From an uncultured Pseudodesulfovibrio sp. (GTDB lineage: Bacteria > Desulfobacterota > Desulfovibrionia > Desulfovibrionales > Desulfovibrionaceae): 64,000 bases of DNA. The position numbers and the translations under genes were made by a program. Positions within the stretch are counted from its first letter, which is position 1, and each line of letters starts with the position of its first letter. The DNA is taken from contig NZ_OY782498.1 in assembly GCF_963677845.1 (NCBI RefSeq), positions 2,611,518-2,675,517 on the forward strand, given 5' to 3'. This document shows positions 1 to 64,000 of this stretch, one piece after another. The notes beneath the pieces are model-generated. The model was not told the DNA's origin and did not search any database. It worked only from the letters and a program-made list of their open reading frames with translations.

Positions 1-1628
1 AGCGCAAAGCCATCATCGTCAACGACTACCAAAACCATCCTGAGGGAAAAAGATACCCCGAAGGGCACATCGCCATCAGGAATTATGCAAATATTCCGGT
101 ATTCGATGAAGGCCGCATTGTCATGCTTGCCGGAGTTGGCAACAAAGATTCTGACTATGACGACGATGACATCCGTCAGGTGCGACTTGTCATGGACGGA
201 ATCTGGCGTATCATCCAGCGTCGTCGATCCAATGCTGAACTGGAAAAGGCTCATGAAGAATTGGAAGAAAAAGTTAAACGTCGAACAACCAAACTGGAAG
301 AAGCCAATCAGGAACTCGCGATCCTGAATCTTGACCTTGTCAAAAAGGACCGGGAAAGAGAACAGGCAAAACAGGCCCTGATTCGTTATGAACGCATCGT
401 TGCGACCACGCCTGACCTTATCTCCCTGGTTGATCGAAACGGCGTATATAAAATCGTCAATGACTCCTACCTCAAGATGTTCAAGAAAGAACGGAAAGAC
501 ATCATTGGCAAAAGCATCAAGGAATTGGTCGGTCCCGAAGTTTATGAACAGATCTCCAAGGCCAATATTGACAAGGCATTGGCTGGTAAAACCGCCAAAG
601 TAGAATCCTGGCTCGATTTACCCGCAGCTGGCAGACGATATATGGCTGTAACGTACCATCCCGTATCCATGGACGGAAAGAGTATCGACTACATCTCTAT
701 CGAAGCCCGCGACATGACTGAACTCAAGTCCAACGAAGAGGCTCTCCGCGTCGTTGCAGACAGGCTGGCTCTAGCCACGAATGCCGGCAACATCGGCATT
801 TGGGAATGGGACCTCGCCAATGATGACCTTCATTGGGATCAAAAAATGATGGAGTTATATAACGTCGAGCCGGATGAATTCAGCGGAATGTACGAAGCGT
901 GGAAGTCTCGTGTTCACCCCGAAGATCTCGTAGAAGCAGAACGACAACTGGCTACCTGCATAGAACAAAAGGGGCATATCGATTTTGAATTCAGAATAAT
1001 TCACCCTGACAAGAGTATCCATGTCATCCAGACTGCTGGCCTTATCCAAACGGATAGTCAGGGTATTCCTCAACGCATGATCGGGGTAAACAGGGATATT
1101 ACCAAACAACGTCGAATGGAAAACGAACTGCGTAGGCTGGCTTCAACCGATCCGCTGACGGAAGCACACAACCGACGATATTTCATGGAACGCCTGACCG
1201 CCGAGTTTGAACGATGCAAAAGATATAACACTTCGATGGTCTTACTCTCTCTGGATATTGATCATTTTAAAAGGATCAATGACACATACGGGCACCCTGC
1301 TGGCGATGATATCCTCAAAGCTCTGGTCACTCGATGTAAACTCACTTTACGCACTACTGACGTCTTCGGCAGGGTCGGTGGGGAAGAGTTTATGGCCGCG
1401 TTGACTCAAACAAACATCGTTGCTGGCGAAAAAACCGCTGAAAGACTCCGGGAATTGATCGAACAGGAAAAGATACAAACACATGACCATTCCATTTCAT
1501 ACACCATCAGCATCGGAATAACAGAAATTCACAAAGAAGATCAGACTATCGAAACGTTACTCAAACGAGCAGATGACGCCCTGTACAAAGCTAAAAACAG
1601 CGGTCGAAACAGGTGCGTAGTAATTTAA
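1..1628 (+). CDS. GAF-PAS-PAS-GGDEF diguanylate cyclase (5' truncated by window edge)
   Basis: The reading frame is open from base 3, so the gene begins upstream of the window; the internal ATG at 123 is not the start. The first ~45 visible residues (PEGH, MLAGVGNK, MDGIWRI) look like the end of a GAF-type sensory domain. A coiled coil (about 75-120) follows, then a PAS domain (about 130-240) and a second PAS/PAC domain (about 250-365). The C-terminal GGDEF domain keeps the active motif RVGGEEF and the metal-binding LDIDHFKRIND, so it should make cyclic di-GMP from two GTP. The usual DPLTGLYNRR is DPLTEAHNRR here. No EAL domain or membrane segment is visible in the part seen. The signal is unknown. 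Confidence 0.9.
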   Translation, partial: RKAIIVNDYQNHPEGKRYPEGHIAIRNYANIPVFDEGRIVMLAGVGNKDSDYDDDDIRQVRLVMDGIWRIIQRRRSNAELEKAHEELEEKVKRRTTKLEEANQELAILNLDLVKKDREREQAKQALIRYERIVATTPDLISLVDRNGVYKIVNDSYLKMFKKERKDIIGKSIKELVGPEVYEQISKANIDKALAGKTAKVESWLDLPAAGRRYMAVTYHPVSMDGKSIDYISIEARDMTELKSNEEALRVVADRLALATNAGNIGIWEWDLANDDLHWDQKMMELYNVEPDEFSGMYEAWKSRVHPEDLVEAERQLATCIEQKGHIDFEFRIIHPDKSIHVIQTAGLIQTDSQGIPQRMIGVNRDITKQRRMENELRRLASTDPLTEAHNRRYFMERLTAEFERCKRYNTSMVLLSLDIDHFKRINDTYGHPAGDDILKALVTRCKLTLRTTDVFGRVGGEEFMAALTQTNIVAGEKTAERLRELIEQEKIQTHDHSISYTISIGITEIHKEDQTIETLLKRADDALYKAKNSGRNRCVVI

Positions 1629-1726
1629 TAAATCTGCTCTTGATAGCAACTTGACTCATGCACCCTGACTCGCATATTTTTATAAATAGAGGAATTTCAT
1701 CCAGCACAGACAATACGAGGTGATCC

Positions 1727-3415
1727 ATGGCTCCGCTGTTCAAAGACGATACCAAGGACGACTGGTTCCTGCCTGCCGATGTTCGCAAGCAATTGACCGA
1801 AACATTCAAGACACTCCAAGGCACTGTATCACTGGAAGTTTTTACCCAATCCGGGGTAAACGACGAATTCTCTGACTACACAGCCAAATTCTGCTGGGAT
1901 CTGGCTCGATTAACCGACAAAATATTGGTCACTGGTTATGAACTGGATTCCGACCGCGCCAAATCACTTGGAATAACCGCTTCTCCCACCCTGTGCGTCA
2001 ATCCCGACGATTACCATATTCGCTTTCTAGGTGCGCCCATCGGCGAGGAAGGAAAAGCCTTCATCACTGCTATAATGCTCACCTCGCTGGGCAAAAGCGG
2101 CCTGTCTGACATGTCCACCCCGCTTCTTGAGCAACTCAAGGACGAACGCCTGATTCAAGTCTTTGTCGCGCCAACCTGACCGTATTGTCCCGGACAGGTC
2201 ATGTCCGCTATCAAGTGTGCAATAGCCAAGCCCGGCCAGATCAAGGCCGAGTGCATCGAAATGAATGAAAACCCGGAAATCACTGAGCACTATGGCGTCG
2301 GTTCTGTCCCACATACTTTCTTCAACGAAGGGGCCTATGATGTCATGGGGCTCTTGCCGGAAGAACGATTCGTGGTTGAAATGGTTTACCTCAAATCCGC
2401 AGAGGACATGCTCGCCGAAGGCAGCCTTCCCGGCATGGAAGAAGGCAAAACACCATCTGGATACGGAACCATTGAACCCGGCGAAGTCGACCTCGTCATC
2501 GTTGGCGCAGGTCCCGCTGGATTGACCGCAGGCATTTACGCAGTCCGGGCAGGCCTCAAGTCCGTAGTACTGGAAAAACACATCGTCGGTGGTCAGGTCG
2601 CATTGACACCAGTCGTCGAAAATTACCCCGGCTTTGTTTCTGTTCCCGGCAAACAACTCATGGATATCATGAGTGAACACGCCCGCGAATATGTCCCGGT
2701 ACATGAAGGAGAAAGCGTTGACGCCATCCAAATGGGAGATCTGGAAAAAGGCGAAACCATCATCGTGACAACCAGTCGAGGTGTATACTCCGCCAAAGCT
2801 CTCATTCTGACAACTGGTGCGACATACCGCAAACTTGGTGCTGTGGGTGAAGATACATATTTTGGCCGTGGCATCAATTATTGCGCCTCCTGCGACGGGT
2901 ATCTCTACAAGGGAAAATCCGTAGCCATTATCGGCGGCGGAAATACAGCTCTGACCGATGCCCTTCACCTTAAAAATCTCGGCGTCAACGTCACTATTAT
3001 CCATAGAGGCGACACATTCCGCGCACAAAAGCCTCTCCAGGATTCCGTCAATCATGAGCAGATTCCCATTCTCTGGAACACCGTTGTCGAAGAAATCGAA
3101 GGAGACGGACGACGAGTGAACAATCTCAAGATTCGGAATCTCATGACACGCGCGGTGACCGACATGCCGGTGGACGGTGCATTCGTCGCTATCGGACAGG
3201 AAGCCTCTACCGGGCTAGCACAATCGCTTGGCGTGAAACTCAAAGAAGACGGCTTCGTCAAAGTCGAATCCGACATGCGCACCAACCTGCCGCGTGTTTA
3301 TGCCGCCGGAGACCTTACAGGAGGCCTGCAACAAATCGTCACGGCCATTGGCGAAGGGTCCATCGCAGCCATGTCGGCTTTTGAAGATATAAGTCATCCA
3401 TACTGGAAAAAATGA
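1727..3415 (+). CDS. Selenoprotein: thioredoxin/glutaredoxin-like domain fused to thioredoxin reductase, Sec at codon 151
   Basis: Two open frames, 1727-2179 and 2201-3415, are in the same phase and separated only by TGA at 2177-2179. Read through, the junction is VAPT-U-PYCPGQV, the classic CPYC redox motif of the double-thioredoxin-fold N-terminus of AhpF/PDO-type proteins, with selenocysteine in place of the first cysteine. The product is 562 residues. Residues 1-130 form a first degenerate thioredoxin fold, about 140-225 the second fold with U151/C154, and 255-562 a thioredoxin-reductase module with FAD motif GAGPAGLTAG, redox pair CASC (386-389) and NAD(P)H motif GGGNTA. The likely role is cytosolic NAD(P)H-driven disulfide or peroxide reduction. 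ATG 1727 has a weak upstream GAGG. A point nonsense mutation is unlikely, given the SECIS-like hairpin and the exact position of the stop. Confidence 0.88.
2180..2207 (+). promoter_or_regulatory. Bacterial SECIS element behind the in-frame UGA
   Basis: After the UGA come 11 nt, then a 17-nt perfect hairpin: stem CGGACA (2191-2196), loop GGTCA, stem TGTCCG (2202-2207). Spacer and hairpin lengths match the minimal E. coli fdhF SECIS, and the apical AGGTC is the same as in fdhF, where the loop G and U contact SelB. This supports co-translational selenocysteine insertion at 2177. Confidence 0.85.
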
Positions 3416-3513
3416 TCAATACCGCCAACAACAGGCGGAATTGACAGGGAGGCATGGGCTGGAATAGGGTTTTCACCGTTAAAAATGAAAACTTCAGGAC
3501 CATTGTTGCCGCC

Positions 3514-4287
3514 ATGCAAATACGTACTCTGATAGTCGACGACGAGGCCCCGGCCCGCAACGAGTTAGCCTACCTGCTGGCCAGCTTTCCCGATCTCGAC
3601 ATTCAGGAGGCACAAACCGCTGGCGAAGCACTGACGGCCATCCGTAATGAATCACCGGACCTCGTATTCATGGACATCCAGATGCCGGGCCACGATGGGT
3701 TTGATGTGTTGCGCGAGGCTCGATATCTACCAAACCCTCCTTTGTTCATTTTTGTAACCGCCTACGATCAATACGCGGTCCGGGCCTTTGAGAAAAATGC
3801 CGTGGACTATCTCCTCAAACCCGTTTCAGCCAAACGACTCAAAAAAAGCGTTGAACGAGTCCGCGAGATACTCGAAAAACAGGATAAGGCAACTGACCCC
3901 CAGCCAGAGTTGGGCGACCTGCTAAAGACGGTTTCCAGCGACCGACCTCTCCCCCGCTTCACGGTGGAACGAAATGGTCGAATTCAATTCATCGATTTTA
4001 CAGATATCGTTTACTTTGAACTGCAAGAACGCAAAATCATGGTCAACACGCTTGACGAAAGTCTGCTTTGCCACGCTCTGACATCTCTTGACGAGGTAGA
4101 GGAACGGGTCGCTTCACAACCTTTCCTGCGTATCAATCGCAGCACCGTGGTCAACTTGAATCACGTCCGGGAATTCACACCGTGGACCGGCGGCAAGTAC
4201 TGCCTTATCCTTGACGATGACGGCTCAACCGAAGTCACCCTGAGCCGAGGCCGCGTCAAAGAATTCAAGAAACGACTCGGCTTATAA
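3514..4287 (+). CDS. lytR: LytR/BtsR-type response regulator (REC-LytTR)
   Basis: The 257-residue protein starts MQIRTLIVDDE. An N-terminal receiver (1-115) has acidic DD, phospho-acceptor D54 in VFMDIQMPG and the LLKPVSA lysine. A C-terminal LytTR DNA-binding domain (about 155-257) carries the typical FLRINRSTVVNLNHV stretch. An upstream in-frame ATG at 3454 would add 20 residues, but its GGGAGG lies only 1-2 nt away, too close to act as a ribosome site, and the family starts at the receiver. The LytS-type kinase follows 21 nt downstream and a CstA-family transporter comes next, matching the BtsSR-BtsT and Desulfovibrio lytRS-cstA arrangements. It probably activates cstA in response to extracellular pyruvate or a related acid. 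Confidence 0.88.
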   Translation: MQIRTLIVDDEAPARNELAYLLASFPDLDIQEAQTAGEALTAIRNESPDLVFMDIQMPGHDGFDVLREARYLPNPPLFIFVTAYDQYAVRAFEKNAVDYLLKPVSAKRLKKSVERVREILEKQDKATDPQPELGDLLKTVSSDRPLPRFTVERNGRIQFIDFTDIVYFELQERKIMVNTLDESLLCHALTSLDEVEERVASQPFLRINRSTVVNLNHVREFTPWTGGKYCLILDDDGSTEVTLSRGRVKEFKKRLGL

Positions 4288-4308
4288 ACCGCCTGCCACC
4301 GGGACATC

Positions 4309-6027
4309 ATGTTTGAACATATTCTCGATCTTCTGGTCACACTCATTGGCCGATTCGGTGCCATGATGGCCATTGGCCTGTTCGTATTGACGTTGTCTCC
4401 GCTGGGCAAGCTCGGCGTAAACCGTCGCCCTGAAAAAAAATATCGAATCATGCTGGCTGTCTTGTTTGGTATGCTGGGCATCATGGGAACCTATAGCGGC
4501 GACATCGTTTTCGATTCATATGCCAACCTACGCGGTGTCTACGTTATCACCGGCGGACTGCTCGGCGGTCCGATTGTCGGTTTTGGAGCGGGGCTGATCG
4601 CCGGAGGACATCGATTGCTTATCGATATCGGCGGATTCAGCTCCATCCCCTGCGGGTTAGCGACCTTCCTTGAAGGCATTATAGCTGGCTATGTATCCAC
4701 CCACCTCAAGGGCAACAACCTCAACTGGCGGGCTGCGCTCTTTGTTGGTCTGGGGGGTGAAACCATGCACCAGTTGATGGTCCTGACCATGGCCAAGCCG
4801 TTTGATCAGGCCGTTGATCTGGTCAAAGTCATCGCCCTGCCAATGATCGCAGTAAACACATTCGGCGCGGTATTGTTCGTGCAGACCCTGCACCTGCTGT
4901 TTGAATACCGAAGCAAACGCGATTCCAGCCGTATCAGCCAAATCATGGCCATTGCCAACAAAACCGTGGCTCACCTTCGGTCCGGTTTGGATGAAGCCTC
5001 TGCATTGGAAACCGCCCGTATTATCTGGGAACGTGTTCCTGTCGCCGCCGTTGACATCGCCAGCAACACCAAAGTCCTGACGCATCTGGGAATTGGCGAC
5101 GACCACCATCTCCCCGGCGAACCTTTAAGAACCACCGCCACCAAAAAAGTGATCCTGTCAGGCAAACCCGTCTTTCTTCGCTCCAAAGAGGCTATTGGAT
5201 GTGATGATCCGAACTGCCCACTCACATCGGCCGTCATTGTCCCCATGCGTAAAGGGAATCGCATTGTAGGTTGTCTCAAATTTTACGGAACCGATGGCAT
5301 CCCGTTACACACCACCCATTTTGAATTGGCAAAAGGCCTTGCAGGACTTTTTTCCACCCAACTCGAATTGCAGGAGATCCAAACAAAAAACCAACTGCTC
5401 GCCAAAGCGGAAATTCGACGGTTACAAACCCAGATCAACCCACATTTTCTGTTTAACGCCCTGAATACCATCGGCGCATTCTGTCGTACCAAACCGGAAC
5501 GGGCACGTTCGCTCCTGTCTGAACTGGCAATGTATATGCGCCGCAATCTTGATGCGGGAGACGGCTTCGCACCCATCGGTTCGGAATTGGAACAGGTCCG
5601 TTCCTATCTGGAGATTGAACAAGCCAGATTTGGTGACCGGGTAAAGAGTGAATGGAATCTGGACGACGGCGTAGAAGACATCGAAGTTCCAACCCTGATT
5701 ATTCAGCCATTGGTAGAAAACAGTGTCAAACATGGCATTCTTGGCCGCGATGAGGGGGGAACCATCAGCATCAACATCGGACGGGACAACGGTCTCGTGC
5801 ATGTCCACATCGAAGACGACGGCATAGGCATGGATGAAGCCACTCTATGGAGTGTCCTGAACAGCGAAAATGAATTCTCCGGTGAAGACCATATCGGTGT
5901 ACGCAACTGCAACCAGCGACTGGAGCAAATTTACGGACCGTCACATATGCTCTCCATCATCAGTCATCCCGGCAAAGGAACCCGCGTTTCCTTCACCATT
6001 CCTCACGTCGAGACTGCCGTAGCTTGA
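4309..6027 (+). CDS. lytS: LytS/BtsS-type sensor histidine kinase
   Basis: A 572-residue membrane kinase. Residues 1-200 hold several hydrophobic helices with the 5TM-5TMR_LYT signature (GGLLGGPIVGFGAGLIAGG), the sensing module of LytS/BtsS. A GAF-like segment follows (about 230-350). The His_kinase box LQTQINPHFLFNALN carries the presumed phospho-histidine H379, and the HATPase domain has N and G boxes (PLVENSVKHG, DDGIGM). It is the cognate kinase of the LytTR regulator just upstream. In BtsS this module responds to external pyruvate. Pyruvate is a central growth substrate of Desulfovibrionales, so the same ligand is plausible here but is an inference. Confidence 0.9.
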   Translation: MFEHILDLLVTLIGRFGAMMAIGLFVLTLSPLGKLGVNRRPEKKYRIMLAVLFGMLGIMGTYSGDIVFDSYANLRGVYVITGGLLGGPIVGFGAGLIAGGHRLLIDIGGFSSIPCGLATFLEGIIAGYVSTHLKGNNLNWRAALFVGLGGETMHQLMVLTMAKPFDQAVDLVKVIALPMIAVNTFGAVLFVQTLHLLFEYRSKRDSSRISQIMAIANKTVAHLRSGLDEASALETARIIWERVPVAAVDIASNTKVLTHLGIGDDHHLPGEPLRTTATKKVILSGKPVFLRSKEAIGCDDPNCPLTSAVIVPMRKGNRIVGCLKFYGTDGIPLHTTHFELAKGLAGLFSTQLELQEIQTKNQLLAKAEIRRLQTQINPHFLFNALNTIGAFCRTKPERARSLLSELAMYMRRNLDAGDGFAPIGSELEQVRSYLEIEQARFGDRVKSEWNLDDGVEDIEVPTLIIQPLVENSVKHGILGRDEGGTISINIGRDNGLVHVHIEDDGIGMDEATLWSVLNSENEFSGEDHIGVRNCNQRLEQIYGPSHMLSIISHPGKGTRVSFTIPHVETAVA

Positions 6028-6218
6028 TCCCTATGCACCTCAGGCGCTCATTTTGACCATTCACGCCTGAAAAATGCAATTACCGCCCAGACTCAGGACA
6101 TCCATTATTCTCCTATAGTACTTGAACCCCATTGTCATAAAGGGGGCGTGTTTCAACGCGCCAAATCCCGGACTGGGGGGTCTGGGAAACAGCTCAACCG
6201 ATTCACAAGGAGAGGTCT
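6028..6218 (+). promoter_or_regulatory. Leader region of cstA with two small hairpins
   Basis: The 190-bp gap between lytS and cstA should hold the regulated cstA promoter. Two short inverted repeats are visible: GGCGTG/CGCGCC at 6145-6162 and CCCGGAC/GTCTGGG at 6167-6186 (one G-T pair each). The ribosome site AAGGAGAG at 6207-6214 serves the ATG at 6219. No convincing sigma-54 or sigma-70 promoter was recognised, and the LytR binding repeats could not be identified by eye. Confidence 0.35.
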
Positions 6219-7955
6219 ATGGATGCCATGCTCATGATGCTGGTGGCCTTTGGCGGATACATCATAATGTATCGCCTGTATGGTCGTTACATCGGAAAGA
6301 AAATTTTCGCTCTATCGGGTGCCAATCCGGTCCCGTCCGTAGAAATGGAAGACGGGGTCGACTACGTCCCGACCAAAAAGGAAATCATTTTTGGACATCA
6401 CTTCACATCCATCGCAGGCACCGGTCCCATTGTCGGTCCGGCCATCGCGGTCATCTGGGGCTGGGTCCCGGCTATGATCTGGATTTTTGTCGGTTCCATC
6501 ATGATGGGTGCAGTGCATGACTTCGGTGCGCTGATCCTGTCCATGCGCAACCAAGGCAAATCAGTATCTGAAATTACATCAAAATATATCAACCCGCGCA
6601 CCAAGTTGTTCTTCTTCATCGTCGTATTCCTTGACCTGCTCATCATCACCGCCATTTTCGGTCTGGTCATCGCGGTTATCTTCAACATGTTCCCGGCATC
6701 AGTCCTGCCTGTATGGCTAGAAGTACCCATCGCCATGGTGCTCGGTTACATCATCTACAAACGCGGCGGCAACGCCATGACTTGGTCGATCATCGCCTTG
6801 ATCGCCATGTACGTGACCGTCGTCATCGGTGTGTACGCTCCAATCAAAATGCCCATGATTGGTGGCATGCCGCCTACCGGCACATGGACCATTCTGTTGC
6901 TCATCTATGCCTTTATCGCATCCACGCTGCCTGTGACCACGCTGTTGCAACCACGTGATTTCATCAACTCTCATCAGCTCATCGTGGCTCTGGCTCTGAT
7001 GGTTGTCGGCGTATTTGCCGCGACCTTCTCTGGTGCCCAGCTTCACATCATTGCTCCGGCTGTGCAGGCTGCTCCTGAAGGTGCGCCGCCGATGCTGCCC
7101 TTCCTGTTCATTACCATTGCCTGCGGTGCAATCTCCGGTTTCCACTCTCTGGTCTCCTCAGGCACCACAGCCAAACAGGTCTCCAATGAAGAAGACGCCC
7201 TGTTTGTCGGTTATGGTTCCATGCTGACGGAAGCTACTCTGTCCACACTGGTCATCGTGGCCGTGGCAGCTGGTATCGGTCTCGGCTATAATACCGCCGA
7301 CGGTGCGACCCTGACAGGCATCGACGCATGGTCATCCCACTATTCCTCATGGGCAGCAGCCAAAGGATTGGGTTCCAAAGTTGCAGCCTTTGTTTACGGC
7401 GCAGCCAACATGATCGAAGCAGCGGGCATTCCTCACAGCGTCGCCCTGGCCGTCATGGGTGTATTCGTGGCCTCTTTTGCCGGCACCACCATGGACACCG
7501 CGACCCGTATCGAGCGCTATGCTCTGACCGAACTGTTCAGCGGCACTCCCATCAAGATCTTCAATAACAAGTATGTATCCACTGCCGTAGCCGTCTTCCT
7601 GGCCGGTTGTCTGGCATTTTCGTCCGGTGGTAACGGCAAGGGCGCTCTGGCTCTGTGGCCCCTATTCGGTTGCATCAACCAAATTCTGGCCGCACTCGTC
7701 CTGACGACTGTTACCGTGTACCTTAAAGGGCGTGGTGGACTGAGTTGGCTCATTTCCGGTATTCCCGCCATATTCCTTGGCGCAATGACCGTATGGGCCA
7801 TCCTCATCAATCAGGGCATGTACATGGATAAAGGCAACATTCTGTTGCAGTCTCTGAACCTGCTTGTACTGGCAGTTTCCATCTGGGTCGTTGGCGAAGG
7901 ACTGATCAAGTTCTTCAAGACCGACGCCTCCACTCCGGCAACTGACACGCCGTAA
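6219..7955 (+). CDS. cstA: CstA-family carbon-starvation / pyruvate-type transporter
   Basis: A 578-residue polytopic inner-membrane protein with about 16 hydrophobic segments. Diagnostic CstA stretches include GHHFTSIAGTGPIVGPAIA near residue 65, GAVHDFGALILSMRNQGKS near 100, and SSGTTAKQ near 315. CstA/BtsT proteins import pyruvate by proton symport and possibly small peptides. It follows the LytSR pair that probably controls it and is followed by three genes in the same direction. It is shorter than E. coli CstA (~700 residues), which is common in this lineage. The substrate is inferred from E. coli homologues. Confidence 0.92.
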   Translation: MDAMLMMLVAFGGYIIMYRLYGRYIGKKIFALSGANPVPSVEMEDGVDYVPTKKEIIFGHHFTSIAGTGPIVGPAIAVIWGWVPAMIWIFVGSIMMGAVHDFGALILSMRNQGKSVSEITSKYINPRTKLFFFIVVFLDLLIITAIFGLVIAVIFNMFPASVLPVWLEVPIAMVLGYIIYKRGGNAMTWSIIALIAMYVTVVIGVYAPIKMPMIGGMPPTGTWTILLLIYAFIASTLPVTTLLQPRDFINSHQLIVALALMVVGVFAATFSGAQLHIIAPAVQAAPEGAPPMLPFLFITIACGAISGFHSLVSSGTTAKQVSNEEDALFVGYGSMLTEATLSTLVIVAVAAGIGLGYNTADGATLTGIDAWSSHYSSWAAAKGLGSKVAAFVYGAANMIEAAGIPHSVALAVMGVFVASFAGTTMDTATRIERYALTELFSGTPIKIFNNKYVSTAVAVFLAGCLAFSSGGNGKGALALWPLFGCINQILAALVLTTVTVYLKGRGGLSWLISGIPAIFLGAMTVWAILINQGMYMDKGNILLQSLNLLVLAVSIWVVGEGLIKFFKTDASTPATDTP

Positions 7956-7967
7956 AAACCATCATCC

Positions 7968-7995
7968 CCCCGGTCGGACACACGTTCGGCCGGGG
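7968..7995 (+). other. Intercistronic hairpin between cstA and the next gene
   Basis: CCCCGGTCG (7968-7976) pairs with CGGCCGGGG (7987-7995), one G-T pair, 10-nt loop. There is no T-run, so it is more likely an mRNA-stabilising or attenuating structure than a full terminator. Confidence 0.45.
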
Positions 7996-8011
7996 CTCAT
8001 GAGGATTCACC

Positions 8012-8479
8012 ATGGCTTACGCACCGGATCACACTCCCCTGCGAAAAACACTTTTTCGCCGTTACCTGATGATGCTTGTTCCTGCACTCATCATTTTCGG
8101 CATTTGGGCTGCCTGCCGACAGGCCGGGCTGGCCCCGCAGATGCCAAACAATACAGCGGCCATCATCGGTCCCATCGTCTTCATCGCGGCAATCGCTCTG
8201 GCCGTGGCGCTTCCCCTACTCTACAGGGTCCGTTTCGTCCGCTCGGTTGAAGGACAAAAAAACGTCGAGGCAACACCCTTCCGCGCATTTCAGTTGAACC
8301 TCATGACCATTGCGCTGGCTGCACCCTTTGCCGCAGCCATTGGCTATGTAACAGGAGTCACCATCTTCCATTTCGCTGGAGCATTTCTGGCTTCATTGTA
8401 TGCCGTGTATTATTATTTCCCGTCAGAAAAACGAATTACGCAGGAAATGCGTCTGTTCCGTGTAACCGGTGACGCATAA
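8012..8479 (+). CDS. Small four-helix membrane protein, unknown function
   Basis: A 155-residue protein with four hydrophobic segments (about 20-40, 50-72, 92-112, 115-137) and a basic N-terminus (RKTLFRRY). GAGG lies 5' of the ATG. No recognised domain. It follows cstA by 56 nt and precedes a small soluble protein and an ArsA-type ATPase, so it may be an accessory subunit of the transporter or a partner of the ATPase. Both ideas rest only on position. Confidence 0.75.
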   Translation: MAYAPDHTPLRKTLFRRYLMMLVPALIIFGIWAACRQAGLAPQMPNNTAAIIGPIVFIAAIALAVALPLLYRVRFVRSVEGQKNVEATPFRAFQLNLMTIALAAPFAAAIGYVTGVTIFHFAGAFLASLYAVYYYFPSEKRITQEMRLFRVTGDA

Positions 8480-8484
8480 AAAAC

Positions 8485-8775
8485 ATGAAAAATCACTGCA
8501 AAAAAGCCATTGAGGCCATAAAAAAAGCATACCGTTTTGCAGACGAAGTACACCGTTGCAAAGCCACGGAACGGCTTGAATGGGAGACACGGGAACTGGA
8601 AAACATTTTCAGTCTGCTGACCCTTGGCGCATTTGTGGGCATGCAGGCCCCGCCCATGCATATATCACTGGAACTCCTGCCGGAAATGGAACAGGAACTG
8701 ACCATCATGACCAACCGCGTATGCACGGCCAACGACCCGCTGGCCGACCTCTTTTCCATGTTTGACGCCTTTTAG
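8485..8775 (+). CDS. Small soluble hypothetical protein in the cstA-ArsA cluster
   Basis: A 96-residue, predicted mainly helical protein, basic at the N-terminus (KNHCKKAIEAIKKAY) and acidic at the C-terminus. It starts 5 nt after the previous stop and ends 12 nt before the ATPase gene, so translational coupling is likely. No family was recognised. Helical content and cysteines at 5, 24 and 80 do not form a known metal motif. Confidence 0.65.
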   Translation: MKNHCKKAIEAIKKAYRFADEVHRCKATERLEWETRELENIFSLLTLGAFVGMQAPPMHISLELLPEMEQELTIMTNRVCTANDPLADLFSMFDAF

Positions 8776-8787
8776 CCGGAGCCACCA

Positions 8788-9711
8788 ATGTCGAATCAAC
8801 ACTATTATTTCCACGCAGGCAAAGGCGGAGTCGGCAAATCCACAACATCTTCCCTGTCTGCCCTGCATCTAGCTCGGACCGGCAAAAAGGTTTTGCTGGT
8901 TTCCCTTGATCCCGCGCACAACCAAGCTGACATCTTCGACACAAAGTTCACGGGCAAGCCTATACAAGTCGCACCGAACCTGCGCGTTGCGCAGGCCGAC
9001 ATCGACGAATGGATCAAGCAATATCTCAAGGGTGTAGAAGACCAGATTCGGGCCAATTACGCGTACCAGACTGCCTTCAATCTCGAAAAGCACCTCAACG
9101 TGGTCAAACATTCCCCCGGCATCGAGGAATACGCGCTCCTGCTCGCCTTTCAGCATTACCGCAAAAAACACACTGACGCGGATGTCATCGTCTTTGACAT
9201 GCCTCCAACCGCCTTAACCACGAAATTTTTCAATTTGCCATCGCTGTCTCTGGTTTGGCTGGAACAACTCTTGGCCCTTCGGTGCGAGATTCTGGAAAAG
9301 AAAAAGATCATCACCAAAATCCAGCTCGGTACCAAGGAAATCGAATGTGACAAAATCACAACCAAACTCGATCAACAGCAAAAATACTTCACAGAATTAC
9401 GTGACATCTTTCAAGACTCATCACGCTGCTCGATCAATCTTGTGGTCAACCCGGACCGTCTTTCCTTTGCCGAGGCCGAACGCATTGACACCACTCTTGA
9501 GGAAATGGGTATGGGCCTATCCCGCATTATCATGAACAAAGTCGTTGAGAACAGTGAATGGGATACCTCATCACCACTCATGGCTCGACACGATGTCTGT
9601 CCTATCCCGCTTTCACCGACACAACTCATCGGCCAGCCTGCGCTGGACGCCTATCTTGTCGACCACGACCAAAGCTTCGACTTTCTGAACAAGGAAATGC
9701 ACGCACATTAA
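8788..9711 (+). CDS. ArsA/Get3-type (SIMIBI class) ATPase
   Basis: A 307-residue protein with the deviant Walker A GKGGVGKST (residues 11-19), switch I-like DPAHNQAD (about 45-52) and switch II VFDMPPTALT (about 132-141), all as in the ArsA/Get3 family. It is single-domain and lacks the CxC zinc motif of Get3. A gene such as arsB is absent nearby, so arsenite export is not supported. It is the last gene of the lytRS-cstA run. A role in membrane-protein handling or transporter regulation is possible but unproven. Confidence 0.85.
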   Translation: MSNQHYYFHAGKGGVGKSTTSSLSALHLARTGKKVLLVSLDPAHNQADIFDTKFTGKPIQVAPNLRVAQADIDEWIKQYLKGVEDQIRANYAYQTAFNLEKHLNVVKHSPGIEEYALLLAFQHYRKKHTDADVIVFDMPPTALTTKFFNLPSLSLVWLEQLLALRCEILEKKKIITKIQLGTKEIECDKITTKLDQQQKYFTELRDIFQDSSRCSINLVVNPDRLSFAEAERIDTTLEEMGMGLSRIIMNKVVENSEWDTSSPLMARHDVCPIPLSPTQLIGQPALDAYLVDHDQSFDFLNKEMHAH

Positions 9712-9806
9712 TTGCCCGTAAAAAAACGGCCTGACTTGTTCGTAATTTCCTGACCAAACGCCACTCCCGTCTTGACACTTCAAAACACGCGTGCTAGCTG
9801 TTTTTT

Positions 9807-9870
9807 TCGAAAAGTGACCAATGGTCACTTTTCGACCAAAGGTCACAATTTGACCGAAAGTCACTTTTTA
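9807..9870. promoter_or_regulatory. Palindromic operator array upstream of the tetR-like gene
   Basis: A 29-bp perfect inverted repeat occupies 9807-9835: arm TCGAAAAGTGACCA, one central base, arm TGGTCACTTTTCGA. Further TGACC/GGTCA half-sites follow at 9834-9846 and 9851-9866. The array lies 35-98 bp before the TetR start, the usual place for an autoregulatory operator. It could also end transcription of the ATPase gene, but no T-run follows on the plus strand. Confidence 0.65.
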
Positions 9871-9904
9871 TCGTCAATAATATCGACAAACAAACGATAC
9901 GGAC

Positions 9905-10507
9905 ATGGCAAAAAAACAACAGGAAAAATCCCAACAGACCATGCAGGAACTGATGGACTCAGCCGTTGAGTTGTTTGGTTCCAAAGGGTTTGCGTCAACC
10001 TCTGTGGCAGAAATCACCGACAATGCGGGGTATGCCAAGGGAAGCTTTTACCGTCATTGGAATTCCAAGGACGAACTGTTCCTGCAAATCGTGGAACGAA
10101 AATTCAAGCAATACCGTGCCACCCGCCATGGCAAAGTTCGCACAGCGGAAAATCTCGAACAAGCCATGAACATTATCTGGGATTTCCTGGAAACCATTGT
10201 CCGCGACAAGGATTGGTCAGCCATTTTTCTGGAGTTCACCGTCTATTCGGCGACCAACGAGCCTGTCCGCAAACTCATGAACAAATCCGATTACCGGCTC
10301 TCCAACAAGGTCTTCGCCGATCTGGTGCGCGACCATGTAGAGACAGATTTCCCACCGGAAAAAATAGGCGCTCTCAACACGGCTCTTTTCGAAGGATATC
10401 TCATTCACCACGCATTGGGTGCTGAAGAACTCTCCCTTGAGGATGTTCGGGAAAACGCCATCGCCATGGCCGTACGAAACGGAACCAGACAGGAACACAT
10501 CGGGTAG
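9905..10507 (+). CDS. TetR/AcrR-family transcriptional regulator
   Basis: A 200-residue protein with the TetR helix-turn-helix at residues 14-60 (ELFGSKGFASTSVAEI, AGYAKGSFYRHWNSKDELF). The remainder is the variable all-helical ligand and dimer domain. It stands 42 nt before the TRAP genes on the same strand and just behind a large palindromic array, so it probably represses itself and perhaps the TRAP transporter. The effector is unknown. Confidence 0.9.
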   Translation: MAKKQQEKSQQTMQELMDSAVELFGSKGFASTSVAEITDNAGYAKGSFYRHWNSKDELFLQIVERKFKQYRATRHGKVRTAENLEQAMNIIWDFLETIVRDKDWSAIFLEFTVYSATNEPVRKLMNKSDYRLSNKVFADLVRDHVETDFPPEKIGALNTALFEGYLIHHALGAEELSLEDVRENAIAMAVRNGTRQEHIG

Positions 10508-10549
10508 TCGTTCCTGTTCAAATATCATTTTATACAAACGAGACACATC

Positions 10550-11557
10550 ATGAAAAAACTGCTGACGCTGACCGCCCTCTTTCTGTTGACTTTCGGGCTG
10601 GCATCCATGGCCTGCGCCGAAACCGTCCGGTTGAGCTACTCCAACTTCTTCCCGCCCACCCATATCCAGTCCAAGCTGGCCGAACAGTGGTGCAAGGAAG
10701 TTGAAACCCGTACCAACGGCGCGGTCGTCATCGACTACTACCCCGGCGGCACTCTCTCCAAGGCCAAGCAGTGTTACGACGGCACTGTTGAGGGTATCTC
10801 CGACATCGGTATGTCCGTACTTGCATACTCCCGCGGCCGCTTCCCGGTCATGGCTGCCGTGGACCTGCCGCTCGGTTACGAGACCGGCACTCAGGCCACG
10901 GCTATCGCCAACGCAGTATACACTCAGTTCACTCCCCGAGAATTCCGCGATGTACAGCCCATGTATTTCCATGCCCATGGTCCGGGTCTGCTCTTTACTA
11001 CTGAAAAAACCGTTGCCACTCTGGATGACATCAAGGGTGAAAAAATCCGCTCCACGGGCAACTCTGCCAAATTGGTCAAAGCCCTTGGCGGCAGCCCCGT
11101 AGCGCAGCCCATGCCCACGGCATACCAATCCCTGCAAAAAGGCGTTGTCGATGGATCCATGAACCCCATAGAATCCAATAAGGGCTGGAAGCTAGCCGAA
11201 GTGGTCAAACATTGCACTGTGTCCATTCCTGTTGCCTACACCACCACGTTCTTCGTGGTCATGAACAAGGACAAATGGTCCGAACTCGATCCTGCAACCC
11301 AAAAAACCATTCAGGAAATCAATGCAGAATGGTCTGTCAAACACGGTCAGGCGTGGGATGACGCCGATGCCGCAGGCAAGGCGTTCTTCACGGAAAAAGG
11401 TGGTGTGTTCACAGAACTCGACACCGCAGAAGCTGCCAAATGGGTCGCGGCAGCCAAACCTGTCATCGACGGCTATATCGACTCCAAGCAAGGCAAAAAA
11501 GTCCATGGCGATGCCGTGGTCGAATTCATCCAGACCGAAATGACAAAAAGTCCATAG
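10550..11557 (+). CDS. dctP: TRAP transporter solute-binding protein (DctP family), copy 1
   Basis: A 335-residue periplasmic protein with a clear Sec signal peptide (residues 1-23, cleavage near ACA-ET) and DctP hallmarks: YYPGGTLSKAKQCYDG, a conserved arginine in KIRSTGNSAKLVKALG and VVDGSMNPIES. It captures an organic acid for the DctQM permease encoded downstream. It is highly similar to the next gene along its whole length, so one arose by tandem duplication. The ligand cannot be read from sequence. Confidence 0.92.
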   Translation: MKKLLTLTALFLLTFGLASMACAETVRLSYSNFFPPTHIQSKLAEQWCKEVETRTNGAVVIDYYPGGTLSKAKQCYDGTVEGISDIGMSVLAYSRGRFPVMAAVDLPLGYETGTQATAIANAVYTQFTPREFRDVQPMYFHAHGPGLLFTTEKTVATLDDIKGEKIRSTGNSAKLVKALGGSPVAQPMPTAYQSLQKGVVDGSMNPIESNKGWKLAEVVKHCTVSIPVAYTTTFFVVMNKDKWSELDPATQKTIQEINAEWSVKHGQAWDDADAAGKAFFTEKGGVFTELDTAEAAKWVAAAKPVIDGYIDSKQGKKVHGDAVVEFIQTEMTKSP

Positions 11558-11568
11558 GGGGCTTCAGG

Positions 11569-11598
11569 CCTGCGTGTCATATGGCGTGACCGCAGGCT
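11569..11598 (+). other. Hairpin between the two dctP genes
   Basis: GCCTGCG and CGCAGGC enclose an inner GTCA/TGAC pair. There is no T-run. Such a hairpin after a binding-protein gene often stabilises or attenuates the message and gives the binding protein a higher level than the permease. Confidence 0.4.
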
Positions 11599-11659
11599 CA
11601 TTATACAAGGGTGGGGCGAAAGCCCTTCCTCGGAACCGAGCAAATTCCCGGAGGAAACA

Positions 11660-12658
11660 ATGAAAAAACTGCTGACAACATTCATGGCCGTAGCTGTGCT
11701 GTGCGTTGCCCTGCCGACCATAGGTCAAGCCGAAACCAAGCTGACCTACTCCAATTTCTTCCCGACCACCAACCACCAGTCCAAGCTGGCTGAAGCGTGG
11801 TGTCAGGAAGTGGGAAAAAGAACCGACGGCAAAGTGGTTGTCGAGTACTACCCCGGCGGCACCCTGACCAAGGCCAAACAGTGTTATGACGGCGTTGTGG
11901 AAGGCATGTCCGATGTTGGGTTATCCTGTCTCGCATACTCACGCGGTCGCTTCCCGGTCATGGCAGCCGTTGATCTTCCTCTGGGTTACACCTCCGCAGC
12001 GCAAGCCACGACAACGGCCAATGCTGTCTATAAAGAATTCAAGCCAGCCGAACTCAGTGACGTGGAAGTCATGTACTTCAACGGACACGGTCCCGGCCTG
12101 TTGTTCACAGTTCAAAAACCAGTCAAAACACTGGCCGACATCAAAGGCGAAAAAATTCGTGCCACCGGCAACTCCGCCAAGTTAGTCAAAGCGTTGGGCG
12201 GCACTCCTGTAGCCAAGCCCATGCCCGAAAACTACCAACTCCTGCAAAAAGGCGTTGTTGACGGAAGCATGCATCCCATTGAGTCCAACAAATCCTTCAA
12301 GCTCGGCGAAGTCTGCAAGTACGGCACTGATTCATTTAGCGTTGCCTACACCACGGTATTTTTCATTGTCATGAACAAGGACAAATGGGCAGCCATTGAT
12401 GCCAACTCTCAGCAGGTCATTCGTGAAATCAACGAAGAATGGGCCATCAAACACGCTGCGGCATGGGATGAAGCTGATGCTGCCGGACGCCAGTTCTTCA
12501 TGGATCAGGGCGGCGAAATCATGGAACTGTCCGCCGAAGAATCCGAAGCATGGATCGTGGCGGCCAAACCTGTTCTAGACGGATATGTCACTGAAACAAC
12601 GGAAAAGGGTCTTGATGGCAAGGCCATTCTGGAATTTACTCAATCAACACTGAAATAG
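11660..12658 (+). CDS. dctP: TRAP transporter solute-binding protein (DctP family), copy 2
   Basis: A 332-residue paralogue of the preceding gene, with a signal peptide (about 1-24, GQA-ET) and the same motifs (YYPGGTLTKAKQCYDG, KIRATGNSAKLVKALG, VVDGSMHPIES). The ribosome site GGAGG lies 6-7 nt before the ATG. Differences cluster outside the arginine-containing ligand loop, for example MNPIESNK versus MHPIESNK, so the two may bind related acids with different affinity. It sits 64 nt before dctQ. Confidence 0.92.
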   Translation: MKKLLTTFMAVAVLCVALPTIGQAETKLTYSNFFPTTNHQSKLAEAWCQEVGKRTDGKVVVEYYPGGTLTKAKQCYDGVVEGMSDVGLSCLAYSRGRFPVMAAVDLPLGYTSAAQATTTANAVYKEFKPAELSDVEVMYFNGHGPGLLFTVQKPVKTLADIKGEKIRATGNSAKLVKALGGTPVAKPMPENYQLLQKGVVDGSMHPIESNKSFKLGEVCKYGTDSFSVAYTTVFFIVMNKDKWAAIDANSQQVIREINEEWAIKHAAAWDEADAAGRQFFMDQGGEIMELSAEESEAWIVAAKPVLDGYVTETTEKGLDGKAILEFTQSTLK

Positions 12659-12722
12659 ATATCACGGCAGAACAGTCTTCCGGGCTGTTCTGCCGTACGC
12701 TTTCGACACAAAGGATTATGAG

Positions 12723-13208
12723 ATGGAAGAAGCACGAGGGCCGCTCGGCCTGACAGAAAAGATCATGCGAACCATTGCCGCGATCTGTCTGGCAGGTATG
12801 GCCGTCATGACAGGAACTGATGTGTTCCTGCGCGGCGCATTCAACACCCCGATTTTCGGGTGTGAGGAAATTGTCTCCATACTCGGCGTCATTGCCGTGG
12901 GATTCGCCCTGCCATATACGCACTATCAAAAAAGCCACATCGGAGTCGAAATCCTGATTCGTCGCTTCTCCAAAAAGGTACGTGATCGCGTCAAGTTCAT
13001 CACCACTCTCGCCACATTGGCCTTGGTGTCCATCATTACTTGGCGCATGTTCCTGTACGCCGGGACTCTTGCCGAATCAGGCGAAGTTTCCATGAATCTC
13101 GAATTGCCTGAATACTACGTGGTCTACGTCCTGTCCTTCGGCTTCTTTATCTACGCGCTCTGTCTTGCCGTGGACATTCTCAATTTCTTCAAGAAGAGCG
13201 AGGGATAA
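12723..13208 (+). CDS. dctQ: TRAP transporter small permease (DctQ)
   Basis: A 161-residue inner-membrane protein with four transmembrane segments and the DctQ pattern (GTDVFLRG; GCEEIVSILGVIAVGFALPYTH). It pairs with the DctM subunit, whose gene begins 2 nt after this stop. AAAGGA lies upstream of the start. The length is normal for the family. Confidence 0.92.
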   Translation: MEEARGPLGLTEKIMRTIAAICLAGMAVMTGTDVFLRGAFNTPIFGCEEIVSILGVIAVGFALPYTHYQKSHIGVEILIRRFSKKVRDRVKFITTLATLALVSIITWRMFLYAGTLAESGEVSMNLELPEYYVVYVLSFGFFIYALCLAVDILNFFKKSEG

Positions 13209-13210
13209 TC

Positions 13211-14524
13211 ATGGATCCGACCACTGCCGGAATCATCGGCATCATCGTCATGGTTTTCCTGTTCATGACCCGTATGCCCGTCGCATTTGTCATGATGCTC
13301 GTGGGCTTTATCGGATTTTCGCTCCTCACCTCGTGGAAGGGTGGCCTGAATCTCATGAGCCGCAACGTGTACGACGCATTTGCTTCCTATGAACTCTCGA
13401 CTATCCCGCTCTTCATCCTCATGGGCCAAATAGCCTTTAACTGCGGTATTTCGAAACGACTGTACGACACCGCATACAGATTCCTCGGCAACACTCGTGG
13501 CGGTCTCGCCATGGCCACGGTCTCGGCCTGCACTGCATTCGGAGCGGTCTGCGGTTCAAGTCCGGCCACAGCTGCCACCATGTCCACCGTGGGCATCCCC
13601 GAAATGAAACGCTATGGGTATGCCAACTCCTTGGCGACCGCATCCGTAGCGTCCGGTGGAGGACTGGGCATGATTATGCCGCCTTCTGTCGTTCTTATCA
13701 TCTATGGAGTCCTGACCGAACAATCCATCGGCGCACTGTTTGTATCCGGCATTTTACCGGCCATCCTGCTTACCGCACTGTTTGTGGTCGGCATTTACCT
13801 TCAGTGTAAGATCAACCCGGACCTCGGCCCCAAAGGTACCCCCTTCACTTGGAGCGAAAAGTTCAAATCGCTTCTCAATCTTATTGATACCCTGCTCATC
13901 TTCGCGCTGGTTATCGGCGGGTTGTTCTGGGGGCTTTTCACGCCCACCGAGGCCGCATCCATCGGAGTTATCGGCGTACTCGCGCTGGCTGTCGTCAAAC
14001 GTCAGCTTTCATGGAAGGCGTTTGTCAATTCGCTCAACGAGACACTACGGACCTCCTGCATGGTATTGGTCCTCATCGCGGGGGCTGTCGTATTCGGCAA
14101 ATTCCTTGCCGTGACCCGCATCCCGTTTGACATTGCCAACTGGGTGTCTGCATTCGACATGCCGCCGTTCGCCATTATGGGAGCGATCATTCTGATTTAC
14201 TTCATCGGTGGGTGTTTCATGGACTCACTCGCGTTGATCATGCTAACCATCCCGGTGTTTTTCCCGGTGGTCACTGAAATGGGATATGACCCTATCTGGT
14301 TCGGCATCATTATAGTGCTTGTCACCGAGATGGGAGTTATCACGCCGCCTGTAGGGATTAATGTGTATGTCGTGTATGGGATGTGTCAGAAAATCGCGCC
14401 ATCCGTCACACTGGAAGAAATATTCAAAGGGATTCTCCCTTTCATGGCGGCTATTATTCTCGGCATCGCCTTGTTGTTCATCTTCCCGCAGATTATTCTC
14501 TTCCTGCCGGGGTTGATGTATTAA
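13211..14524 (+). CDS. dctM: TRAP transporter large permease (DctM)
   Basis: A 437-residue polytopic protein with about 12 helices and family signatures: CGSSPATAATMSTVGIPEM near residue 117, GGLGMIMPPSVVLIIYG near 150, and EMGVITPPVGINVYVV near 373. It uses a sodium gradient to import the acid delivered by DctP. A strong terminator follows 30 bp after the stop. Confidence 0.94.
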   Translation: MDPTTAGIIGIIVMVFLFMTRMPVAFVMMLVGFIGFSLLTSWKGGLNLMSRNVYDAFASYELSTIPLFILMGQIAFNCGISKRLYDTAYRFLGNTRGGLAMATVSACTAFGAVCGSSPATAATMSTVGIPEMKRYGYANSLATASVASGGGLGMIMPPSVVLIIYGVLTEQSIGALFVSGILPAILLTALFVVGIYLQCKINPDLGPKGTPFTWSEKFKSLLNLIDTLLIFALVIGGLFWGLFTPTEAASIGVIGVLALAVVKRQLSWKAFVNSLNETLRTSCMVLVLIAGAVVFGKFLAVTRIPFDIANWVSAFDMPPFAIMGAIILIYFIGGCFMDSLALIMLTIPVFFPVVTEMGYDPIWFGIIIVLVTEMGVITPPVGINVYVVYGMCQKIAPSVTLEEIFKGILPFMAAIILGIALLFIFPQIILFLPGLMY

Positions 14525-14552
14525 ATATTGACGACGGTTTAATGGAAAAAAG

Positions 14553-14583
14553 AAAGCCAGTGAGATTGCTCACTGGCTTTTTG
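14553..14583 (+). terminator. Rho-independent terminator of the TRAP operon
   Basis: Stem AAAGCCAGTGAG, loop ATTG, stem CTCACTGGCTTT, followed by T residues. It overlaps the start of the first ~330-bp repeat. Confidence 0.9.
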
Positions 14584-14906
14584 GGTGGGCGTTGCGTGTA
14601 TCCGCAGTGAAAGTGCAAACGGTATTGTTTCAAAGGTTTCGCCTTTAAGGCGACCTGCTTTTTTTGAGGCGAAAAAAAGGAGGCAAAAAACGCCTTCTTC
14701 GCTGTGTGCCTGATAACGGACCTAAGACCCTGTACGCGGCTTTACTGCCCGACAGAATTGTCTGTGGTACAGACTCGGTCGGGCTACGTTTCGCCGCGCT
14801 GGACAGGCTCTAAGGTTCGCTATCAATTGTTCGTCGCCGTAAGGGGCTTCACGGTGTAGGTGCTCATCTTTGATTCCAGGTTCTTCGATAACCATAAATA
14901 TTTTTT
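14577..14906. repeat. ~330-bp structured direct repeat, copy 1
   Basis: This segment recurs at 15039-15366 in the same orientation with high identity, about nine bases in ten by eye. It contains AGGT-CGCC/GGCG-ACCT, then CTTTTTTTGAGGCGAAAAAAAG, then a ~100-nt hairpin with outer arms at 14717-14733 and 14803-14819 (ACAGGCTCTAAGGTTCG) and inner CCCGAC/GTCGGG. The plus frame that is open in copy 2 is broken by stops here, so it is not a conserved protein. Confidence 0.85.
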
Positions 14907-14998
14907 AGAAGTTAACGCCTCAACAGTATTTTACATTCAAAGGCACCTTCTTTTTCCAACAGACAGAAAATTTAAAAACTGACCGGAAAAAAGATAGT

Positions 14999-15022
14999 GA
15001 AGAAGAAGAAGAAGAAGAAGAA
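14999..15022. repeat. GAA microsatellite (8 units)
   Basis: Eight uninterrupted GAA triplets lie in the spacer between the two ~330-bp repeats. No gene reads through it convincingly. Confidence 0.95.
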
Positions 15023-15038
15023 GGAAAGAGGTGCTTAT

Positions 15039-15366
15039 CTTTTTGGTGGGCGTTGCGTGCATCCGCAGTGAAAGTGCAAACGGTATTGTTTCAAAGGTTT
15101 CGCCTTTACGGCGACCTGCTTTTTTTGAGGCGAAAAAAAGGAGGCAAAAAACGCCTTTTCGGTGTGAGCCTAATAACGAACCTAAGAGCCTGTACGCTGC
15201 TCCACTGCCCGACAGGATTGTCTGTGACACAGACTCGGTCGGGCTACGCTCCGCCGCGCGGGACAGGCTCTAAGGTTCGCTATCAATTGCCCGTCGATGT
15301 AAGGGCCTGCTCGTTGTAGGTGCTCATCTTTGATTCCAGGTTCTTCGATAATCATACTTAATTTTT
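15039..15366. repeat. ~330-bp structured direct repeat, copy 2
   Basis: Second copy. The long hairpin is better formed: CGAACCTAAGAGCCTGT (15177-15193) against ACAGGCTCTAAGGTTCG (15263-15279), 16 of 17 paired, with inner GCCCGAC (15207-15213)/GTCGGGC (15238-15244) and GTCTG/CAGAC. Two overlapping plus-strand ORFs here are judged artefacts. A degenerate tail echo (CTTCGACAACCATGAA) appears near 15400. Confidence 0.85.
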
Positions 15367-15507
15367 GAATCTTATTTCATCCCCTTTTTTAACTCAGACT
15401 CTTCGACAACCATGAACAATTAACATTTCAATGCTATCTTTCCCTCAAAGATTCTTTTTCCCAATCAAAAACAAACTGAATCAGCTCTTCGCTCACAGTA
15501 GAGGGCC

Positions 15508-15529
15508 TTGGGGTGCTCCAGCACCCCAA
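15508..15529. repeat. GGGGTGC palindromic repeat, copy 1
   Basis: TTGGGGTGCT, two-base centre, AGCACCCCAA, followed by CACCGCTCTCC. A related palindrome with a similar right flank occurs at 15841-15861 and 48661-48681. Confidence 0.8.
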
Positions 15530-15784
15530 CACCGCTCTCCCTCCGAAGACGATTTCTTCCCCGCCCAACCAGACGAAGACCGATCCCAGCCCTTGATCGG
15601 CGGCTTAGAAACTGACCAATCGAAGGAGGCGGCTCTAATCAGGGGATCAGATAATTTGTCTTAAACTGAAGAATGACGGGAGAGACAGGGCTTATACTTT
15701 TGACAGGGTGGAGCCGACTCGATTGGATCAGATTCTTACCGCCAATCATGGGGGCGGCCAAGCTAGCGCAAGCGACCTTTTTTG

Positions 15785-15814
15785 CTCCTTTTTTGGGCGC
15801 TGCCAAAAAAGGAG
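15785..15814. repeat. 30-bp palindrome with T6/A6 arms
   Basis: CTCCTTTTTTGG (15785-15796), centre GCGCTG, CCAAAAAAGGAG (15803-15814), perfect arms of 12. The same layout, T-run, GC-rich centre, A-run, then GGAGGC, appears inside both ~330-bp repeats. Confidence 0.8.
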
Positions 15815-15840
15815 GCCCGCCCGGCAGGGCATGGAAAACG

Positions 15841-15861
15841 TTGGGTGCTCCAGCACCCCAA
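15841..15861. repeat. GGGGTGC palindromic repeat, copy 2
   Basis: TTGGGTGCTCCAGCACCCCAA, one G shorter on the left arm, followed by CAATGACTCTCGCCGAAGG, matching the right flank of the other copies. Confidence 0.75.
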
Positions 15862-15894
15862 CAATGACTCTCGCCGAAGGCGCGTATTTCAAAT

Positions 15895-15918
15895 AAAAAG
15901 GCCGCTTCCAAAGCGGCC
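15895..15918 (-). terminator. Terminator of the hybrid kinase gene
   Basis: Read on the minus strand: GGCCGCTT, TGG, AAGCGGCC, then TTTTT. It lies 18 bp past the kinase stop. Confidence 0.88.
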
Positions 15919-15935
15919 CTTCCTTATTTCTGTCT

Positions 15936-18125
15936 TTATTCTTTCGCCAACAAACGACTAATAGCCGCCATAAGGTCATGCTTCAATATCGGCTTCATAA
16001 TGAAATCCCCAATCCCCACATCCCGCAACCGATCATACGAAACAGCATCTGAAAAACCTGTACACAAAATAATAGGAATATTCGGCCGCAACTTAAGTAC
16101 TTCCCGAGCAAACTCCATACCTGTCATATTCGGCATGGTTTGATCGGTTATCACTAAATCAAAGTCGTTTGCTTTATACTTAAAGGCCTCCAAAGCCTCA
16201 ATACTCGATGTACGAGTAACAACTTCAAAACCACAAGACTCAAGCATCTCCCGCCCGATATCGACAAGCGGCTTCTCGTCATCCACAAACAAAATACGCC
16301 CCTCACGAAACACGAGATCAACAGGAGCATCAACGTCCGTGCGACCAATTTCGGAATTCTTAGGCAGAAAAACATGAAAAGTGGCACCATGGCCCGGCCT
16401 ATTTTCCAATTCAAGGTATCCATCATGTCGTTTAACAATGCCATGCACCATGGCCAACCCCATTCCAGTCCCTTCGCCCTGCTTTTTGGTAGTAAAGAAA
16501 GGATCAAAGACCCGATCAATCACAGCCGGATCAATCCCAGGCCCGGTATCAGCCACAGTCAATCGTAAAAAACGCTCCGGTTTACCCAAATCTTCCGGCG
16601 GCACGACTTCATCTGCGCTTGAAACATCTGCCATGGTAACGGTCAACGTCCCACCAGTCCCTTGCATGGCAAAAGCAGCATTACCGCACAGATTAAGCAT
16701 AATCTGATGTATCTGCGTCGGGTCCGCCATAACATTATCCTGAGCAGTCTCCATACGAGAAATAATCTCAACATTGGTAGGGACCGAGGAACGAAGAAGC
16801 TTGAGGGCTTCCTTGATAAGCGGCGCAAGCATCATGGCGTGACGCTCCTGCGGACCTTGACGAGAAAAATTAAGAATCTGAGTAACAAGGTCTCGCGCGC
16901 GCCTGCCTGCACGAGAAACTTCCTTGATACGCCTATCCAAACCAGACTCCGGCTCGGCACTCGATTCAATAATCTCCGCGTAACCAAGAATAACGCCAAG
17001 GATATTATTAAAATCGTGTGCAATACCACCAGCCAGCGTCCCAAGAGCTTCCATCTTCTGCGATTGACGGAGCTGTTCTTCCAGTCGTTTCGGCTCGGAT
17101 ATATCAAATATATACCCTCGATACTCTTGAGTATTTCCCTCGGCATCCAAAACCGTATCGCAACTCACAAGAAGATGTCTTCGCAAAACACCGTGACGAA
17201 AAACAACTTCATGATTGGAGAGCCTTCCAAGTCCGGCAAGAAGATCACGTAAGGATTCAGAAGCCCCCATGCGCTCCCACACGTTGAAAATATTTACGCC
17301 ATGCGCATCCTGTGGTGAAATGAAATCAAAGAGGTCTGCAAATGCAACATTGCAATCAAGAATCAAACCATCACTATCTGCTGCAAAGTTACCGGTAATA
17401 TCTTTCTCAAACAGCAGCCGGTATCTCTTTTCACTGGCTTGCAATTGCCTGAGCACGGCAGCGCGTTTGGAAATATCCAATCTCAATCGACGGTTGGCCG
17501 CATTCAATTCCGAGGTCCGGGCCTCAACTTTGACAGCCAATGTCTCATTCAGATCACGCAACCGATTTTCCACATCCCACTTGGAACAAAGAGACATGGC
17601 AATCTGCTTGAGTTCCGGTGAACGGAAAGGTTTTTGAACAAAAAGCAATTTTTCTGGCGGAGGGACGCGCCGATTAATTTCTTTCAAAGGGATATGATGC
17701 TTGGCCGACAGCAGGACTATCTCCAAATTGGAATCCATGGCACGAATATGTGCAGCCAGGTCCAGACCTGCCAAACAATCTTCCTCTGTTGATAACTGAA
17801 TGTCGATGAGGGCAATAGTAAAAGGCTTTCCCCGCTCCTGAGCATGCATCATAGCGGTCAGCCCTTCTCTTGGCGTAGAAGCCTGCACGACTTCAAATAC
17901 GGGTTTGATCGCTTCCGCATCTATCTCTTCGCGTGATGGAAGTTGTGCATCATCATTGAACAAAGCTTCCAACGCCGAAGGTTCCTCGCTCTCATAGCAA
18001 AGAACATCACGATAGAGCGTGAGCATGGATTCGTCATGATCCACAGCGAGAACGCGAAAACGGGTGGTATTCTCTGTTGCCAAGTCGTGTCTCCCCAATT
18101 GGCTCAGGTCCCTGATTGATGTCAT
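15936..18125 (-). CDS. Hybrid sensor histidine kinase (REC-PAS-HisKA-HATPase-REC)
   Basis: 729 residues from the chosen ATG (MTSIRDLSQLG); an in-frame start 44 codons upstream adds only low-complexity sequence. Order: N-terminal receiver (about 25-165, acceptor in ALIDIQL, KPF lysine), coiled coil, PAS (about 225-340), HisKA with GGIAHDFNNILGVILGYAEI, HATPase (DPFFTTKKQGEGTGMGLAMV) and a C-terminal receiver (ITDQTMPNMTG, IMKP). It has no membrane segment and is cytosolic. It stands alone, with no obvious partner, next to the end of the Tad operon. The receiver at each end suggests phosphorelay input and output. Confidence 0.9.
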   Translation of the reverse strand: MTSIRDLSQLGRHDLATENTTRFRVLAVDHDESMLTLYRDVLCYESEEPSALEALFNDDAQLPSREEIDAEAIKPVFEVVQASTPREGLTAMMHAQERGKPFTIALIDIQLSTEEDCLAGLDLAAHIRAMDSNLEIVLLSAKHHIPLKEINRRVPPPEKLLFVQKPFRSPELKQIAMSLCSKWDVENRLRDLNETLAVKVEARTSELNAANRRLRLDISKRAAVLRQLQASEKRYRLLFEKDITGNFAADSDGLILDCNVAFADLFDFISPQDAHGVNIFNVWERMGASESLRDLLAGLGRLSNHEVVFRHGVLRRHLLVSCDTVLDAEGNTQEYRGYIFDISEPKRLEEQLRQSQKMEALGTLAGGIAHDFNNILGVILGYAEIIESSAEPESGLDRRIKEVSRAGRRARDLVTQILNFSRQGPQERHAMMLAPLIKEALKLLRSSVPTNVEIISRMETAQDNVMADPTQIHQIMLNLCGNAAFAMQGTGGTLTVTMADVSSADEVVPPEDLGKPERFLRLTVADTGPGIDPAVIDRVFDPFFTTKKQGEGTGMGLAMVHGIVKRHDGYLELENRPGHGATFHVFLPKNSEIGRTDVDAPVDLVFREGRILFVDDEKPLVDIGREMLESCGFEVVTRTSSIEALEAFKYKANDFDLVITDQTMPNMTGMEFAREVLKLRPNIPIILCTGFSDAVSYDRLRDVGIGDFIMKPILKHDLMAAISRLLAKE

Positions 18126-18185
18126 ATTTCCAAAAGGAATATAGTGAAATCCGCTTGAAAAAGAAAGGTTACGATTAAAAGGATA

Positions 18186-18225
18186 CACCCCGGACCGGTC
18201 AGGATGCTCCTGCCCGACCGGGGTG
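18186..18225 (-). terminator. Probable terminator of the minus-strand Tad operon
   Basis: CACCCCGG and CCGGGGTG enclose GGTCAGG/CCTG pairs. On the minus strand a short TTTTAA stretch follows, so termination may be partial. It lies about 70 bp past the TPR-SPOR gene. Confidence 0.55.
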
Positions 18226-18292
18226 CGTTGTGTTTCTCTTTTTTTCACGATTCTCACATCATGTCCGATCTCATATTCACGCTTTTCTCTTC

Positions 18293-19645
18293 TTACAAAT
18301 GCGACCCATCCGGCTTGGGGGTAATTCTTTCAAACACAGGAGCTCTTTCAAGGCTCAAGATGGCGAGAACGTCAGACCGTTCATTTTTGGCATCGTTGAT
18401 GGAAGCGAAATTACCCACCAAAACACGATACCATATGCCCTTTTCACCGAGGTCCACCTGGTTGATCCAAGTGTCGAATCCTTGCTTGCGCAACGTCGCA
18501 CAGTGTTCAAAAGCACTGGTGTCATCACGCCAGGAACTGACATGCAAACCATATGACGCACTTCGTATATCGTTGACCCCGGCACTCGTCTCCTCCAGTG
18601 ATACCTTCTGGATATCAACGGAAGGAAGTGGCGAGCCTGCGGACGCGGGAGATGCCGCAGGCCCGCCGGGGAGCTGCTTCGTGTCGGGGAAAGACTGACG
18701 AAGCAGCGGGTTCGGGGTGGAACCGCTTAATTGTGTCTTGGTGCCATTCTTCTGAAAACGAGCCGCGAGGCGGGCACGCTTCAGGTTGTCGGCAGCCTTG
18801 ACGTAATATGTTGGAGAAAGCTCAAGAGCCATCTCAAAATAGGGAACGGCCTTACCCGGCTCATTATCGGTCAAAAGGACATACCCAAGATTATTGTAAG
18901 CCTTGGCCTCTCCACCTGCATACTTGAAGGATTCCAAAGCTTCATCCAGTCGCCCGAGGCGGGTCAATGCCAACCCGAGATTATTGTAAGTACGCACAGA
19001 GACACCACCGGACTTCAAGGCCAGACGGAAAGACTCGATTGCCTGCCCATACTGTTTGCGAGCGATATGAACCACACCAAGATTGTTGTAAATTTCATCG
19101 GTCCCATTGCCCTGGTGCAGTTCAAGAGCGCGGGCAAAATATTTGGCAGCCATGTCATACTCTGCATCCCGATCCATGAGAATGCCCAGATAGTTATGCG
19201 CCTTCCAAAGCATGGGATTAAGTTTCACGGCTTTTTCCAGATAGGTCTGAGCTTCGTCAAACAACCCAGCACGGAAGTAGACACCGCCAGCAGCCTCATT
19301 AGCAATGGCATGGTCGCTGTTTCGTTCCAATACGTTGTTAAACTCGGCCAAAGCCTGCTCATCCAATCCTTCCGTCACCAACATGTGGCCTCGCTTCACG
19401 CGGACGTCGAGATTGTTTTCGTCCAATTCGATAGCCTTGTTGTAATGCATGAGTGCCATTTCCGGCTTGGCACGACGGATATATCCATCTCCCACCTGCT
19501 CATGTTGTTCGCTGGTCAACTTGACTGAACTTTCCTCGCCGTAAGCCAGTTCATCAAAAGTCATGTCGTCTTGAGACTTGACCGCGCAACCGGAAAAAAT
19601 CAATCCGGCAATGAGTGTCATGGTAATGATAGTAATCTTATACAT
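18293..19645 (-). CDS. TadD-like TPR lipoprotein with SPOR domain
   Basis: 450 residues. A signal peptide with lipobox FSGC (Cys near 20) marks it as a lipoprotein. At least six TPR units (about 45-290, for example ALMHYNKAIELDENNLD and AKYFARALELHQGN) resemble TadD, which helps assemble the Tad secretin and pilus. A proline/serine linker follows, then a SPOR domain (about 370-445, SYGLHVSSWRD, WYRVLVGNF), which binds denuded peptidoglycan. The TPR-SPOR fusion suggests anchoring of the Tad machine to the wall. It is the last gene of the minus-strand operon. Confidence 0.88.
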   Translation of the reverse strand: MYKITIITMTLIAGLIFSGCAVKSQDDMTFDELAYGEESSVKLTSEQHEQVGDGYIRRAKPEMALMHYNKAIELDENNLDVRVKRGHMLVTEGLDEQALAEFNNVLERNSDHAIANEAAGGVYFRAGLFDEAQTYLEKAVKLNPMLWKAHNYLGILMDRDAEYDMAAKYFARALELHQGNGTDEIYNNLGVVHIARKQYGQAIESFRLALKSGGVSVRTYNNLGLALTRLGRLDEALESFKYAGGEAKAYNNLGYVLLTDNEPGKAVPYFEMALELSPTYYVKAADNLKRARLAARFQKNGTKTQLSGSTPNPLLRQSFPDTKQLPGGPAASPASAGSPLPSVDIQKVSLEETSAGVNDIRSASYGLHVSSWRDDTSAFEHCATLRKQGFDTWINQVDLGEKGIWYRVLVGNFASINDAKNERSDVLAILSLERAPVFERITPKPDGSHL

Positions 19646-19670
19646 AGGAATTCTCCTTGGCTTGTTACGC

Positions 19671-20627
19671 CTAATGGTTCATCGCTGAGAACATATCCAT
19701 GCTCATAATTACCGCAGGTCCGAGGATCGTCACGAACAAAGCGGGAAGGATGAACGCAATCAAGGGAAGAAGCAGCAGCACCGGCATCTTGGCGGCCTTT
19801 TCCTCGGCGCGTTGAGAGCGCTTGACGCGCATGGCGTCCGAGTAGACCCGCAGGGTACGGCCAACGCTGATACCGAAAGCGTCCGCCTGAATAAGCAATG
19901 AAGTCAAACTGTTCAGATCATCCATGCCGACTCGTTCAGCCAAAGAGCGAAGCGCCTCGGTGCGAGCCTTACCTGCACGAAGTTCCAATGTCAGGAGTTT
20001 GAATTCGGAACTAATGATCGGACCTGAACGTCTGAGTTCATGACAGACCCGGTCAATGGCCTGATCAAGGCCCATACCGGATTCAACACAAACCACGAGA
20101 AGATCCAGAGCATCTGGCAATTCGTCGGACACTGTCAGCTTGCGCCGAGCAATCTTCTTGGTCAGCCAATATTCAGGCCCATAGACCCCGATAGTCGCCA
20201 ACAAAACGGTGAAAAAGGCCGTTGCAACAACGCTCATGTCCGGCGACAAAAGGAAGCGGAAGAACAAAAATCCGCCAGCCAAACCAAGAGCCAAACATCC
20301 CTTGATGCCCTGAAATATCTTATAGGAATCAGGCGCACGCATCCCGGCCTGAATCAGCCGCATACGATTCTTGTCAATATCTTCGACTTCGGTCGGTCCA
20401 ATCTTGGAACCCAAACGACCAAAGAAGTTCACAAGATTACCCAGTATAGAGGTCAAAGGTGCAGTCAATGCTTCAGATCGCTTGACCGAATTCCCGGAAA
20501 CCCGTTCCTTGAGTTTAGCCGTATCATTAGCTCCACTCAAATAACCGATAAGACCGTAACCGCCCAGGAGGACAGAAACAAAGGCAAGGCCTGCCGCGAA
20601 CAGAGGAATCAATTGTGCTTCACTCAT
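19671..20627 (-). CDS. tadC: Tad pilus assembly membrane protein TadC
   Basis: A 318-residue type II secretion F-domain protein: helices near 5-25 and 115-160, then the conserved cytosolic block LPDALDLLVVCVESGMGLDQAIDRV (in parts) near 175-200, and two C-terminal helices. Partner of TadB in the inner-membrane platform of the Flp pilus. It begins 9 nt after the tadB stop. Confidence 0.92.
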   Translation of the reverse strand: MSEAQLIPLFAAGLAFVSVLLGGYGLIGYLSGANDTAKLKERVSGNSVKRSEALTAPLTSILGNLVNFFGRLGSKIGPTEVEDIDKNRMRLIQAGMRAPDSYKIFQGIKGCLALGLAGGFLFFRFLLSPDMSVVATAFFTVLLATIGVYGPEYWLTKKIARRKLTVSDELPDALDLLVVCVESGMGLDQAIDRVCHELRRSGPIISSEFKLLTLELRAGKARTEALRSLAERVGMDDLNSLTSLLIQADAFGISVGRTLRVYSDAMRVKRSQRAEEKAAKMPVLLLLPLIAFILPALFVTILGPAVIMSMDMFSAMNH

Positions 20628-20636
20628 GACGACCTC

Positions 20637-21608
20637 CTAGACCTTGATCTTAATAATCTTGCGGATAACAAGGATACCCATGACAACGGAAATAGATGCG
20701 GTCCAAACCATGTTTTGACCGAGTTCACGCTTCCACAAAAGACTGACGTAATCGGGATTGATCAGAAACAGAATACCAGTCAGAAGGAAAGGCAACGAAG
20801 TCAGAATATATGCAGACACTCGTCCTTCAGCGGAAAGCACCTTAATCTTGCCGAACAAGGCAAATCGCTCCCGCACCAGTTCCGCGATCTTGGCTATGAT
20901 TTCGGCGAGATTTCCACCGGTTTCACGCTGGATATTCACGGAAACAATGAAAAACTTGAGATCAGTGCAGTCCACCCGACTCTGAAGACTGAGCAAAGCT
21001 CTGTCCACGTCCATGCCGTAGTTAATCTCGTCCAAAGTCTGACCGAACTCGGGACCGATGGGCGCATCGAATTCATCCGCGACCATGCGCATGCCACCGC
21101 CAAAAGTATGTCCAGCCTTGAGCGCACGGGCCATGAGATCAAGGGCTTCTGGCAGTTGCTTCTGAAAACGATTCATGCGTTTTCTCTTCATGCCCTTCAG
21201 CCGCATGATCGGGAAATATCCAAGCAAAGAACCAGCTACAATGCTGACCAACCATCTACCGGAGAAACTGCCGGCATAGACCCCGATCACAGCGAGCAAG
21301 GCGCAAACCAACAAATAAATACCAGCCGTTCCCTTTGCGTCCGCCTGATAAATGAGATTTTCGAGGCTGGACGCCCAACGCATCTTTTCGAGCAAACGAT
21401 TAAACCAGGGAACCTCACTCATGGCCGCTTCACGAAGGACCAGATCAATATTTTCTGCATTCGCATCGGTCAGGGCCAGAGCTTTGAGTCGGCTCTTAAT
21501 CTTCTGATCAGCCTTGTCCGCCCCCGATTGCATGAGAGAACTTACACCCATGACAAGCAAAAAAATAATAAGTACGGCCACGCCGCTAATGATAAGAGTC
21601 AACTGCAT
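20637..21608 (-). CDS. tadB: Tad pilus assembly membrane protein TadB
   Basis: A 323-residue F-domain platform protein with an N-terminal helix (5-25), central helices (about 95-135), conserved LPEALDLMARALKAGHTFG near 155, INIQRETGGNLAEI-type segment near 230 and C-terminal helices. It forms the inner-membrane complex with TadC. It lies 3 nt after tadA, so it is translationally linked. Confidence 0.92.
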   Translation of the reverse strand: MQLTLIISGVAVLIIFLLVMGVSSLMQSGADKADQKIKSRLKALALTDANAENIDLVLREAAMSEVPWFNRLLEKMRWASSLENLIYQADAKGTAGIYLLVCALLAVIGVYAGSFSGRWLVSIVAGSLLGYFPIMRLKGMKRKRMNRFQKQLPEALDLMARALKAGHTFGGGMRMVADEFDAPIGPEFGQTLDEINYGMDVDRALLSLQSRVDCTDLKFFIVSVNIQRETGGNLAEIIAKIAELVRERFALFGKIKVLSAEGRVSAYILTSLPFLLTGILFLINPDYVSLLWKRELGQNMVWTASISVVMGILVIRKIIKIKV

Positions 21609-21611
21609 GGT

Positions 21612-23015
21612 TTACTCCTTCCTCATGGGCTTGGGAGCCACATGGAACATATCCGTGGGGAAAGAAAATCCCATACGCTCCAATTTGTCCGCAAACTTGG
21701 GACGAATACCGCGAGCCGTAAAACGCCCTTCCACCTTGCCATCCTTGCTGACGCCGGTCTGATCATAGGCGAAAATTTCCTGCATGGTGATCATCTCACC
21801 CTCCATGCCTGTGACCTCCTGAATGGAGATGACCTTTCTGGTACCGTCCACCAAACGAGTTGCCTGAATGATGACGTCGATGGCCGAAGAAATATACCGC
21901 TTCATTGATATGGGAGAAAGACTCAATCCGGCCATGGAAATCATGGTTTCCAGACGCATCAGGGCGTCACGCGGCGTATTGGCGTGAATAGTCGTCAGGG
22001 AGCCATCATGACCGGTGTTCATGGCTTGGAGCATATCCAAAGCCTCTGAGGAACGAACCTCACCAACGATGATGCGATCAGGGCGCATGCGCAGACAGTT
22101 CTTGACCAAATCACGCATGGTGATTTCACCTTTGCCTTCGATATTGGCCGGCCGGGTCTCCAACCGGACCACGTGCGCCTGCTTCAGTTGCAATTCGGCC
22201 GCATCTTCAATGGTAACAACTCGTTCATCCTCGGGAACGTTGCGCGACAGGCAGTTAAGCAATGTAGTTTTACCGGAACCGGTACCTCCGGAAATAAGTA
22301 CGTTGAGTTGAGTTTTGACAATACCTTCCATCAACTGGGCCATCTGCGGAGTCAGGGAATTGAATCCAATCAGGTCAGCAACTTCCAGCGGGTCCTTGGA
22401 AAACTTACGAATGGACAGAGAAGGACCATCAATAGCCAGCGGCGGGATAACAGCATTAACACGGGAACCATCCAGCAAACGGGCGTCACACAAAGGTTGG
22501 GACTCATCAATACGACGTCCCACCAAGGACACGATTCGGTCAATAATCTTGCGCAAATGATCGTCATCCTTGAAACGAGCTGGGGTCAATTCCAACTTAC
22601 CCGAACGCTCAACATAAATCTGCTTGTAGCCGTTGACCAAAATATCGTTAACCGTAGGATCCTGAACAAAAGGCTCCAGAGGACCGAGGCCAATGACCTC
22701 ATCCTGGATTTCGGCCAGCATCCGCTTGCGTTCAGCCAGATTCAACGGCGCATTCTGAAATTCTTCCCAAAGCAGCCCTTCGGTAACCTTGGCGATTTCC
22801 GACCGCATTTCCATTTCGCTCAGGGAATCCAACAACGAAAGATCGATCATGTCTATAAGACGATCATGAATGCGAGTCTTGATATCAAAGTAATGTTCCT
22901 GCGCCTCAGTCTTGGAAATAGACGAAGAGACAGCCTTACCGTGAGCCTTACCCTTATCTACGGCAACAGAGCCACGCTTGGCGGCATTTCTATTCAATCG
23001 ATCTGCGAGGTTCAT
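21612..23015 (-). CDS. tadA: Tad secretion ATPase TadA/CpaF
   Basis: A 467-residue hexameric ATPase that powers Flp pilus extension. Walker [13 protein letters not shown] near 240, Asp-box [14 protein letters not shown], Walker [12 protein letters not shown] and the His-box [13 protein letters not shown] are all present. The N-terminal domain (1-200) matches the CpaF group. AGGAG precedes the start, and the gene overlaps the upstream tadZ stop by 4 nt. Confidence 0.95.
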
Positions 23016-24196
23016 AAGGACGCTCCTGCAAGATGATCATCATCCTTGTTCTTCTTTTTAAAGAAAGAAGCGAACGGCAAAGAAAATCCCTTCTTGGCCT
23101 TCTTGGGTGCGGGGACCAAAGTTGTCACCATGCCCTGAATGGCCTTGGTGGCAGGAGACTTGGGGTAAGCCAAAACCAGAGGTGTGCCTTGATTAATAGC
23201 AGACAAAGAGGAATCACTGTCTTCAGGAATCACCCAGACAATTTCGCGGTCCAGCACTTCCATGGCTTCGCTCACACCAATGGTCGAATTCTTTGCCACG
23301 CGATTGGCAACGAGCTTCATACGCCGTTCACTATCCGGGTCCTGACTACGAATGGAATCCATCAGACGAGAAGTCCGGGCGAGACACGGCAAGCTCAATT
23401 GCAATGCGATGAGAATGAAATCAGCCTGTTCCACTTCCTTGGGAAGCACTTCGTCATGGGGATATGCAGTATCAACGATCACATGCTCATAATTACTACG
23501 AAGCTGCTCCAGAATAAGGAACAGGGAATGAGGATCAGGACGCTCAAAACCGGAAGGACCGGGCAATACGTGCAGGCCGGATTCATGCTCGGCCACCACG
23601 CTACGAAGGTAGATCCCATCCAGACGGGAAATGTCTTCGACCAATTCACCCCAGGTGTATTCATACTTCAGATCCAGAAAATACGGGGTCTCTCCACCAG
23701 GACGACGCAAATCGACAAGAATGGTGCTACCGGGATTACGCGCGTTCAAAATCGAAGCCAAATTCACAGCCAGAGACGTCACTCCCATGCCGGACTTACT
23801 GCCAAGCACAGTTAATATTTTACCCTTCTCCCCCTCATCTTCTCCTAGGCTGGAACGCATGGCCGTCCGAATGATGGCGGCGCGAAAATCGTTTTCATCC
23901 ACCGGGTACTTGATGAATTCACGAATGCCGCTGCGCATGGCACGAATAAGGACCTCTGGGTCAGCATTGTTACCGACCAAATAAACATCCTCAGCCTGTC
24001 CGGTTTCAAGAGCCTGAATGACATGCGGCATGTCTTCTTCAACAGAGTCACCGGGTTCGTAAATAAGGACACCCATTTCTTCAGCGTCGTCTTCAACAAG
24101 GCGAACCATGGGATTGCCAGCGATCATCTGCTCAAAGAGCTTACGCTGTTCCTTGTCGCTGATTGCCAACGAGATCGGTATGATTCTGCTATTCAT
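23012..24196 (-). CDS. tadZ: TadZ/CpaE-like pilus localisation protein
   Basis: 394 residues from [11 protein letters not shown] (GAGGGGG 3-4 nt upstream; the in-frame start 30 codons earlier has no such site). An atypical receiver-like N-domain (about 10-120) precedes a MinD/ParA-like ATPase domain (about 130-370). Its Walker A is degenerate: [10 protein letters not shown], with valine where the catalytic lysine is expected, as in many TadZ proteins that bind but hardly hydrolyse ATP. The tail is lysine- and phenylalanine-rich ([11 protein letters not shown]). It probably positions the Tad machine at a pole. Confidence 0.88.
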
Positions 24197-24373
24197 GGTT
24201 CCCCCTCTCCCTAAAGTCCTCTTTAGGCTGTACAACGGTCTGAGCAAGCCGCCCGCCGTCTTCCCCGTACAACCACTAATTTTCAAACACTGTAAAATTC
24301 AGAATAAGGACACTCAACATCAGCACAAGGAGAACAAGCTCGGGCCAATACTCGAAGTGTCCTGAACCACGCA

Positions 24374-24655
24374 TCAGTTCTGGACCTCGACGACGCCAAA
24401 AGTCGAACCAGATGCTCGCTCCTTCTTTTCCTTGGGACCAGCCTGATACTTTTCAGCGGCTTTGGCAGCATACTTGCCGTCGATTCCAACGACCGGTGCG
24501 TCGGAGCCAGCTTCAGGGTTGGCGGTCTGGCTCTTCAGAGCCATGTGGACAGAACTGCCAAAAGGCGGCGTGGTGTGGTCCACTTCATACATTGAACCGC
24601 AGCCGGCTTGGAGCATGATTCCCACGATGGCTAGATAAATCAGAAAATTCTGCAT
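24374..24655 (-). CDS. Small Tad-locus lipoprotein
   Basis: A 93-residue precursor with signal peptide and lipobox LQAGC (Cys 19). The mature part is hydrophilic with no known domain. Its place between the secretin gene and tadZ is where CpaD/RcpB sits in other Tad loci, so it may be a reduced pilotin-like partner of the secretin. Similarity to CpaD itself is not visible. A 177-bp gap without a gene follows before tadZ. Confidence 0.75.
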   Translation of the reverse strand: MQNFLIYLAIVGIMLQAGCGSMYEVDHTTPPFGSSVHMALKSQTANPEAGSDAPVVGIDGKYAAKAAEKYQAGPKEKKERASGSTFGVVEVQN

Positions 24656-24673
24656 GATATCCTCCGCACGTTC

Positions 24674-26086
24674 CTATTGCGGCCAAGCGTGGCCGAACTC
24701 ACCGTCAAATCCACTTTCAGGCCGGACGACTGTTCCAGGCTCCGCAGCACCAGAATTGGCTCCTGCAACCTTGGTCGTCTCTGACCCGCCCATTCCTTCC
24801 ATGAGACCGAAAAGATAAAATTCACTATCGCTCGGCTCCTTGAACCCATCCGTGGGAAGGGTCTGGGAGGCCATGTCCACCGGCTTTGCCAAATGGGCAG
24901 TTACCAAGACCACCAACTCGGTCTTGTTACTGGTAAAATCCTTGGAGCTAAACAGCATGCCAAGCACTGGAACTTCTCCCAGTCCAGGGAATTTGTTTGA
25001 ATTTTCCTTAAGGGAATCACTAATTAGACCAGCGATAACAAAAGATTGGCCGTCTCCCAACTCCACCACGGTATTGGCGCGACGAGTGGATATTGTCGGA
25101 ATTTCATATCCAGACACGGAAACGCTTTTGGAATAATCCAGTTCAGAGACTTCCGGGTTGACTTGCAAATTAATCAAACCGGAGCTCATGACCGTAGCCG
25201 TAAACTTGAGACCAATACCAAACGGTTTGTAATCAATTGCGACATTGCCCAAAGGTCCGGGCATGGGAATAGGGACTTCGCCGCCAACCAAAAATTCAGC
25301 AGACTCGCCCGACACACAGGTCAAATTCGGCTCAGCCAGCATTCGGACCAAACCATTGGCCTTAAGAGCGTCGATCATGCCAAAAATGGTTGTGCTCCCG
25401 GTGCGGTATGCTCCGTCGAATGTGATATTGTCAGTCAACTCGAAGACGCTGTCTTCAGCGTTGAACTTCGTCAGATTATTAATAATGGAATAGATGGAAA
25501 AGTTGGAACCGATAGCCGCAAAGTTCACGCCCAGACGTTTGGTCACGGAACGGGACATTTCGGCCACACGAACTTCCAACATAACCTGTTGGATACCGTC
25601 CACAGTCAGTAGATTAACAACCTTGTCAGGAGCCGCAGCTTCGGCCAAAGCAAGGACGGACGACAAATTCGAAGTGTTGGACACATGTCCGGCCAAAGTA
25701 ACGGATTCGCCCGAAGTCAGGACCTTGATATTCTTTTCATTGGGCATAACCTCATGAATCATCCGCTTGAGATGTGTCATGTTCGGGGTCACTGTCACGT
25801 CGAACACATCCGCTACATTGCCGTTGGACCACAATGTCAGAGTCGTAGAACCAAGTTCATTACCGGTCAGATATATCTGCCGAGGCGAAAGGACAACTAT
25901 GGAAACTAGAGTGTCGGAAGCCAGTGAGACACGACTCACCTTAAAATCGGTGTCGATGACAAGGGACTTGCCAAGCGTTAACTTAATCACGTCAGTTGTC
26001 TTGGCATGCATCGGTGAAGGAATGAACAGCACCATAACATAGGCCAATACGACCAAGAGGTTTCGTATAGATTGGATACGTATCAT
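24674..26086 (-). CDS. cpaC: Tad outer-membrane secretin RcpA/CpaC
   Basis: A 470-residue precursor with signal peptide (about 1-28), an N-terminal secretin and BON-like region (about 30-165, GKSLVIDTDFKVSRVSLAS) and a C-terminal secretin domain (about 175-415) with VGGEVPIPMP and ELVVLVTAHL signatures. It forms the outer-membrane channel for the Flp pilus. It begins 9 nt downstream of cpaB. Confidence 0.93.
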   Translation of the reverse strand: MIRIQSIRNLLVVLAYVMVLFIPSPMHAKTTDVIKLTLGKSLVIDTDFKVSRVSLASDTLVSIVVLSPRQIYLTGNELGSTTLTLWSNGNVADVFDVTVTPNMTHLKRMIHEVMPNEKNIKVLTSGESVTLAGHVSNTSNLSSVLALAEAAAPDKVVNLLTVDGIQQVMLEVRVAEMSRSVTKRLGVNFAAIGSNFSIYSIINNLTKFNAEDSVFELTDNITFDGAYRTGSTTIFGMIDALKANGLVRMLAEPNLTCVSGESAEFLVGGEVPIPMPGPLGNVAIDYKPFGIGLKFTATVMSSGLINLQVNPEVSELDYSKSVSVSGYEIPTISTRRANTVVELGDGQSFVIAGLISDSLKENSNKFPGLGEVPVLGMLFSSKDFTSNKTELVVLVTAHLAKPVDMASQTLPTDGFKEPSDSEFYLFGLMEGMGGSETTKVAGANSGAAEPGTVVRPESGFDGEFGHAWPQ

Positions 26087-26095
26087 AACGTCCCC

Positions 26096-26914
26096 CTAGA
26101 ACTTGACCGACGAGCGCATGGCGCCGGTAATGACTTCGACCTTGTCGGTCTTCTTTCGTTTAATATGACGAGTAGGCGCACTGGGACGCAAAGCGGCAAG
26201 GGTCTTGGGAATATTGGAACCGGTTGTTCGAACCATCTTTTCGTCCTGCTCGTTACGAAGAGCGAAATTCAAAGTGCCTTGTGTTGCAGCCAACGCCAGA
26301 CGTTCGCTTTGCGGTGGACTCAATTCCAAAGTGTAGACATCCACACTCGCGGCTTTACCGTCTTCGTCAGGCGGAGTCAGTTGTGTGCCTGTGGCGATAA
26401 CCTTGATATTTTCAAGCACGAGCTTGGTGACAGGAATTTCTTCTCGACCGACAACCAGTGTGACGATGACGTCCACTTTGTCGCCGGGACGAACGAACCC
26501 GGACAACCCCATAACCTCGTTTCCCTTGACGGCCATGGCACGCATGCCAGGTTCAATAAGGGCACTGACACCACCGCCAATAACGGATTCATCAGCCAAC
26601 CGCATGGTTGTTACGGCTTCATTGGCGCCAACGGATTGATTGACCACACGACCAAGAAGCTGGCCGGGATCTGAAAATGCACCTGAAGGACGAGAATCCT
26701 TAGTGTACTTGCGAACTTCCATCATTTCTTCGGTCAGCTTGAGACCGCGATTAATATCCACCTTGGCCACGACCACGGGAACCGTTTCGGCAACCTGCTG
26801 AGCAGGTCCCTTTCGAGTCACATTGCTAGACCACTGAAAGATCAGCACACCGGCCACGATTGCCAGAATCAGTGACAGGGTAATTTGTATCAGGGCTCTC
26901 TTGGACTTACTCAT
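26096..26914 (-). CDS. cpaB: Tad pilus assembly protein CpaB/RcpC
   Basis: A 272-residue protein with an N-terminal membrane anchor (8-28), an SAF-like domain (about 45-110: VVVAKVDINRGLKLTEEMM) and the RcpC domain (about 120-225: VRPGDKVDVIVTL). It is periplasmic and works with the secretin. The C-terminal tail is strongly basic (RHIKRKKTDK). It lies 12 nt after the prepilin peptidase gene. Confidence 0.92.
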   Translation of the reverse strand: MSKSKRALIQITLSLILAIVAGVLIFQWSSNVTRKGPAQQVAETVPVVVAKVDINRGLKLTEEMMEVRKYTKDSRPSGAFSDPGQLLGRVVNQSVGANEAVTTMRLADESVIGGGVSALIEPGMRAMAVKGNEVMGLSGFVRPGDKVDVIVTLVVGREEIPVTKLVLENIKVIATGTQLTPPDEDGKAASVDVYTLELSPPQSERLALAATQGTLNFALRNEQDEKMVRTTGSNIPKTLAALRPSAPTRHIKRKKTDKVEVITGAMRSSVKF

Positions 26915-26926
26915 GACGTCCCTCCT

Positions 26927-27475
26927 TTAATAACTGCCATGGACAGCACCGGTCTGCCATGCATGCAAAATCATGGCAGTTGCGGTGCCCACGGCAATGG
27001 CCACGCCGTAGCAAAGCCGAGGCAGGACCTTTTCTGTATTGGTAGGGGCAAAATTGAACTTTCGGGTCGCCACGAAGACAGAGAAGGTATTTACAAGATT
27101 GCCCATGACGGCCTTGAAGACCTTTCTGTCAAAGGCAAGCACGCCGAGGCCATAAATACCGCCAGCAATGCAGGTGAATAAAAAAGCAGTCAAGGTGCTG
27201 GAGAAACCGAGCCATGCTCCAACTCCAGCCATCAACTTCACATCGCCCGCGCCCATCACACCTAAAAAATATGGAAATGCCATAGCGATAAATCCGAGAG
27301 CGAATCCGCCTGCGGCGAACTTTAGCCCTTCGACCCCGCCGAACACGGTATGTGTGGCGAACCCGGCCAGAATGACCGGAAAGGTGAGCCAGTTATATAT
27401 ACGCTGACTTTTGATGTCGGTGATGGTTGCAATGAGCAGTGCCACTGCGAGCACTATACTGATAAGTAAATTCAT
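26927..27475 (-). CDS. tadV: Prepilin peptidase TadV/CpaA
   Basis: A 182-residue A24-family aspartic protease of the inner membrane with about six helices. Both catalytic aspartates are present: TDIKSQRIYN near residue 20 and GAGDVKLM near 75. It lacks the N-methyltransferase part of PilD, as usual for the Tad group. It processes Flp and the TadE-type pseudopilins. Confidence 0.92.
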   Translation of the reverse strand: MNLLISIVLAVALLIATITDIKSQRIYNWLTFPVILAGFATHTVFGGVEGLKFAAGGFALGFIAMAFPYFLGVMGAGDVKLMAGVGAWLGFSSTLTAFLFTCIAGGIYGLGVLAFDRKVFKAVMGNLVNTFSVFVATRKFNFAPTNTEKVLPRLCYGVAIAVGTATAMILHAWQTGAVHGSY

Positions 27476-27530
27476 GGTTCCCCCGATGGTCTTCTGAGCC
27501 GATCTGGTTGTCTTCGCTTTCCCTCGAAGA

Positions 27531-27568
27531 CAAAACTGGGGCTGGCGGGCCTTTCCCGCTAGCCCCGG
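27531..27568 (-). terminator. Attenuating terminator between flp and tadV
   Basis: On the minus strand: CCGGGGCTAGCGGG, short loop, CCCGCCAGCCCCAG, then TTTTG. A second small hairpin GTCTTCG/CGAAGAC follows. Partial readthrough would give far more pilin than assembly proteins. Confidence 0.8.
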
Positions 27569-27619
27569 TTCGGCTGCTCTGGCTGCTTCCGTTAAACGGT
27601 TAGCTGTTTCGACTAAAGA

Positions 27620-27802
27620 TTAGGGAGTAGCTGCGGTTGCTGCGCTCATCTGCCCGGTGATGTACTGGAAGGTCGAAACGACCTGGCCACCGAGAGAAGT
27701 AGTTGCACCGACGATACCGGCAGCGATCAGGGCGGCGATAAGGCCGTATTCAATAGCGGTTGCGCCTTCTTCGTCGAGGATAAGGTTCATAAGCTTGGTC
27801 AT
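27620..27802 (-). CDS. flp: Flp/Fap type IVb major pilin
   Basis: A 60-residue prepilin, MTKLMNLILDEEG-ATAIEYGLIAALIAAG. Cleavage after Gly13 by TadV gives a mature pilin of ~47 residues with the Flp signature (E at +5, Y at +6) and one hydrophobic helix. The start at 27802 is preferred because AAGGAG lies 7 nt before it; the ATG at 27808 is only 1-2 nt from that site. It is the first gene after a consensus sigma-54 promoter and is followed by a terminator, as expected for the abundant subunit. Confidence 0.93.
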   Translation of the reverse strand: MTKLMNLILDEEGATAIEYGLIAALIAAGIVGATTSLGGQVVSTFQYITGQMSAATAATP

Positions 27803-27880
27803 TGTCATTCTCCTTGGTTTGTTTCGTGAAAAATCGAAATTTGTTTTTTTGCTGTTAATCACCAGCCACGATTTCGATAA

Positions 27881-27896
27881 AGCAACCCGTGTGCCA
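27881..27896 (-). promoter_or_regulatory. Sigma-54 promoter of flp
   Basis: The minus strand reads TGGCAC-ACGGG-TTGCT, an exact -24/-12 match with correct spacing. It implies a leader of roughly 65-70 nt before flp. The activator is probably the adjacent sigma-54 response regulator. Confidence 0.85.
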
Positions 27897-28266
27897 TACA
27901 AAGAAAAACTTTATTTTTTATAATTCAAGTAATCAAAATATAAGGAGAAAAAAAATTATTTCATTCGTAAACATCTGTTTTAACTGCACCCTCCTTTTAG
28001 ACGAATCTATTTTTTTTAGATTCAAACAAAAAAATATTCTCCTCTATTTCCATAAAATCCGCTTAAATTTCAGAAGATTAACACTATCCATAAAAAATGG
28101 ATCCACGTATAAAAGTTCACATTCAGGACTCCAAACTCAAGAATTAGGTGCTTTCACACCCAATTCTTGAGTTCATTAGTCCAGAATAACCACAAAAGAT
28201 GGATACACCGATTCAGGTGTCGAACAAAAGGGAAGGAGAAAGGAAGGGGAAAAGGAAACTATGTGA
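27897..28266. promoter_or_regulatory. AT-rich upstream region of flp with candidate activator sites
   Basis: No gene is seen. GAATCTA-N7-TAGATTC (28003-28023) is a symmetric site about 107-127 bp upstream of the -24 element, the usual distance for a sigma-54 activator. Related half-sites occur upstream of the tadE promoter. A larger hairpin lies at 28126-28182. Confidence 0.5.
28126..28182. repeat. Long inverted repeat behind the sigma-54 regulator gene
   Basis: GGACT - ACTCAAGAATT - GGTG, six-base loop, CACC - AATTCTTGAGT - AGTCC, with small internal loops. It lies 85-140 bp past the regulator stop and lacks a T-run. It may end that transcript poorly, or act as a protein site. Confidence 0.7.
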
Positions 28267-29652
28267 CTAATTCTTAAATAATATCGGGTTAATATCGTGC
28301 TTTTTCAATTTGTTCCAAAGATTCTTCGCCGATACACCAAGTACACTTGCCGCTTCGGTCTGGGTTCCCCCGCATGCACGCAGGGCGTTCTCGATAAGCA
28401 CTTTTTCATAATCGATAAGAGCTTGTTTCAAAGGGATTCCTTCGCTCACGGGCAAATGCATGCCTACATCTGCCACAGGAGATGTATTGGTAAAAGCCTG
28501 ATCAACCTCAGCGGGGGTTATAGTCGTAGATTTACAAAAAATGGCAGCGCGTTCCACAGCATTGGCGAACTGACGCACGTTACCCGGCCAATCATAGTTG
28601 AAGAATATTTCCATGGCCGCACTGGACACAGAACTGATGTCCGTACCAAGTCGTCGGTTAGCTCGATCAAGAAAGAATTCAGCCAATTGAGGAAGATCCG
28701 ACTTGCGATCCCTGAGCGGCGGCAACACCAATGTCGCAACATTCAATCTATAATAAAGATCGCTACGGAATTTCCCTTCTTCAACACGCTGCTCCAACTC
28801 CTGGTTGGTTGCTGCGATAATACGCACATCATAGATAATGGGTTTGGCCCCCCCCACGCGTTCAGCCTGTTTTTGCTCCACCGCCCGCAACAGTTTGGGT
28901 TGCAGATGCAATGGCATATCGCCAATTTCATCAAGCAGGAGGGAGCCGCCCTTGGCCTGCTCAAACTTACCCTGCTTCATGGAAGTCGCGCCGGTAAAAG
29001 CCCCCTTCTCATGTCCAAACAATTCGGATTCTATAAGATTTTCAGGAATGGCAGCACAGTTGATCTTAACAAATGGCTCTTTGGCCCGTGCACTCAAGGC
29101 ATGAATGACATCTGAAACAAGTTCCTTACCGGTGCCGGTTTCACCCATAATCAAAACATCGGCATTGAGTTCGGCCACGCGTACAAGCCGTTCCTTGACC
29201 GCCATCATGGGAACTGATTGACCGATGATGGAATGCAACGGGCTGGTGCCGCCCTTCCGTTTCAGTTCGGACAGCTCTTTCTGCATCCGCCGCTTTTCCA
29301 ATGCACGACGGACCACCACTTCCATTTCTCCCAATGAAAACGGCTTGGTGAAATAGTCATATGCACCGCGCTGCATGGCTTTGACGCCAGAATCCTTGGA
29401 CGAATAACCGGTCATGACAATGATATCCACGCCAGGTGCGGCCTCTGCCAAATGTGGCAAAGCATCCAGCCCGGACATACCAGGCAGCTTTATATCATGA
29501 AGAATGAGATCGAACTTTCCAGCATCTGCCTTTTTAATACCATCTTCAGCTGTCGAAGCGGTATCCACGTCATATCCCTTGTCGATTAATGCTTCGACAA
29601 GCATTCCCTGAAAAGCTCGGTCATCATCTACAATCAATATTCGCTCTGCCAC
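28267..29652 (-). CDS. NtrC-family sigma-54 response regulator of the Tad locus
   Basis: 461 residues from a GTG start with AGGAG 7 nt upstream; an in-frame ATG at 29682 lacks such a site. Receiver (1-115, acceptor in LILHDIKLPGMSG), AAA+ domain (about 140-365) with Walker A GETGTGKE, GAFTGA loop for sigma-54 contact and Walker B LLLDEIGD, and a Fis-type helix-turn-helix at the C-terminus (TQTEAASVLGVSAKNLWNKL). It lies between the two divergent pilus gene groups, each with a sigma-54-like promoter, so it probably activates both. No partner kinase is adjacent. Confidence 0.92.
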   Translation of the reverse strand: MAERILIVDDDRAFQGMLVEALIDKGYDVDTASTAEDGIKKADAGKFDLILHDIKLPGMSGLDALPHLAEAAPGVDIIVMTGYSSKDSGVKAMQRGAYDYFTKPFSLGEMEVVVRRALEKRRMQKELSELKRKGGTSPLHSIIGQSVPMMAVKERLVRVAELNADVLIMGETGTGKELVSDVIHALSARAKEPFVKINCAAIPENLIESELFGHEKGAFTGATSMKQGKFEQAKGGSLLLDEIGDMPLHLQPKLLRAVEQKQAERVGGAKPIIYDVRIIAATNQELEQRVEEGKFRSDLYYRLNVATLVLPPLRDRKSDLPQLAEFFLDRANRRLGTDISSVSSAAMEIFFNYDWPGNVRQFANAVERAAIFCKSTTITPAEVDQAFTNTSPVADVGMHLPVSEGIPLKQALIDYEKVLIENALRACGGTQTEAASVLGVSAKNLWNKLKKHDINPILFKN

Positions 29653-29724
29653 AGGCTTACTCCTGAATGTCTTTCTACCCACATTTGGATTTTACATGAA
29701 ACGTAAAATCTTATCCACAAAAAA

Positions 29725-29761
29725 TAGATATTCGCACCGTTACTTATCAATACGAATCCTA
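29725..29761. promoter_or_regulatory. Candidate activator half-sites upstream of tadE
   Basis: TAGATATTCG (29725-29734) and CGAATCCTA (29753-29761) resemble the TAGATTC/GAATCTA arms found upstream of flp. They lie about 80-115 bp before the sigma-54-like element at 29839. Confidence 0.4.
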
Positions 29762-29838
29762 GAGCTCTTTGGTCACAAAAATTTTTATTATATAAATCCA
29801 AGATCATATACCACACCATTGCCAACCGTCATTCTGGT

Positions 29839-29854
29839 TGGCACAGCCATTGTA
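29839..29854 (+). promoter_or_regulatory. Sigma-54-like promoter of the tadE-tadG genes
   Basis: TGGCAC-AGCCA-TTGTA matches the -24/-12 consensus except T for C in the -12 GC pair. A CCAACC/GGTTGG inverted repeat (29822-29841) overlaps the -24 side. The next start is ATG 29913. Confidence 0.6.
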
Positions 29855-29912
29855 TATATATTCCCATAGACAACACCAAAGCAGTAAAAAATGGAACTCA
29901 AGGAGAACGGGG

Positions 29913-30308
29913 ATGAATCATAAAGACACTAAACGCCAAGGACTCGCAGCGGTCGAACTCGCCTTGATGCTTCCCGTGCTAGCCCTTCTGCTCATGCTTT
30001 TGGTTGAAGGGGCCAATGCAATACACACATATTCCTCGTTGATCGAAGCCAGCCGAGAAGGCGCACGGCATGTGCTTCTGGAAGGAAGTGATGCTGACGT
30101 AGAAGCCCTTGTCGCCGCACTGGTTACAGACATCGACAGTGCTGACCTCAATACCAACGTGACAACAGACACGGTGAGCCAAACGGTCACCGTCGAAGTG
30201 TCGTATAAATATGAACTGTTCGGCAATGCCAGCAGCACCACACCTATAGGGGAAAGCAATGACAATTCATTCCAGTTCGTCGCGCAGACAACCATGCCGA
30301 TGCCCTAA
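29913..30308 (+). CDS. tadE: TadE-like pseudopilin 1
   Basis: 131 residues from ATG 29913 (AAGGAG 7 nt before; the in-frame start 25 codons upstream lies inside the promoter region). The N-terminus MNHKDTKRQG-LAAVELALMLPVLALLL is a TadE prepilin-like signal with cleavage after Gly and E at +5, followed by one membrane helix and a periplasmic domain. It probably primes the Flp pilus. It overlaps the next gene by 50 nt. Confidence 0.88.
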   Translation: MNHKDTKRQGLAAVELALMLPVLALLLMLLVEGANAIHTYSSLIEASREGARHVLLEGSDADVEALVAALVTDIDSADLNTNVTTDTVSQTVTVEVSYKYELFGNASSTTPIGESNDNSFQFVAQTTMPMP

Positions 30309-31536
30309 ATCCCGCAAGGGATCAACAACGGCCATGATTGCCATGCTGCTCCCCTTTCTTCTGGGAGTTACGGGCATCGCCATTGATATGGGGAACACAT
30401 ACATGACGCACACCCGGCTTCAAGCCGCTGTGGACGCAGGAGCTTTGGCTGGAAGTCTGGAACTCCCATACGACCCAGACCTTTCCAAAGGCATTGTGCA
30501 GCAGGCCGTTGAGTCGATGGTGGACAAAAACATGGAAAGTGCTGAAGTAAAATCCGTTGTTGCCGGCACCGAAATCCGAAGCGTGGAAGTCACGGCACAG
30601 GCAGAAGTCAACCTCCTGCTCATGTCTGTCCTCGGCATGTCCGACTCCACGGTTGAAGCACGGGCAACAGCCGGATTCAACAAGCTGGAAGTTGTTTTCG
30701 TCATCGACAATTCCGGTTCGATGAAAGGCACACCGATCACTATGGTAAAACAGGCCTCTATTGAGTTAACCGAACTCCTGATTCCTGACGGCGCAACACC
30801 GGACACCAAAGTCGGTCTCGTACCGTTCAGAGGCAAAGTTCGCATAGGCGAAGAATCCGGCCTTGATGCAGGCTGTTACAATGCTGACGGCACCCTCAAC
30901 GAAGGCATCCACGAAGATTTCATGGACGACTACTGGCGTCTCTCCTCCTACTACAGACGAAAAATTACTCTGGATACATGCTCCGACCTGCCCAAGGCAT
31001 TACCCCTGAGCAAAAACAAAAATCTCGTCATTGATTCCATCAATACCCAGACCGCAACAGGCGCATGGTCCGGCACGGTCATTCCTGAAGGTATCAAGTG
31101 GGCACGTCACATCCTGACACCGGAAGCCCCATACACTCAGGCTGGTGACAAGGAAGATTTCCGAAAGATAATGATCGTACTCACTGACGGAGACACCGAA
31201 GACGGCGAGTGCGGCGGCAGCTACAGGGCTTCATATCGCCCCAACAATTATTGGACCAACGCCTATTTTGGCAGCGGACGGGATGACGCACACTGTGAAA
31301 ATAGTGGTGTCCTTAATAACGACATGCTCTCCGAAGCTCAGTTGGCCAAGGATGCGGGTGTGGAAATATTTGCCATCCGATTTGGCAGTTCAGACTATAC
31401 GGATATAGCACTCATGAAAGAAATTGCATCCAGTAAGCCTGGAACAAACGACCATTACTTCGATGCACCATCCGTGTACGACATCCCCGAGATATTCAAG
31501 CAAATAGGCAAGCAGCTCGGCTGGCGCCTGCTGTAG
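30259..31536 (+). CDS. tadG: TadG-like protein with von Willebrand A domain
   Basis: A 425-residue protein with an N-terminal TadG/Flp-associated anchor (residues 20-50: GSTTAMIAMLLPFLLGVTGIA) with the TadE-like second segment MTHTRLQAAVDAGALAGS, then a vWA domain (about 140-420) with intact MIDAS DNSGS and TDGD. It is expected at the cell surface or in the periplasm as a minor pilus or adhesive component. The start at 30259 (AGGGGAAAGCA upstream) overlaps tadE by 50 nt. The cysteines near 206, 236, 315 and 344 could form disulfides. Confidence 0.88.
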   Translation: MTIHSSSSRRQPCRCPKSRKGSTTAMIAMLLPFLLGVTGIAIDMGNTYMTHTRLQAAVDAGALAGSLELPYDPDLSKGIVQQAVESMVDKNMESAEVKSVVAGTEIRSVEVTAQAEVNLLLMSVLGMSDSTVEARATAGFNKLEVVFVIDNSGSMKGTPITMVKQASIELTELLIPDGATPDTKVGLVPFRGKVRIGEESGLDAGCYNADGTLNEGIHEDFMDDYWRLSSYYRRKITLDTCSDLPKALPLSKNKNLVIDSINTQTATGAWSGTVIPEGIKWARHILTPEAPYTQAGDKEDFRKIMIVLTDGDTEDGECGGSYRASYRPNNYWTNAYFGSGRDDAHCENSGVLNNDMLSEAQLAKDAGVEIFAIRFGSSDYTDIALMKEIASSKPGTNDHYFDAPSVYDIPEIFKQIGKQLGWRLL

Positions 31537-31549
31537 GGAGACAGAGGTT

Positions 31550-32017
31550 ATGCGCAAAAACACAAACAACTCCCGCAACAAAGGAATGGCTGCCGTTGAG
31601 ATGGCTCTTGTCCTTCCCATCCTGTTCATGCTGATCATGGGCATTGTCGAAGGAGGGAATGCCGCATACTCATGGTTGACCGTACAAAAGGCCGCCCAGA
31701 TTGGCGCTCGATTCGCAGCCACTGGTCGTGGGGATGAAGAAGGCACACGTCTTTCCCAAATCATCACTGCTACAGAAGCCGCTCTGACGACGCTGGAGAG
31801 TGAATCCTACGAGATCAACGTACGCTCGTGGCCAGATCTCGGCGCCTCAGGCGACGGCATCGACAATGATCCCGGCGCCCCGTGTCAACTTGCCGAGGTG
31901 TCTGTTTTGTATACGTACAAGCCTTTTACTCCGATAGTTGGCGCAATATTACCGAACTCAATTCCGCTGTATGGATATGACCGGAAAGTAAATGAACCAT
32001 GGAAGCCATGTGATTGA
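31550..32017 (+). CDS. TadE/TadF-like pseudopilin 2
   Basis: A 155-residue protein with MRKNTNNSRNKG-MAAVEMALVLPILFMLIMG, the TadE-type processing signal and helix, and a C-terminal domain with two cysteines (near 120 and 154). It is the third pseudopilin gene of the plus-strand group, 13 nt after tadG, with GGGAG upstream. It is followed by a strong terminator. Confidence 0.87.
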   Translation: MRKNTNNSRNKGMAAVEMALVLPILFMLIMGIVEGGNAAYSWLTVQKAAQIGARFAATGRGDEEGTRLSQIITATEAALTTLESESYEINVRSWPDLGASGDGIDNDPGAPCQLAEVSVLYTYKPFTPIVGAILPNSIPLYGYDRKVNEPWKPCD

Positions 32018-32042
32018 TACACCCGCACATCCCCCCCCCTCT

Positions 32043-32070
32043 AAAGAAAGCCCCTTATGGGGCTTTCTTT
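32043..32070 (+). terminator. Terminator of the tadE-tadG operon
   Basis: AAAGAAAGCCCC, TTAT, GGGGCTTTCTTT: a 12-bp perfect stem with U-rich 3' arm. Confidence 0.9.
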
Positions 32071-32189
32071 ATGAAAAACTAATACAGAAAGTGTGAAGAT
32101 TTATTGATTTCCACCCTAACGTGGGGTACATTTCAAAATCACAAATTATGTGCAATGTTTTTCAGACAAAAGACAGGGAGCCTAGGACC

Positions 32190-32927
32190 TTGAGCGAATA
32201 TCCAGAAGTACTCGGCGTCTATTCTCTTCAAATTGACGCAGAAATAGGCACCGGCGGAACCAGCGTGGCGCACGATAACGTCACCTACTGGTACGCCCGT
32301 CAACTTTCCGAAAAAGAATTTGAAGTGCAGCCTCTCAACGCACATCACGTACCATCCGGCGTACGCAGCACCATGAAAGAACTGGACTTTCTCAAACAAT
32401 ATACTCCCGAACCCAAGTATTACAAACTCCATACAGTCCCAGCCCTCGACACTCTTGTCAGAAAAATAAAAATGGGTGAACAGGCGTTTGCCGACGGCAA
32501 TCTGGACGAAGCAGAACAGCAGTTTATCAAAGCCCTCATGATCGATGAAAAGAACATCGATGCCAACTACGGGTTAGGGGAAGTTTATTCTGAAAAAAAA
32601 GAATTTGAAAAACTGAAGAAGATACTCAATACCCTACTGGGACTGGACGAGGCGTTCACTTACGAGCATCGGCAAAAATTCAATAAGTTTGGTATTTCAC
32701 TTCGTAAAAACGGCCATTACGACGAATCAATCCGCTACTACGAAAAATCTCTGGAGATCGTCGAAAGTGACGAGAACGTCTATTTCAACCTTGCTCGTGT
32801 CTTCTTTGAGAAAGGACTCAATGACCGCTGCATTACCAGTCTTGAACAGGCTTTGGCTATAAATCCTGATTTCGTTGAAGCACAAAAATTTCTCAATTAC
32901 TGTAAGAAACAGAAAAAAAAGGAATAG
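32190..32927 (+). CDS. TPR-repeat protein of the Desulfovibrio type, unknown role
   Basis: 245 residues from a TTG at 32190 (MSEYPEVLGVYSLQ, GGAG 10 nt upstream); ATG 32148 and GTG 32121 are in-frame alternatives with weaker sites. Residues 1-95 form a conserved N-terminal region (GTGGTSVAHDNVTYWYARQL; MKELDFLKQYTPEPKYY), followed by three or four TPR units (AEQQFIKALMIDEKN; SIRYYEKSLEIVESD; CITSLEQALAINPDF). It has no signal peptide and should be cytosolic. It is probably a scaffold, with no partner evident nearby. Confidence 0.82.
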   Translation: MSEYPEVLGVYSLQIDAEIGTGGTSVAHDNVTYWYARQLSEKEFEVQPLNAHHVPSGVRSTMKELDFLKQYTPEPKYYKLHTVPALDTLVRKIKMGEQAFADGNLDEAEQQFIKALMIDEKNIDANYGLGEVYSEKKEFEKLKKILNTLLGLDEAFTYEHRQKFNKFGISLRKNGHYDESIRYYEKSLEIVESDENVYFNLARVFFEKGLNDRCITSLEQALAINPDFVEAQKFLNYCKKQKKKE

Positions 32928-32956
32928 CCTTCCTCATCCCTGCTATATTAAAAATA

Positions 32957-32986
32957 AAAGCCCGGACACATGTCCGGGCTTTTTTA
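32957..32986. terminator. Bidirectional terminator between convergent genes
   Basis: AAAAGCCCGGACA / TGTCCGGGCTTTT, flanked by A and T runs, serving both the TPR gene (plus) and the sugar-transport operon (minus). Confidence 0.92.
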
Positions 32987-33005
32987 TTACAATTATAATT
33001 AAAAA

Positions 33006-33833
33006 TTACTCCTTGACCGATCCGGCCAGCAGGCCGCGAATAAAGTACCGACCAAGGAATATATAGATACACAACACGGGTACCGCAGCCATGATGGACC
33101 CTGCCATGGGGAGGTTCCAACTGACAGCCTGCCCCCCGGCGAGATTCGCCAGCCCAACAGTGATAGGATTATCCGCATGTCTGGTCAGGCAAATACCCCA
33201 AAGAAACTCGTTCCAGATCTGAGTAAACTGCCACAACGATGTGACCACGAACCCCGGAATGGACAAGGGAAACACAATACGCAAGTAAATAGAAAAGAAT
33301 CCGGCTCCGTCCAGTCGACCGGACTCGATGAGAGCCGTAGGAATCTGCGAATAAAAATTACGAAAAATAAGTGATGTAATGGGCAAACCGTAAACGATAT
33401 GAGCCAAGATAAGACCGGGCAGACCGCCATAAAGGTTCATGGCCCTGAGCGTCTGAAACAACGGGATCAAAATGACCTGATACGGGATGAACATACCGAA
33501 CAGAAACAGTGTAAACACGATTTCCGAGCCCTTGAACTTCCATTTGGAAAAGACATACCCGTTAAGCGAACCGAGCACTGTGGAACCGATGGTGGCACAG
33601 ATGGTCAAAATCATGGAATTCACAAAATTCGGCTTGAGCAGGTCAATCGCTTCGGAAAAGCTGCCCCAATTGAATGTGGACGGAAGCTCCCACGCCGAGG
33701 GAAGGCTGATGTCCGCAGGCATTTTCAATGCAGTCACAGCCGCCATATACGCGGGCATCAAAAAGAACAGAGCCAGAACGGTCAACGTCCCGTACAGCAA
33801 AATGGAACCCGGTGTAATCTTCTTGGTGGACAT
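33006..33833 (-). CDS. Sugar ABC transporter permease, MalG/CUT1 type
   Basis: A 275-residue inner-membrane protein with six helices and the EAA loop LIESGRLDGAGFFSIYLRIVFPLS near 185, which docks the ATPase. It forms a heterodimer with the next gene, whose stop is 1 nt upstream. Last gene of the galactose operon. Confidence 0.92.
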   Translation of the reverse strand: MSTKKITPGSILLYGTLTVLALFFLMPAYMAAVTALKMPADISLPSAWELPSTFNWGSFSEAIDLLKPNFVNSMILTICATIGSTVLGSLNGYVFSKWKFKGSEIVFTLFLFGMFIPYQVILIPLFQTLRAMNLYGGLPGLILAHIVYGLPITSLIFRNFYSQIPTALIESGRLDGAGFFSIYLRIVFPLSIPGFVVTSLWQFTQIWNEFLWGICLTRHADNPITVGLANLAGGQAVSWNLPMAGSIMAAVPVLCIYIFLGRYFIRGLLAGSVKE

Positions 33834-33834
33834 A

Positions 33835-34953
33835 TTAACGTCTCCCTCTCTGGCGATATTGACTGACCAGATAGGGCACGATGAACATGGCCGCGATCAG
33901 GAAAAGGACAAGGGCAATAGCCGCACCTTGCGCAAAGTCATTGGCTCGGAAAGTGGTCAAATACATATTCAGGGCCGGATGGCCGGTTTCGGCGTTATCC
34001 GGGCCGGTCATGGCAAACACGAGGTCAAACATCTTGAGAGATATATGCGACAGAATGATAACCGCTGAAATGGTAATGGGCTTGAGCATGGGAATGGCGA
34101 TATAACGGTAATACCCGACTTCCGAAGCGCCATCGAGCATGGCCGCGTCGCGCAAGTCCTGCGAAATACCGTTGAAACCAGCCAGGTACAAAGCCATGGT
34201 ATAGCCGGAATACTGCCAAATGGTGGCCATGATAATACCGAGCGTGGCAAGGTTGAAGCCATGCTCTTCTTCCATCATATAGGCATCAGGGATAAGTCCA
34301 CCGAATAGCCAAACAAGCGCACCGATCACAATACCCGGGACAAGCCACCGTTTCATTGCGCGGCTGGTATCCTTCCGCATAGCGAAAACACCGACAAGAA
34401 TGAAAACAAAAGAAATAAGGTACAACACAATTCGAAGGATATCCTGCCAGTTAAAGACAAGAATCGCCGCCTGACTGGAAAGCCAACCAAAGGTCATGGG
34501 CTCCATACCTACGTAAGTAGGCAGGATATTCACACCACCCTGAGGAGCAAGCAACCACCGCCAGATGGTACCGGACACGATAAACGACAAAGACATGGGA
34601 TAAAGGAAGATCGTCCTCAACAGATCTTCACCCTTGGGCTTCTGATCAAGCAAAATGGCGATAAACATACCAAGTCCAACCGCTCCCACCAGCAGCATGA
34701 CAGAATAATAGACCGCATTGACAAGGTCCTGTCGAAATCCTCCCCCCAAAAAACCGGTGAACAGGTCAATGTAGTTAGCCAGTCCGACAAAATTTTTCTC
34801 GGGTTCCAGCGCCAGTGCCCCCGTGCCACCCCAATCTGTCAAAGAGGTCCAGATGGTGTTGCCAATGAATCCGTAAACGAAAATCCCGATAAGGATCATC
34901 GACGGCAACAACGTCAAAAACGCTTTCAATCTATCCAGTGATGCTTCTCGCAT
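33835..34953 (-). CDS. Sugar ABC transporter permease, MalF/CUT1 type
   Basis: A 372-residue permease, longer than average (about 300) because of extra helices around residues 170-215. EAA loop DLRDAAMLDGASEVGYYRYIAIPML is intact. It partners the MalG-type permease. A 90-bp gap without a strong terminator separates it from the binding-protein gene. Confidence 0.92.
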   Translation of the reverse strand: MREASLDRLKAFLTLLPSMILIGIFVYGFIGNTIWTSLTDWGGTGALALEPEKNFVGLANYIDLFTGFLGGGFRQDLVNAVYYSVMLLVGAVGLGMFIAILLDQKPKGEDLLRTIFLYPMSLSFIVSGTIWRWLLAPQGGVNILPTYVGMEPMTFGWLSSQAAILVFNWQDILRIVLYLISFVFILVGVFAMRKDTSRAMKRWLVPGIVIGALVWLFGGLIPDAYMMEEEHGFNLATLGIIMATIWQYSGYTMALYLAGFNGISQDLRDAAMLDGASEVGYYRYIAIPMLKPITISAVIILSHISLKMFDLVFAMTGPDNAETGHPALNMYLTTFRANDFAQGAAIALVLFLIAAMFIVPYLVSQYRQRGRR

Positions 34954-35043
34954 GCGTAACTCGAAATACGTAAAAATCTAAGAAAGGGCGGGGTGTGCCG
35001 AGAGCTACAATGCTCCCGGCACACAAACATACCCGTTTATTTG

Positions 35044-36297
35044 TTATATGCCGGACTTCTTAGCGAGCTGCTGGCAAGCCTTGCCTGCGGCAGTTGCATT
35101 CTTGGACTTGAGGAACATTTCCATGACGGACGCGAATCCACCCATGAAAGTCTCATTGGCTGCAACGCCATGAGCCAGAGAACCAACAACACGGTCCTTG
35201 CCGAAATCGGCAGCAGCGGACTTGAGGTAGTCGTTGTACTTGCTCAGGTCAGAGTCGGTACGGGCAGAGATGGAACCCTTGAGCGGGTTGAAAGTGTCAC
35301 TGCCTTCCTTGGAACCGAGGATCTTGAGCCATGCAACGGCGTTGTCCCGATGAGGAGAGCCCTTGGGCAAACAAAAGGAGTCAGCCAGGAACATAAATTC
35401 GCCACCGGTACCAGGGGAAGCGGCCCAGCCGTATCCAGTGCCCGGAGCCAATTTCTTAGTGGTGGTCATGTAACCGGCAGCCCAGTCACCCATGATGTTG
35501 AAAGCGGCACGGCCATCGATGACCATGTCGGTTGCCTGCTGCCAGGACAGGGAGGAAGCGTCTGCATTGGTGTATTCCAAAACGCGACCAAACAATTCCC
35601 ATGCCTTGATACCTTCAGGAGAATCGAAAGCAAGCTTGCCGGACCACAAAGCATCCCAGTTGTCAGCGCCCAGAGAGGCCAGTGCAACGGATTCCCACAG
35701 ATGGTTGGCGGTCCAGTTCTGAGCCAGAGCCAAAGGAGTGACGCCTGCGGCCTTCAGCTTTTCAGCTGCGGCGAAAAACTCATCCCAGGTCTTGGGAGCT
35801 TCGATGCCCCATTTCTTCAAATTGGCAGGCACATACCACATCACGTTGGAGCGATGAATGTTCACAGGCACGGACCAGATACCCTTATCTGTACCGATGA
35901 GCTTAATCAGACCTTCGGGGAAAACGTCCATCCAACCCTGTTCCTTGAACAGCGGAGTGAGGTCTTCCATGCGGTCAGCTTTGACCCAAGTACCGATCAA
36001 TTCCTGGCCTGCGTGAACCTGAAAAGAATCCGGCGGCTCACCACCGAGCATACGGGTTTTGAGAACGGCCTTGGCATTGACGCCGGAGCCACCAGTAACC
36101 GTAGCATTGATTACGTTCACATTGGGATTCTGTTTCTTGTAAATTTCAATCAGAGCGGCCAGAGCCGGGCCTTCATCACCAGCCCACCAGGAGAAGATCT
36201 CCAGATCGCCGGTCAGGTCTTTTGCCTGTGAAACCTGCGGTGCACCAAGCAGCAGGACAGCGGCAAAAACGAGGAGCAATTTAGCAAAACCCTTCAT
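35044..36297 (-). CDS. Glucose/galactose-type ABC solute-binding protein (CUT1)
   Basis: 417 residues from ATG 36297 (TTAGGAGG upstream); an in-frame start 12 codons earlier lacks a site. Signal peptide 1-24 (SQA-KD). The mature protein opens [17 protein letters not shown] and carries [17 protein letters not shown] and [12 protein letters not shown], which closely resemble the Thermus glucose/galactose-binding protein family from memory. It would deliver hexose to the two permeases. With galK, galT and galM in the same operon, galactose is the most likely ligand, but glucose or mannose cannot be excluded. Confidence 0.92.
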
Positions 36298-36373
36298 AAT
36301 ACCTCCTAAGGTTGTCGAAATATCCATAACCAATCAATTAACTATTAAAACAACCACTTCGATAGATATAAAA

Positions 36374-37471
36374 TCAACGAAGTGCGTTGGTTGTCTCCGG
36401 GTCAAAAAGGACCATGCGATCAAACTCAAAACCAATGGGAACCACTTCACCGGGGTGGGCAACGACACGGCCTTCCACTTCGGCAATAAGTTCATTTTCA
36501 CCATCAATGACGATTTCAAGGTGAGACTGACCGCCAAGAATTTCAGAAACCACGACCTCCCCCTGGCACCACCATTCCTTGGGGAGTTTTTCGATATTAT
36601 CGCCCATCTTGATGGAATCAGGACGCAGGCCGACCTTCACCGGCGCACCATCCTGCAAGGATTCAGCCTTGCCATCAACCACGGGGAATATGGAGTTACC
36701 GACGATCACCTGCCGTTTTCCATTCTCTATACGGCACGTTCCAGACAAAATATTCATGGGTGGATTACCTATGAACTGTGCAACAAAAATGTTGTCCGGG
36801 TCTTCGAAAACTTCGATGGGCGTCCCGATCTGCTGGATGTCTCCATCCTTCAAAATAACGATTCGGTCGGCCAGTGTCATGGCCTCGATCTGGTCGTGGG
36901 TAACGTAAATCGTGGTCGTCGCCATGCGTAGGTGCATCTTGCGAAGTTCCATGCGCATCTGGGTTCTGAGCTGGGCATCAAGGTTCGAAAGCGGTTCATC
37001 AAACAAAAACACGTCAGGCTTGCGGACCATGGCACGGCCCATAGCGACACGCTGACGTTGCCCACCGGAAAGCTCTGAGGGTTTGCGATCAAGGTAGGGA
37101 CCAAGTTCAAGAACTTGAGCGGCCTCATTAACCTTGGCTTCAACATCCGCCTTGGACTTATTACGCATCTTCAGGGAAAAACCCATATTCTCACGCACGG
37201 ACATATGCGGATACAAGGCATAGTTCTGAAAAACCATGGCCACGTTACGGTCCTTGGGAGACACCTGATTGACCACACGGTCGCCAATAAGGACTTCACC
37301 ACCAGATATGGCTTCCAACCCTGCAACCATACGCAGGACAGTGGATTTACCACAACCAGAAGGCCCGACAAGGACGATGAATTCATTATCCTTGATATCA
37401 AGGTCGATGCCGTGAACCACTTCCACGTCGCCGTACCGCTTGACCACTTTTTTCAACTCAACATTTGCCAT
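36374..37471 (-). CDS. Sugar ABC transporter ATPase (UgpC/MsmX type)
   Basis: A 365-residue protein: Walker [10 protein letters not shown] (about 38-46), signature [14 protein letters not shown] (about 135), Walker [15 protein letters not shown]-loop THDQIEA and a C-terminal TOBE/regulatory region (about 240-355). It energises the two CUT1 permeases. ATPases of this type can serve several sugar importers. Confidence 0.95.
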
Positions 37472-37506
37472 ATCTGCCGTCTCTTTAGGTTTCCTGATGC
37501 AATAAG

Positions 37507-38550
37507 CTATTTCACAAAAAACTTGAACAATATTGTCTGGACAAACTCCTGCCCCGGTTCAAGGGACACTTCCGGGAATCCCGGTTGATTGGGAGCATCC
37601 ACGAACCCTTGTGCTTCCAAACAAAATCCGGAGCGGGAATGATACATCAAACCACCCTTGCCCGGCAATGAATCCGGGATGTAATCCCCCGAATAGAACT
37701 GCACCCCGGGACTGGTCGTCCAGACCTCCATCCCCCGTCCTGAGCCCGGCTCCAACACAGTGGCGGCCAGTCGCAATGTCGACGCGGAATCGTCCAATAC
37801 ATAATAATGATCGTACCCTCGACCATTGGTATTATCTGCAATCCGACGACCAATAGTCTCCGAATGCATAAAATCGAGATGTGTACCACTGGCTTCTGTC
37901 ATCTGCCCTGTGGGAATTAATGCGGTATCCACTTCCAACACGCGACTGGCTGGAATACACAATTCATGCCCCAGACAATCCTTCCCCGGAAGTCCTGACA
38001 AATTGAAATAACTATGATGGGTTGTGTTCACGACAGTGGCTTTATCCGTTGTGGCCTTAAAATCAAGACGCAGTCCATCCGCAGTCAGAGTATATAAAGC
38101 CGAACATTCCAGCTTACCGGGATACCCCATTTCCCGATCCGGGCTAACATGTCGCAAGCGTACACTTGGTCCTTCGTCAGTCTCTATCGACTCACTATCC
38201 CAGACCTGCTTATGAAAGCCATTGCAGCCACCATGCAGATGATGCTCACCACAATTTTTCTCAAGTTCAAAGGACTTCCCATTTAATACAAAACGAGCAT
38301 GACTGACCCGATTGGCCACCCGTCCAATCAGACATCCGAAATACCATGGGTTCGCGACATATTCCTCCAAAGTATCAAAACCAAGTGTCACATCCGCCAA
38401 ATTCCCATCCCGATCCGGCGCAGTCAGTCGTGTAAGGATTCCGCCATATGTAGCAATGGAGGCTTTCATACCGCCTGAATTGGTCAGGGTGAACAAATCC
38501 ACCGGGGTTCCATCGTCCAAGGCACCCCATCGTGTGCGTTGAACACTCAT
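37507..38550 (-). CDS. galM: Aldose 1-epimerase (mutarotase)
   Basis: A 347-residue beta-sandwich enzyme that interconverts alpha and beta galactose, the first step of the Leloir pathway. Catalytic histidine in [11 protein letters not shown] (near 178), substrate region [13 protein letters not shown], and catalytic glutamate in [15 protein letters not shown] near the C-terminus. Its start overlaps the lacI stop by 4 nt. Confidence 0.94.
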
Positions 38551-39569
38551 GACCGCCCCCTCGCCAAGGACGAACCACGGACCAACAATTGGGTTTCCAA
38601 TGTCACAGTCTCAGGCACAAAATTTTCACCAGCTTCAAACTGCTTGAGCAACAACTTCACAGCCATCCGTCCAATCTCGAATGCAGGCTGAAACACTGTG
38701 GTCAATGCCGGTTCGATAAGCGCCGCAGCGGGCGTGTCTGAAAAACCGACAAGGGCCACGTCATCAGGGATTCGCACCCCCGCTTCCTTGAAGCGTGTAA
38801 ACAGGCCAACGGCCACAGGATCATTGATGGCAAGAATGGCCTCGGGCATTTCGTCCATGGCAAGATACTTTTCAGCCCCGGCTCGACCATCTTCTTCCCT
38901 GTACCCGCCATGCAAATGGAATTTGTCTTCCACAGTCAAACCATTATCACGCATGGCATCCCGATATCCCTCAAACCGATGTTGGTTCAAGGCTATACCG
39001 TCCTGTCCGGCAAGATGCCCGATACGTCGATAACCGGATTCTATAAGATGGGTCACGGCACCATACGCCGCACGATAATCATCCACCACGACCTTACTGG
39101 TATCCAATCCTTCCACAACCCTATCAAACTGCACTAATGGCACATTCTGACGAATGACACCGGAAAGATGTTCATGGTTCGTCGTCTCCGAAGAAATGGC
39201 GATAAGCAATCCTGCGACCTGATTGGCAACTAAAGCCTGAGTATTGATCATTTCACGGGCCAAAGTCTCGTTACTCTGACAAACCATAATAATGTAACCG
39301 TGTTCGTAGGCGACCTCTTCTATACCACTAATGACATTGGAAAAAAAATGATGACGAATTTCGGGAACAATCACGCCAATGGTGTTGCTCCGTTTTTTTT
39401 GCAATGACTGGGCAAGCTGATTGGGCTGATAGTGATATTTTTCGGCAGCTTCAGTCACCTTGCGTTTGGTGGCCAAGCTGATGTCAGGGTGATCGCGCAA
39501 GGCACGGGACACCGTTGACGGAGAAACTCCGAGTTTCTTGGCGAGGTCCTTGATCGTAAACGAACTCAT
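38547..39569 (-). CDS. LacI/GalR-family repressor of the galactose operon
   Basis: 340 residues: helix-turn-helix (4-30, IKDLAKKLGVSPSTVSRALRD), hinge helix (QPNQLAQSLQKKR) and a periplasmic-binding-like effector domain (60-335). It sits inside the operon, overlapping galK and galM by 4 nt on each side. It probably binds the GCAAACGTTTGC-type sites upstream of galT and releases them with galactose or a derivative. Confidence 0.93.
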   Translation of the reverse strand: MSSFTIKDLAKKLGVSPSTVSRALRDHPDISLATKRKVTEAAEKYHYQPNQLAQSLQKKRSNTIGVIVPEIRHHFFSNVISGIEEVAYEHGYIIMVCQSNETLAREMINTQALVANQVAGLLIAISSETTNHEHLSGVIRQNVPLVQFDRVVEGLDTSKVVVDDYRAAYGAVTHLIESGYRRIGHLAGQDGIALNQHRFEGYRDAMRDNGLTVEDKFHLHGGYREEDGRAGAEKYLAMDEMPEAILAINDPVAVGLFTRFKEAGVRIPDDVALVGFSDTPAAALIEPALTTVFQPAFEIGRMAVKLLLKQFEAGENFVPETVTLETQLLVRGSSLARGRS

Positions 39570-40876
39570 GAAGAAGGTGCTCCATGAAGATCATTCAGTC
39601 GAATACAATCCATACCCGGTTTACGAATTTTCAACGGCAAAACCGCTCCGGGCTTAAACACGCCATCCATAAAATCACTATATTCCTGCACCAGTTCAGT
39701 GGGAACATACGCCTGTATGGTCCCGGCGAAACCGCCGCCCTGGATACGCCACGCTCCCCTGCCGCCAAGAAAACGTTCAGTCAATGTCAAAGCCAAAGGA
39801 ATCCCTTGCTCCAACGCATTGGTGGTGCTGATACAGTTCTGAAGCAATCGCCATGACGAATCACCGGACTGATTCACCAGCCGAAGAAAACCGTCCATAT
39901 CACCCGTTTGCAACGCAACTGCCTGCTGTTGGGCTCTTTCGCTTTCCTCAATGAAATGAATCAGACGAAGTACCCCTCTGTCACCGGCTTCCATACGGAT
40001 ACCGGAGACATTCTCCATCACCTGTTGCACAGTCAGACCACGTGCCACATCCTGCCCCAAGACACGCGCAGCACGCCCCATTTCCTCGGGAATGGCGGCG
40101 TATTCAGGTGTCAGATCAGCATGACTCCCACCGGTATCCACTACCACAAGTTGATAACCGGCGGCCTCAAAATCAAAATCAATTTGCGTCACTTGCGGGG
40201 TTTTCTGTGTCATAAAATCAATGGACAAAATCCCCTGAGTCGCACAGGCCAATTGGTCCATGAAACCACACGGTTTGCCAAAATGAATATTCTCGGCTTC
40301 ACGACCGGCCGTGGCCAATTCCAACGATGTCCGCTTGCCCTCGCAATACAACTGGTTAAGAATCTGACCTATACAAACCTCAAAAGCCGCCGAAGAACTC
40401 AGCCCTGCCCCTATTGGGACATCACCTGAGATACAGGCATCGAAACCACCGACATTCCACCCACGGCTCACGAATCCAGCGACAACGCCACGAACTAACG
40501 CAGTAGATGTCCCTTCTTCTTCAACACGAGAAGCAAGGTCTGTGCAGTCGACCTCAATGCTGTCGGAAAAACCTTCTGACCTCACGCGAATAACAGTCCC
40601 GTCCACAGGACACGCCGCAGCCAAACAGTCAAAATGCACGCCCGCGGCCAGGACCACACCGTTGTTATGGTCCGTGTGATTACCACCAAGCTCTGTTCGC
40701 CCCGGCGCAGTCACTAAAACAGCCCTGTTGCATCCGCTCCATTTTTCCAATCGAGACAACAGGTTGCTATACCGCTGGCGTTGAATAAATAAAACAGAAT
40801 CGCCATACAACTCAGTCAATGTTGCATCCAGAAAACCTGCGTTGAGCGCACGCAAATAGTCATGAATAAAAGCCAT
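39566..40876 (-). CDS. galK: Galactokinase
   Basis: A 436-residue GHMP kinase. Galactose signature GRTELGGNHTDHNNG near 58, ATP loop GAGLSSSAAFEV near 152, and motif 3 GGGFAGTIQAYV near 382 are present. It phosphorylates alpha-D-galactose to galactose-1-phosphate. It is longer than E. coli GalK (382), with extra sequence at the N-terminus before the signature. Its ATG overlaps the galT stop. Confidence 0.93.
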   Translation of the reverse strand: MAFIHDYLRALNAGFLDATLTELYGDSVLFIQRQRYSNLLSRLEKWSGCNRAVLVTAPGRTELGGNHTDHNNGVVLAAGVHFDCLAAACPVDGTVIRVRSEGFSDSIEVDCTDLASRVEEEGTSTALVRGVVAGFVSRGWNVGGFDACISGDVPIGAGLSSSAAFEVCIGQILNQLYCEGKRTSLELATAGREAENIHFGKPCGFMDQLACATQGILSIDFMTQKTPQVTQIDFDFEAAGYQLVVVDTGGSHADLTPEYAAIPEEMGRAARVLGQDVARGLTVQQVMENVSGIRMEAGDRGVLRLIHFIEESERAQQQAVALQTGDMDGFLRLVNQSGDSSWRLLQNCISTTNALEQGIPLALTLTERFLGGRGAWRIQGGGFAGTIQAYVPTELVQEYSDFMDGVFKPGAVLPLKIRKPGMDCIRLNDLHGAPSS

Positions 40877-41925
40877 TACCTCATCTCCAGATAATGCACT
40901 TCGCCCTGCTCTCGAAGACGAATGGCTGCGGCTTCGGCAGTCAAATCACGCTGAGGCATGGCCATCATTTCATAACCGACCATGAACTTCTTGACTGATT
41001 TTGATCGCAAAAGAGGTGGATAATAATGGATATGAAAATGCCAATGAGGATGCCCCTCGCCGTCGGAAGGAGCCTGATGAATACCCATGGAATAAGGAAA
41101 TGATGTCTGGAAAAGATTATCGTAACGAATATTCAACCGGACCATGGCATCGGCCAGATCATCCCGAATGGGAGCATCCATTTCAAGGATGGATGTCATA
41201 TGCTTCTTGGGCAAAATCATCGTCTCAAAAGGCCAGGTCGCCCAAAATGGCACCAAAACGACAAAAGAATCATTCTCAAAGATAATCCGCTCGCCCCGTT
41301 TCATTTCCGTCTCAAGATAGGAGCAGAGCAAGCAGGAATCATGCTCCTGAAGATATGCAGACTGCCGCCCACCTTCCGTGGCTGGATACATGGGCACATT
41401 CCGAGTGGCCCATATCTGTCCATGAGGATGCGGGTTGGAACACCCCATGACCGATCCTCGGTTTTCAAATATCTGAACATATCCGATATCATCACGAACA
41501 CCCAGTGCCTGAAATTCAGTACACCAGATGTCCACAACCTTTCGAGCCTGAGCAACGCCGAGTCGTGCCAAGGTCAAATCATGGCGAGGGGAATAACAGA
41601 GGACACGACACACGCCCGTCTCCGGTTCCGCGACCAAAAGGGAGTTATTGTCAAGAGACACTTCGGTCTCTTCCGGCATATCCGGCAAAAGAGCTGCGAA
41701 ATCATTGGTGAAAACAAATGTTTCTTCGTAGGCAGGATTGACCGCGCCACCCGCACGGACATTGCCGGGACAGAGATAACAACTGTCGTCGTACTCAGGA
41801 AGAGTCGCCAGATCTGGCTCTTCCTGTTGCCCTTGCCAAGGACGTTTGGTTCTATGGGGCGAAACAAGCACCCACTCACCTGTAAGTTGATTCAACCGCC
41901 TGTGCGGATTGTCTTCGAAATTCAT
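40876..41925 (-). CDS. galT: Galactose-1-phosphate uridylyltransferase
   Basis: 349 residues from ATG 41925 (GGGGA upstream; an in-frame start nine codons earlier is less likely). Active site NPHPHGQIWAT (the nucleophilic His of HPH) near residue 158, and a zinc-type site around C-x2-C (CYLCPG near 55). It exchanges UMP between UDP-glucose and galactose-1-phosphate. First gene of the operon. The epimerase galE needed to complete the cycle is not in the window. Confidence 0.95.
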   Translation of the reverse strand: MNFEDNPHRRLNQLTGEWVLVSPHRTKRPWQGQQEEPDLATLPEYDDSCYLCPGNVRAGGAVNPAYEETFVFTNDFAALLPDMPEETEVSLDNNSLLVAEPETGVCRVLCYSPRHDLTLARLGVAQARKVVDIWCTEFQALGVRDDIGYVQIFENRGSVMGCSNPHPHGQIWATRNVPMYPATEGGRQSAYLQEHDSCLLCSYLETEMKRGERIIFENDSFVVLVPFWATWPFETMILPKKHMTSILEMDAPIRDDLADAMVRLNIRYDNLFQTSFPYSMGIHQAPSDGEGHPHWHFHIHYYPPLLRSKSVKKFMVGYEMMAMPQRDLTAEAAAIRLREQGEVHYLEMR

Positions 41926-41971
41926 TATTTTCCCCGCAATCCCACTATCCAATTCCTCTCTTCAAGGGCTT

Positions 41972-42000
41972 TTCGCAAACGTTACCGCAAACGTTTGCAG
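41972..42000. promoter_or_regulatory. Tandem GalR/LacI-type operators before galT
   Basis: GCAAACGTTTGC (41987-41998) is a perfect palindrome of the LacI/GalR class. A second, imperfect copy, CGCAAACGTTACCG, precedes it at 41974-41987, so CGCAAACGTT is repeated with a 12-bp period. They lie 50-75 bp before the galT start, where bound repressor would block transcription. Confidence 0.85.
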
Positions 42001-42272
42001 AACGTTAGAAAAAAAACACGAAATCGTCACATTGTCAATATACCGGCCTGTTTTTTCAGTACACCCAGTAAAGACTCTGCAACTTAATTCATTTTATTTA
42101 AACTGAAATAACAGAATATTAAGAAGTAGATAGTCCCAATCATATCATATTTTTAGAAGTCTTCAGCCAACAATTCCTTCTGCAGACGGAACGTACAAAA
42201 CGTACCATGAGAACCTACTCCCTCGAAAGTCACAAACTTTCCCATGACAAAGGCAGTCACGAAATGGGAAAT
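42001..42272. other. AT-rich intergenic region, no gene seen
   Basis: It should contain the galT promoter on the minus strand (the GTTTAAATAAAATG stretch near 42090 is AT-rich enough for a -10 region) and the end of the neighbouring transcript. No strong hairpin was recognised. Confidence 0.4.
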
Positions 42273-43040
42273 TCACATCCCTGATTTATCCTCGAAATAG
42301 TCCGTCATAATTTGTTGGTACCGTCCACTTTCTTTCAGCCAACGAAGGCCATTATTAAATTTCTCCACCAATTCAAGCCCGGACGGTATTCGTCTGGAAA
42401 TAATAAGATGAGACGCCCCCTTCCGTATTGGATGAGGGTGCACAACAACATGCGTCGCGTCAGGAAACCAGTTTTCCAGAATATGCAAACCAACTTCCTT
42501 ATTACAGACAAACAGGTCGACCCTCCCGGCCACAAGCATTCTCATACCCTGCACATACCCTCGTGTCGTATGGATTTCCCCCGTACCGTTCTTGACCACT
42601 TTGGTAAACGTCTTCTGCGCAAGATCGCCCAACGCCGTCGCAATACGCATATCCATGACGTCCTCTACGTTTTCCCAATCAAATCCATTGTACCGATTAT
42701 AGAAAAAGACTGTTTCCGACTCCATAACCGAATCACTGTAGAAAAAAATCTTTTCCCTTTCCCCACTTTTCAACCACCCTACAGAACCGGTTACCTCGCC
42801 ATGGCTGGCCTTTTCATATGCACGTTTCCACGGCAGGCATTCGTACACAACCTCAACTCCTGAGAAGCGAAAAGCCTCTTCATATATAATTGAAGCCACT
42901 CCCTTTCCCGGAAGCTTTGAAGAGTGATAGGGGGGCCATTCTCCATATGTCAGAACGACTGTTTCCGCGGCCAAAGAGGGGGCGATAAACATCATGAGAG
43001 ACAGCACAAAACTGAAAACGAATTGCATACAGCACTTCAA
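42273..43040 (-). CDS. Periplasmic solute-binding-like protein (SBP_bac_3 type)
   Basis: About 255 residues. The start is uncertain: TTG 43040 has GGAG 9 nt upstream, ATG 43028 is 12 nt later, and TTG 43076 is earlier. Signal peptide with core FVFSFVLSLMMFIAPSLA. The mature protein begins TVVLTYGEWPPYHSSKLPGKG, typical of family-3 binding proteins found alone in marine deltaproteobacteria, and ends ESGRYQQIMTDYF. No permease is adjacent, so it may be a sensor component rather than a transporter subunit. Confidence 0.82.
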   Translation of the reverse strand: MKCCMQFVFSFVLSLMMFIAPSLAAETVVLTYGEWPPYHSSKLPGKGVASIIYEEAFRFSGVEVVYECLPWKRAYEKASHGEVTGSVGWLKSGEREKIFFYSDSVMESETVFFYNRYNGFDWENVEDVMDMRIATALGDLAQKTFTKVVKNGTGEIHTTRGYVQGMRMLVAGRVDLFVCNKEVGLHILENWFPDATHVVVHPHPIRKGASHLIISRRIPSGLELVEKFNNGLRWLKESGRYQQIMTDYFEDKSGM

Positions 43041-43282
43041 ATTCAAAGACTCCTTTGCAATCAATCCGTAGCTCAATAAAAGAAAGACTTACTATGAATA
43101 TACCACCATAAAAAAAACATGGCGATTATAAGTAAATCATTTCAATTCCCCAAAAGCGGGCAGTCGACTACAGACGATGATTGGGACCCACGTGATAAAA
43201 CCAAATTTCTCGCTTGCAGATCATGCCATTCACGATATATTGAGGCCAACCGTTCACCGTCAAACCGATGAAGAGGTTCTTC

Positions 43283-44284
43283 ATGAAAAAAATACGTTTC
43301 GGCATCCTTTCCACAGCCAAAATCGCCCGGACAAAAGTCATTCCCGCCATGCAAAAGGGAAAATTGACTGAAGTCACGGCCATAGCTTCGCGCACACTTG
43401 AAAACGCACAAAAAGCCGCCGAAGAACTGGGAATTGCCAAAGCGTATGGTAGCTACGAAAAACTGTTGGCCGACAAGCAGATTGATGCCGTTTACATCCC
43501 TCTGCCAAACCACCTCCATGTAGAGTGGACTCTCAAAGCCATGGACAAAGGTAAACACGTCCTGTGTGAAAAGCCCATGGGATTGACCAGTGGTGAAGTA
43601 AACAGACTTATCAACGCCACAGTTACGGCCCCGGATGCCAAAGTTATGGAAGGCTTCATGTATCGATTCCATCCGCAATGGATCGAAGCAAAGCGACTGG
43701 TAGACGAAGGGCAAATCGGTGACTTGGTCACCATCCAATCCTTTTTTTCCTACTTCAATACAGACCCTGACAATATTCGAAACAAGGCGGACCTCGGCGG
43801 TGGGGCCCTCATGGATATCGGATGCTATCCTGTGTCCTTGTCCCGATTCATTTTCAATGCCCAGCCTCGTCGCGCCATGAGTTTCATGAATCAGGACCCC
43901 GAATTTGGTACGGATCGTGTGTTTTCAGGCATGTTGGATTTCAATGGAAGGATTGCAACATTCACATGTTCCACTCAAGTAGCCGATTATCAGCGGGTTA
44001 ATATTTTGGGCACGACTGGACGAATCGAAATACTCATCCCGTTTAATGCCCCGCCGGACGAACCATGTACGATTCTCCTTCAACAAGGAGCCAAAAAGGA
44101 AATGACGGTGCAACCCCTTTCCTTTGATCCTTGTGATCAATACACCCTGCAAGGCGACGCTTTTGCCAGAGCTATTCTTGATGACACACGACCACCGGCC
44201 ACCCTCATGGATGCATTCGACAACATGCACGTCATCGACGCTCTGGTAAAGAGCGCACAAACAGGTCAATGGGAACGGAGCTAA
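43283..44284 (+). CDS. Gfo/Idh/MocA-family oxidoreductase
   Basis: 333 residues from ATG 43283 (AGAGG 6 nt before; ATG 43268 lacks a site). N-terminal Rossmann fold (FGILSTAKIARTKVIPAM), the family motif CEKPMG near 95 with the catalytic lysine, and a C-terminal alpha/beta domain with DIGCYPVSLSRF (near 174), where GxYP is typical of the dehydrogenase group using NADP and sugars. It may oxidise a sugar, polyol or glycoside. Substrate unknown. Its stop overlaps the facing kinase stop. Confidence 0.9.
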   Translation: MKKIRFGILSTAKIARTKVIPAMQKGKLTEVTAIASRTLENAQKAAEELGIAKAYGSYEKLLADKQIDAVYIPLPNHLHVEWTLKAMDKGKHVLCEKPMGLTSGEVNRLINATVTAPDAKVMEGFMYRFHPQWIEAKRLVDEGQIGDLVTIQSFFSYFNTDPDNIRNKADLGGGALMDIGCYPVSLSRFIFNAQPRRAMSFMNQDPEFGTDRVFSGMLDFNGRIATFTCSTQVADYQRVNILGTTGRIEILIPFNAPPDEPCTILLQQGAKKEMTVQPLSFDPCDQYTLQGDAFARAILDDTRPPATLMDAFDNMHVIDALVKSAQTGQWERS

Positions 44285-46581
44285 ACGTTTACTTTCTTTT
44301 TTTTCTGGACCACTTGACGTAATGATTTCAGGAGATCTTCTGTTTCAAGCGGTTTGGGAAGGTAGCCATCCATCCCCGCATCCAGAAGCTTTTCCCGATC
44401 TCCAGCCATGGTAAAAGCGGTCAAAGCATAAATAGGGACATCACGCCGGGACTCGCCAGCTTCTCCATTTCTGATACTCTTGGTGGCCGCCACTCCATCC
44501 ATAACCGGCATTTGTACATCCATAAAAATGGCGTCAAACAGCTGGCTGCGCAACATTTCAACCGCTTTCAACCCGTTGGAAACAACCTGCACCGTACATC
44601 CTGCCTCTTGCAGAAAACGTTTGCCAACAAGACTATTAACTCGATCATCTTCAGCCAATAAAATATCAAGTTCGAACCTCTCTCCATCCTCACCCACCAA
44701 GTCGACGGACGTTGTCAGCTCTTGCGATGAAGACTCCCCAAACGGCAACACCATGTGGATGGCACTTCCCGCACCGACCTCACTCTCCACAGACATGTTG
44801 CCCCCCATAAGAGTCACCAAGCGCCTACAGATGGACAACCCAAGCCCTGCGCCCTGATACTTACGGGTGAAGCCCTGACTCCCTTGTACAAATGGCTCAA
44901 ACAGAGAATCAATTTTATCCTTGCTTATACCTATTCCAGTATCCACAACGGAAAAATATACTCGATGCTCTCCCGGTCTCACAGGGGAAAGGACAGCGAC
45001 CTCTACACAAACCTCCCCGACATCGGTATATTTGAGAGCATTACCCACAAGATTAATAAGTACCTGTTGAAGACGCGCACCGTCACCAACCATAAAATGC
45101 GGCACGTCATCACCCATAATGCAACGCAGTTCAACGCTGTCGGCATTAAATGAAAGATGAAAAAGATCAAAAACTTGTTTTATCAAATCCGTAAGGTTGA
45201 ATGGGGCCCTTTCCATCTCCATCATTCCCGCTTCTACACGAGACAAATCAAGAATGTCGGAAAGCAATCGGTTGAGCCTCACGGCAGAATCCAATCCAGC
45301 CTGAGCATACTCATTCTGATCATCATCAAGTTCAGTGCCCAACATGAGAGACAGCATCCCTTGAATCCCATTGAGTGGAGTTCGAATTTCATGACTCATG
45401 TTTGCCAAAAATTCAGACTTGGTCTCATTGGCCGCTTCAGCCTGCTCCTTGGCTTCAATCAATTGATTATGGATACGCTTTATTTCGGACAGGTCCACAT
45501 CCAGACAATACATGAATTTATCACCAGCCGCGGTTTGCTGCATGACGTGTGAAGAGTATACCGATACGAAATGTCCATCCTTGTGAACCAATTCCAATTC
45601 TCCAGCCGGAATCGCCACACCATCGGACAACCACTCTTCATGGCCTGCCTTCACCGCCTCGCGCATAGAATCTGGAATTATCAAATCCTCCAGCAGTTCC
45701 CCCATGGCTTCTTCCCGACTGTATCCATACAATTGTTCACTGGCGGGGTTCCAATACACAACCCGACGATCATGATCATACCCCTGCACCGCGATCATGT
45801 TCACGTTCTCAAATATCTCCCTGAAACGCTGTTCGCTCTCCAAAACAGCCTCTCGAGCGAGCTTCTGATCTGTAACATCTTCAAGGCGCCCCAAGATTAA
45901 AACCTGGTCCCTTCCCTTATCCTGCGTCAACACAGTGGTCATGACATACCAGCGGCCAGTCGCTCCATGAAAAAACTCTTCACTATGTGAGCGTCCTGTT
46001 CGCAAAGTTTTCAAGGCCGGACAATCTTTGCATTCCTCACCGTCTCTTTCAACGATCTGATGACATTTCATCCCCCGAATATCGGCATCAGGGAAAAGGG
46101 CCTGCATTTGCCTGTTGTGCCACGCAACAGTCAAATCGGGATAACACAACACCAACCCCACATTGAGTGAATTCAAGACACTGTCAAACCGATCACGCTC
46201 GACCACGACTCTCGAATACATGTTTTTTACTTCTGTAATATCACGGCCAACGAGATACACACCAAGTATCTGTCCGTCATCCCCACGACATGGGGTGTAT
46301 CTGACATCCATATGTCGTCCGCCCATCCCGGGAAAATCTATCCATCCTTCGAAGTGGACGTCTTCACCGGCAAGACACTGCTCAAGGTATGCCTTTATGG
46401 TTGAATCAAAAACATCCTCTCCGATCACACAGGAGACGTGTATTCCAATGATATCCTCTTGGGAAACGTCCCAATATCGGCAATATTCCCGATTCACCGC
46501 AACATAATGTAATTTTTTATCAACGAACCCGATGACATCATGGAGTTGATCAAAAACTTCATGCACCCCGCGAAAGTCCAT
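44281..46581 (-). CDS. PAS-rich hybrid sensor histidine kinase
   Basis: 766 residues with no membrane segment. Three PAS domains (about 5-115, 120-235, 250-370), HisKA (FLANMSHEIRTPLNGIQG near 395), HATPase (N box LVNLVGNALKYTD, G boxes DTGIGI and GAGLGL) and a C-terminal receiver (FMDVQMPVMDG, PKPLE). The second PAS has a CHQ..C..CPAL cysteine cluster (near 172-190), often seen in desulfovibrio kinases. Cytosolic redox or energy sensing is plausible. Overlaps the stop of the opposing dehydrogenase gene. Confidence 0.9.
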   Translation of the reverse strand: MDFRGVHEVFDQLHDVIGFVDKKLHYVAVNREYCRYWDVSQEDIIGIHVSCVIGEDVFDSTIKAYLEQCLAGEDVHFEGWIDFPGMGGRHMDVRYTPCRGDDGQILGVYLVGRDITEVKNMYSRVVVERDRFDSVLNSLNVGLVLCYPDLTVAWHNRQMQALFPDADIRGMKCHQIVERDGEECKDCPALKTLRTGRSHSEEFFHGATGRWYVMTTVLTQDKGRDQVLILGRLEDVTDQKLAREAVLESEQRFREIFENVNMIAVQGYDHDRRVVYWNPASEQLYGYSREEAMGELLEDLIIPDSMREAVKAGHEEWLSDGVAIPAGELELVHKDGHFVSVYSSHVMQQTAAGDKFMYCLDVDLSEIKRIHNQLIEAKEQAEAANETKSEFLANMSHEIRTPLNGIQGMLSLMLGTELDDDQNEYAQAGLDSAVRLNRLLSDILDLSRVEAGMMEMERAPFNLTDLIKQVFDLFHLSFNADSVELRCIMGDDVPHFMVGDGARLQQVLINLVGNALKYTDVGEVCVEVAVLSPVRPGEHRVYFSVVDTGIGISKDKIDSLFEPFVQGSQGFTRKYQGAGLGLSICRRLVTLMGGNMSVESEVGAGSAIHMVLPFGESSSQELTTSVDLVGEDGERFELDILLAEDDRVNSLVGKRFLQEAGCTVQVVSNGLKAVEMLRSQLFDAIFMDVQMPVMDGVAATKSIRNGEAGESRRDVPIYALTAFTMAGDREKLLDAGMDGYLPKPLETEDLLKSLRQVVQKKKKVNV

Positions 46582-46727
46582 TGCAAGCCTCTCATTGCCA
46601 CATGATTAATGGATTTCTGAAAACAAATTTCACTCATATAACGATACGCTATCACCAATAAATCGCAAGTTTTAGTTAGAACTGAGATGAAAAAACTCTA
46701 TAATGGTCTGGTAAATTTCCTGTCCAT

Positions 46728-46770
46728 AAACAGGACCTCCCCAACACCCAATGGCGTTAGGGAGGTCCTA
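46728..46770 (-). terminator. Terminator of the 5'-nucleotidase gene
   Basis: AGGACCTCCC/GGGAGGTCCT with inner AAC-CC/GG-GTT pairs. On the minus strand the 3' side reads GTTTATGG, a weak T-run. It lies about 25 bp past the stop. Confidence 0.75.
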
Positions 46771-46794
46771 CTGAATAAACCCTTTCGGTTTCGT

Positions 46795-48522
46795 CTATTT
46801 TGCGGGAATAAAGGTCACGTTCGCGGAGTCTAAAGGCGAAAGAGTCTTCATGCTCTTGACGTATTCAATAAACGCCACAGCATCAACGAACCCGGTGTCA
46901 TACCGTTGAGCGGCGTTCTTCATAACGGTATAGCCATCACCCCCACCGGCGAGATAGGTATTCGTGACCACTCGATATGAACGTCGGGGATCAAACGATT
47001 TCCATTGCCCGCCCTTCCCCTTGATTTCCAAACTTGCAACACGATCACCATCAGGTTTGTTCATGTCTGCAGTATACCGTGCGCCGCGCACATACGGAAA
47101 AGCTCCGCCACCACGAGTCACGCCGGTTTCCAGTGCAATCTTCACCTGAGCACCGGTCATATCCATGACATTAAGGGTGTTGTTAAACGGCATAAGCGTA
47201 TAAGCCGTGCCCACGGTCATGTTTCCTCGGGGGACCGAATCACGCACTCCACCGCCGTTGAGCAAGGCAATGTCCACATCTTCACCAGTAGATGCCATCT
47301 TGGCGAGCATGCTTTGGCAGACTATCGGAGCTATCAAACTGCCGTGGGGCAAAGAAAGCCCGGATTCATCAATTCCCGGCACTCTGATGTGCGACAAAGT
47401 TTGAGCAGCAACACCGATAACATCAGTACGCATTGCATTGACGCCGTCCCTGAACGGCTCAAGAAACGCTTCCGACACAGTATCTTTGGAAAACACGCTT
47501 GCGACCGGGCTCTTCTCAATGAGCTCCAACACTTTCTCTCGCTCAACACCTTCAAGCTCAACTTTCTTCTTATCTTTATTCTTGCGCTTGAAGGTGTCCG
47601 CCAACAGCATCATGGGGTCGCCCTTCGCGGCTGTCACCCGTCCATTATCGTCGAAAATCACATCCAGACGACCAAGGACACGACCCCATTTCCATGCCGT
47701 GACAACATACACATCATTCCCATCAACCCCTTTGACGACCACCGGATACGTGTCGTCAGGCTTCTTCCCCAACTCTTCCATTGCATCGGAATCCCCCAGC
47801 AAGGAGTGGGAATGCCCCCCCACGATGACATCCACCCCTGACACAGTGGCAGCAAGCTGCTTGTCAGCATCCAGCCCCACGTGTGTCAGCAAAATAATCT
47901 TGTTGATCCCCTGCGCTTCCAATTCCTTGACATACCGTCTGGCTGATTCGGCTTCATCGGCAAAAACCACTTTGCCTGGGCTGGAAATGACTGCGGTTTC
48001 TTTGGTGGTCAACCCGATGATGCCGACCTTTTCCTCTCCGTATGAAGCAATGAAATATGGAACAACTTTGCTCGCCAATGCGGGAGTAGCCGAGGCATCC
48101 ACATTCGCGCTGACCACGGGAACCGTAGTATATTTGAGAAATCCCGCCAAGAAATCCGGCCCCTTGTCAAACTCATGATTCCCCAAGGTCATGGCCGTAA
48201 AATCAAGCCTGTTCAGAAACTCCATTTCAGGCTTGCCACCATATTTCATGAAATAGAGATCACCCTGCACAGCATCTCCCGCATGCAAAAGCGCCACATT
48301 ATGAACCTGACCACGCACACAAGAAACAGCGGTCTGCAATCGCGCCCACGCCCCTATTTTGACATACGTGGACTTCCCTTCCGGCTTCAATTCATCCTTT
48401 GTCGCATCCAGATACGAATGGGAGTCATTGACGTGCAATACTGTCAGGTCGAAACTCCACGCAGGGCCAGCAAGCACTATTACGGACATAAAAACAGCCA
48501 CAAAGCCCCATTTTCTCACCAT
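46795..48522 (-). CDS. Secreted 5'-nucleotidase / UDP-sugar hydrolase family
   Basis: 575 residues from ATG 48522 (GAGGAGG 6 nt before). Signal peptide ending near GPAWS-FD. Metallophosphatase half (25-330) with metal ligands LHVNDSHSYLD, HAGDAVQGD, GNHEFDKG, LLTHVG and GGHSHS. C-terminal 5'-nucleotidase half (350-565) with NGGGVRDSV. It should dephosphorylate nucleotides in the periplasm and release nucleosides, which could feed the BMP-type nucleoside importer encoded at 53845-58544. Confidence 0.92.
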   Translation of the reverse strand: MVRKWGFVAVFMSVIVLAGPAWSFDLTVLHVNDSHSYLDATKDELKPEGKSTYVKIGAWARLQTAVSCVRGQVHNVALLHAGDAVQGDLYFMKYGGKPEMEFLNRLDFTAMTLGNHEFDKGPDFLAGFLKYTTVPVVSANVDASATPALASKVVPYFIASYGEEKVGIIGLTTKETAVISSPGKVVFADEAESARRYVKELEAQGINKIILLTHVGLDADKQLAATVSGVDVIVGGHSHSLLGDSDAMEELGKKPDDTYPVVVKGVDGNDVYVVTAWKWGRVLGRLDVIFDDNGRVTAAKGDPMMLLADTFKRKNKDKKKVELEGVEREKVLELIEKSPVASVFSKDTVSEAFLEPFRDGVNAMRTDVIGVAAQTLSHIRVPGIDESGLSLPHGSLIAPIVCQSMLAKMASTGEDVDIALLNGGGVRDSVPRGNMTVGTAYTLMPFNNTLNVMDMTGAQVKIALETGVTRGGGAFPYVRGARYTADMNKPDGDRVASLEIKGKGGQWKSFDPRRSYRVVTNTYLAGGGDGYTVMKNAAQRYDTGFVDAVAFIEYVKSMKTLSPLDSANVTFIPAK

Positions 48523-48660
48523 TCGAAACCTCCTCACTATGCGACCTCCAATATCAAGCCTTTCTCAAAAAAGAAACAGCCCCCCTTCTCTTTCCAAGTA
48601 CACAAAAACCTTCTCTCCATCCCCGATTCACCAAATTCTTCCCTCTCCAACTGGAGTGCC

Positions 48661-48681
48661 TTGGGGTGCAAAGCACCCCAA
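48661..48681. repeat. GGGGTGC palindromic repeat, copy 3
   Basis: TTGGGGTGC, AAA, GCACCCCAA, followed by CAACGGCTCTCCTTCC; same element type and flank as at 15508 and 15841, 33 kb away. Confidence 0.8.
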
Positions 48682-48723
48682 CAACGGCTCTCCTTCCCCG
48701 ACCACGTGAGGTTTGTGAGAGTG

Positions 48724-48814
48724 GTGCAGATGTGCATTTTCTCGGGCGCAGTTTCACCGGAGGCGTAGCAGCGCTACGGTGAGGATGAAACGAAGCCCGA
48801 AAAATGTGCAGATG
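48724..48814. repeat. ~90-bp imperfect hairpin element
   Basis: Nested pairs: GCATTTT/AAAATG-GC, CGGGC/GCCCG, GTTTCA/TGAAAC, CGTAGC/GCTACG with three-base loop AGC. GTGCAGATG stands directly repeated at both ends (48724-48732 and 48806-48814). No gene. It looks like an extragenic repeat or a small structured RNA. Confidence 0.7.
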
Positions 48815-48837
48815 CGCCGCTATCGCAAGCCGTGTCT

Positions 48838-48907
48838 CCGAACCCAATCCATAAAAAAAGGGTCCCGCGCCACAGCGCAGGACCCTTTTTTTATGGATTG
48901 GGTTCGG
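48838..48907 (-). terminator. Very long glnN terminator hairpin
   Basis: Perfect 28-bp arms (48838-48865 and 48880-48907), with inner GCGC-CACA-GCGC, and an A7/T7 tract within the stem. It begins one base past the glnN stop. On the minus strand the T7 lies in the 3' arm, after the GGGTCC/GGACCC part of the stem, so a normal terminator is embedded in a longer palindrome. Confidence 0.85.
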
Positions 48908-48908
48908 A

Positions 48909-51092
48909 CTACTTAATGAAAAGCATTTCCTGATAACTGGGAAGCGGCCAGAGATCGTCTGCGACCATGCCTTCCAAAGCGTCTGCCACTTCACGGACTT
49001 CAAGCATGGCTGGCAGAATCTTGTCGGTCTTGAACTTGGCTTCTTCCTCGACAGATTTAAAAGAATTCTGCGCCATCAACTCTTCCAACGCTTCTGTTGT
49101 CTTCTGCAATTTGCGCAGCTTGTCGGTAAGTTCACTCAAAGTGCCAAGGGTCGGCTCAATACCGGCAGCCTTGAGGCTGGCTGCGGTAGCAGCCAATTCA
49201 CCCTGATACCGGATGGCTGAAGGCAGGATGATGGTCTTGGCGATCTTGACGACCAGAGCAGACTCTGTCTGGATATGCTGATTATACTGTTCGAAAAAGA
49301 TTTCATGACGCGAATACATTTCGTCCTTGGACAAAACACCGTAGTCACTGAAGACCTTAACGACTTCCTCATCAATAAGGCTCGGCAATGCATCGACCGT
49401 AGTCTTCAAATTGGGCAGACCACGCTTTTCTGCTTCTTTCTGCCATGCATCGGCATAACCATCACCATTGAAGATGACATGGCCATGTTTTTCCATGATG
49501 CCCTTGATCACTTTCTGACAAGCGGAACTCAATTTTTTGGGATCACCCTTGGTGATCTTTTCGATCTCATCGCACATGAAGTCCAGAGACTCGGACATAA
49601 TGGTGTTCAAAGCGACCTGAGAGCCAGCGATGGACTGATTGGAACCAACGGCACGAAACTCGAAACGGTTGCCGGTAAAAGCAAATGGCGACGTACGGTT
49701 ACGATCACCGGAATCCATGGGCAACGGAGGCAAGGTGTCAACACCGACACGCAGCTTACCTTTGGCCTTAGTGCCTTTGAGATCTCCCATTTCAATCTGG
49801 TTGAAAATTTCAGCCAGTTCGCCGCCCAAGAAAATGGAAATGATGGCAGGTGGAGCTTCGTTGGCTCCAAGGCGATGGTCATTGCCAGCCGTAGCAACAG
49901 TCGCTCGCAAAAGTTTACCGAATTTCTCCACGGCACGGATGGTAGCTGCAGTAATAGCCAGGAACTGCATGTTCTCGTGCGGGGTTGCACCCGGAGAATA
50001 CAAGGAGCCTTGCGTCGGAGTAGACAATGAGTAATTCAAATGCTTGCCCGAGCCATTGATGCCTGCAAATGGTTTTTCATGCAGCAGACAGGCCATGCCA
50101 TACCGCTTGGCGACACCCTTCAAGGTAGTCATAATCATCTGGTTGTGATCAGTGGCAAGGTTGGCCTGTTCAAAAACCGGTGCGATTTCAAACTGACCGG
50201 GAGCCACCTCGTTATGACGGGTTTTAACCGGCACACCGAGCTTGTACAGTTCACGCTCGACTTCCAACATGAAAGCAAGCACACGGCGAGGAATAGCTCC
50301 AAAATAGTGATCGTCCAGTTCCTGCCCCTTGGCGGGCTTGGCTCCGAACAAAGTTCGTCCGCACACCATCAGGTCAGGACGGGCAAAGTAAAAATTGCGA
50401 TCCAAAAGGAAGTATTCCTGCTCGGGACCGGCATTAGATACGACCATTTCACCATCGTCGTTACCAAACAGACCGAGGAAACGGCGACCAGCCTTGTTGA
50501 TAGCCTGATTCGCACGAAGCAACGGCGTTTTCTTGTCCAGAGCATGTCCTTTCCAGGAAATGAACGCAGTGGGAATACAGAGGAAAGTACCGTTGGGGTT
50601 TTCCAGAATGTATGCCGGATTGGTCACGTCCCAAGCAGTATAACCACGGGCCTCAAAGGTGGCACGCAAGCCACCGGAGGGGAAAGATGAAGCATCGGGC
50701 TCACCCTGAATCAACAGCTTGGCGTCAAATTCGGCAATAGCTCCACCTTCTCCATCGGGAGACAGGAAGCCGTCGTGCTTCTCGGCAGTCAGACCGGTCA
50801 GCGGATAAAAAACGTGCGTGTAATGTGTCGCACCTTTTGAAATGGCCCACTCTTTCATTGCGGCAGCAATCGGACCTGCAATGGCCGGGTCCATCTCCTC
50901 ACCGCTCTGCTTGGTGGCCATCAGGGACTTGTAGATGTCCTTGGGCAACATGTTCTTCATGACCTTATCATTGAAGACGTTGGAACCGAAGACCTCGGTC
51001 GGAGAGGTTTCGGAAAAATTCAATGGCTCAACAGTGGGGGTATAATTCGTCACTGCAGCTATAGCGTTCTGACGGGTCTGATATCCGCTCAT
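48909..51092 (-). CDS. glnN: Glutamine synthetase type III
   Basis: A 727-residue GSIII enzyme that makes glutamine from glutamate, ammonia and ATP. Family features: [10 protein letters not shown] at the N-terminus, [11 protein letters not shown] (metal site) near 225, [18 protein letters not shown] near 295, and [10 protein letters not shown] near 352. The length fits type III (~700), not type I (~470). It lacks the adenylylation-site context of GSI. Candidate sigma-54-like promoter upstream. Confidence 0.95.
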
Positions 51093-51420
51093 CTCAATTC
51101 TCCTTCAGGCAAGTAAATATGAATTTTCCGACTCGGGTCGGACACAAGGGCGCCTGCCCCTCAAGTTTTCTCTTTCCGGCTCCTCTTAACAAGGATCATG
51201 CCAACTTATAAAAATACTGAATAAACAGTGCAATAACGCTTTCGCCATATCTGCACCCCAAAAAGATAATACAAAATTGTAATTTTAGCACTGTTTCAAA
51301 GCACGCTATATAACAATTTTGAAAACACAAAAAATCATATTTTCATTATCTGCATTTCGCGGACACGAGATACCACCATGAATAGATACGGAAAAGGTGT
51401 TTTTAATAAAACCTACAAAA
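51093..51420 (-). promoter_or_regulatory. glnN upstream region with a sigma-54-like element
   Basis: Minus strand TGGCAT-GATCC-TTGT (51203-51189) resembles a -24/-12 promoter with two off-consensus bases. It would start a leader of ~85 nt. GACTCGGGTCGG-type pairs lie at 51137-51150. An AT-rich tract fills 51210-51350. No gene was seen. Confidence 0.45.
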
Positions 51421-52065
51421 TCAAAAAGGCGCGGCGGTGATAAATTCCATAGGCTTCATGCTCACCGGATGTCTAAAACGCAAGGTGGATGCGTGAAGTT
51501 TCAGTTGCCCCGGCCCGGTTCCTGTACCGTAAAGGCGATCTCCCACAATCGGAAACCCCAATCCTTTTTCATGAGAGGAATGCAAGCGCAACTGATGAGT
51601 ACGCCCGGTGTGAGGCTTGAATTCAACACGAGTTTGCCCATTTTCAACACCAAGTTTGCGCCACCGCGTAATACCATTTTTGCCTTTCACGGGATCATAG
51701 ACCTGATGCGGTCGATTATCGGGATCTAGACGGAACTTCAGTTCAATGGTGCCAGCCTGTTCTTCCACCACGCCATCAAGAAGTGCGATATATCGCTTAC
51801 CCACCAGTCGATCCATAAACTGTTTGGAAAGTGTCCGGTGAGCATCCACAGTGAGGGCTAAAACAAGCAAGCCGGAAGTATCCTGATCGAGTCGATGAAC
51901 AGACGGCTGTTCAATACAGTTTGGATACAGTTCTCGCACCCGTGAGACAACACAGTCTTGATGAGCCTCGCCCTTGCCGGGGACGGACAACAATCCACTC
52001 GGTTTATTCACGACCACTATATGCTTATCCGCATGCAAAACTTCCAAGCCGGGTTTAATCGTCAT
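51421..52065 (-). CDS. RluA-family RNA pseudouridine synthase
   Basis: 214 residues from ATG 52065 (GGAG 7 nt before). Catalytic motif HRLDQDTSGLLVLA near 60 with the essential Asp, GRTHQLRLH near 163, and the typical opening VLHADKHIVVVNKPSGLLSVPG. It isomerises uridine in rRNA or tRNA; the exact site is not readable. It lacks an S4 domain. The start lies within the end of the upstream gene, sharing an 11-nt overlap (ATGACGATTAA). Confidence 0.92.
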   Translation of the reverse strand: MTIKPGLEVLHADKHIVVVNKPSGLLSVPGKGEAHQDCVVSRVRELYPNCIEQPSVHRLDQDTSGLLVLALTVDAHRTLSKQFMDRLVGKRYIALLDGVVEEQAGTIELKFRLDPDNRPHQVYDPVKGKNGITRWRKLGVENGQTRVEFKPHTGRTHQLRLHSSHEKGLGFPIVGDRLYGTGTGPGQLKLHASTLRFRHPVSMKPMEFITAAPF

Positions 52066-52846
52066 TATTTTTCTCCAGACCGCACAGCATATATCCGAGA
52101 ATGCGGCCACATTTATGCAAGCAGGACGGATAAAATTCGCCATGCAATTTAGTCTCGGACCGATTGGTTTTTCCAAAATAAAACTCAGTCAGTCCCAACG
52201 GAGTAAGCCCATTGGCGGCAGCATAGCCAAGAAGTTTGGGGGCGCAACAGTCTCCGGTCCCAGTAGGGATGCCTTCCTTGCCAAAAACAGCAAGAGGCAA
52301 GGGCACACATCCACCACGGAAATTGGATATCCTGAACATGGCGTGAATTTCCCGCATCAAGACTTGAGAAGCTTTCTTTCGTTTATAGATAAGCAGTTGT
52401 CGGGCCGGAGAATTTTTCGGCAATCCGGCAATTTCACGCCCCATCTGTTTGATACGCATCTCTTCCTCAAACGTGTCTCGTTTAAATCGCTGCACATCCA
52501 GAAGAGGGTCAACCCAATCATCCACCTGCCAAAGTGAGTTATACTGACCAGAAAACGCCTTGAGTACGAACGTGTTCCCGATCTGATCGCGGACAGCCAA
52601 TACGCCAAACATCTGTCCTCGGGCCGGGCCATAAAGGTAGTCGGTTGATAATTGTGGATCGGCTTCTGTGTCCGGCACATCGAAATCAAGGCGCCCGGCC
52701 TGTTCCAATCGACGAAGAAGAGCCAAAGCCGGACCACGAGAAGGACCGACAGGCAACATATGCTCTCGCCCACACCGCGTACACATGCCACGACATGATG
52801 TCGAAGGGTCGTCTTCACCCGTCAATTCAATTGGTTCCAATATCAT
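52055..52846 (-). CDS. RluA-associated protein (separate N-terminal partner of the synthase)
   Basis: A 263-residue protein. A cysteine cluster CRGMCTRCGREH (about 18-29) may bind zinc; central helical region; then the GTGDCCAPKLLGYAAANGLTPLGLTEFYFG block near 200-235. That block is known to me as an extension fused in front of the synthase in some RluA proteins of other bacteria. Here it is a separate gene, overlapping the synthase gene by 11 nt in another frame. They probably act together. Confidence in function is low. Confidence 0.75.
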   Translation of the reverse strand: MILEPIELTGEDDPSTSCRGMCTRCGREHMLPVGPSRGPALALLRRLEQAGRLDFDVPDTEADPQLSTDYLYGPARGQMFGVLAVRDQIGNTFVLKAFSGQYNSLWQVDDWVDPLLDVQRFKRDTFEEEMRIKQMGREIAGLPKNSPARQLLIYKRKKASQVLMREIHAMFRISNFRGGCVPLPLAVFGKEGIPTGTGDCCAPKLLGYAAANGLTPLGLTEFYFGKTNRSETKLHGEFYPSCLHKCGRILGYMLCGLEKNNDD

Positions 52847-52877
52847 CTAAGTAGTGTCGCTGAATTATTATCTCACA

Positions 52878-52907
52878 GAAAAAGCCCCACCGCATATGCG
52901 ATGGGGC
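52878..52907 (-). terminator. greA terminator
   Basis: Minus strand GCCCCATCGCATATGCGGTGGGGC (given in parts: GCCCCA, CGCATATGCG, TGGGGC) followed by TTTTT. It lies ~45 bp past greA and 32 bp before the next start. Confidence 0.88.
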
Positions 52908-52949
52908 GAATGTACACTGTCTTTGCCCAATGACAAAGAGGTATGTCCG

Positions 52950-53441
52950 TTACTTGGTCAACCCTGCGGAGCCAAGAAATTTGACGGACAAGATTTCGTA
53001 CTCGATACGACCGCGCGGAGCGTCAACAATGGCTTCATCGCCCACTTCCTTGCCAAGAATGGCCTGCCCCATAGGGGACAAAACGGAAATGGAACCATTC
53101 TTATGATCCGCATCGTCCGGTCCAAGCAAAGTAAAAGTGCGTACCTCTTCGGTATCGATGTCTTCAATTTCCACAGTAGAACCGAAGATAGCACGCTCTC
53201 CGCCAAGGGTGTTCAGGTCAAGAACATCAAACAACGGCATGCGCGAGTTGATGTACGTAATACGCGCTTCAAGCATGCCCTGGCGTTCACGCGCGGCATC
53301 ATAGCCCGCGTTTTCGCTGAGGTCTCCCTCTTCGCGAGCTTCCTTGATAGCCTGAATAATGGCCGGACGCTGGGCCTTCAAGTCGGCCAGCTCCTGGGTA
53401 ATCTTTTCGTGCCCTTCTTTTGAAATGGGAATACGATCCAT
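52950..53441 (-). CDS. greA: Transcription elongation factor GreA
   Basis: 163 residues from ATG 53441 (GAGAGG 7 nt before; an in-frame start 33 codons earlier has poor sequence). N-terminal coiled coil with tip acidic pair in EGDLSENAGYDAARERQ (near 43), and FKBP-like C-terminal domain. It rescues backtracked RNA polymerase by stimulating transcript cleavage. Confidence 0.95.
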   Translation of the reverse strand: MDRIPISKEGHEKITQELADLKAQRPAIIQAIKEAREEGDLSENAGYDAARERQGMLEARITYINSRMPLFDVLDLNTLGGERAIFGSTVEIEDIDTEEVRTFTLLGPDDADHKNGSISVLSPMGQAILGKEVGDEAIVDAPRGRIEYEILSVKFLGSAGLTK

Positions 53442-53844
53442 TTTTGAAACCTCTCTCAATTCAAACGTCAATATATAAAAAAAAGATGCAGATCGCGCGG
53501 CATCCCTGAAAATGGGATCGCGCCCCTGCAAAAACGTCATGTACTCCTGACAATTCTCTCGTTAAAACATCATGGAGCTGCGGTCAAGGGGCGAAGTATA
53601 TACTTTTTTGGGAACTTTCTCGTAGTGCGCCTCTTTCCTCACAAGAAAGTTATCATCCTCATACAACACGAATCTGTTGACACGACCCCGTTTTCCGGTT
53701 CAAGAATATTTTTTTACGGGATGAGTCATACGATTCCTCCCGCGATTCCCTATTTGGTTTGGAGAGGAACGCCTCAAACAACAAAACCGCCTGCCATACA
53801 CGTCGTCGCATCACGACCGGCAGACACTGAACATGGAGGAGAGG
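53442..53844 (+). promoter_or_regulatory. Leader region of the nucleoside importer
   Basis: No gene. TTGACA at 53677-53682 is a perfect -35, but the -10 at 17 bp (TCAAGA) is poor. Two hairpins precede the ATG: GTTTG-GAGAGG / CCTC-AAAC (about 53757-53780) and CTGCC-GTCGT / ACGAC-GGCAG (about 53792-53824). They could be an RNA control element; no known riboswitch consensus was recognised. Confidence 0.35.
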
Positions 53845-55020
53845 ATGAAACGGTTTACCCTGCTGCTGTGTGCGGCCCTTTTGGCATTGACTATCATGCC
53901 TGGGCTGGCCTTTGCAAAAGATTTCACCATCGGAATGATTCTGGTCGGTCCTTATAATGATAAAGGATACAGTCAGGCTCAGTACGAAGGCGGCAAATAC
54001 GTCGAAGCCCACATGGACGGCGCAAAATTGATCTATCTCGACAAGGTCAACCCCGCAGACCGCCCCGGCCTGACCATTCCGCAAATCGTTGATGACCTCG
54101 TGGAAAAAGGCGCAGACCTGATCATCGCCGGTTCCGACGACATGAAAGACGGCATCCTTGAAGCTGCCACCATGCATCCTGACAAGACTTTCCTCCATGT
54201 TTCCGGTGACTCTGCATGGGATGGCAAGGCTCCCGAGAACCTTGGCAACCTGTTCAGCAAGATGGAATACTCCAAAATGATGGCCGGGTTTACCGCAGCC
54301 ATGACCACCCAAACCGGCAAGATCGGTGTGGTCGGCCCGTTGGTCAACGAAGAAACCCGTCGCCTCATGTCTTCCGCTTACCTTGGCGCTGCCCACGCAT
54401 GGACCAAGGTCCGTGGCAAGGACCTGAAAGACCTTTCCTTCAACGTCAAATGGATCGGTTTCTGGTTCAACATTCCCGGCGTCACCTCTGACCCGACTCA
54501 GGTAGCAGGCTCCCTGTTCGACGCTGGCTATGACGTTCTCATTTCCGGCATCGACACTCCCGAAGTCGTCACTGTTGCCAAACAGCGCAAAGCCGCAGGC
54601 AAAAACGTCTGGGCATTGCCTTACGACTACGAAAAGGGCTGCGAAGGACAGGGCGACATCTGTCTCGGCGTTCCCTATTTCAACTGGGGCCCCGGCTTCC
54701 TGCGCGTTTCCAAAGAGGTTGCTGAAGGCACATACAAGCCCGGTTTTGTATGGGAATCCCCCTACTGGGCTGACATCAACAATCACGACAAATCCCCGGT
54801 TGGCTTCATGCCCGGTGAAGGCATGTCCGCCGACACCCAGAAAGCCCTGGACGCATTTGTCGCCGAACTCGGCTCCGGCAAGCTCGAACTCTTCACTGGC
54901 CCGCTCAATTATCAGGACGGCACCCCCTTCCTGAAAGCTGGCGAAAAGGGTTCCGACAAGCAAATCTGGTACATGCACCAGTTGCTCCAAGGTATGGAAG
55001 GAATCTCCTCCGCCAAATAG
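53845..55020 (+). CDS. BMP-family nucleoside-binding protein of an ABC importer
   Basis: 391 residues from ATG 53845 (GGAGGAGAGG upstream). Signal peptide 1-24 (AFA-KD). BMP/PnrA fold: DFTIGMILVGPYNDKGYSQAQYEG with the conserved D-G-Y/S of nucleoside binding, GADLIIAGSDDMKDG, WIGFWFNIPGVTSDPTQ. Expected in the periplasm, delivering purine or other nucleosides to the permeases encoded downstream. Followed by the ATPase gene after 24 nt. Confidence 0.92.
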   Translation: MKRFTLLLCAALLALTIMPGLAFAKDFTIGMILVGPYNDKGYSQAQYEGGKYVEAHMDGAKLIYLDKVNPADRPGLTIPQIVDDLVEKGADLIIAGSDDMKDGILEAATMHPDKTFLHVSGDSAWDGKAPENLGNLFSKMEYSKMMAGFTAAMTTQTGKIGVVGPLVNEETRRLMSSAYLGAAHAWTKVRGKDLKDLSFNVKWIGFWFNIPGVTSDPTQVAGSLFDAGYDVLISGIDTPEVVTVAKQRKAAGKNVWALPYDYEKGCEGQGDICLGVPYFNWGPGFLRVSKEVAEGTYKPGFVWESPYWADINNHDKSPVGFMPGEGMSADTQKALDAFVAELGSGKLELFTGPLNYQDGTPFLKAGEKGSDKQIWYMHQLLQGMEGISSAK

Positions 55021-55044
55021 CCGTTCCAAACGGCTCTGGACACA

Positions 55045-56523
55045 ATGATAGTCCTCAACGACATACACAAACACTACGGCCGGGTTCGGGCCAACGACGG
55101 CATAAGCCTGACCCTCGAACCCGGCCGCATTTACGCCCTCGTGGGTGAGAATGGGGCTGGAAAGTCCACGCTCATGCGCGTGCTGGCAGGACATACCCGT
55201 CCCACATCCGGTACGCTGGAAATCGGCGGGGAGACCATCTCCCACCTCACTCCTACATTGGCTCGAGAAAAAGGCGTCGGCATGCTCTATCAGGACCCGC
55301 TCGACTTCCCTGCCATGCCTGTATGGGAGAATTTTCAGCTCGGTGCGCCCAAACGATCCAAGCAGGAAGTGGTCGATGTCATCGGCGAGCTGTCGTACCG
55401 GCTGGACGCCTGTTTCCTGCCGGACGAGCCTGTCTCGTCTCTGACTGTAGGCGAGCGCCAGTTGCTGGAGCTTCTGCGTTTGCTCGACCTCGGAGCGACC
55501 ACCCTGATTCTGGACGAACCGACCACTGGCATCACCCCGGAACAAAAACAGGACCTTTTCGATCTGCTGATGAAGCTTGCTCGGGAAGAGGGACACACCA
55601 TTATTCTGGTGACGCACAAGCTCTCCGAGGCTTTCGAGATGGCGGACTCCATCTTCATCATGCGCCAAGGGGCTTTGGTATCGACCCTTGAACCGCCCTA
55701 CGATGAAAAAGAACTTGTTCATCTCATGTTTGGCGAGGCCGCTGAAGGAGAAGTCGCCGCACTGCCGGAACTTCCCCCTGAGGATACGCCCCCGCGACTT
55801 GCCATGCGTGACACGTTGTTCGCTGGTCCCAAATATTCCATGGGTAACTTGAATTTTACGGCCCGCCCCGGTGAATGTATCGGGCTGGCAGGACTGGACG
55901 GATCGGGGCAGGAACTGTTCCTGCGCGGCTTATGCGGCCTGGACCGTATGCCTGACGGCGCTTTTGATCTGGACAACGCCACATACCGATCCAACGACTT
56001 TGCAACTTTGCGCAAGGCGGGGGTCCAATTCGTCCCTGCGGACCGACTGCAAATGGCCCTGTTCCCAGCCCTCAATCTCATGGAACACATCACTCTCGCC
56101 TTCCCGGACAAAAAAGGCGACCTGACAGACTTCTACCAGTCCCAGTGTGTTGACGGATTCAACCTCCGTGCCCACCCCGAAACTCAGGCCAATGAACTGT
56201 CCGGCGGTAACCAACAGCGGCTCCTGCTGTCGCTCATCCCGAATGACACCAAACTGTTGCTCATGGAACACCCCACTCGCGGCCTCGATGCCGGTTCTGC
56301 CCGTCAGGTCTGGAACCACCTCAAGACCCGTTGTGCCGACGGTTCCACACTGATTTTCTTTTCCCCGGATCTCGACGAAGTGCTGGAACACAGTCACCGG
56401 GTTATTGTTTTCTATGACAGAGCTATTGCCGCTGTGGTGGAAGGTGACGACATTTCCATGGAAGTAATCGGTGCGCTCATGGCCGGTAAAAGCATGGAAG
56501 ATATCAAGGAGAGCAACTCATGA
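55045..56523 (+). CDS. Nucleoside ABC transporter ATPase, two-domain
   Basis: A 492-residue fusion of two ABC domains. Domain 1 (1-225) has Walker A GENGAGKST, signature LTVGERQLLEL (off-type) and Walker B LILDEPTTG. Domain 2 (250-480) has a degraded Walker A (AGLDGSGQELFL, no GKT/S), signature LSGGNQQRLLLSL and Walker B LLLMEHPTRGLD. Such asymmetry is normal for sugar and nucleoside ATPases (RbsA/YufO). Overlaps the next gene by 4 nt. Confidence 0.93.
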   Translation: MIVLNDIHKHYGRVRANDGISLTLEPGRIYALVGENGAGKSTLMRVLAGHTRPTSGTLEIGGETISHLTPTLAREKGVGMLYQDPLDFPAMPVWENFQLGAPKRSKQEVVDVIGELSYRLDACFLPDEPVSSLTVGERQLLELLRLLDLGATTLILDEPTTGITPEQKQDLFDLLMKLAREEGHTIILVTHKLSEAFEMADSIFIMRQGALVSTLEPPYDEKELVHLMFGEAAEGEVAALPELPPEDTPPRLAMRDTLFAGPKYSMGNLNFTARPGECIGLAGLDGSGQELFLRGLCGLDRMPDGAFDLDNATYRSNDFATLRKAGVQFVPADRLQMALFPALNLMEHITLAFPDKKGDLTDFYQSQCVDGFNLRAHPETQANELSGGNQQRLLLSLIPNDTKLLLMEHPTRGLDAGSARQVWNHLKTRCADGSTLIFFSPDLDEVLEHSHRVIVFYDRAIAAVVEGDDISMEVIGALMAGKSMEDIKESNS

Positions 56524-57560
56524 ACCGTGATTCTCTCCTGACTCAATTCGGGTGGATCTGCGCGGCCTTCGGTCTGGCGTTATTTCTGACCATCCTCGTG
56601 GCGTGGCCTGCTGGTGCACCGCCTTTTGAAACCATTTATGTTCTTTTCAAAGGCGGCGTCAGCTCCATGTCCAAAATCGGCCAGGTTCTGGCAGGTTGGG
56701 TACCACTCACGTTGTGCGCCGTAGGATTGCTCGTCCCGTTCACGGCACGACTGTGGAACATCGGCGTCGAAGGACAGGTCATCATGGGAGCCATCTTCTG
56801 TACTGCTGCCCTACGTCCTTTCGACGACGGCGGCGCTCTTCAGATAGCCCTCGCCATTGGCGCGGCCATGCTCGGCGGCGCACTCTGGGCACTCCTTGCA
56901 GGATGTTTGCGAGTCTTTGGCAGAGTCCATGAAATATTCTCCGGCCTCGGACTGAACTTCGTAGCTCTAGGCGTCACGCTCTGGCTCATCTTTGGCCCAT
57001 GGAAACGTCCGGGCGTAGCGTCAATGTCCGGCACCCAACCGTTGGACATGTCCCTGTGGCTGCCACGGCTTGGTAAACTTTCAGTGAGCTGGGTCGGACT
57101 GGCACTGGCCATCACCGCCACCATTTTTGTCTATATTCTGCTTTACCGCACCAAATGGGGACTCAAAATGCGCGCCGTGGGCGAAAACCCCAAGGCCGCC
57201 ACCTTGTTTTCACTGGGACCACGCCGCCGGTTGCTTCAGGCATTCATGATTTGCGGAGGCTTGGCCGGACTGGCCGGAGCCACACAGGTCCTCGGCGTCT
57301 ACCATCGATTGCTCCCTGCCATTTCCTCCAACTATGGGTATACCGCTTTGTTGGTAGGGATGATGGCTTCATTCCGATTGCCACTGGTCCCGTTCATCTG
57401 CCTGTTCTTTGCCATCCTCAATGTCGGTTCCATCCAATTACCACTTCAGTTGGGGCTTGATTCTTCCCTGTCCGGCGTCATTCAGGGTGTCATGGTCCTC
57501 TCCCTATTCATTGTCCAAGGGCTGAGACTCTGGCTCAGACAAAGAAAGGAGGCAGATTAA
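56520..57560 (+). CDS. Nucleoside ABC transporter permease 1 (YufP type)
   Basis: A 346-residue BPD_transp_2 permease with about nine helices, conserved GLLVPFTARLWNIGVEGQVIMGA near 70 and MRAVGENPKAATLF near 220. Partner of the next gene, which starts immediately after the stop (no gap). Confidence 0.93.
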   Translation: MNRDSLLTQFGWICAAFGLALFLTILVAWPAGAPPFETIYVLFKGGVSSMSKIGQVLAGWVPLTLCAVGLLVPFTARLWNIGVEGQVIMGAIFCTAALRPFDDGGALQIALAIGAAMLGGALWALLAGCLRVFGRVHEIFSGLGLNFVALGVTLWLIFGPWKRPGVASMSGTQPLDMSLWLPRLGKLSVSWVGLALAITATIFVYILLYRTKWGLKMRAVGENPKAATLFSLGPRRRLLQAFMICGGLAGLAGATQVLGVYHRLLPAISSNYGYTALLVGMMASFRLPLVPFICLFFAILNVGSIQLPLQLGLDSSLSGVIQGVMVLSLFIVQGLRLWLRQRKEAD

Positions 57561-58544
57561 ATGGAAACTTTCGGACTGACTCTTGCCGCAATTCTGGTGG
57601 CTGGCGCACCGCTTGTTCTTGCAACACTCGGTGAAACGCTCACAGAAAAAGCCGGTATCATCAACCTGTCACTGGACGGTTCCATTCTCCTGTCCGCCAT
57701 GGCCGCCTTCGTCGTATCCGTAACGTTCGACAACCCTTGGCTTGGCTTGTTGGCAGGCATGGCCGTAGGTGCTGCCATTGCAGGCATCCTCGGTGTCGTC
57801 GGCATCTATCTCGGTCAATCACAGCTTGCCGTCGGATTCATCCTGACCCTACTCTGTCGCGATCTGGCATACTTCCTCGGACATAATTACTCCCGCCAAC
57901 CCGGACCGGATCTCGGTTTGTGGTCTATTCCCGGCATAGGCAACATCCCGGTAATCGGACCGATATTCAGCACCCAATCCCCAGTGGTGTACCTTGGCTT
58001 AATAGCAATTTTCGTCTGCTGGTGGTGGATGTATCGAACCGAAGGCGGCATGCGTCTTCGGGCTGTCGGAGAATCTCCGCGTGCAGCTTTCGGACGCGGC
58101 ATTCGTGTACGTCTTGTCAGACTCTATTATTGTCTGGCAGGCGGTGCACTTGTCGGCATGGCCGGCGCGGCATACTCCTTGGCTGTCAAACCAGGATGGG
58201 GGCGTCCCCAAGGTTGTGAAGGTGCAGGCTGGATTGCTCTTGCCATCGTTATCTTTGGCGGTTGGCACCCCGTAAGGGCCGCGCTGGGCGCGTTCTTCTT
58301 CGCAGGATTGCAGGTGTCCGGTATCTATTTACAGGAAGTATTCCCGTCCATTCCGGCCCCGGTATTTCAGGTTGCCCCGTTCCCCATGATGATCCTCACG
58401 CTACTGGCCGTAAACCTCGGTCGCATGGGATGGATGCAGGACATCGTCCGCCGTCATCCGTTCCTCAAAACCTTTTCCAAAGGCTGGTCCATAGAAGCTC
58501 CTGCCGCTTTGGGACAAGATTTTGACCCCAAAAAGGGTTTGTAG
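57561..58544 (+). CDS. Nucleoside ABC transporter permease 2 (YufQ type)
   Basis: A 327-residue permease with eight to nine helices, conserved LGETLTEKAGIINLSLDGSIL near 22 and MRLRAVGESPRAAFGRGIRV near 165. It forms the transmembrane pore with the previous gene. Last gene of the operon. Confidence 0.93.
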   Translation: METFGLTLAAILVAGAPLVLATLGETLTEKAGIINLSLDGSILLSAMAAFVVSVTFDNPWLGLLAGMAVGAAIAGILGVVGIYLGQSQLAVGFILTLLCRDLAYFLGHNYSRQPGPDLGLWSIPGIGNIPVIGPIFSTQSPVVYLGLIAIFVCWWWMYRTEGGMRLRAVGESPRAAFGRGIRVRLVRLYYCLAGGALVGMAGAAYSLAVKPGWGRPQGCEGAGWIALAIVIFGGWHPVRAALGAFFFAGLQVSGIYLQEVFPSIPAPVFQVAPFPMMILTLLAVNLGRMGWMQDIVRRHPFLKTFSKGWSIEAPAALGQDFDPKKGL

Positions 58545-58630
58545 AGCAATCAATTCACTGAACCTGTTGCCCATAAGCACAAAATTAGCTAACTATCTAG
58601 TAAGTGAATATAAACTTTGCCGAGGGGACA

Positions 58631-59806
58631 ATGAGTACAGCAACCCAACCGACGGTCCTGATTGTCGATGATAATAGACTGAACATCGATCTACTGGTTG
58701 ATATTCTCGAAGACGACTACAAACTCCTTGTCGCCCTCAACGGGATTACTGCGCTTGAACTCATTCAGGATTCCCTGCCGGACATCGTTCTTCTGGATAT
58801 CATGATGCCGGAAATGGACGGCTATGAAGTCTGCAAACGGCTCAAAAGTGATGACCGCACTTCCAAAATTCCTATCATCTTCATTACAGCCAAAACACAG
58901 ACGGAAGACGAAGCCAACGGGTTGGCTCTTGGAGCCGTCGACTATATCACTAAACCGGTAAATCCAGCCATTGTTCAAGCCAGAATCAAGACACACCTCG
59001 CGTTATATAATCAGAACCGGGAACTTGAAGACAAGGTTCTCCAACGCACCAAAGAACTGAACCTCAGCAAAGAAAAAGCGGACGAAGCGAGCAAGGCTAA
59101 ATCCGCATTTCTGGCAAACATCAGCCATGAGTTGCGTACACCACTTAACCATATCATGGGATTATCCAGTCTCCTGCTGGAAATGGATGAAGACCCGGAA
59201 CATCTGGAACTGCTCGGCCCTATCAACGAAGGAGCAGTCCATTTAACTGACCTCTTCGACCAACTTCTGAATCTGACCACCCTGGAATCAGATACTGTTG
59301 ACATCACCTTCAAGACATTCGAAATTCGAAAAGCTCTTTCACAGCAAACCACCATCTTTTCCTCATACGCCAAAAAAAAGAACCTTGAATTTGAATCCAC
59401 AATTCATACGGATGTACCAGAAATCGTTCACGGCGCCCCAGTTGAAACCGTTCAGGCTCTCAGCAACGTCCTGCTTAATGCTTTCCGATACACGGAAAAA
59501 GGCAAAATTTCTTTAGATGTTCGCATTGACCCGAACAACTACGCCGGAACAGCATCGGATAGAATCATGCTTAGGTTCACAATTTCAGATACAGGAATCG
59601 GCATTCCTGAGGATCGATTACAAAGTATTTTCAAATCCTTTGAAATTGGCGAACGTGTCATGACAAAACGACTCAGTGGTTCCGGGGTCGGCCTGACCAT
59701 CTCCAAATATCTCATTGAAAAATTGGGCGGATTAATTGAGGTCGAAAGCACCGAAGGAGAAGGAAGTACCTTCACTATTTCCCTCCCGTTCACGCTCATA
59801 AATTGA
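58631..59806 (+). CDS. Receiver-histidine kinase (REC-HisKA-HATPase)
   Basis: 391 residues from ATG 58631 (GAGGGG 3-4 nt before; an in-frame start nine codons earlier lacks a site). Receiver first (about 8-125: [16 protein letters not shown]), coiled coil (130-160), His[20 protein letters not shown] near 165, HATPase ([15 protein letters not shown]). No membrane segment. The receiver-first order suggests it takes phosphate from another kinase. It faces the Cache kinase gene with 18 bp between stops. Confidence 0.9.
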
Positions 59807-59824
59807 TGCAGAAATCAAAGCAAT

Positions 59825-61771
59825 TTACACAATCTCTTTGTCTGAAAGAGGTATTGTAAAAACGAAACAACTCCCGCCATTCTCAGCGGGCTTCATCATC
59901 AACTTTCCGCCATAGTGCTCCACTATCTGCCGACAAATAGCCAATCCGAGGCCAGTTCCGAAAACTTGGCTTGAGCGCTTATTTACATCGTGCGCCTGAT
60001 AAAAAATATCAAAGATCTTTTCCTGATCATCTTCAGAAACGCCTCGCCCAGTGTCGCACACGGAAAAATGACTAAAGCCTTCGATCTCGACAGCAGACAA
60101 AGTCACACTGCCCGACTCGGTATACTTAAAGGCATTATCAAGAAGATTGATCAAAACCTGATGAAGCCGGTCGGCATCCACGTTCACAACCGCATCACTC
60201 GTAGGGGTTCTGACAATAAAATCCACTTTCGGAGTTGCCTCTGCCCTTCCAGCGACCGACTCTGCCGCACGGACAAGGATATCCCGAACTGTCCCGTTCT
60301 GATCGCGCCACTCCATCTTTCCGGTTTCTATCTTACTCATATCAAGCAAATCATTGACGAGTCGCCCGAGTCGCTCTGCTTCAATGCGAACGATAGACAA
60401 ATTTCTGGAAAATTTATCTGCCTGCAATTCCCCATTCTCCAATGTTGCAATATGAGGACGAAACTGTTTCTGAAAACTCTTTTCCATAAGCTTAAGAAAA
60501 CCAAGTATCGATGTCAGAGGTGTCCTCAATTCATGAGAGGCTGAGGCCAAGAATAATGTCTTGGCCCTATCCATGGCGATGAGTTTCTGTTCTGCATCTT
60601 TTCGAACAGCAATTTCTTTCTCCCGGGAACTGCTATACTCTTCGAGTTTTTCCATAAAAGTATTAAAATACTCAACCATAATCCCAAGCTCGTCATTGGA
60701 GAATTGACGCATACGCACGGAAAAATCACCGTTAGCCGCTCGAGCCAAATCAGTCTGTAATTCACCCAGGGGGCGGGTAATTAACGAACCGATACCCATG
60801 GAAATAGGCACCATGAGCAACAGGGCCGCCAACAGCGCACCGATGAATATTAATTTGATGGTATCAAGCGGAGCCTGAAAATCCTCATAGTAACTCGACG
60901 AAGCCACAACCCAGCCCATCTCTGGAATATCCATAAAATACACAACCTTTTCCTTGAGTTCTGTATCCCCCGGATTTCTCCACAAATAGTCGAAATGGCC
61001 TCTTTTTTCTTCGACTATGCGACGGGCTATGTCGCTCAACTTTGAGTCCCCGTATTCCTCATAATGCTTCCCTTCCAAATGAGGGTGCAGAAGCATATTC
61101 CCGTCATAATCAAGGACAAAAGGGTACCCAGACTTACCAAAACCTAACGAAAACAACCTTTTATTCAAATCTTCAACATTAATCAGCTGAATAAACTCAT
61201 CCCGATAACTCGACACAGAGATAATCCAGTCCCACGGCTCGAAATAGGCCATAAAAACAGCTTTAGGTCTCCCCTGCTTTTCAAAAGGTTCCTTCCAGTC
61301 ATATTCAATATATCCATTTTTGCGACGTATCTGTTCTTTGACAAAAGCAAGACTCGACAAATCCACGTCAAGAAGACTGTGCTTGTGATGAACGACCATG
61401 ATACCATCACTATCGAGGCAGTAGATTCGACCGGTCATGCCAATTGTCTGACTCAAAAAACTTTCTCGAGCACGTTGCTTTGCTTCTTCCTCGGTTATCC
61501 TCCCACGACGTACCTGACGATAAAGCTGCTCAGCCTCTTCGAGATTCTTTTCGGCCACCGCCCGCATATAATTTTTGATGGAGATATCAGCTGTTGTATG
61601 CACCATGTTCTGGATCATCTCGGTAGTCCGACTCAATTCGCTCTCAATGGACTCCTGAATAATCTTGGTTACCAAAGCATAAATAACAACCCCAACGACA
61701 CTGAAAATAAGTAAAAAGGCGCAGGCATACGCTACAAACATCTTATTGCGAATCTTCATATTTCGAATCAT
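59825..61771 (-). CDS. Cache-HAMP sensor histidine kinase
   Basis: 648 residues. Transmembrane helix 12-35, a large periplasmic double-Cache region (about 40-315, with repeated YPFVLDYDGNMLLHPHLEGK-type segments), a second helix near 320-340, HAMP (about 345-395), His[20 protein letters not shown] near 415, HATPase (DTGRGV, GTGLGLAICRQIV). It has no receiver. A TorT-like binding protein gene lies 3 nt upstream in the same operon, probably presenting the ligand to the Cache region. Confidence 0.93.
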   Translation of the reverse strand: MIRNMKIRNKMFVAYACAFLLIFSVVGVVIYALVTKIIQESIESELSRTTEMIQNMVHTTADISIKNYMRAVAEKNLEEAEQLYRQVRRGRITEEEAKQRARESFLSQTIGMTGRIYCLDSDGIMVVHHKHSLLDVDLSSLAFVKEQIRRKNGYIEYDWKEPFEKQGRPKAVFMAYFEPWDWIISVSSYRDEFIQLINVEDLNKRLFSLGFGKSGYPFVLDYDGNMLLHPHLEGKHYEEYGDSKLSDIARRIVEEKRGHFDYLWRNPGDTELKEKVVYFMDIPEMGWVVASSSYYEDFQAPLDTIKLIFIGALLAALLLMVPISMGIGSLITRPLGELQTDLARAANGDFSVRMRQFSNDELGIMVEYFNTFMEKLEEYSSSREKEIAVRKDAEQKLIAMDRAKTLFLASASHELRTPLTSILGFLKLMEKSFQKQFRPHIATLENGELQADKFSRNLSIVRIEAERLGRLVNDLLDMSKIETGKMEWRDQNGTVRDILVRAAESVAGRAEATPKVDFIVRTPTSDAVVNVDADRLHQVLINLLDNAFKYTESGSVTLSAVEIEGFSHFSVCDTGRGVSEDDQEKIFDIFYQAHDVNKRSSQVFGTGLGLAICRQIVEHYGGKLMMKPAENGGSCFVFTIPLSDKEIV

Positions 61772-61774
61772 GCG

Positions 61775-62950
61775 TCACCGCCCTTTTTCCAAAGAAAAAA
61801 CGGGGGTAAAACCTCGCGGGCCGAACAATCCTTGAAAAGGGAAATTCCCGATATTGTCCGACGTCACCATGGGGATAAACGGACCGGACCGAAATGGAAA
61901 ATCTTGACCAGCTTTCTCACCGTTGAGCAAACGAATCATCATATCCACGGCCATACGCCCCTGAAACACCATCAGATCTGAAGGAGCACCCGCCACTTTC
62001 CCTTGAAGAATCAGGTCATACAAATCCTGAGTCAAATATGTCCCGACGACAGTCGTCTCTTGTCCCGTTTTTGTTCGTGCAAGGACCTCAGAAGCTACTG
62101 CGGCTGCCACGGCGTTACCAACAAGATAGTGAGCAGGACCGACGTTTTTGAGACTCGCTTCGATCAAAGCACGTTGCACATCTCTGTCCGTATCCCCATA
62201 ACACACGTCCAACACATCCACCTTGCCAGGATAGTATTCCAAAGCATCCTCAAAGCCTGCCAAAGTCTCAGGCGCCCATCCTGAATTTTGGGGGCCGGGA
62301 AAAAAAACGACTGAGACAGCATCCAACCCAGCGTTCTCTGCATGTTCAGCAACATACTCACCAGCAAAATAACCCATTTCATAAAAGGAGACCAAAGCTT
62401 TGGCTGAGACATCAGCCGAATGCACATCGTTGACCACCTCCACAACAGGCACGCCAGCATTTCTAGCATGCCTAACATCACTATCATTCCCGGTGTAACT
62501 GATCGCTCCCAAGATAATACCATCGACACGCTCTTGGACAAATTGCCGCACTTGGGATTGCTGCCTCTCTAACTCTCCATACCCTCCGGCTTCCATCAGT
62601 TTAATGGAAACACCGAGCCTTTTAGCTTCATCAAGAATGCCGTAACTTACGGCAGTCCAATAATGATCTTTAAAATGAGGAAGGCAAACACCTATGACGT
62701 AAGGGAATTTAGCTGCGGCAGGAGGTAGCCATTCTTCAAGTTTGGGACGATCAAGACTCTTCGCGGCTCGTCCAGCCTCTTTGAATTTCACGTCATATGA
62801 GCCGTAAAAGCTTTTAACCTGAATAGGCCACCATGGAACTTCTTCATCATTTGCCACAGAAGGAGTGCTCGCAAACATCCCAAAAAGGACACTCGCAATG
62901 ACAATAAAAACAAGCACCACAGTATTTAATCGTTTCAAAACACACTGCAT
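61775..62950 (-). CDS. TorT-like periplasmic binding protein paired with the Cache kinase
   Basis: About 391 residues from ATG 62950 (MQCVLKRLNTVVLVFIVIASVL), a good signal peptide with A-x-A cleavage near SVAN. The start is uncertain; ATG 62977 and 63076 are in frame and none has a clear ribosome site. The mature protein matches TorT: W-P-x-K-S-F/Y, YVIGVCLPHFKDHYWTAVSYG, MEAGGYGELERQQSQV, and the type-1 binding fold to FQGLFGPRGFTPVF. TorT presents TMAO to TorS. The present ligand is unknown and no TMAO reductase is in the window. Confidence 0.88.
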   Translation of the reverse strand: MQCVLKRLNTVVLVFIVIASVLFGMFASTPSVANDEEVPWWPIQVKSFYGSYDVKFKEAGRAAKSLDRPKLEEWLPPAAAKFPYVIGVCLPHFKDHYWTAVSYGILDEAKRLGVSIKLMEAGGYGELERQQSQVRQFVQERVDGIILGAISYTGNDSDVRHARNAGVPVVEVVNDVHSADVSAKALVSFYEMGYFAGEYVAEHAENAGLDAVSVVFFPGPQNSGWAPETLAGFEDALEYYPGKVDVLDVCYGDTDRDVQRALIEASLKNVGPAHYLVGNAVAAAVASEVLARTKTGQETTVVGTYLTQDLYDLILQGKVAGAPSDLMVFQGRMAVDMMIRLLNGEKAGQDFPFRSGPFIPMVTSDNIGNFPFQGLFGPRGFTPVFSLEKGR

Positions 62951-63613
62951 GAACACGCACTTTCGTTTTATAAACATTAAAAAAAGGACACCACGAATAA
63001 AGGATATTAACAAACGAAGTGATAAAAAAACAATCCCCTTAGAAATGAGCTCTCCGTCGAATTTTCTCTCACCCATTTATTCTATAGCCTAGAATGTATC
63101 ATGTAGATATAATGAATTAATTTCACTACTGATGGAGAACTCATCTCTCCAAAGCTCATGATACCACCATATTCTCCTCCCCTCTCTAAAAACAATATTC
63201 GTATGGAAAACATGTTTCGATAAAAAAATACAAATATATCAAACTCCAAAACGAAACGTATACCATGAAAACAAGGGAGAATAATCGTCTGTCAGTAGCT
63301 TATATCTCACTGTGTAGTATCCAAAATTCTTTCCAATTGGATTAAATATTTCAGTTCCTTTCACGAAGGAATCTATTTTTTTCTATTTTTCACTCACACT
63401 TTTGATCAAAAGCGTTCCGATGATTATTCATATTTTGCTTTTTTTCTCGAAATAAACTGCATCAAAAAAACACTTCAAAACAACGTTTGCTTGATTTTTT
63501 CCGATATTCAGGGCACAAGGACTCTGCTCAATCCAAGATTGGGTCTATGCCCATCCCGGACTCTCTCGCCCGACAGACCATGTCGGACGGACATACCCAT
63601 TTAGGAGGAAATT
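62951..63613 (+). promoter_or_regulatory. AT-rich upstream region of the amino-acid binding protein gene
   Basis: No gene is seen on the plus strand. CTTTTGATCAAAAG (63399-63412) is a 14-bp perfect palindrome in the right place for a regulator. Hairpins CAATC/GATTG (near 63530) and CCGACA/TGTCGG (63570-63586) lie in the leader, and GGAGG at 63603-63607 serves ATG 63614. The minus part holds alternative starts for the TorT-like gene. Confidence 0.45.
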
Positions 63614-64000
63614 ATGAAACGGACTATGACTCTCTTCATTGCTTTGGCGATCGCACTGTCCATGATCACCACGGCTTTTGCAGGCAATCTCACAGTTGCC
63701 ACAGACACAAACTTCCCCCCGTTTGAATTCAAAGATCCCAAGACCGGCGAACATACCGGTTTCGATGTTGAAATTTGGGCCGCCATTGCCAAGGAAATCG
63801 GCGTACAATATGACCTGCAGCCCATGGCTTTCAAAGGTATCGTTCCCGGCCTGCAGTCTGCACAGCTCGACGCAGGTATTGCTGGCATGTCCATCACCGA
63901 CAAGCGCAAAGAAGTTATCGATTTTTCTGATGGTTACTACGATTCAGGCCTCTTGCTTCTCGTAAAGGCTGACGAAACCGCTATCAAGGATATTAAAACC
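63614..64000 (+). CDS. Amino-acid ABC transporter binding protein (GlnH type), 3' truncated by window edge
   Basis: 129 codons are visible, open to the window end. Start ATG 63614 with GGAGG 6 nt before. Signal peptide 1-23 (AFA-GN). Mature start LTVATDTNFPPFEFKDPKTG, FDVEIWAAIAKEIGV, GIVPGLQSAQLDAGIAGMSIT and DFSDGYYDSGLLLLV are the GlnH/HisJ family ligand motifs (glutamine, polar or aromatic amino acids). The permease and ATPase are expected downstream of the window. Confidence 0.93.
   Translation, partial: MKRTMTLFIALAIALSMITTAFAGNLTVATDTNFPPFEFKDPKTGEHTGFDVEIWAAIAKEIGVQYDLQPMAFKGIVPGLQSAQLDAGIAGMSITDKRKEVIDFSDGYYDSGLLLLVKADETAIKDIKT

Follow-up and report, generated by a model that had tools for sequence, protein, structure and literature searches.

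A gene interrupted by an in-frame UGA in an uncultured Pseudodesulfovibrio is predicted to encode a selenocysteine-containing PDO-like module fused to a flavin reductase

Here, we describe a gene of an uncultured Pseudodesulfovibrio sp. that appears to be split in two and that, as judged from sequence comparison, almost certainly encodes one selenoprotein, with selenocysteine (Sec) decoded at UGA codon 151 of a single fused protein. The gene lies in the window, the whole stretch of 64,000 nt that was analysed, and its host genome consists of one contig of 3.70 Mb. The reading frame 1727–3415, which runs from ATG 1727 to the stop codon 3413–3415, is broken by TGA 2177–2179 alone, in agreement with the initial annotation, which had placed the ORFs on both sides of this TGA in one frame. 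Mechanical ORF calling yields two pieces, 1727–2179 (150 aa) and 2201–3415 (404 aa), exactly the 150-residue orphan and the reductase starting at the internal ATG 2201 that a plain annotation had been expected to list. When the UGA is read through, the protein contains FVAPT-U-PYCPGQV, so that the stop takes the place of the first residue of a CPYC-type motif, also as claimed beforehand. A Shine-Dalgarno-like sequence precedes ATG 1727. By eye, no comparable well-spaced site was seen upstream of ATG 2201, which is in frame and whose A sits within the loop of a SECIS-like hairpin. A promoter and terminator scan gave two promoter-like sites, compared with 1.7 in shuffled sequences, and no terminator. 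The computational evidence supports decoding as Sec as well as the domains and the conservation of the redox residues, and what ORF callers cut in two becomes one predicted selenoenzyme. The features are as follows:

1717–1723, plus strand: Shine-Dalgarno-like GAGGTGA upstream of ATG 1727, found by eye
1727–3415, plus strand: whole predicted recoded gene, 562 residues, Sec at 151, terminal TGA stop
1760–2101, plus strand: first thioredoxin-fold unit, degenerate, without CxxC (borders approximate)
2141–2392, plus strand: second thioredoxin-fold unit with U151-P-Y-C154; Pfam Thioredoxin_3, residues 143–220 (borders approximate)
2177–2179, plus strand: UGA codon 151, predicted to be read as Sec; no codon other than TGA, TGC or TGT in 74 loci, sel genes present
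2191–2207, plus strand: hairpin resembling a SECIS, CGGACA-GGUCA-UGUCCG, with its loop beginning 17 nt downstream of the UGA
2483–3394, plus strand: FAD/NAD(P)H thioredoxin-reductase-like domain, residues 253–556
2882–2893, plus strand: CASC redox motif in the reductase domain; C386 and C389 are invariant across 36 aligned proteins

What kind of protein does this frame encode? Besides Thioredoxin_3, Pfam recognises Pyr_redox_2 (residues 255–544). The nearest sequence relatives of the N-terminal half are archaeal PDO proteins (2hls, 1a8l), whose CPYC aligns with U151PYC, U151 falling on the first Cys of the 1a8l motif; at the place of the CxxC that is missing from the first unit, 1a8l has HCQYC. 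When the UGA is read as Cys, positions 151 and 154 are, like the two Cys of the CASC motif, invariant in the 36 proteins (numbering of the window protein). An AlphaFold2 model built from 36 sequences, also with the Cys reading, reached a pLDDT of 84.4 and a pTM of 0.52, residues 1–10 and the linker 237–248 being the parts of low confidence. Its three best Foldseek matches are full-length AhpF proteins, aligned over about 550 columns at 26–27% identity, with TM-scores of 0.47–0.52 and an rmsd of 15–25. These low TM-scores and the large rmsd indicate that the domains match those of AhpF while their arrangement does not superpose, and the domain arrangement suggested by the model is thus uncertain. 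Taken together, the Pfam domains, the AhpF matches and the likeness to PDO bear out the proposal that an AhpF/PDO-like domain is joined to a reductase. The protein scores under the curated cut-offs of all three families concerned: 277.8 bits against 502.9 for AhpF (TIGR03140), 317 against 343.45 for thioredoxin reductase (TIGR01292) and 160.2 against 185 for PDO_seleno_TRX (TIGR02187). The layout of AhpF is present, with two thioredoxin folds followed by the FAD/NAD(P)H domain and one active CxxC-type site per half, Sec replacing the first Cys. A UGA relative from g76 (L172) passes the thioredoxin reductase cut-off with 347.8 bits and reaches 183 bits with the PDO profile.

AhpF and the TrxR/PDO pair are established families with electron relay roles, and by analogy with them electrons would likely flow from NAD(P)H through FAD and the CASC motif (C386/C389) to a U151–C154 selenenylsulfide and from there to a client. 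We infer that U151, as the first residue of its motif, would act as the attacking selenolate and that Sec would bring a gain in rate; protein disulfides or peroxiredoxins are the likely clients. Because the reductase and the selenium module belong to one chain, one purified protein would suffice to assay this electron path. The genome also carries other genes of thioredoxin reductase type, one of which (L099) passes the family cut-off with 354 bits and another (L101) scores 207 bits, as well as eight matches to the AhpC-TSA family, among which the following two contain an in-frame TGA:

G000:C1:184215–184937, minus strand: PrxU-type peroxiredoxin (L093/L127), UGA at the peroxidatic site, DFTFV-U-ATE
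G000:C1:1464160–1464534, plus strand: AhpC-TSA family protein with UPFC (L094), whose hairpin has its loop 25 nt downstream of the UGA

The first of these scores 403 bits with NF040737 (cut-off 270, UGA read as Cys). Its Cys-containing AhpC paralogue L092 has DFTFVCPTE at the corresponding place, and the ACPAKW stretch of L092, which we take to be the resolving Cys site, reads TPSGWK in L093. Close relatives of L093, of 67–100% identity and with one in-frame TGA each, occur in 17 of the 36 genomes of the genus, its own included; the place of the TGA was read in the window's genome only.

Could the fusion be the dedicated AhpF partner of this selenoperoxiredoxin? The occurrence of a peroxiredoxin with TGA at its peroxidatic position in the same genome speaks for such a couple, and so does the finding of a PrxU gene in six of the eight genomes of the genus that carry the UGA fusion. 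However, the PrxU gene is also found in 11 of the 28 other genomes of the genus, and with a p value of 0.11 for this difference the co-occurrence does not establish a dedicated couple. In addition, the two genes lie far apart in the genome, and NCBI describes NF040737 as thioredoxin-dependent. We therefore regard a dedicated partnership as rather unlikely and keep to the broader reading, in which protein disulfides or peroxiredoxins would be served. The gene neighbourhood named no peroxiredoxin and no shared gene among ten mechanically chosen neighbouring ORFs at six related loci, five of these ORFs being without a Pfam match. In one genome, a gene of the peroxidase family (PF00141; L015 941–3214), presumably of the catalase-peroxidase type given its length, lies two ORFs upstream of a Cys orthologue.

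Regarding decoding, SelB and tRNA-Sec, guided by the SECIS hairpin right after the codon, would read UGA 151 as Sec. The expectation that selA, selB, selC and selD would be found in the genome held for all four: the profile search gave 615 bits for selA, 398 for selB and 342 for selD, all over their cut-offs, and tRNA-Sec (selC) scored 81.8, the gathering score being 47. The selD gene itself holds one in-frame TGA. Within the order, selA is over its cut-off in 276 of 348 genomes, and all 11 genomes with the UGA form of the fusion are among the matches listed; because selA is so widespread, its presence is a prerequisite that discriminates weakly.

In PMC13188914, the bSECIS model comprises a stem of 4–16 bp, a loop of 3–9 nt with a G in its first two positions, a distance of 16–37 nt from the UGA and a minimum free energy of −7.5 kcal/mol or lower. 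Judged by these published values, the window hairpin falls within the model, with 6 bp, the loop GGUCA, a spacing of 17 nt and −7.9 kcal/mol as an isolated hairpin; its z-score under synonymous resampling is −2.8. When simple hairpins of −6.5 kcal/mol or better with a loop start at 16–18 were scanned for, they were present at nine of the 11 loci with UGA and at four of the 63 with Cys (p 3e-7 by Fisher's test, to be read with the reservation that the rows share ancestry and are not independent), against a background of 15 in the 2,587 TGA triplets of the window. The published −7.5 kcal/mol is reached by eight of the 11 UGA loci in this simple scan, G304 and G311 being without a hairpin and G236 reaching only −6.5. 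With bulges allowed, G236 (−8.1) also qualifies, as does G311 with its loop at a distance of 30 nt, and G304 still fails. Mean z-scores under synonymous resampling were −1.95 for the UGA loci and −0.02 for the Cys loci. By contrast, the folding energy of the whole stretch did not separate Sec from Cys loci (mean z −0.19 and −0.37), the corresponding stretch of the window, folded alone, has its energy minimum in a hairpin other than the SECIS-like one, and Rfam returned nothing, either on the whole window at gathering thresholds or on 1700–3500 at E values up to 5. In g76 (three genomes), the hairpins are CCACAGC/GCUGUGG or CCGCAGC/GCUGCGG with the loop AGGUG or AGGUA, one base pair being altered on both sides of the stem between the two forms. 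Similar hairpins also follow the UGA, at 17–25 nt, in three other UGA genes of the genome: SelD (−9.9), the UPFC peroxiredoxin-like gene (−7.9) and the PrxU gene (−7.2), a range of −7.2 to −9.9.

How efficiently the codon is decoded is a separate matter, and the UGA might specify a residue other than Sec, or be used inefficiently, partly as Sec and partly as a stop, with a short N-terminal product that functions at low selenium. UGA also terminates this very gene, so it acts as a stop elsewhere, and an in vivo recoding efficiency of 30–40% is given, for an organism that is not named there, in the abstract of PMC4513850. Nevertheless, the N-terminal fragment would be devoid of both active-site residues, and nothing here hints that it is stable or conserved alone. 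This makes such mixed decoding improbable, and decoding of UGA 151 as Sec in one fused protein is the reading we retain.

The codons around the UGA point in the same direction. In a comparison of the window with six UGA relatives, change falls mostly on third positions in the 100 codons before and the 93 codons after the TGA, and codons 152–158, which lead from the TGA to ATG 2201 and would lie outside a protein begun there, contain 13 synonymous and no non-synonymous differences. It is very improbable that two separate proteins are made, an N-terminal one of 150 residues that terminates at the UGA and a reductase initiated at ATG 2201. Plain ORF calling gives this result and ATG 2201 is in frame. 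However, the reductase would begin within the second thioredoxin fold, at residue 159, beyond both active-site residues. The seven codons before ATG 2201 retain their amino acids, and in the Cys orthologues the match is free of stops and the frame is continuous across the site. The codon at this site could be read in 74 related loci, drawn from the 100 distinct genomes matched in the order, family and genus searches (the G345 row was positioned by its motif). It is TGA in 11, TGC in 49 and TGT in 14 of them, and TAA or TAG in none, which agrees with the prediction that most homologues would carry Cys at 151 (63 of 74). The other 26 matched genomes have no stop within the match, that of G208 leaving the site uncovered. 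A premature stop is the usual mark of a dead gene, and a pseudogene or sequencing error has a practically negligible chance here, given the identical TGA in 11 genomes of four genera and three genomes of another family, the prevalence of third-position change on both sides and a site that holds only TGA or a Cys codon.

The UGA form, read by us as a Sec form, is thus a minority among related genes. A search for TGA followed by the PYCPGQV codons matched in 11 of 348 genomes of the order, from four of its 59 genera, with no match for the reversed control. The frame continues at all 11 loci; ten carry a full-length fusion that is open on either side of the TGA, and the eleventh (G236) ends at a contig end. 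In the protein search, 75 of 149 genomes of the family match at E ≤ 1e-120, four with an in-frame TGA and the remaining 71 without one, G236 and G208 being matched by a C-terminal part that lacks the site. Of the 36 genomes of the genus, 32 contain a match, eight of them with TGA. Among relatives on named contigs, L009 and L010 have TGA and L011–L015 have TGC or TGT, and Pseudodesulfovibrio sp. OB3 carries a relative of 96% identity. Across the phylum, a profile of the N-terminal module matched in 54 of 395 genomes. In another family, three genomes of one genus (G364, G401, G464) have full fusions with an in-frame TGA and U-PYCPQQV. The same search gave an in-frame TGA in the window's own genome, in a stand-alone frame of G630 and in a fragment of G517, counted without its place being fixed. 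The G630 frame (L169, G630:C46) is a PDO-like protein of 209 residues with U-PYC that scores 262.6 bits, over the TIGR02187 cut-off of 185; no fitting hairpin was found after its UGA.

Sec and Cys appear to have replaced each other repeatedly. The best tree contains six state changes, and at least four switches between Cys and Sec are forced by well-supported branches; this quick tree covers 72 of the 74 loci with the site masked, omits the truncated G236 row and the near-copy G287, and places G345 on a long branch. Sister proteins can differ in state, as in G176 (Sec) and G175 (Cys) or G293 (Sec) and G300 (Cys), and such natural close pairs would make the benefit of selenium measurable in one scaffold. 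Two further candidates were rejected. A TAA inside the G295 orthologue is the end of the gene, since Cys occupies the site and the frame terminates behind PYWK. A link of Sec with a change from HRR to HRG or HRS in the NADPH motif fails because G298, G311 and G176 are Sec forms with HRRD; the HRHD obtained for G293 was a first regex match elsewhere in the frame, and its true motif is HRRD.

Two of the Cys loci, G297 (L075) and G300 (L076), keep the exact hairpin of the window. Remnant SECIS-like structures in Cys genes descended from Sec genes are described in PMC1794560. The hairpins of G297 and G300 are likely relics of this kind and, because these Cys forms keep the same hairpin, their sequences suggest a recent loss of Sec to Cys in a genus that still holds selA. 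The hairpins at the Cys loci G065 and G066 are not explained as relics. As a broader view, which we offer as speculative and think unlikely to hold in full, the protein may represent a self-contained selenium redox relay, in which Sec was repeatedly put into a PDO-type module with its own NAD(P)H flavin reductase; it would be a counterpart, independent in origin, of the selenium-containing thioredoxin reductase of mammals and would feed PrxU from Sec to Sec in some genomes.

Among known systems, AhpF (NADH:peroxiredoxin oxidoreductase; 4o5q, 4xvg, 1hyu) shares with this protein the domain order, the active site in the second thioredoxin unit and a CxxC in the flavin domain. The first thioredoxin unit of AhpF has no CxxC, and the same is true here. 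Unlike AhpF, the protein would carry Sec for Cys, its N-terminal half is closer in sequence to archaeal PDO and the identity is limited to 26–27%. The TrxR/PDO couple of thermophiles consists of separate TrxR and PDO proteins (PDO structures 1a8l and 2hls); both protein types are matched here, with CPYC aligned to U151PYC, whereas the present protein is one chain, has lost the first PDO active site and would use Sec. Mammalian thioredoxin reductase is an NADPH flavoenzyme with Sec in its C-terminal tail, and in both cases a flavoenzyme would have Sec in the same chain. However, the mammalian enzyme belongs to another class of flavoproteins, while Sec here would lie in an N-terminal thioredoxin-fold module. 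A close precedent is found in the family of the N-terminal module itself, whose stand-alone UxxC members, such as ABB15282.1, are listed as selenoproteins. They share the double-thioredoxin module with the protein described here and have Sec first in UxxC, as is predicted for it. The family on that list carries the name of the N-terminal domain, whereas here the module is fused to a flavin reductase, and the window protein scores 160 bits against the cut-off of 185. A Sec form fused to the reductase was not mentioned in the selenoprotein literature as far as it was covered. We therefore rate the predicted Sec-containing PDO-like module fused to a flavin reductase as a fused variant of already known stand-alone selenoproteins.
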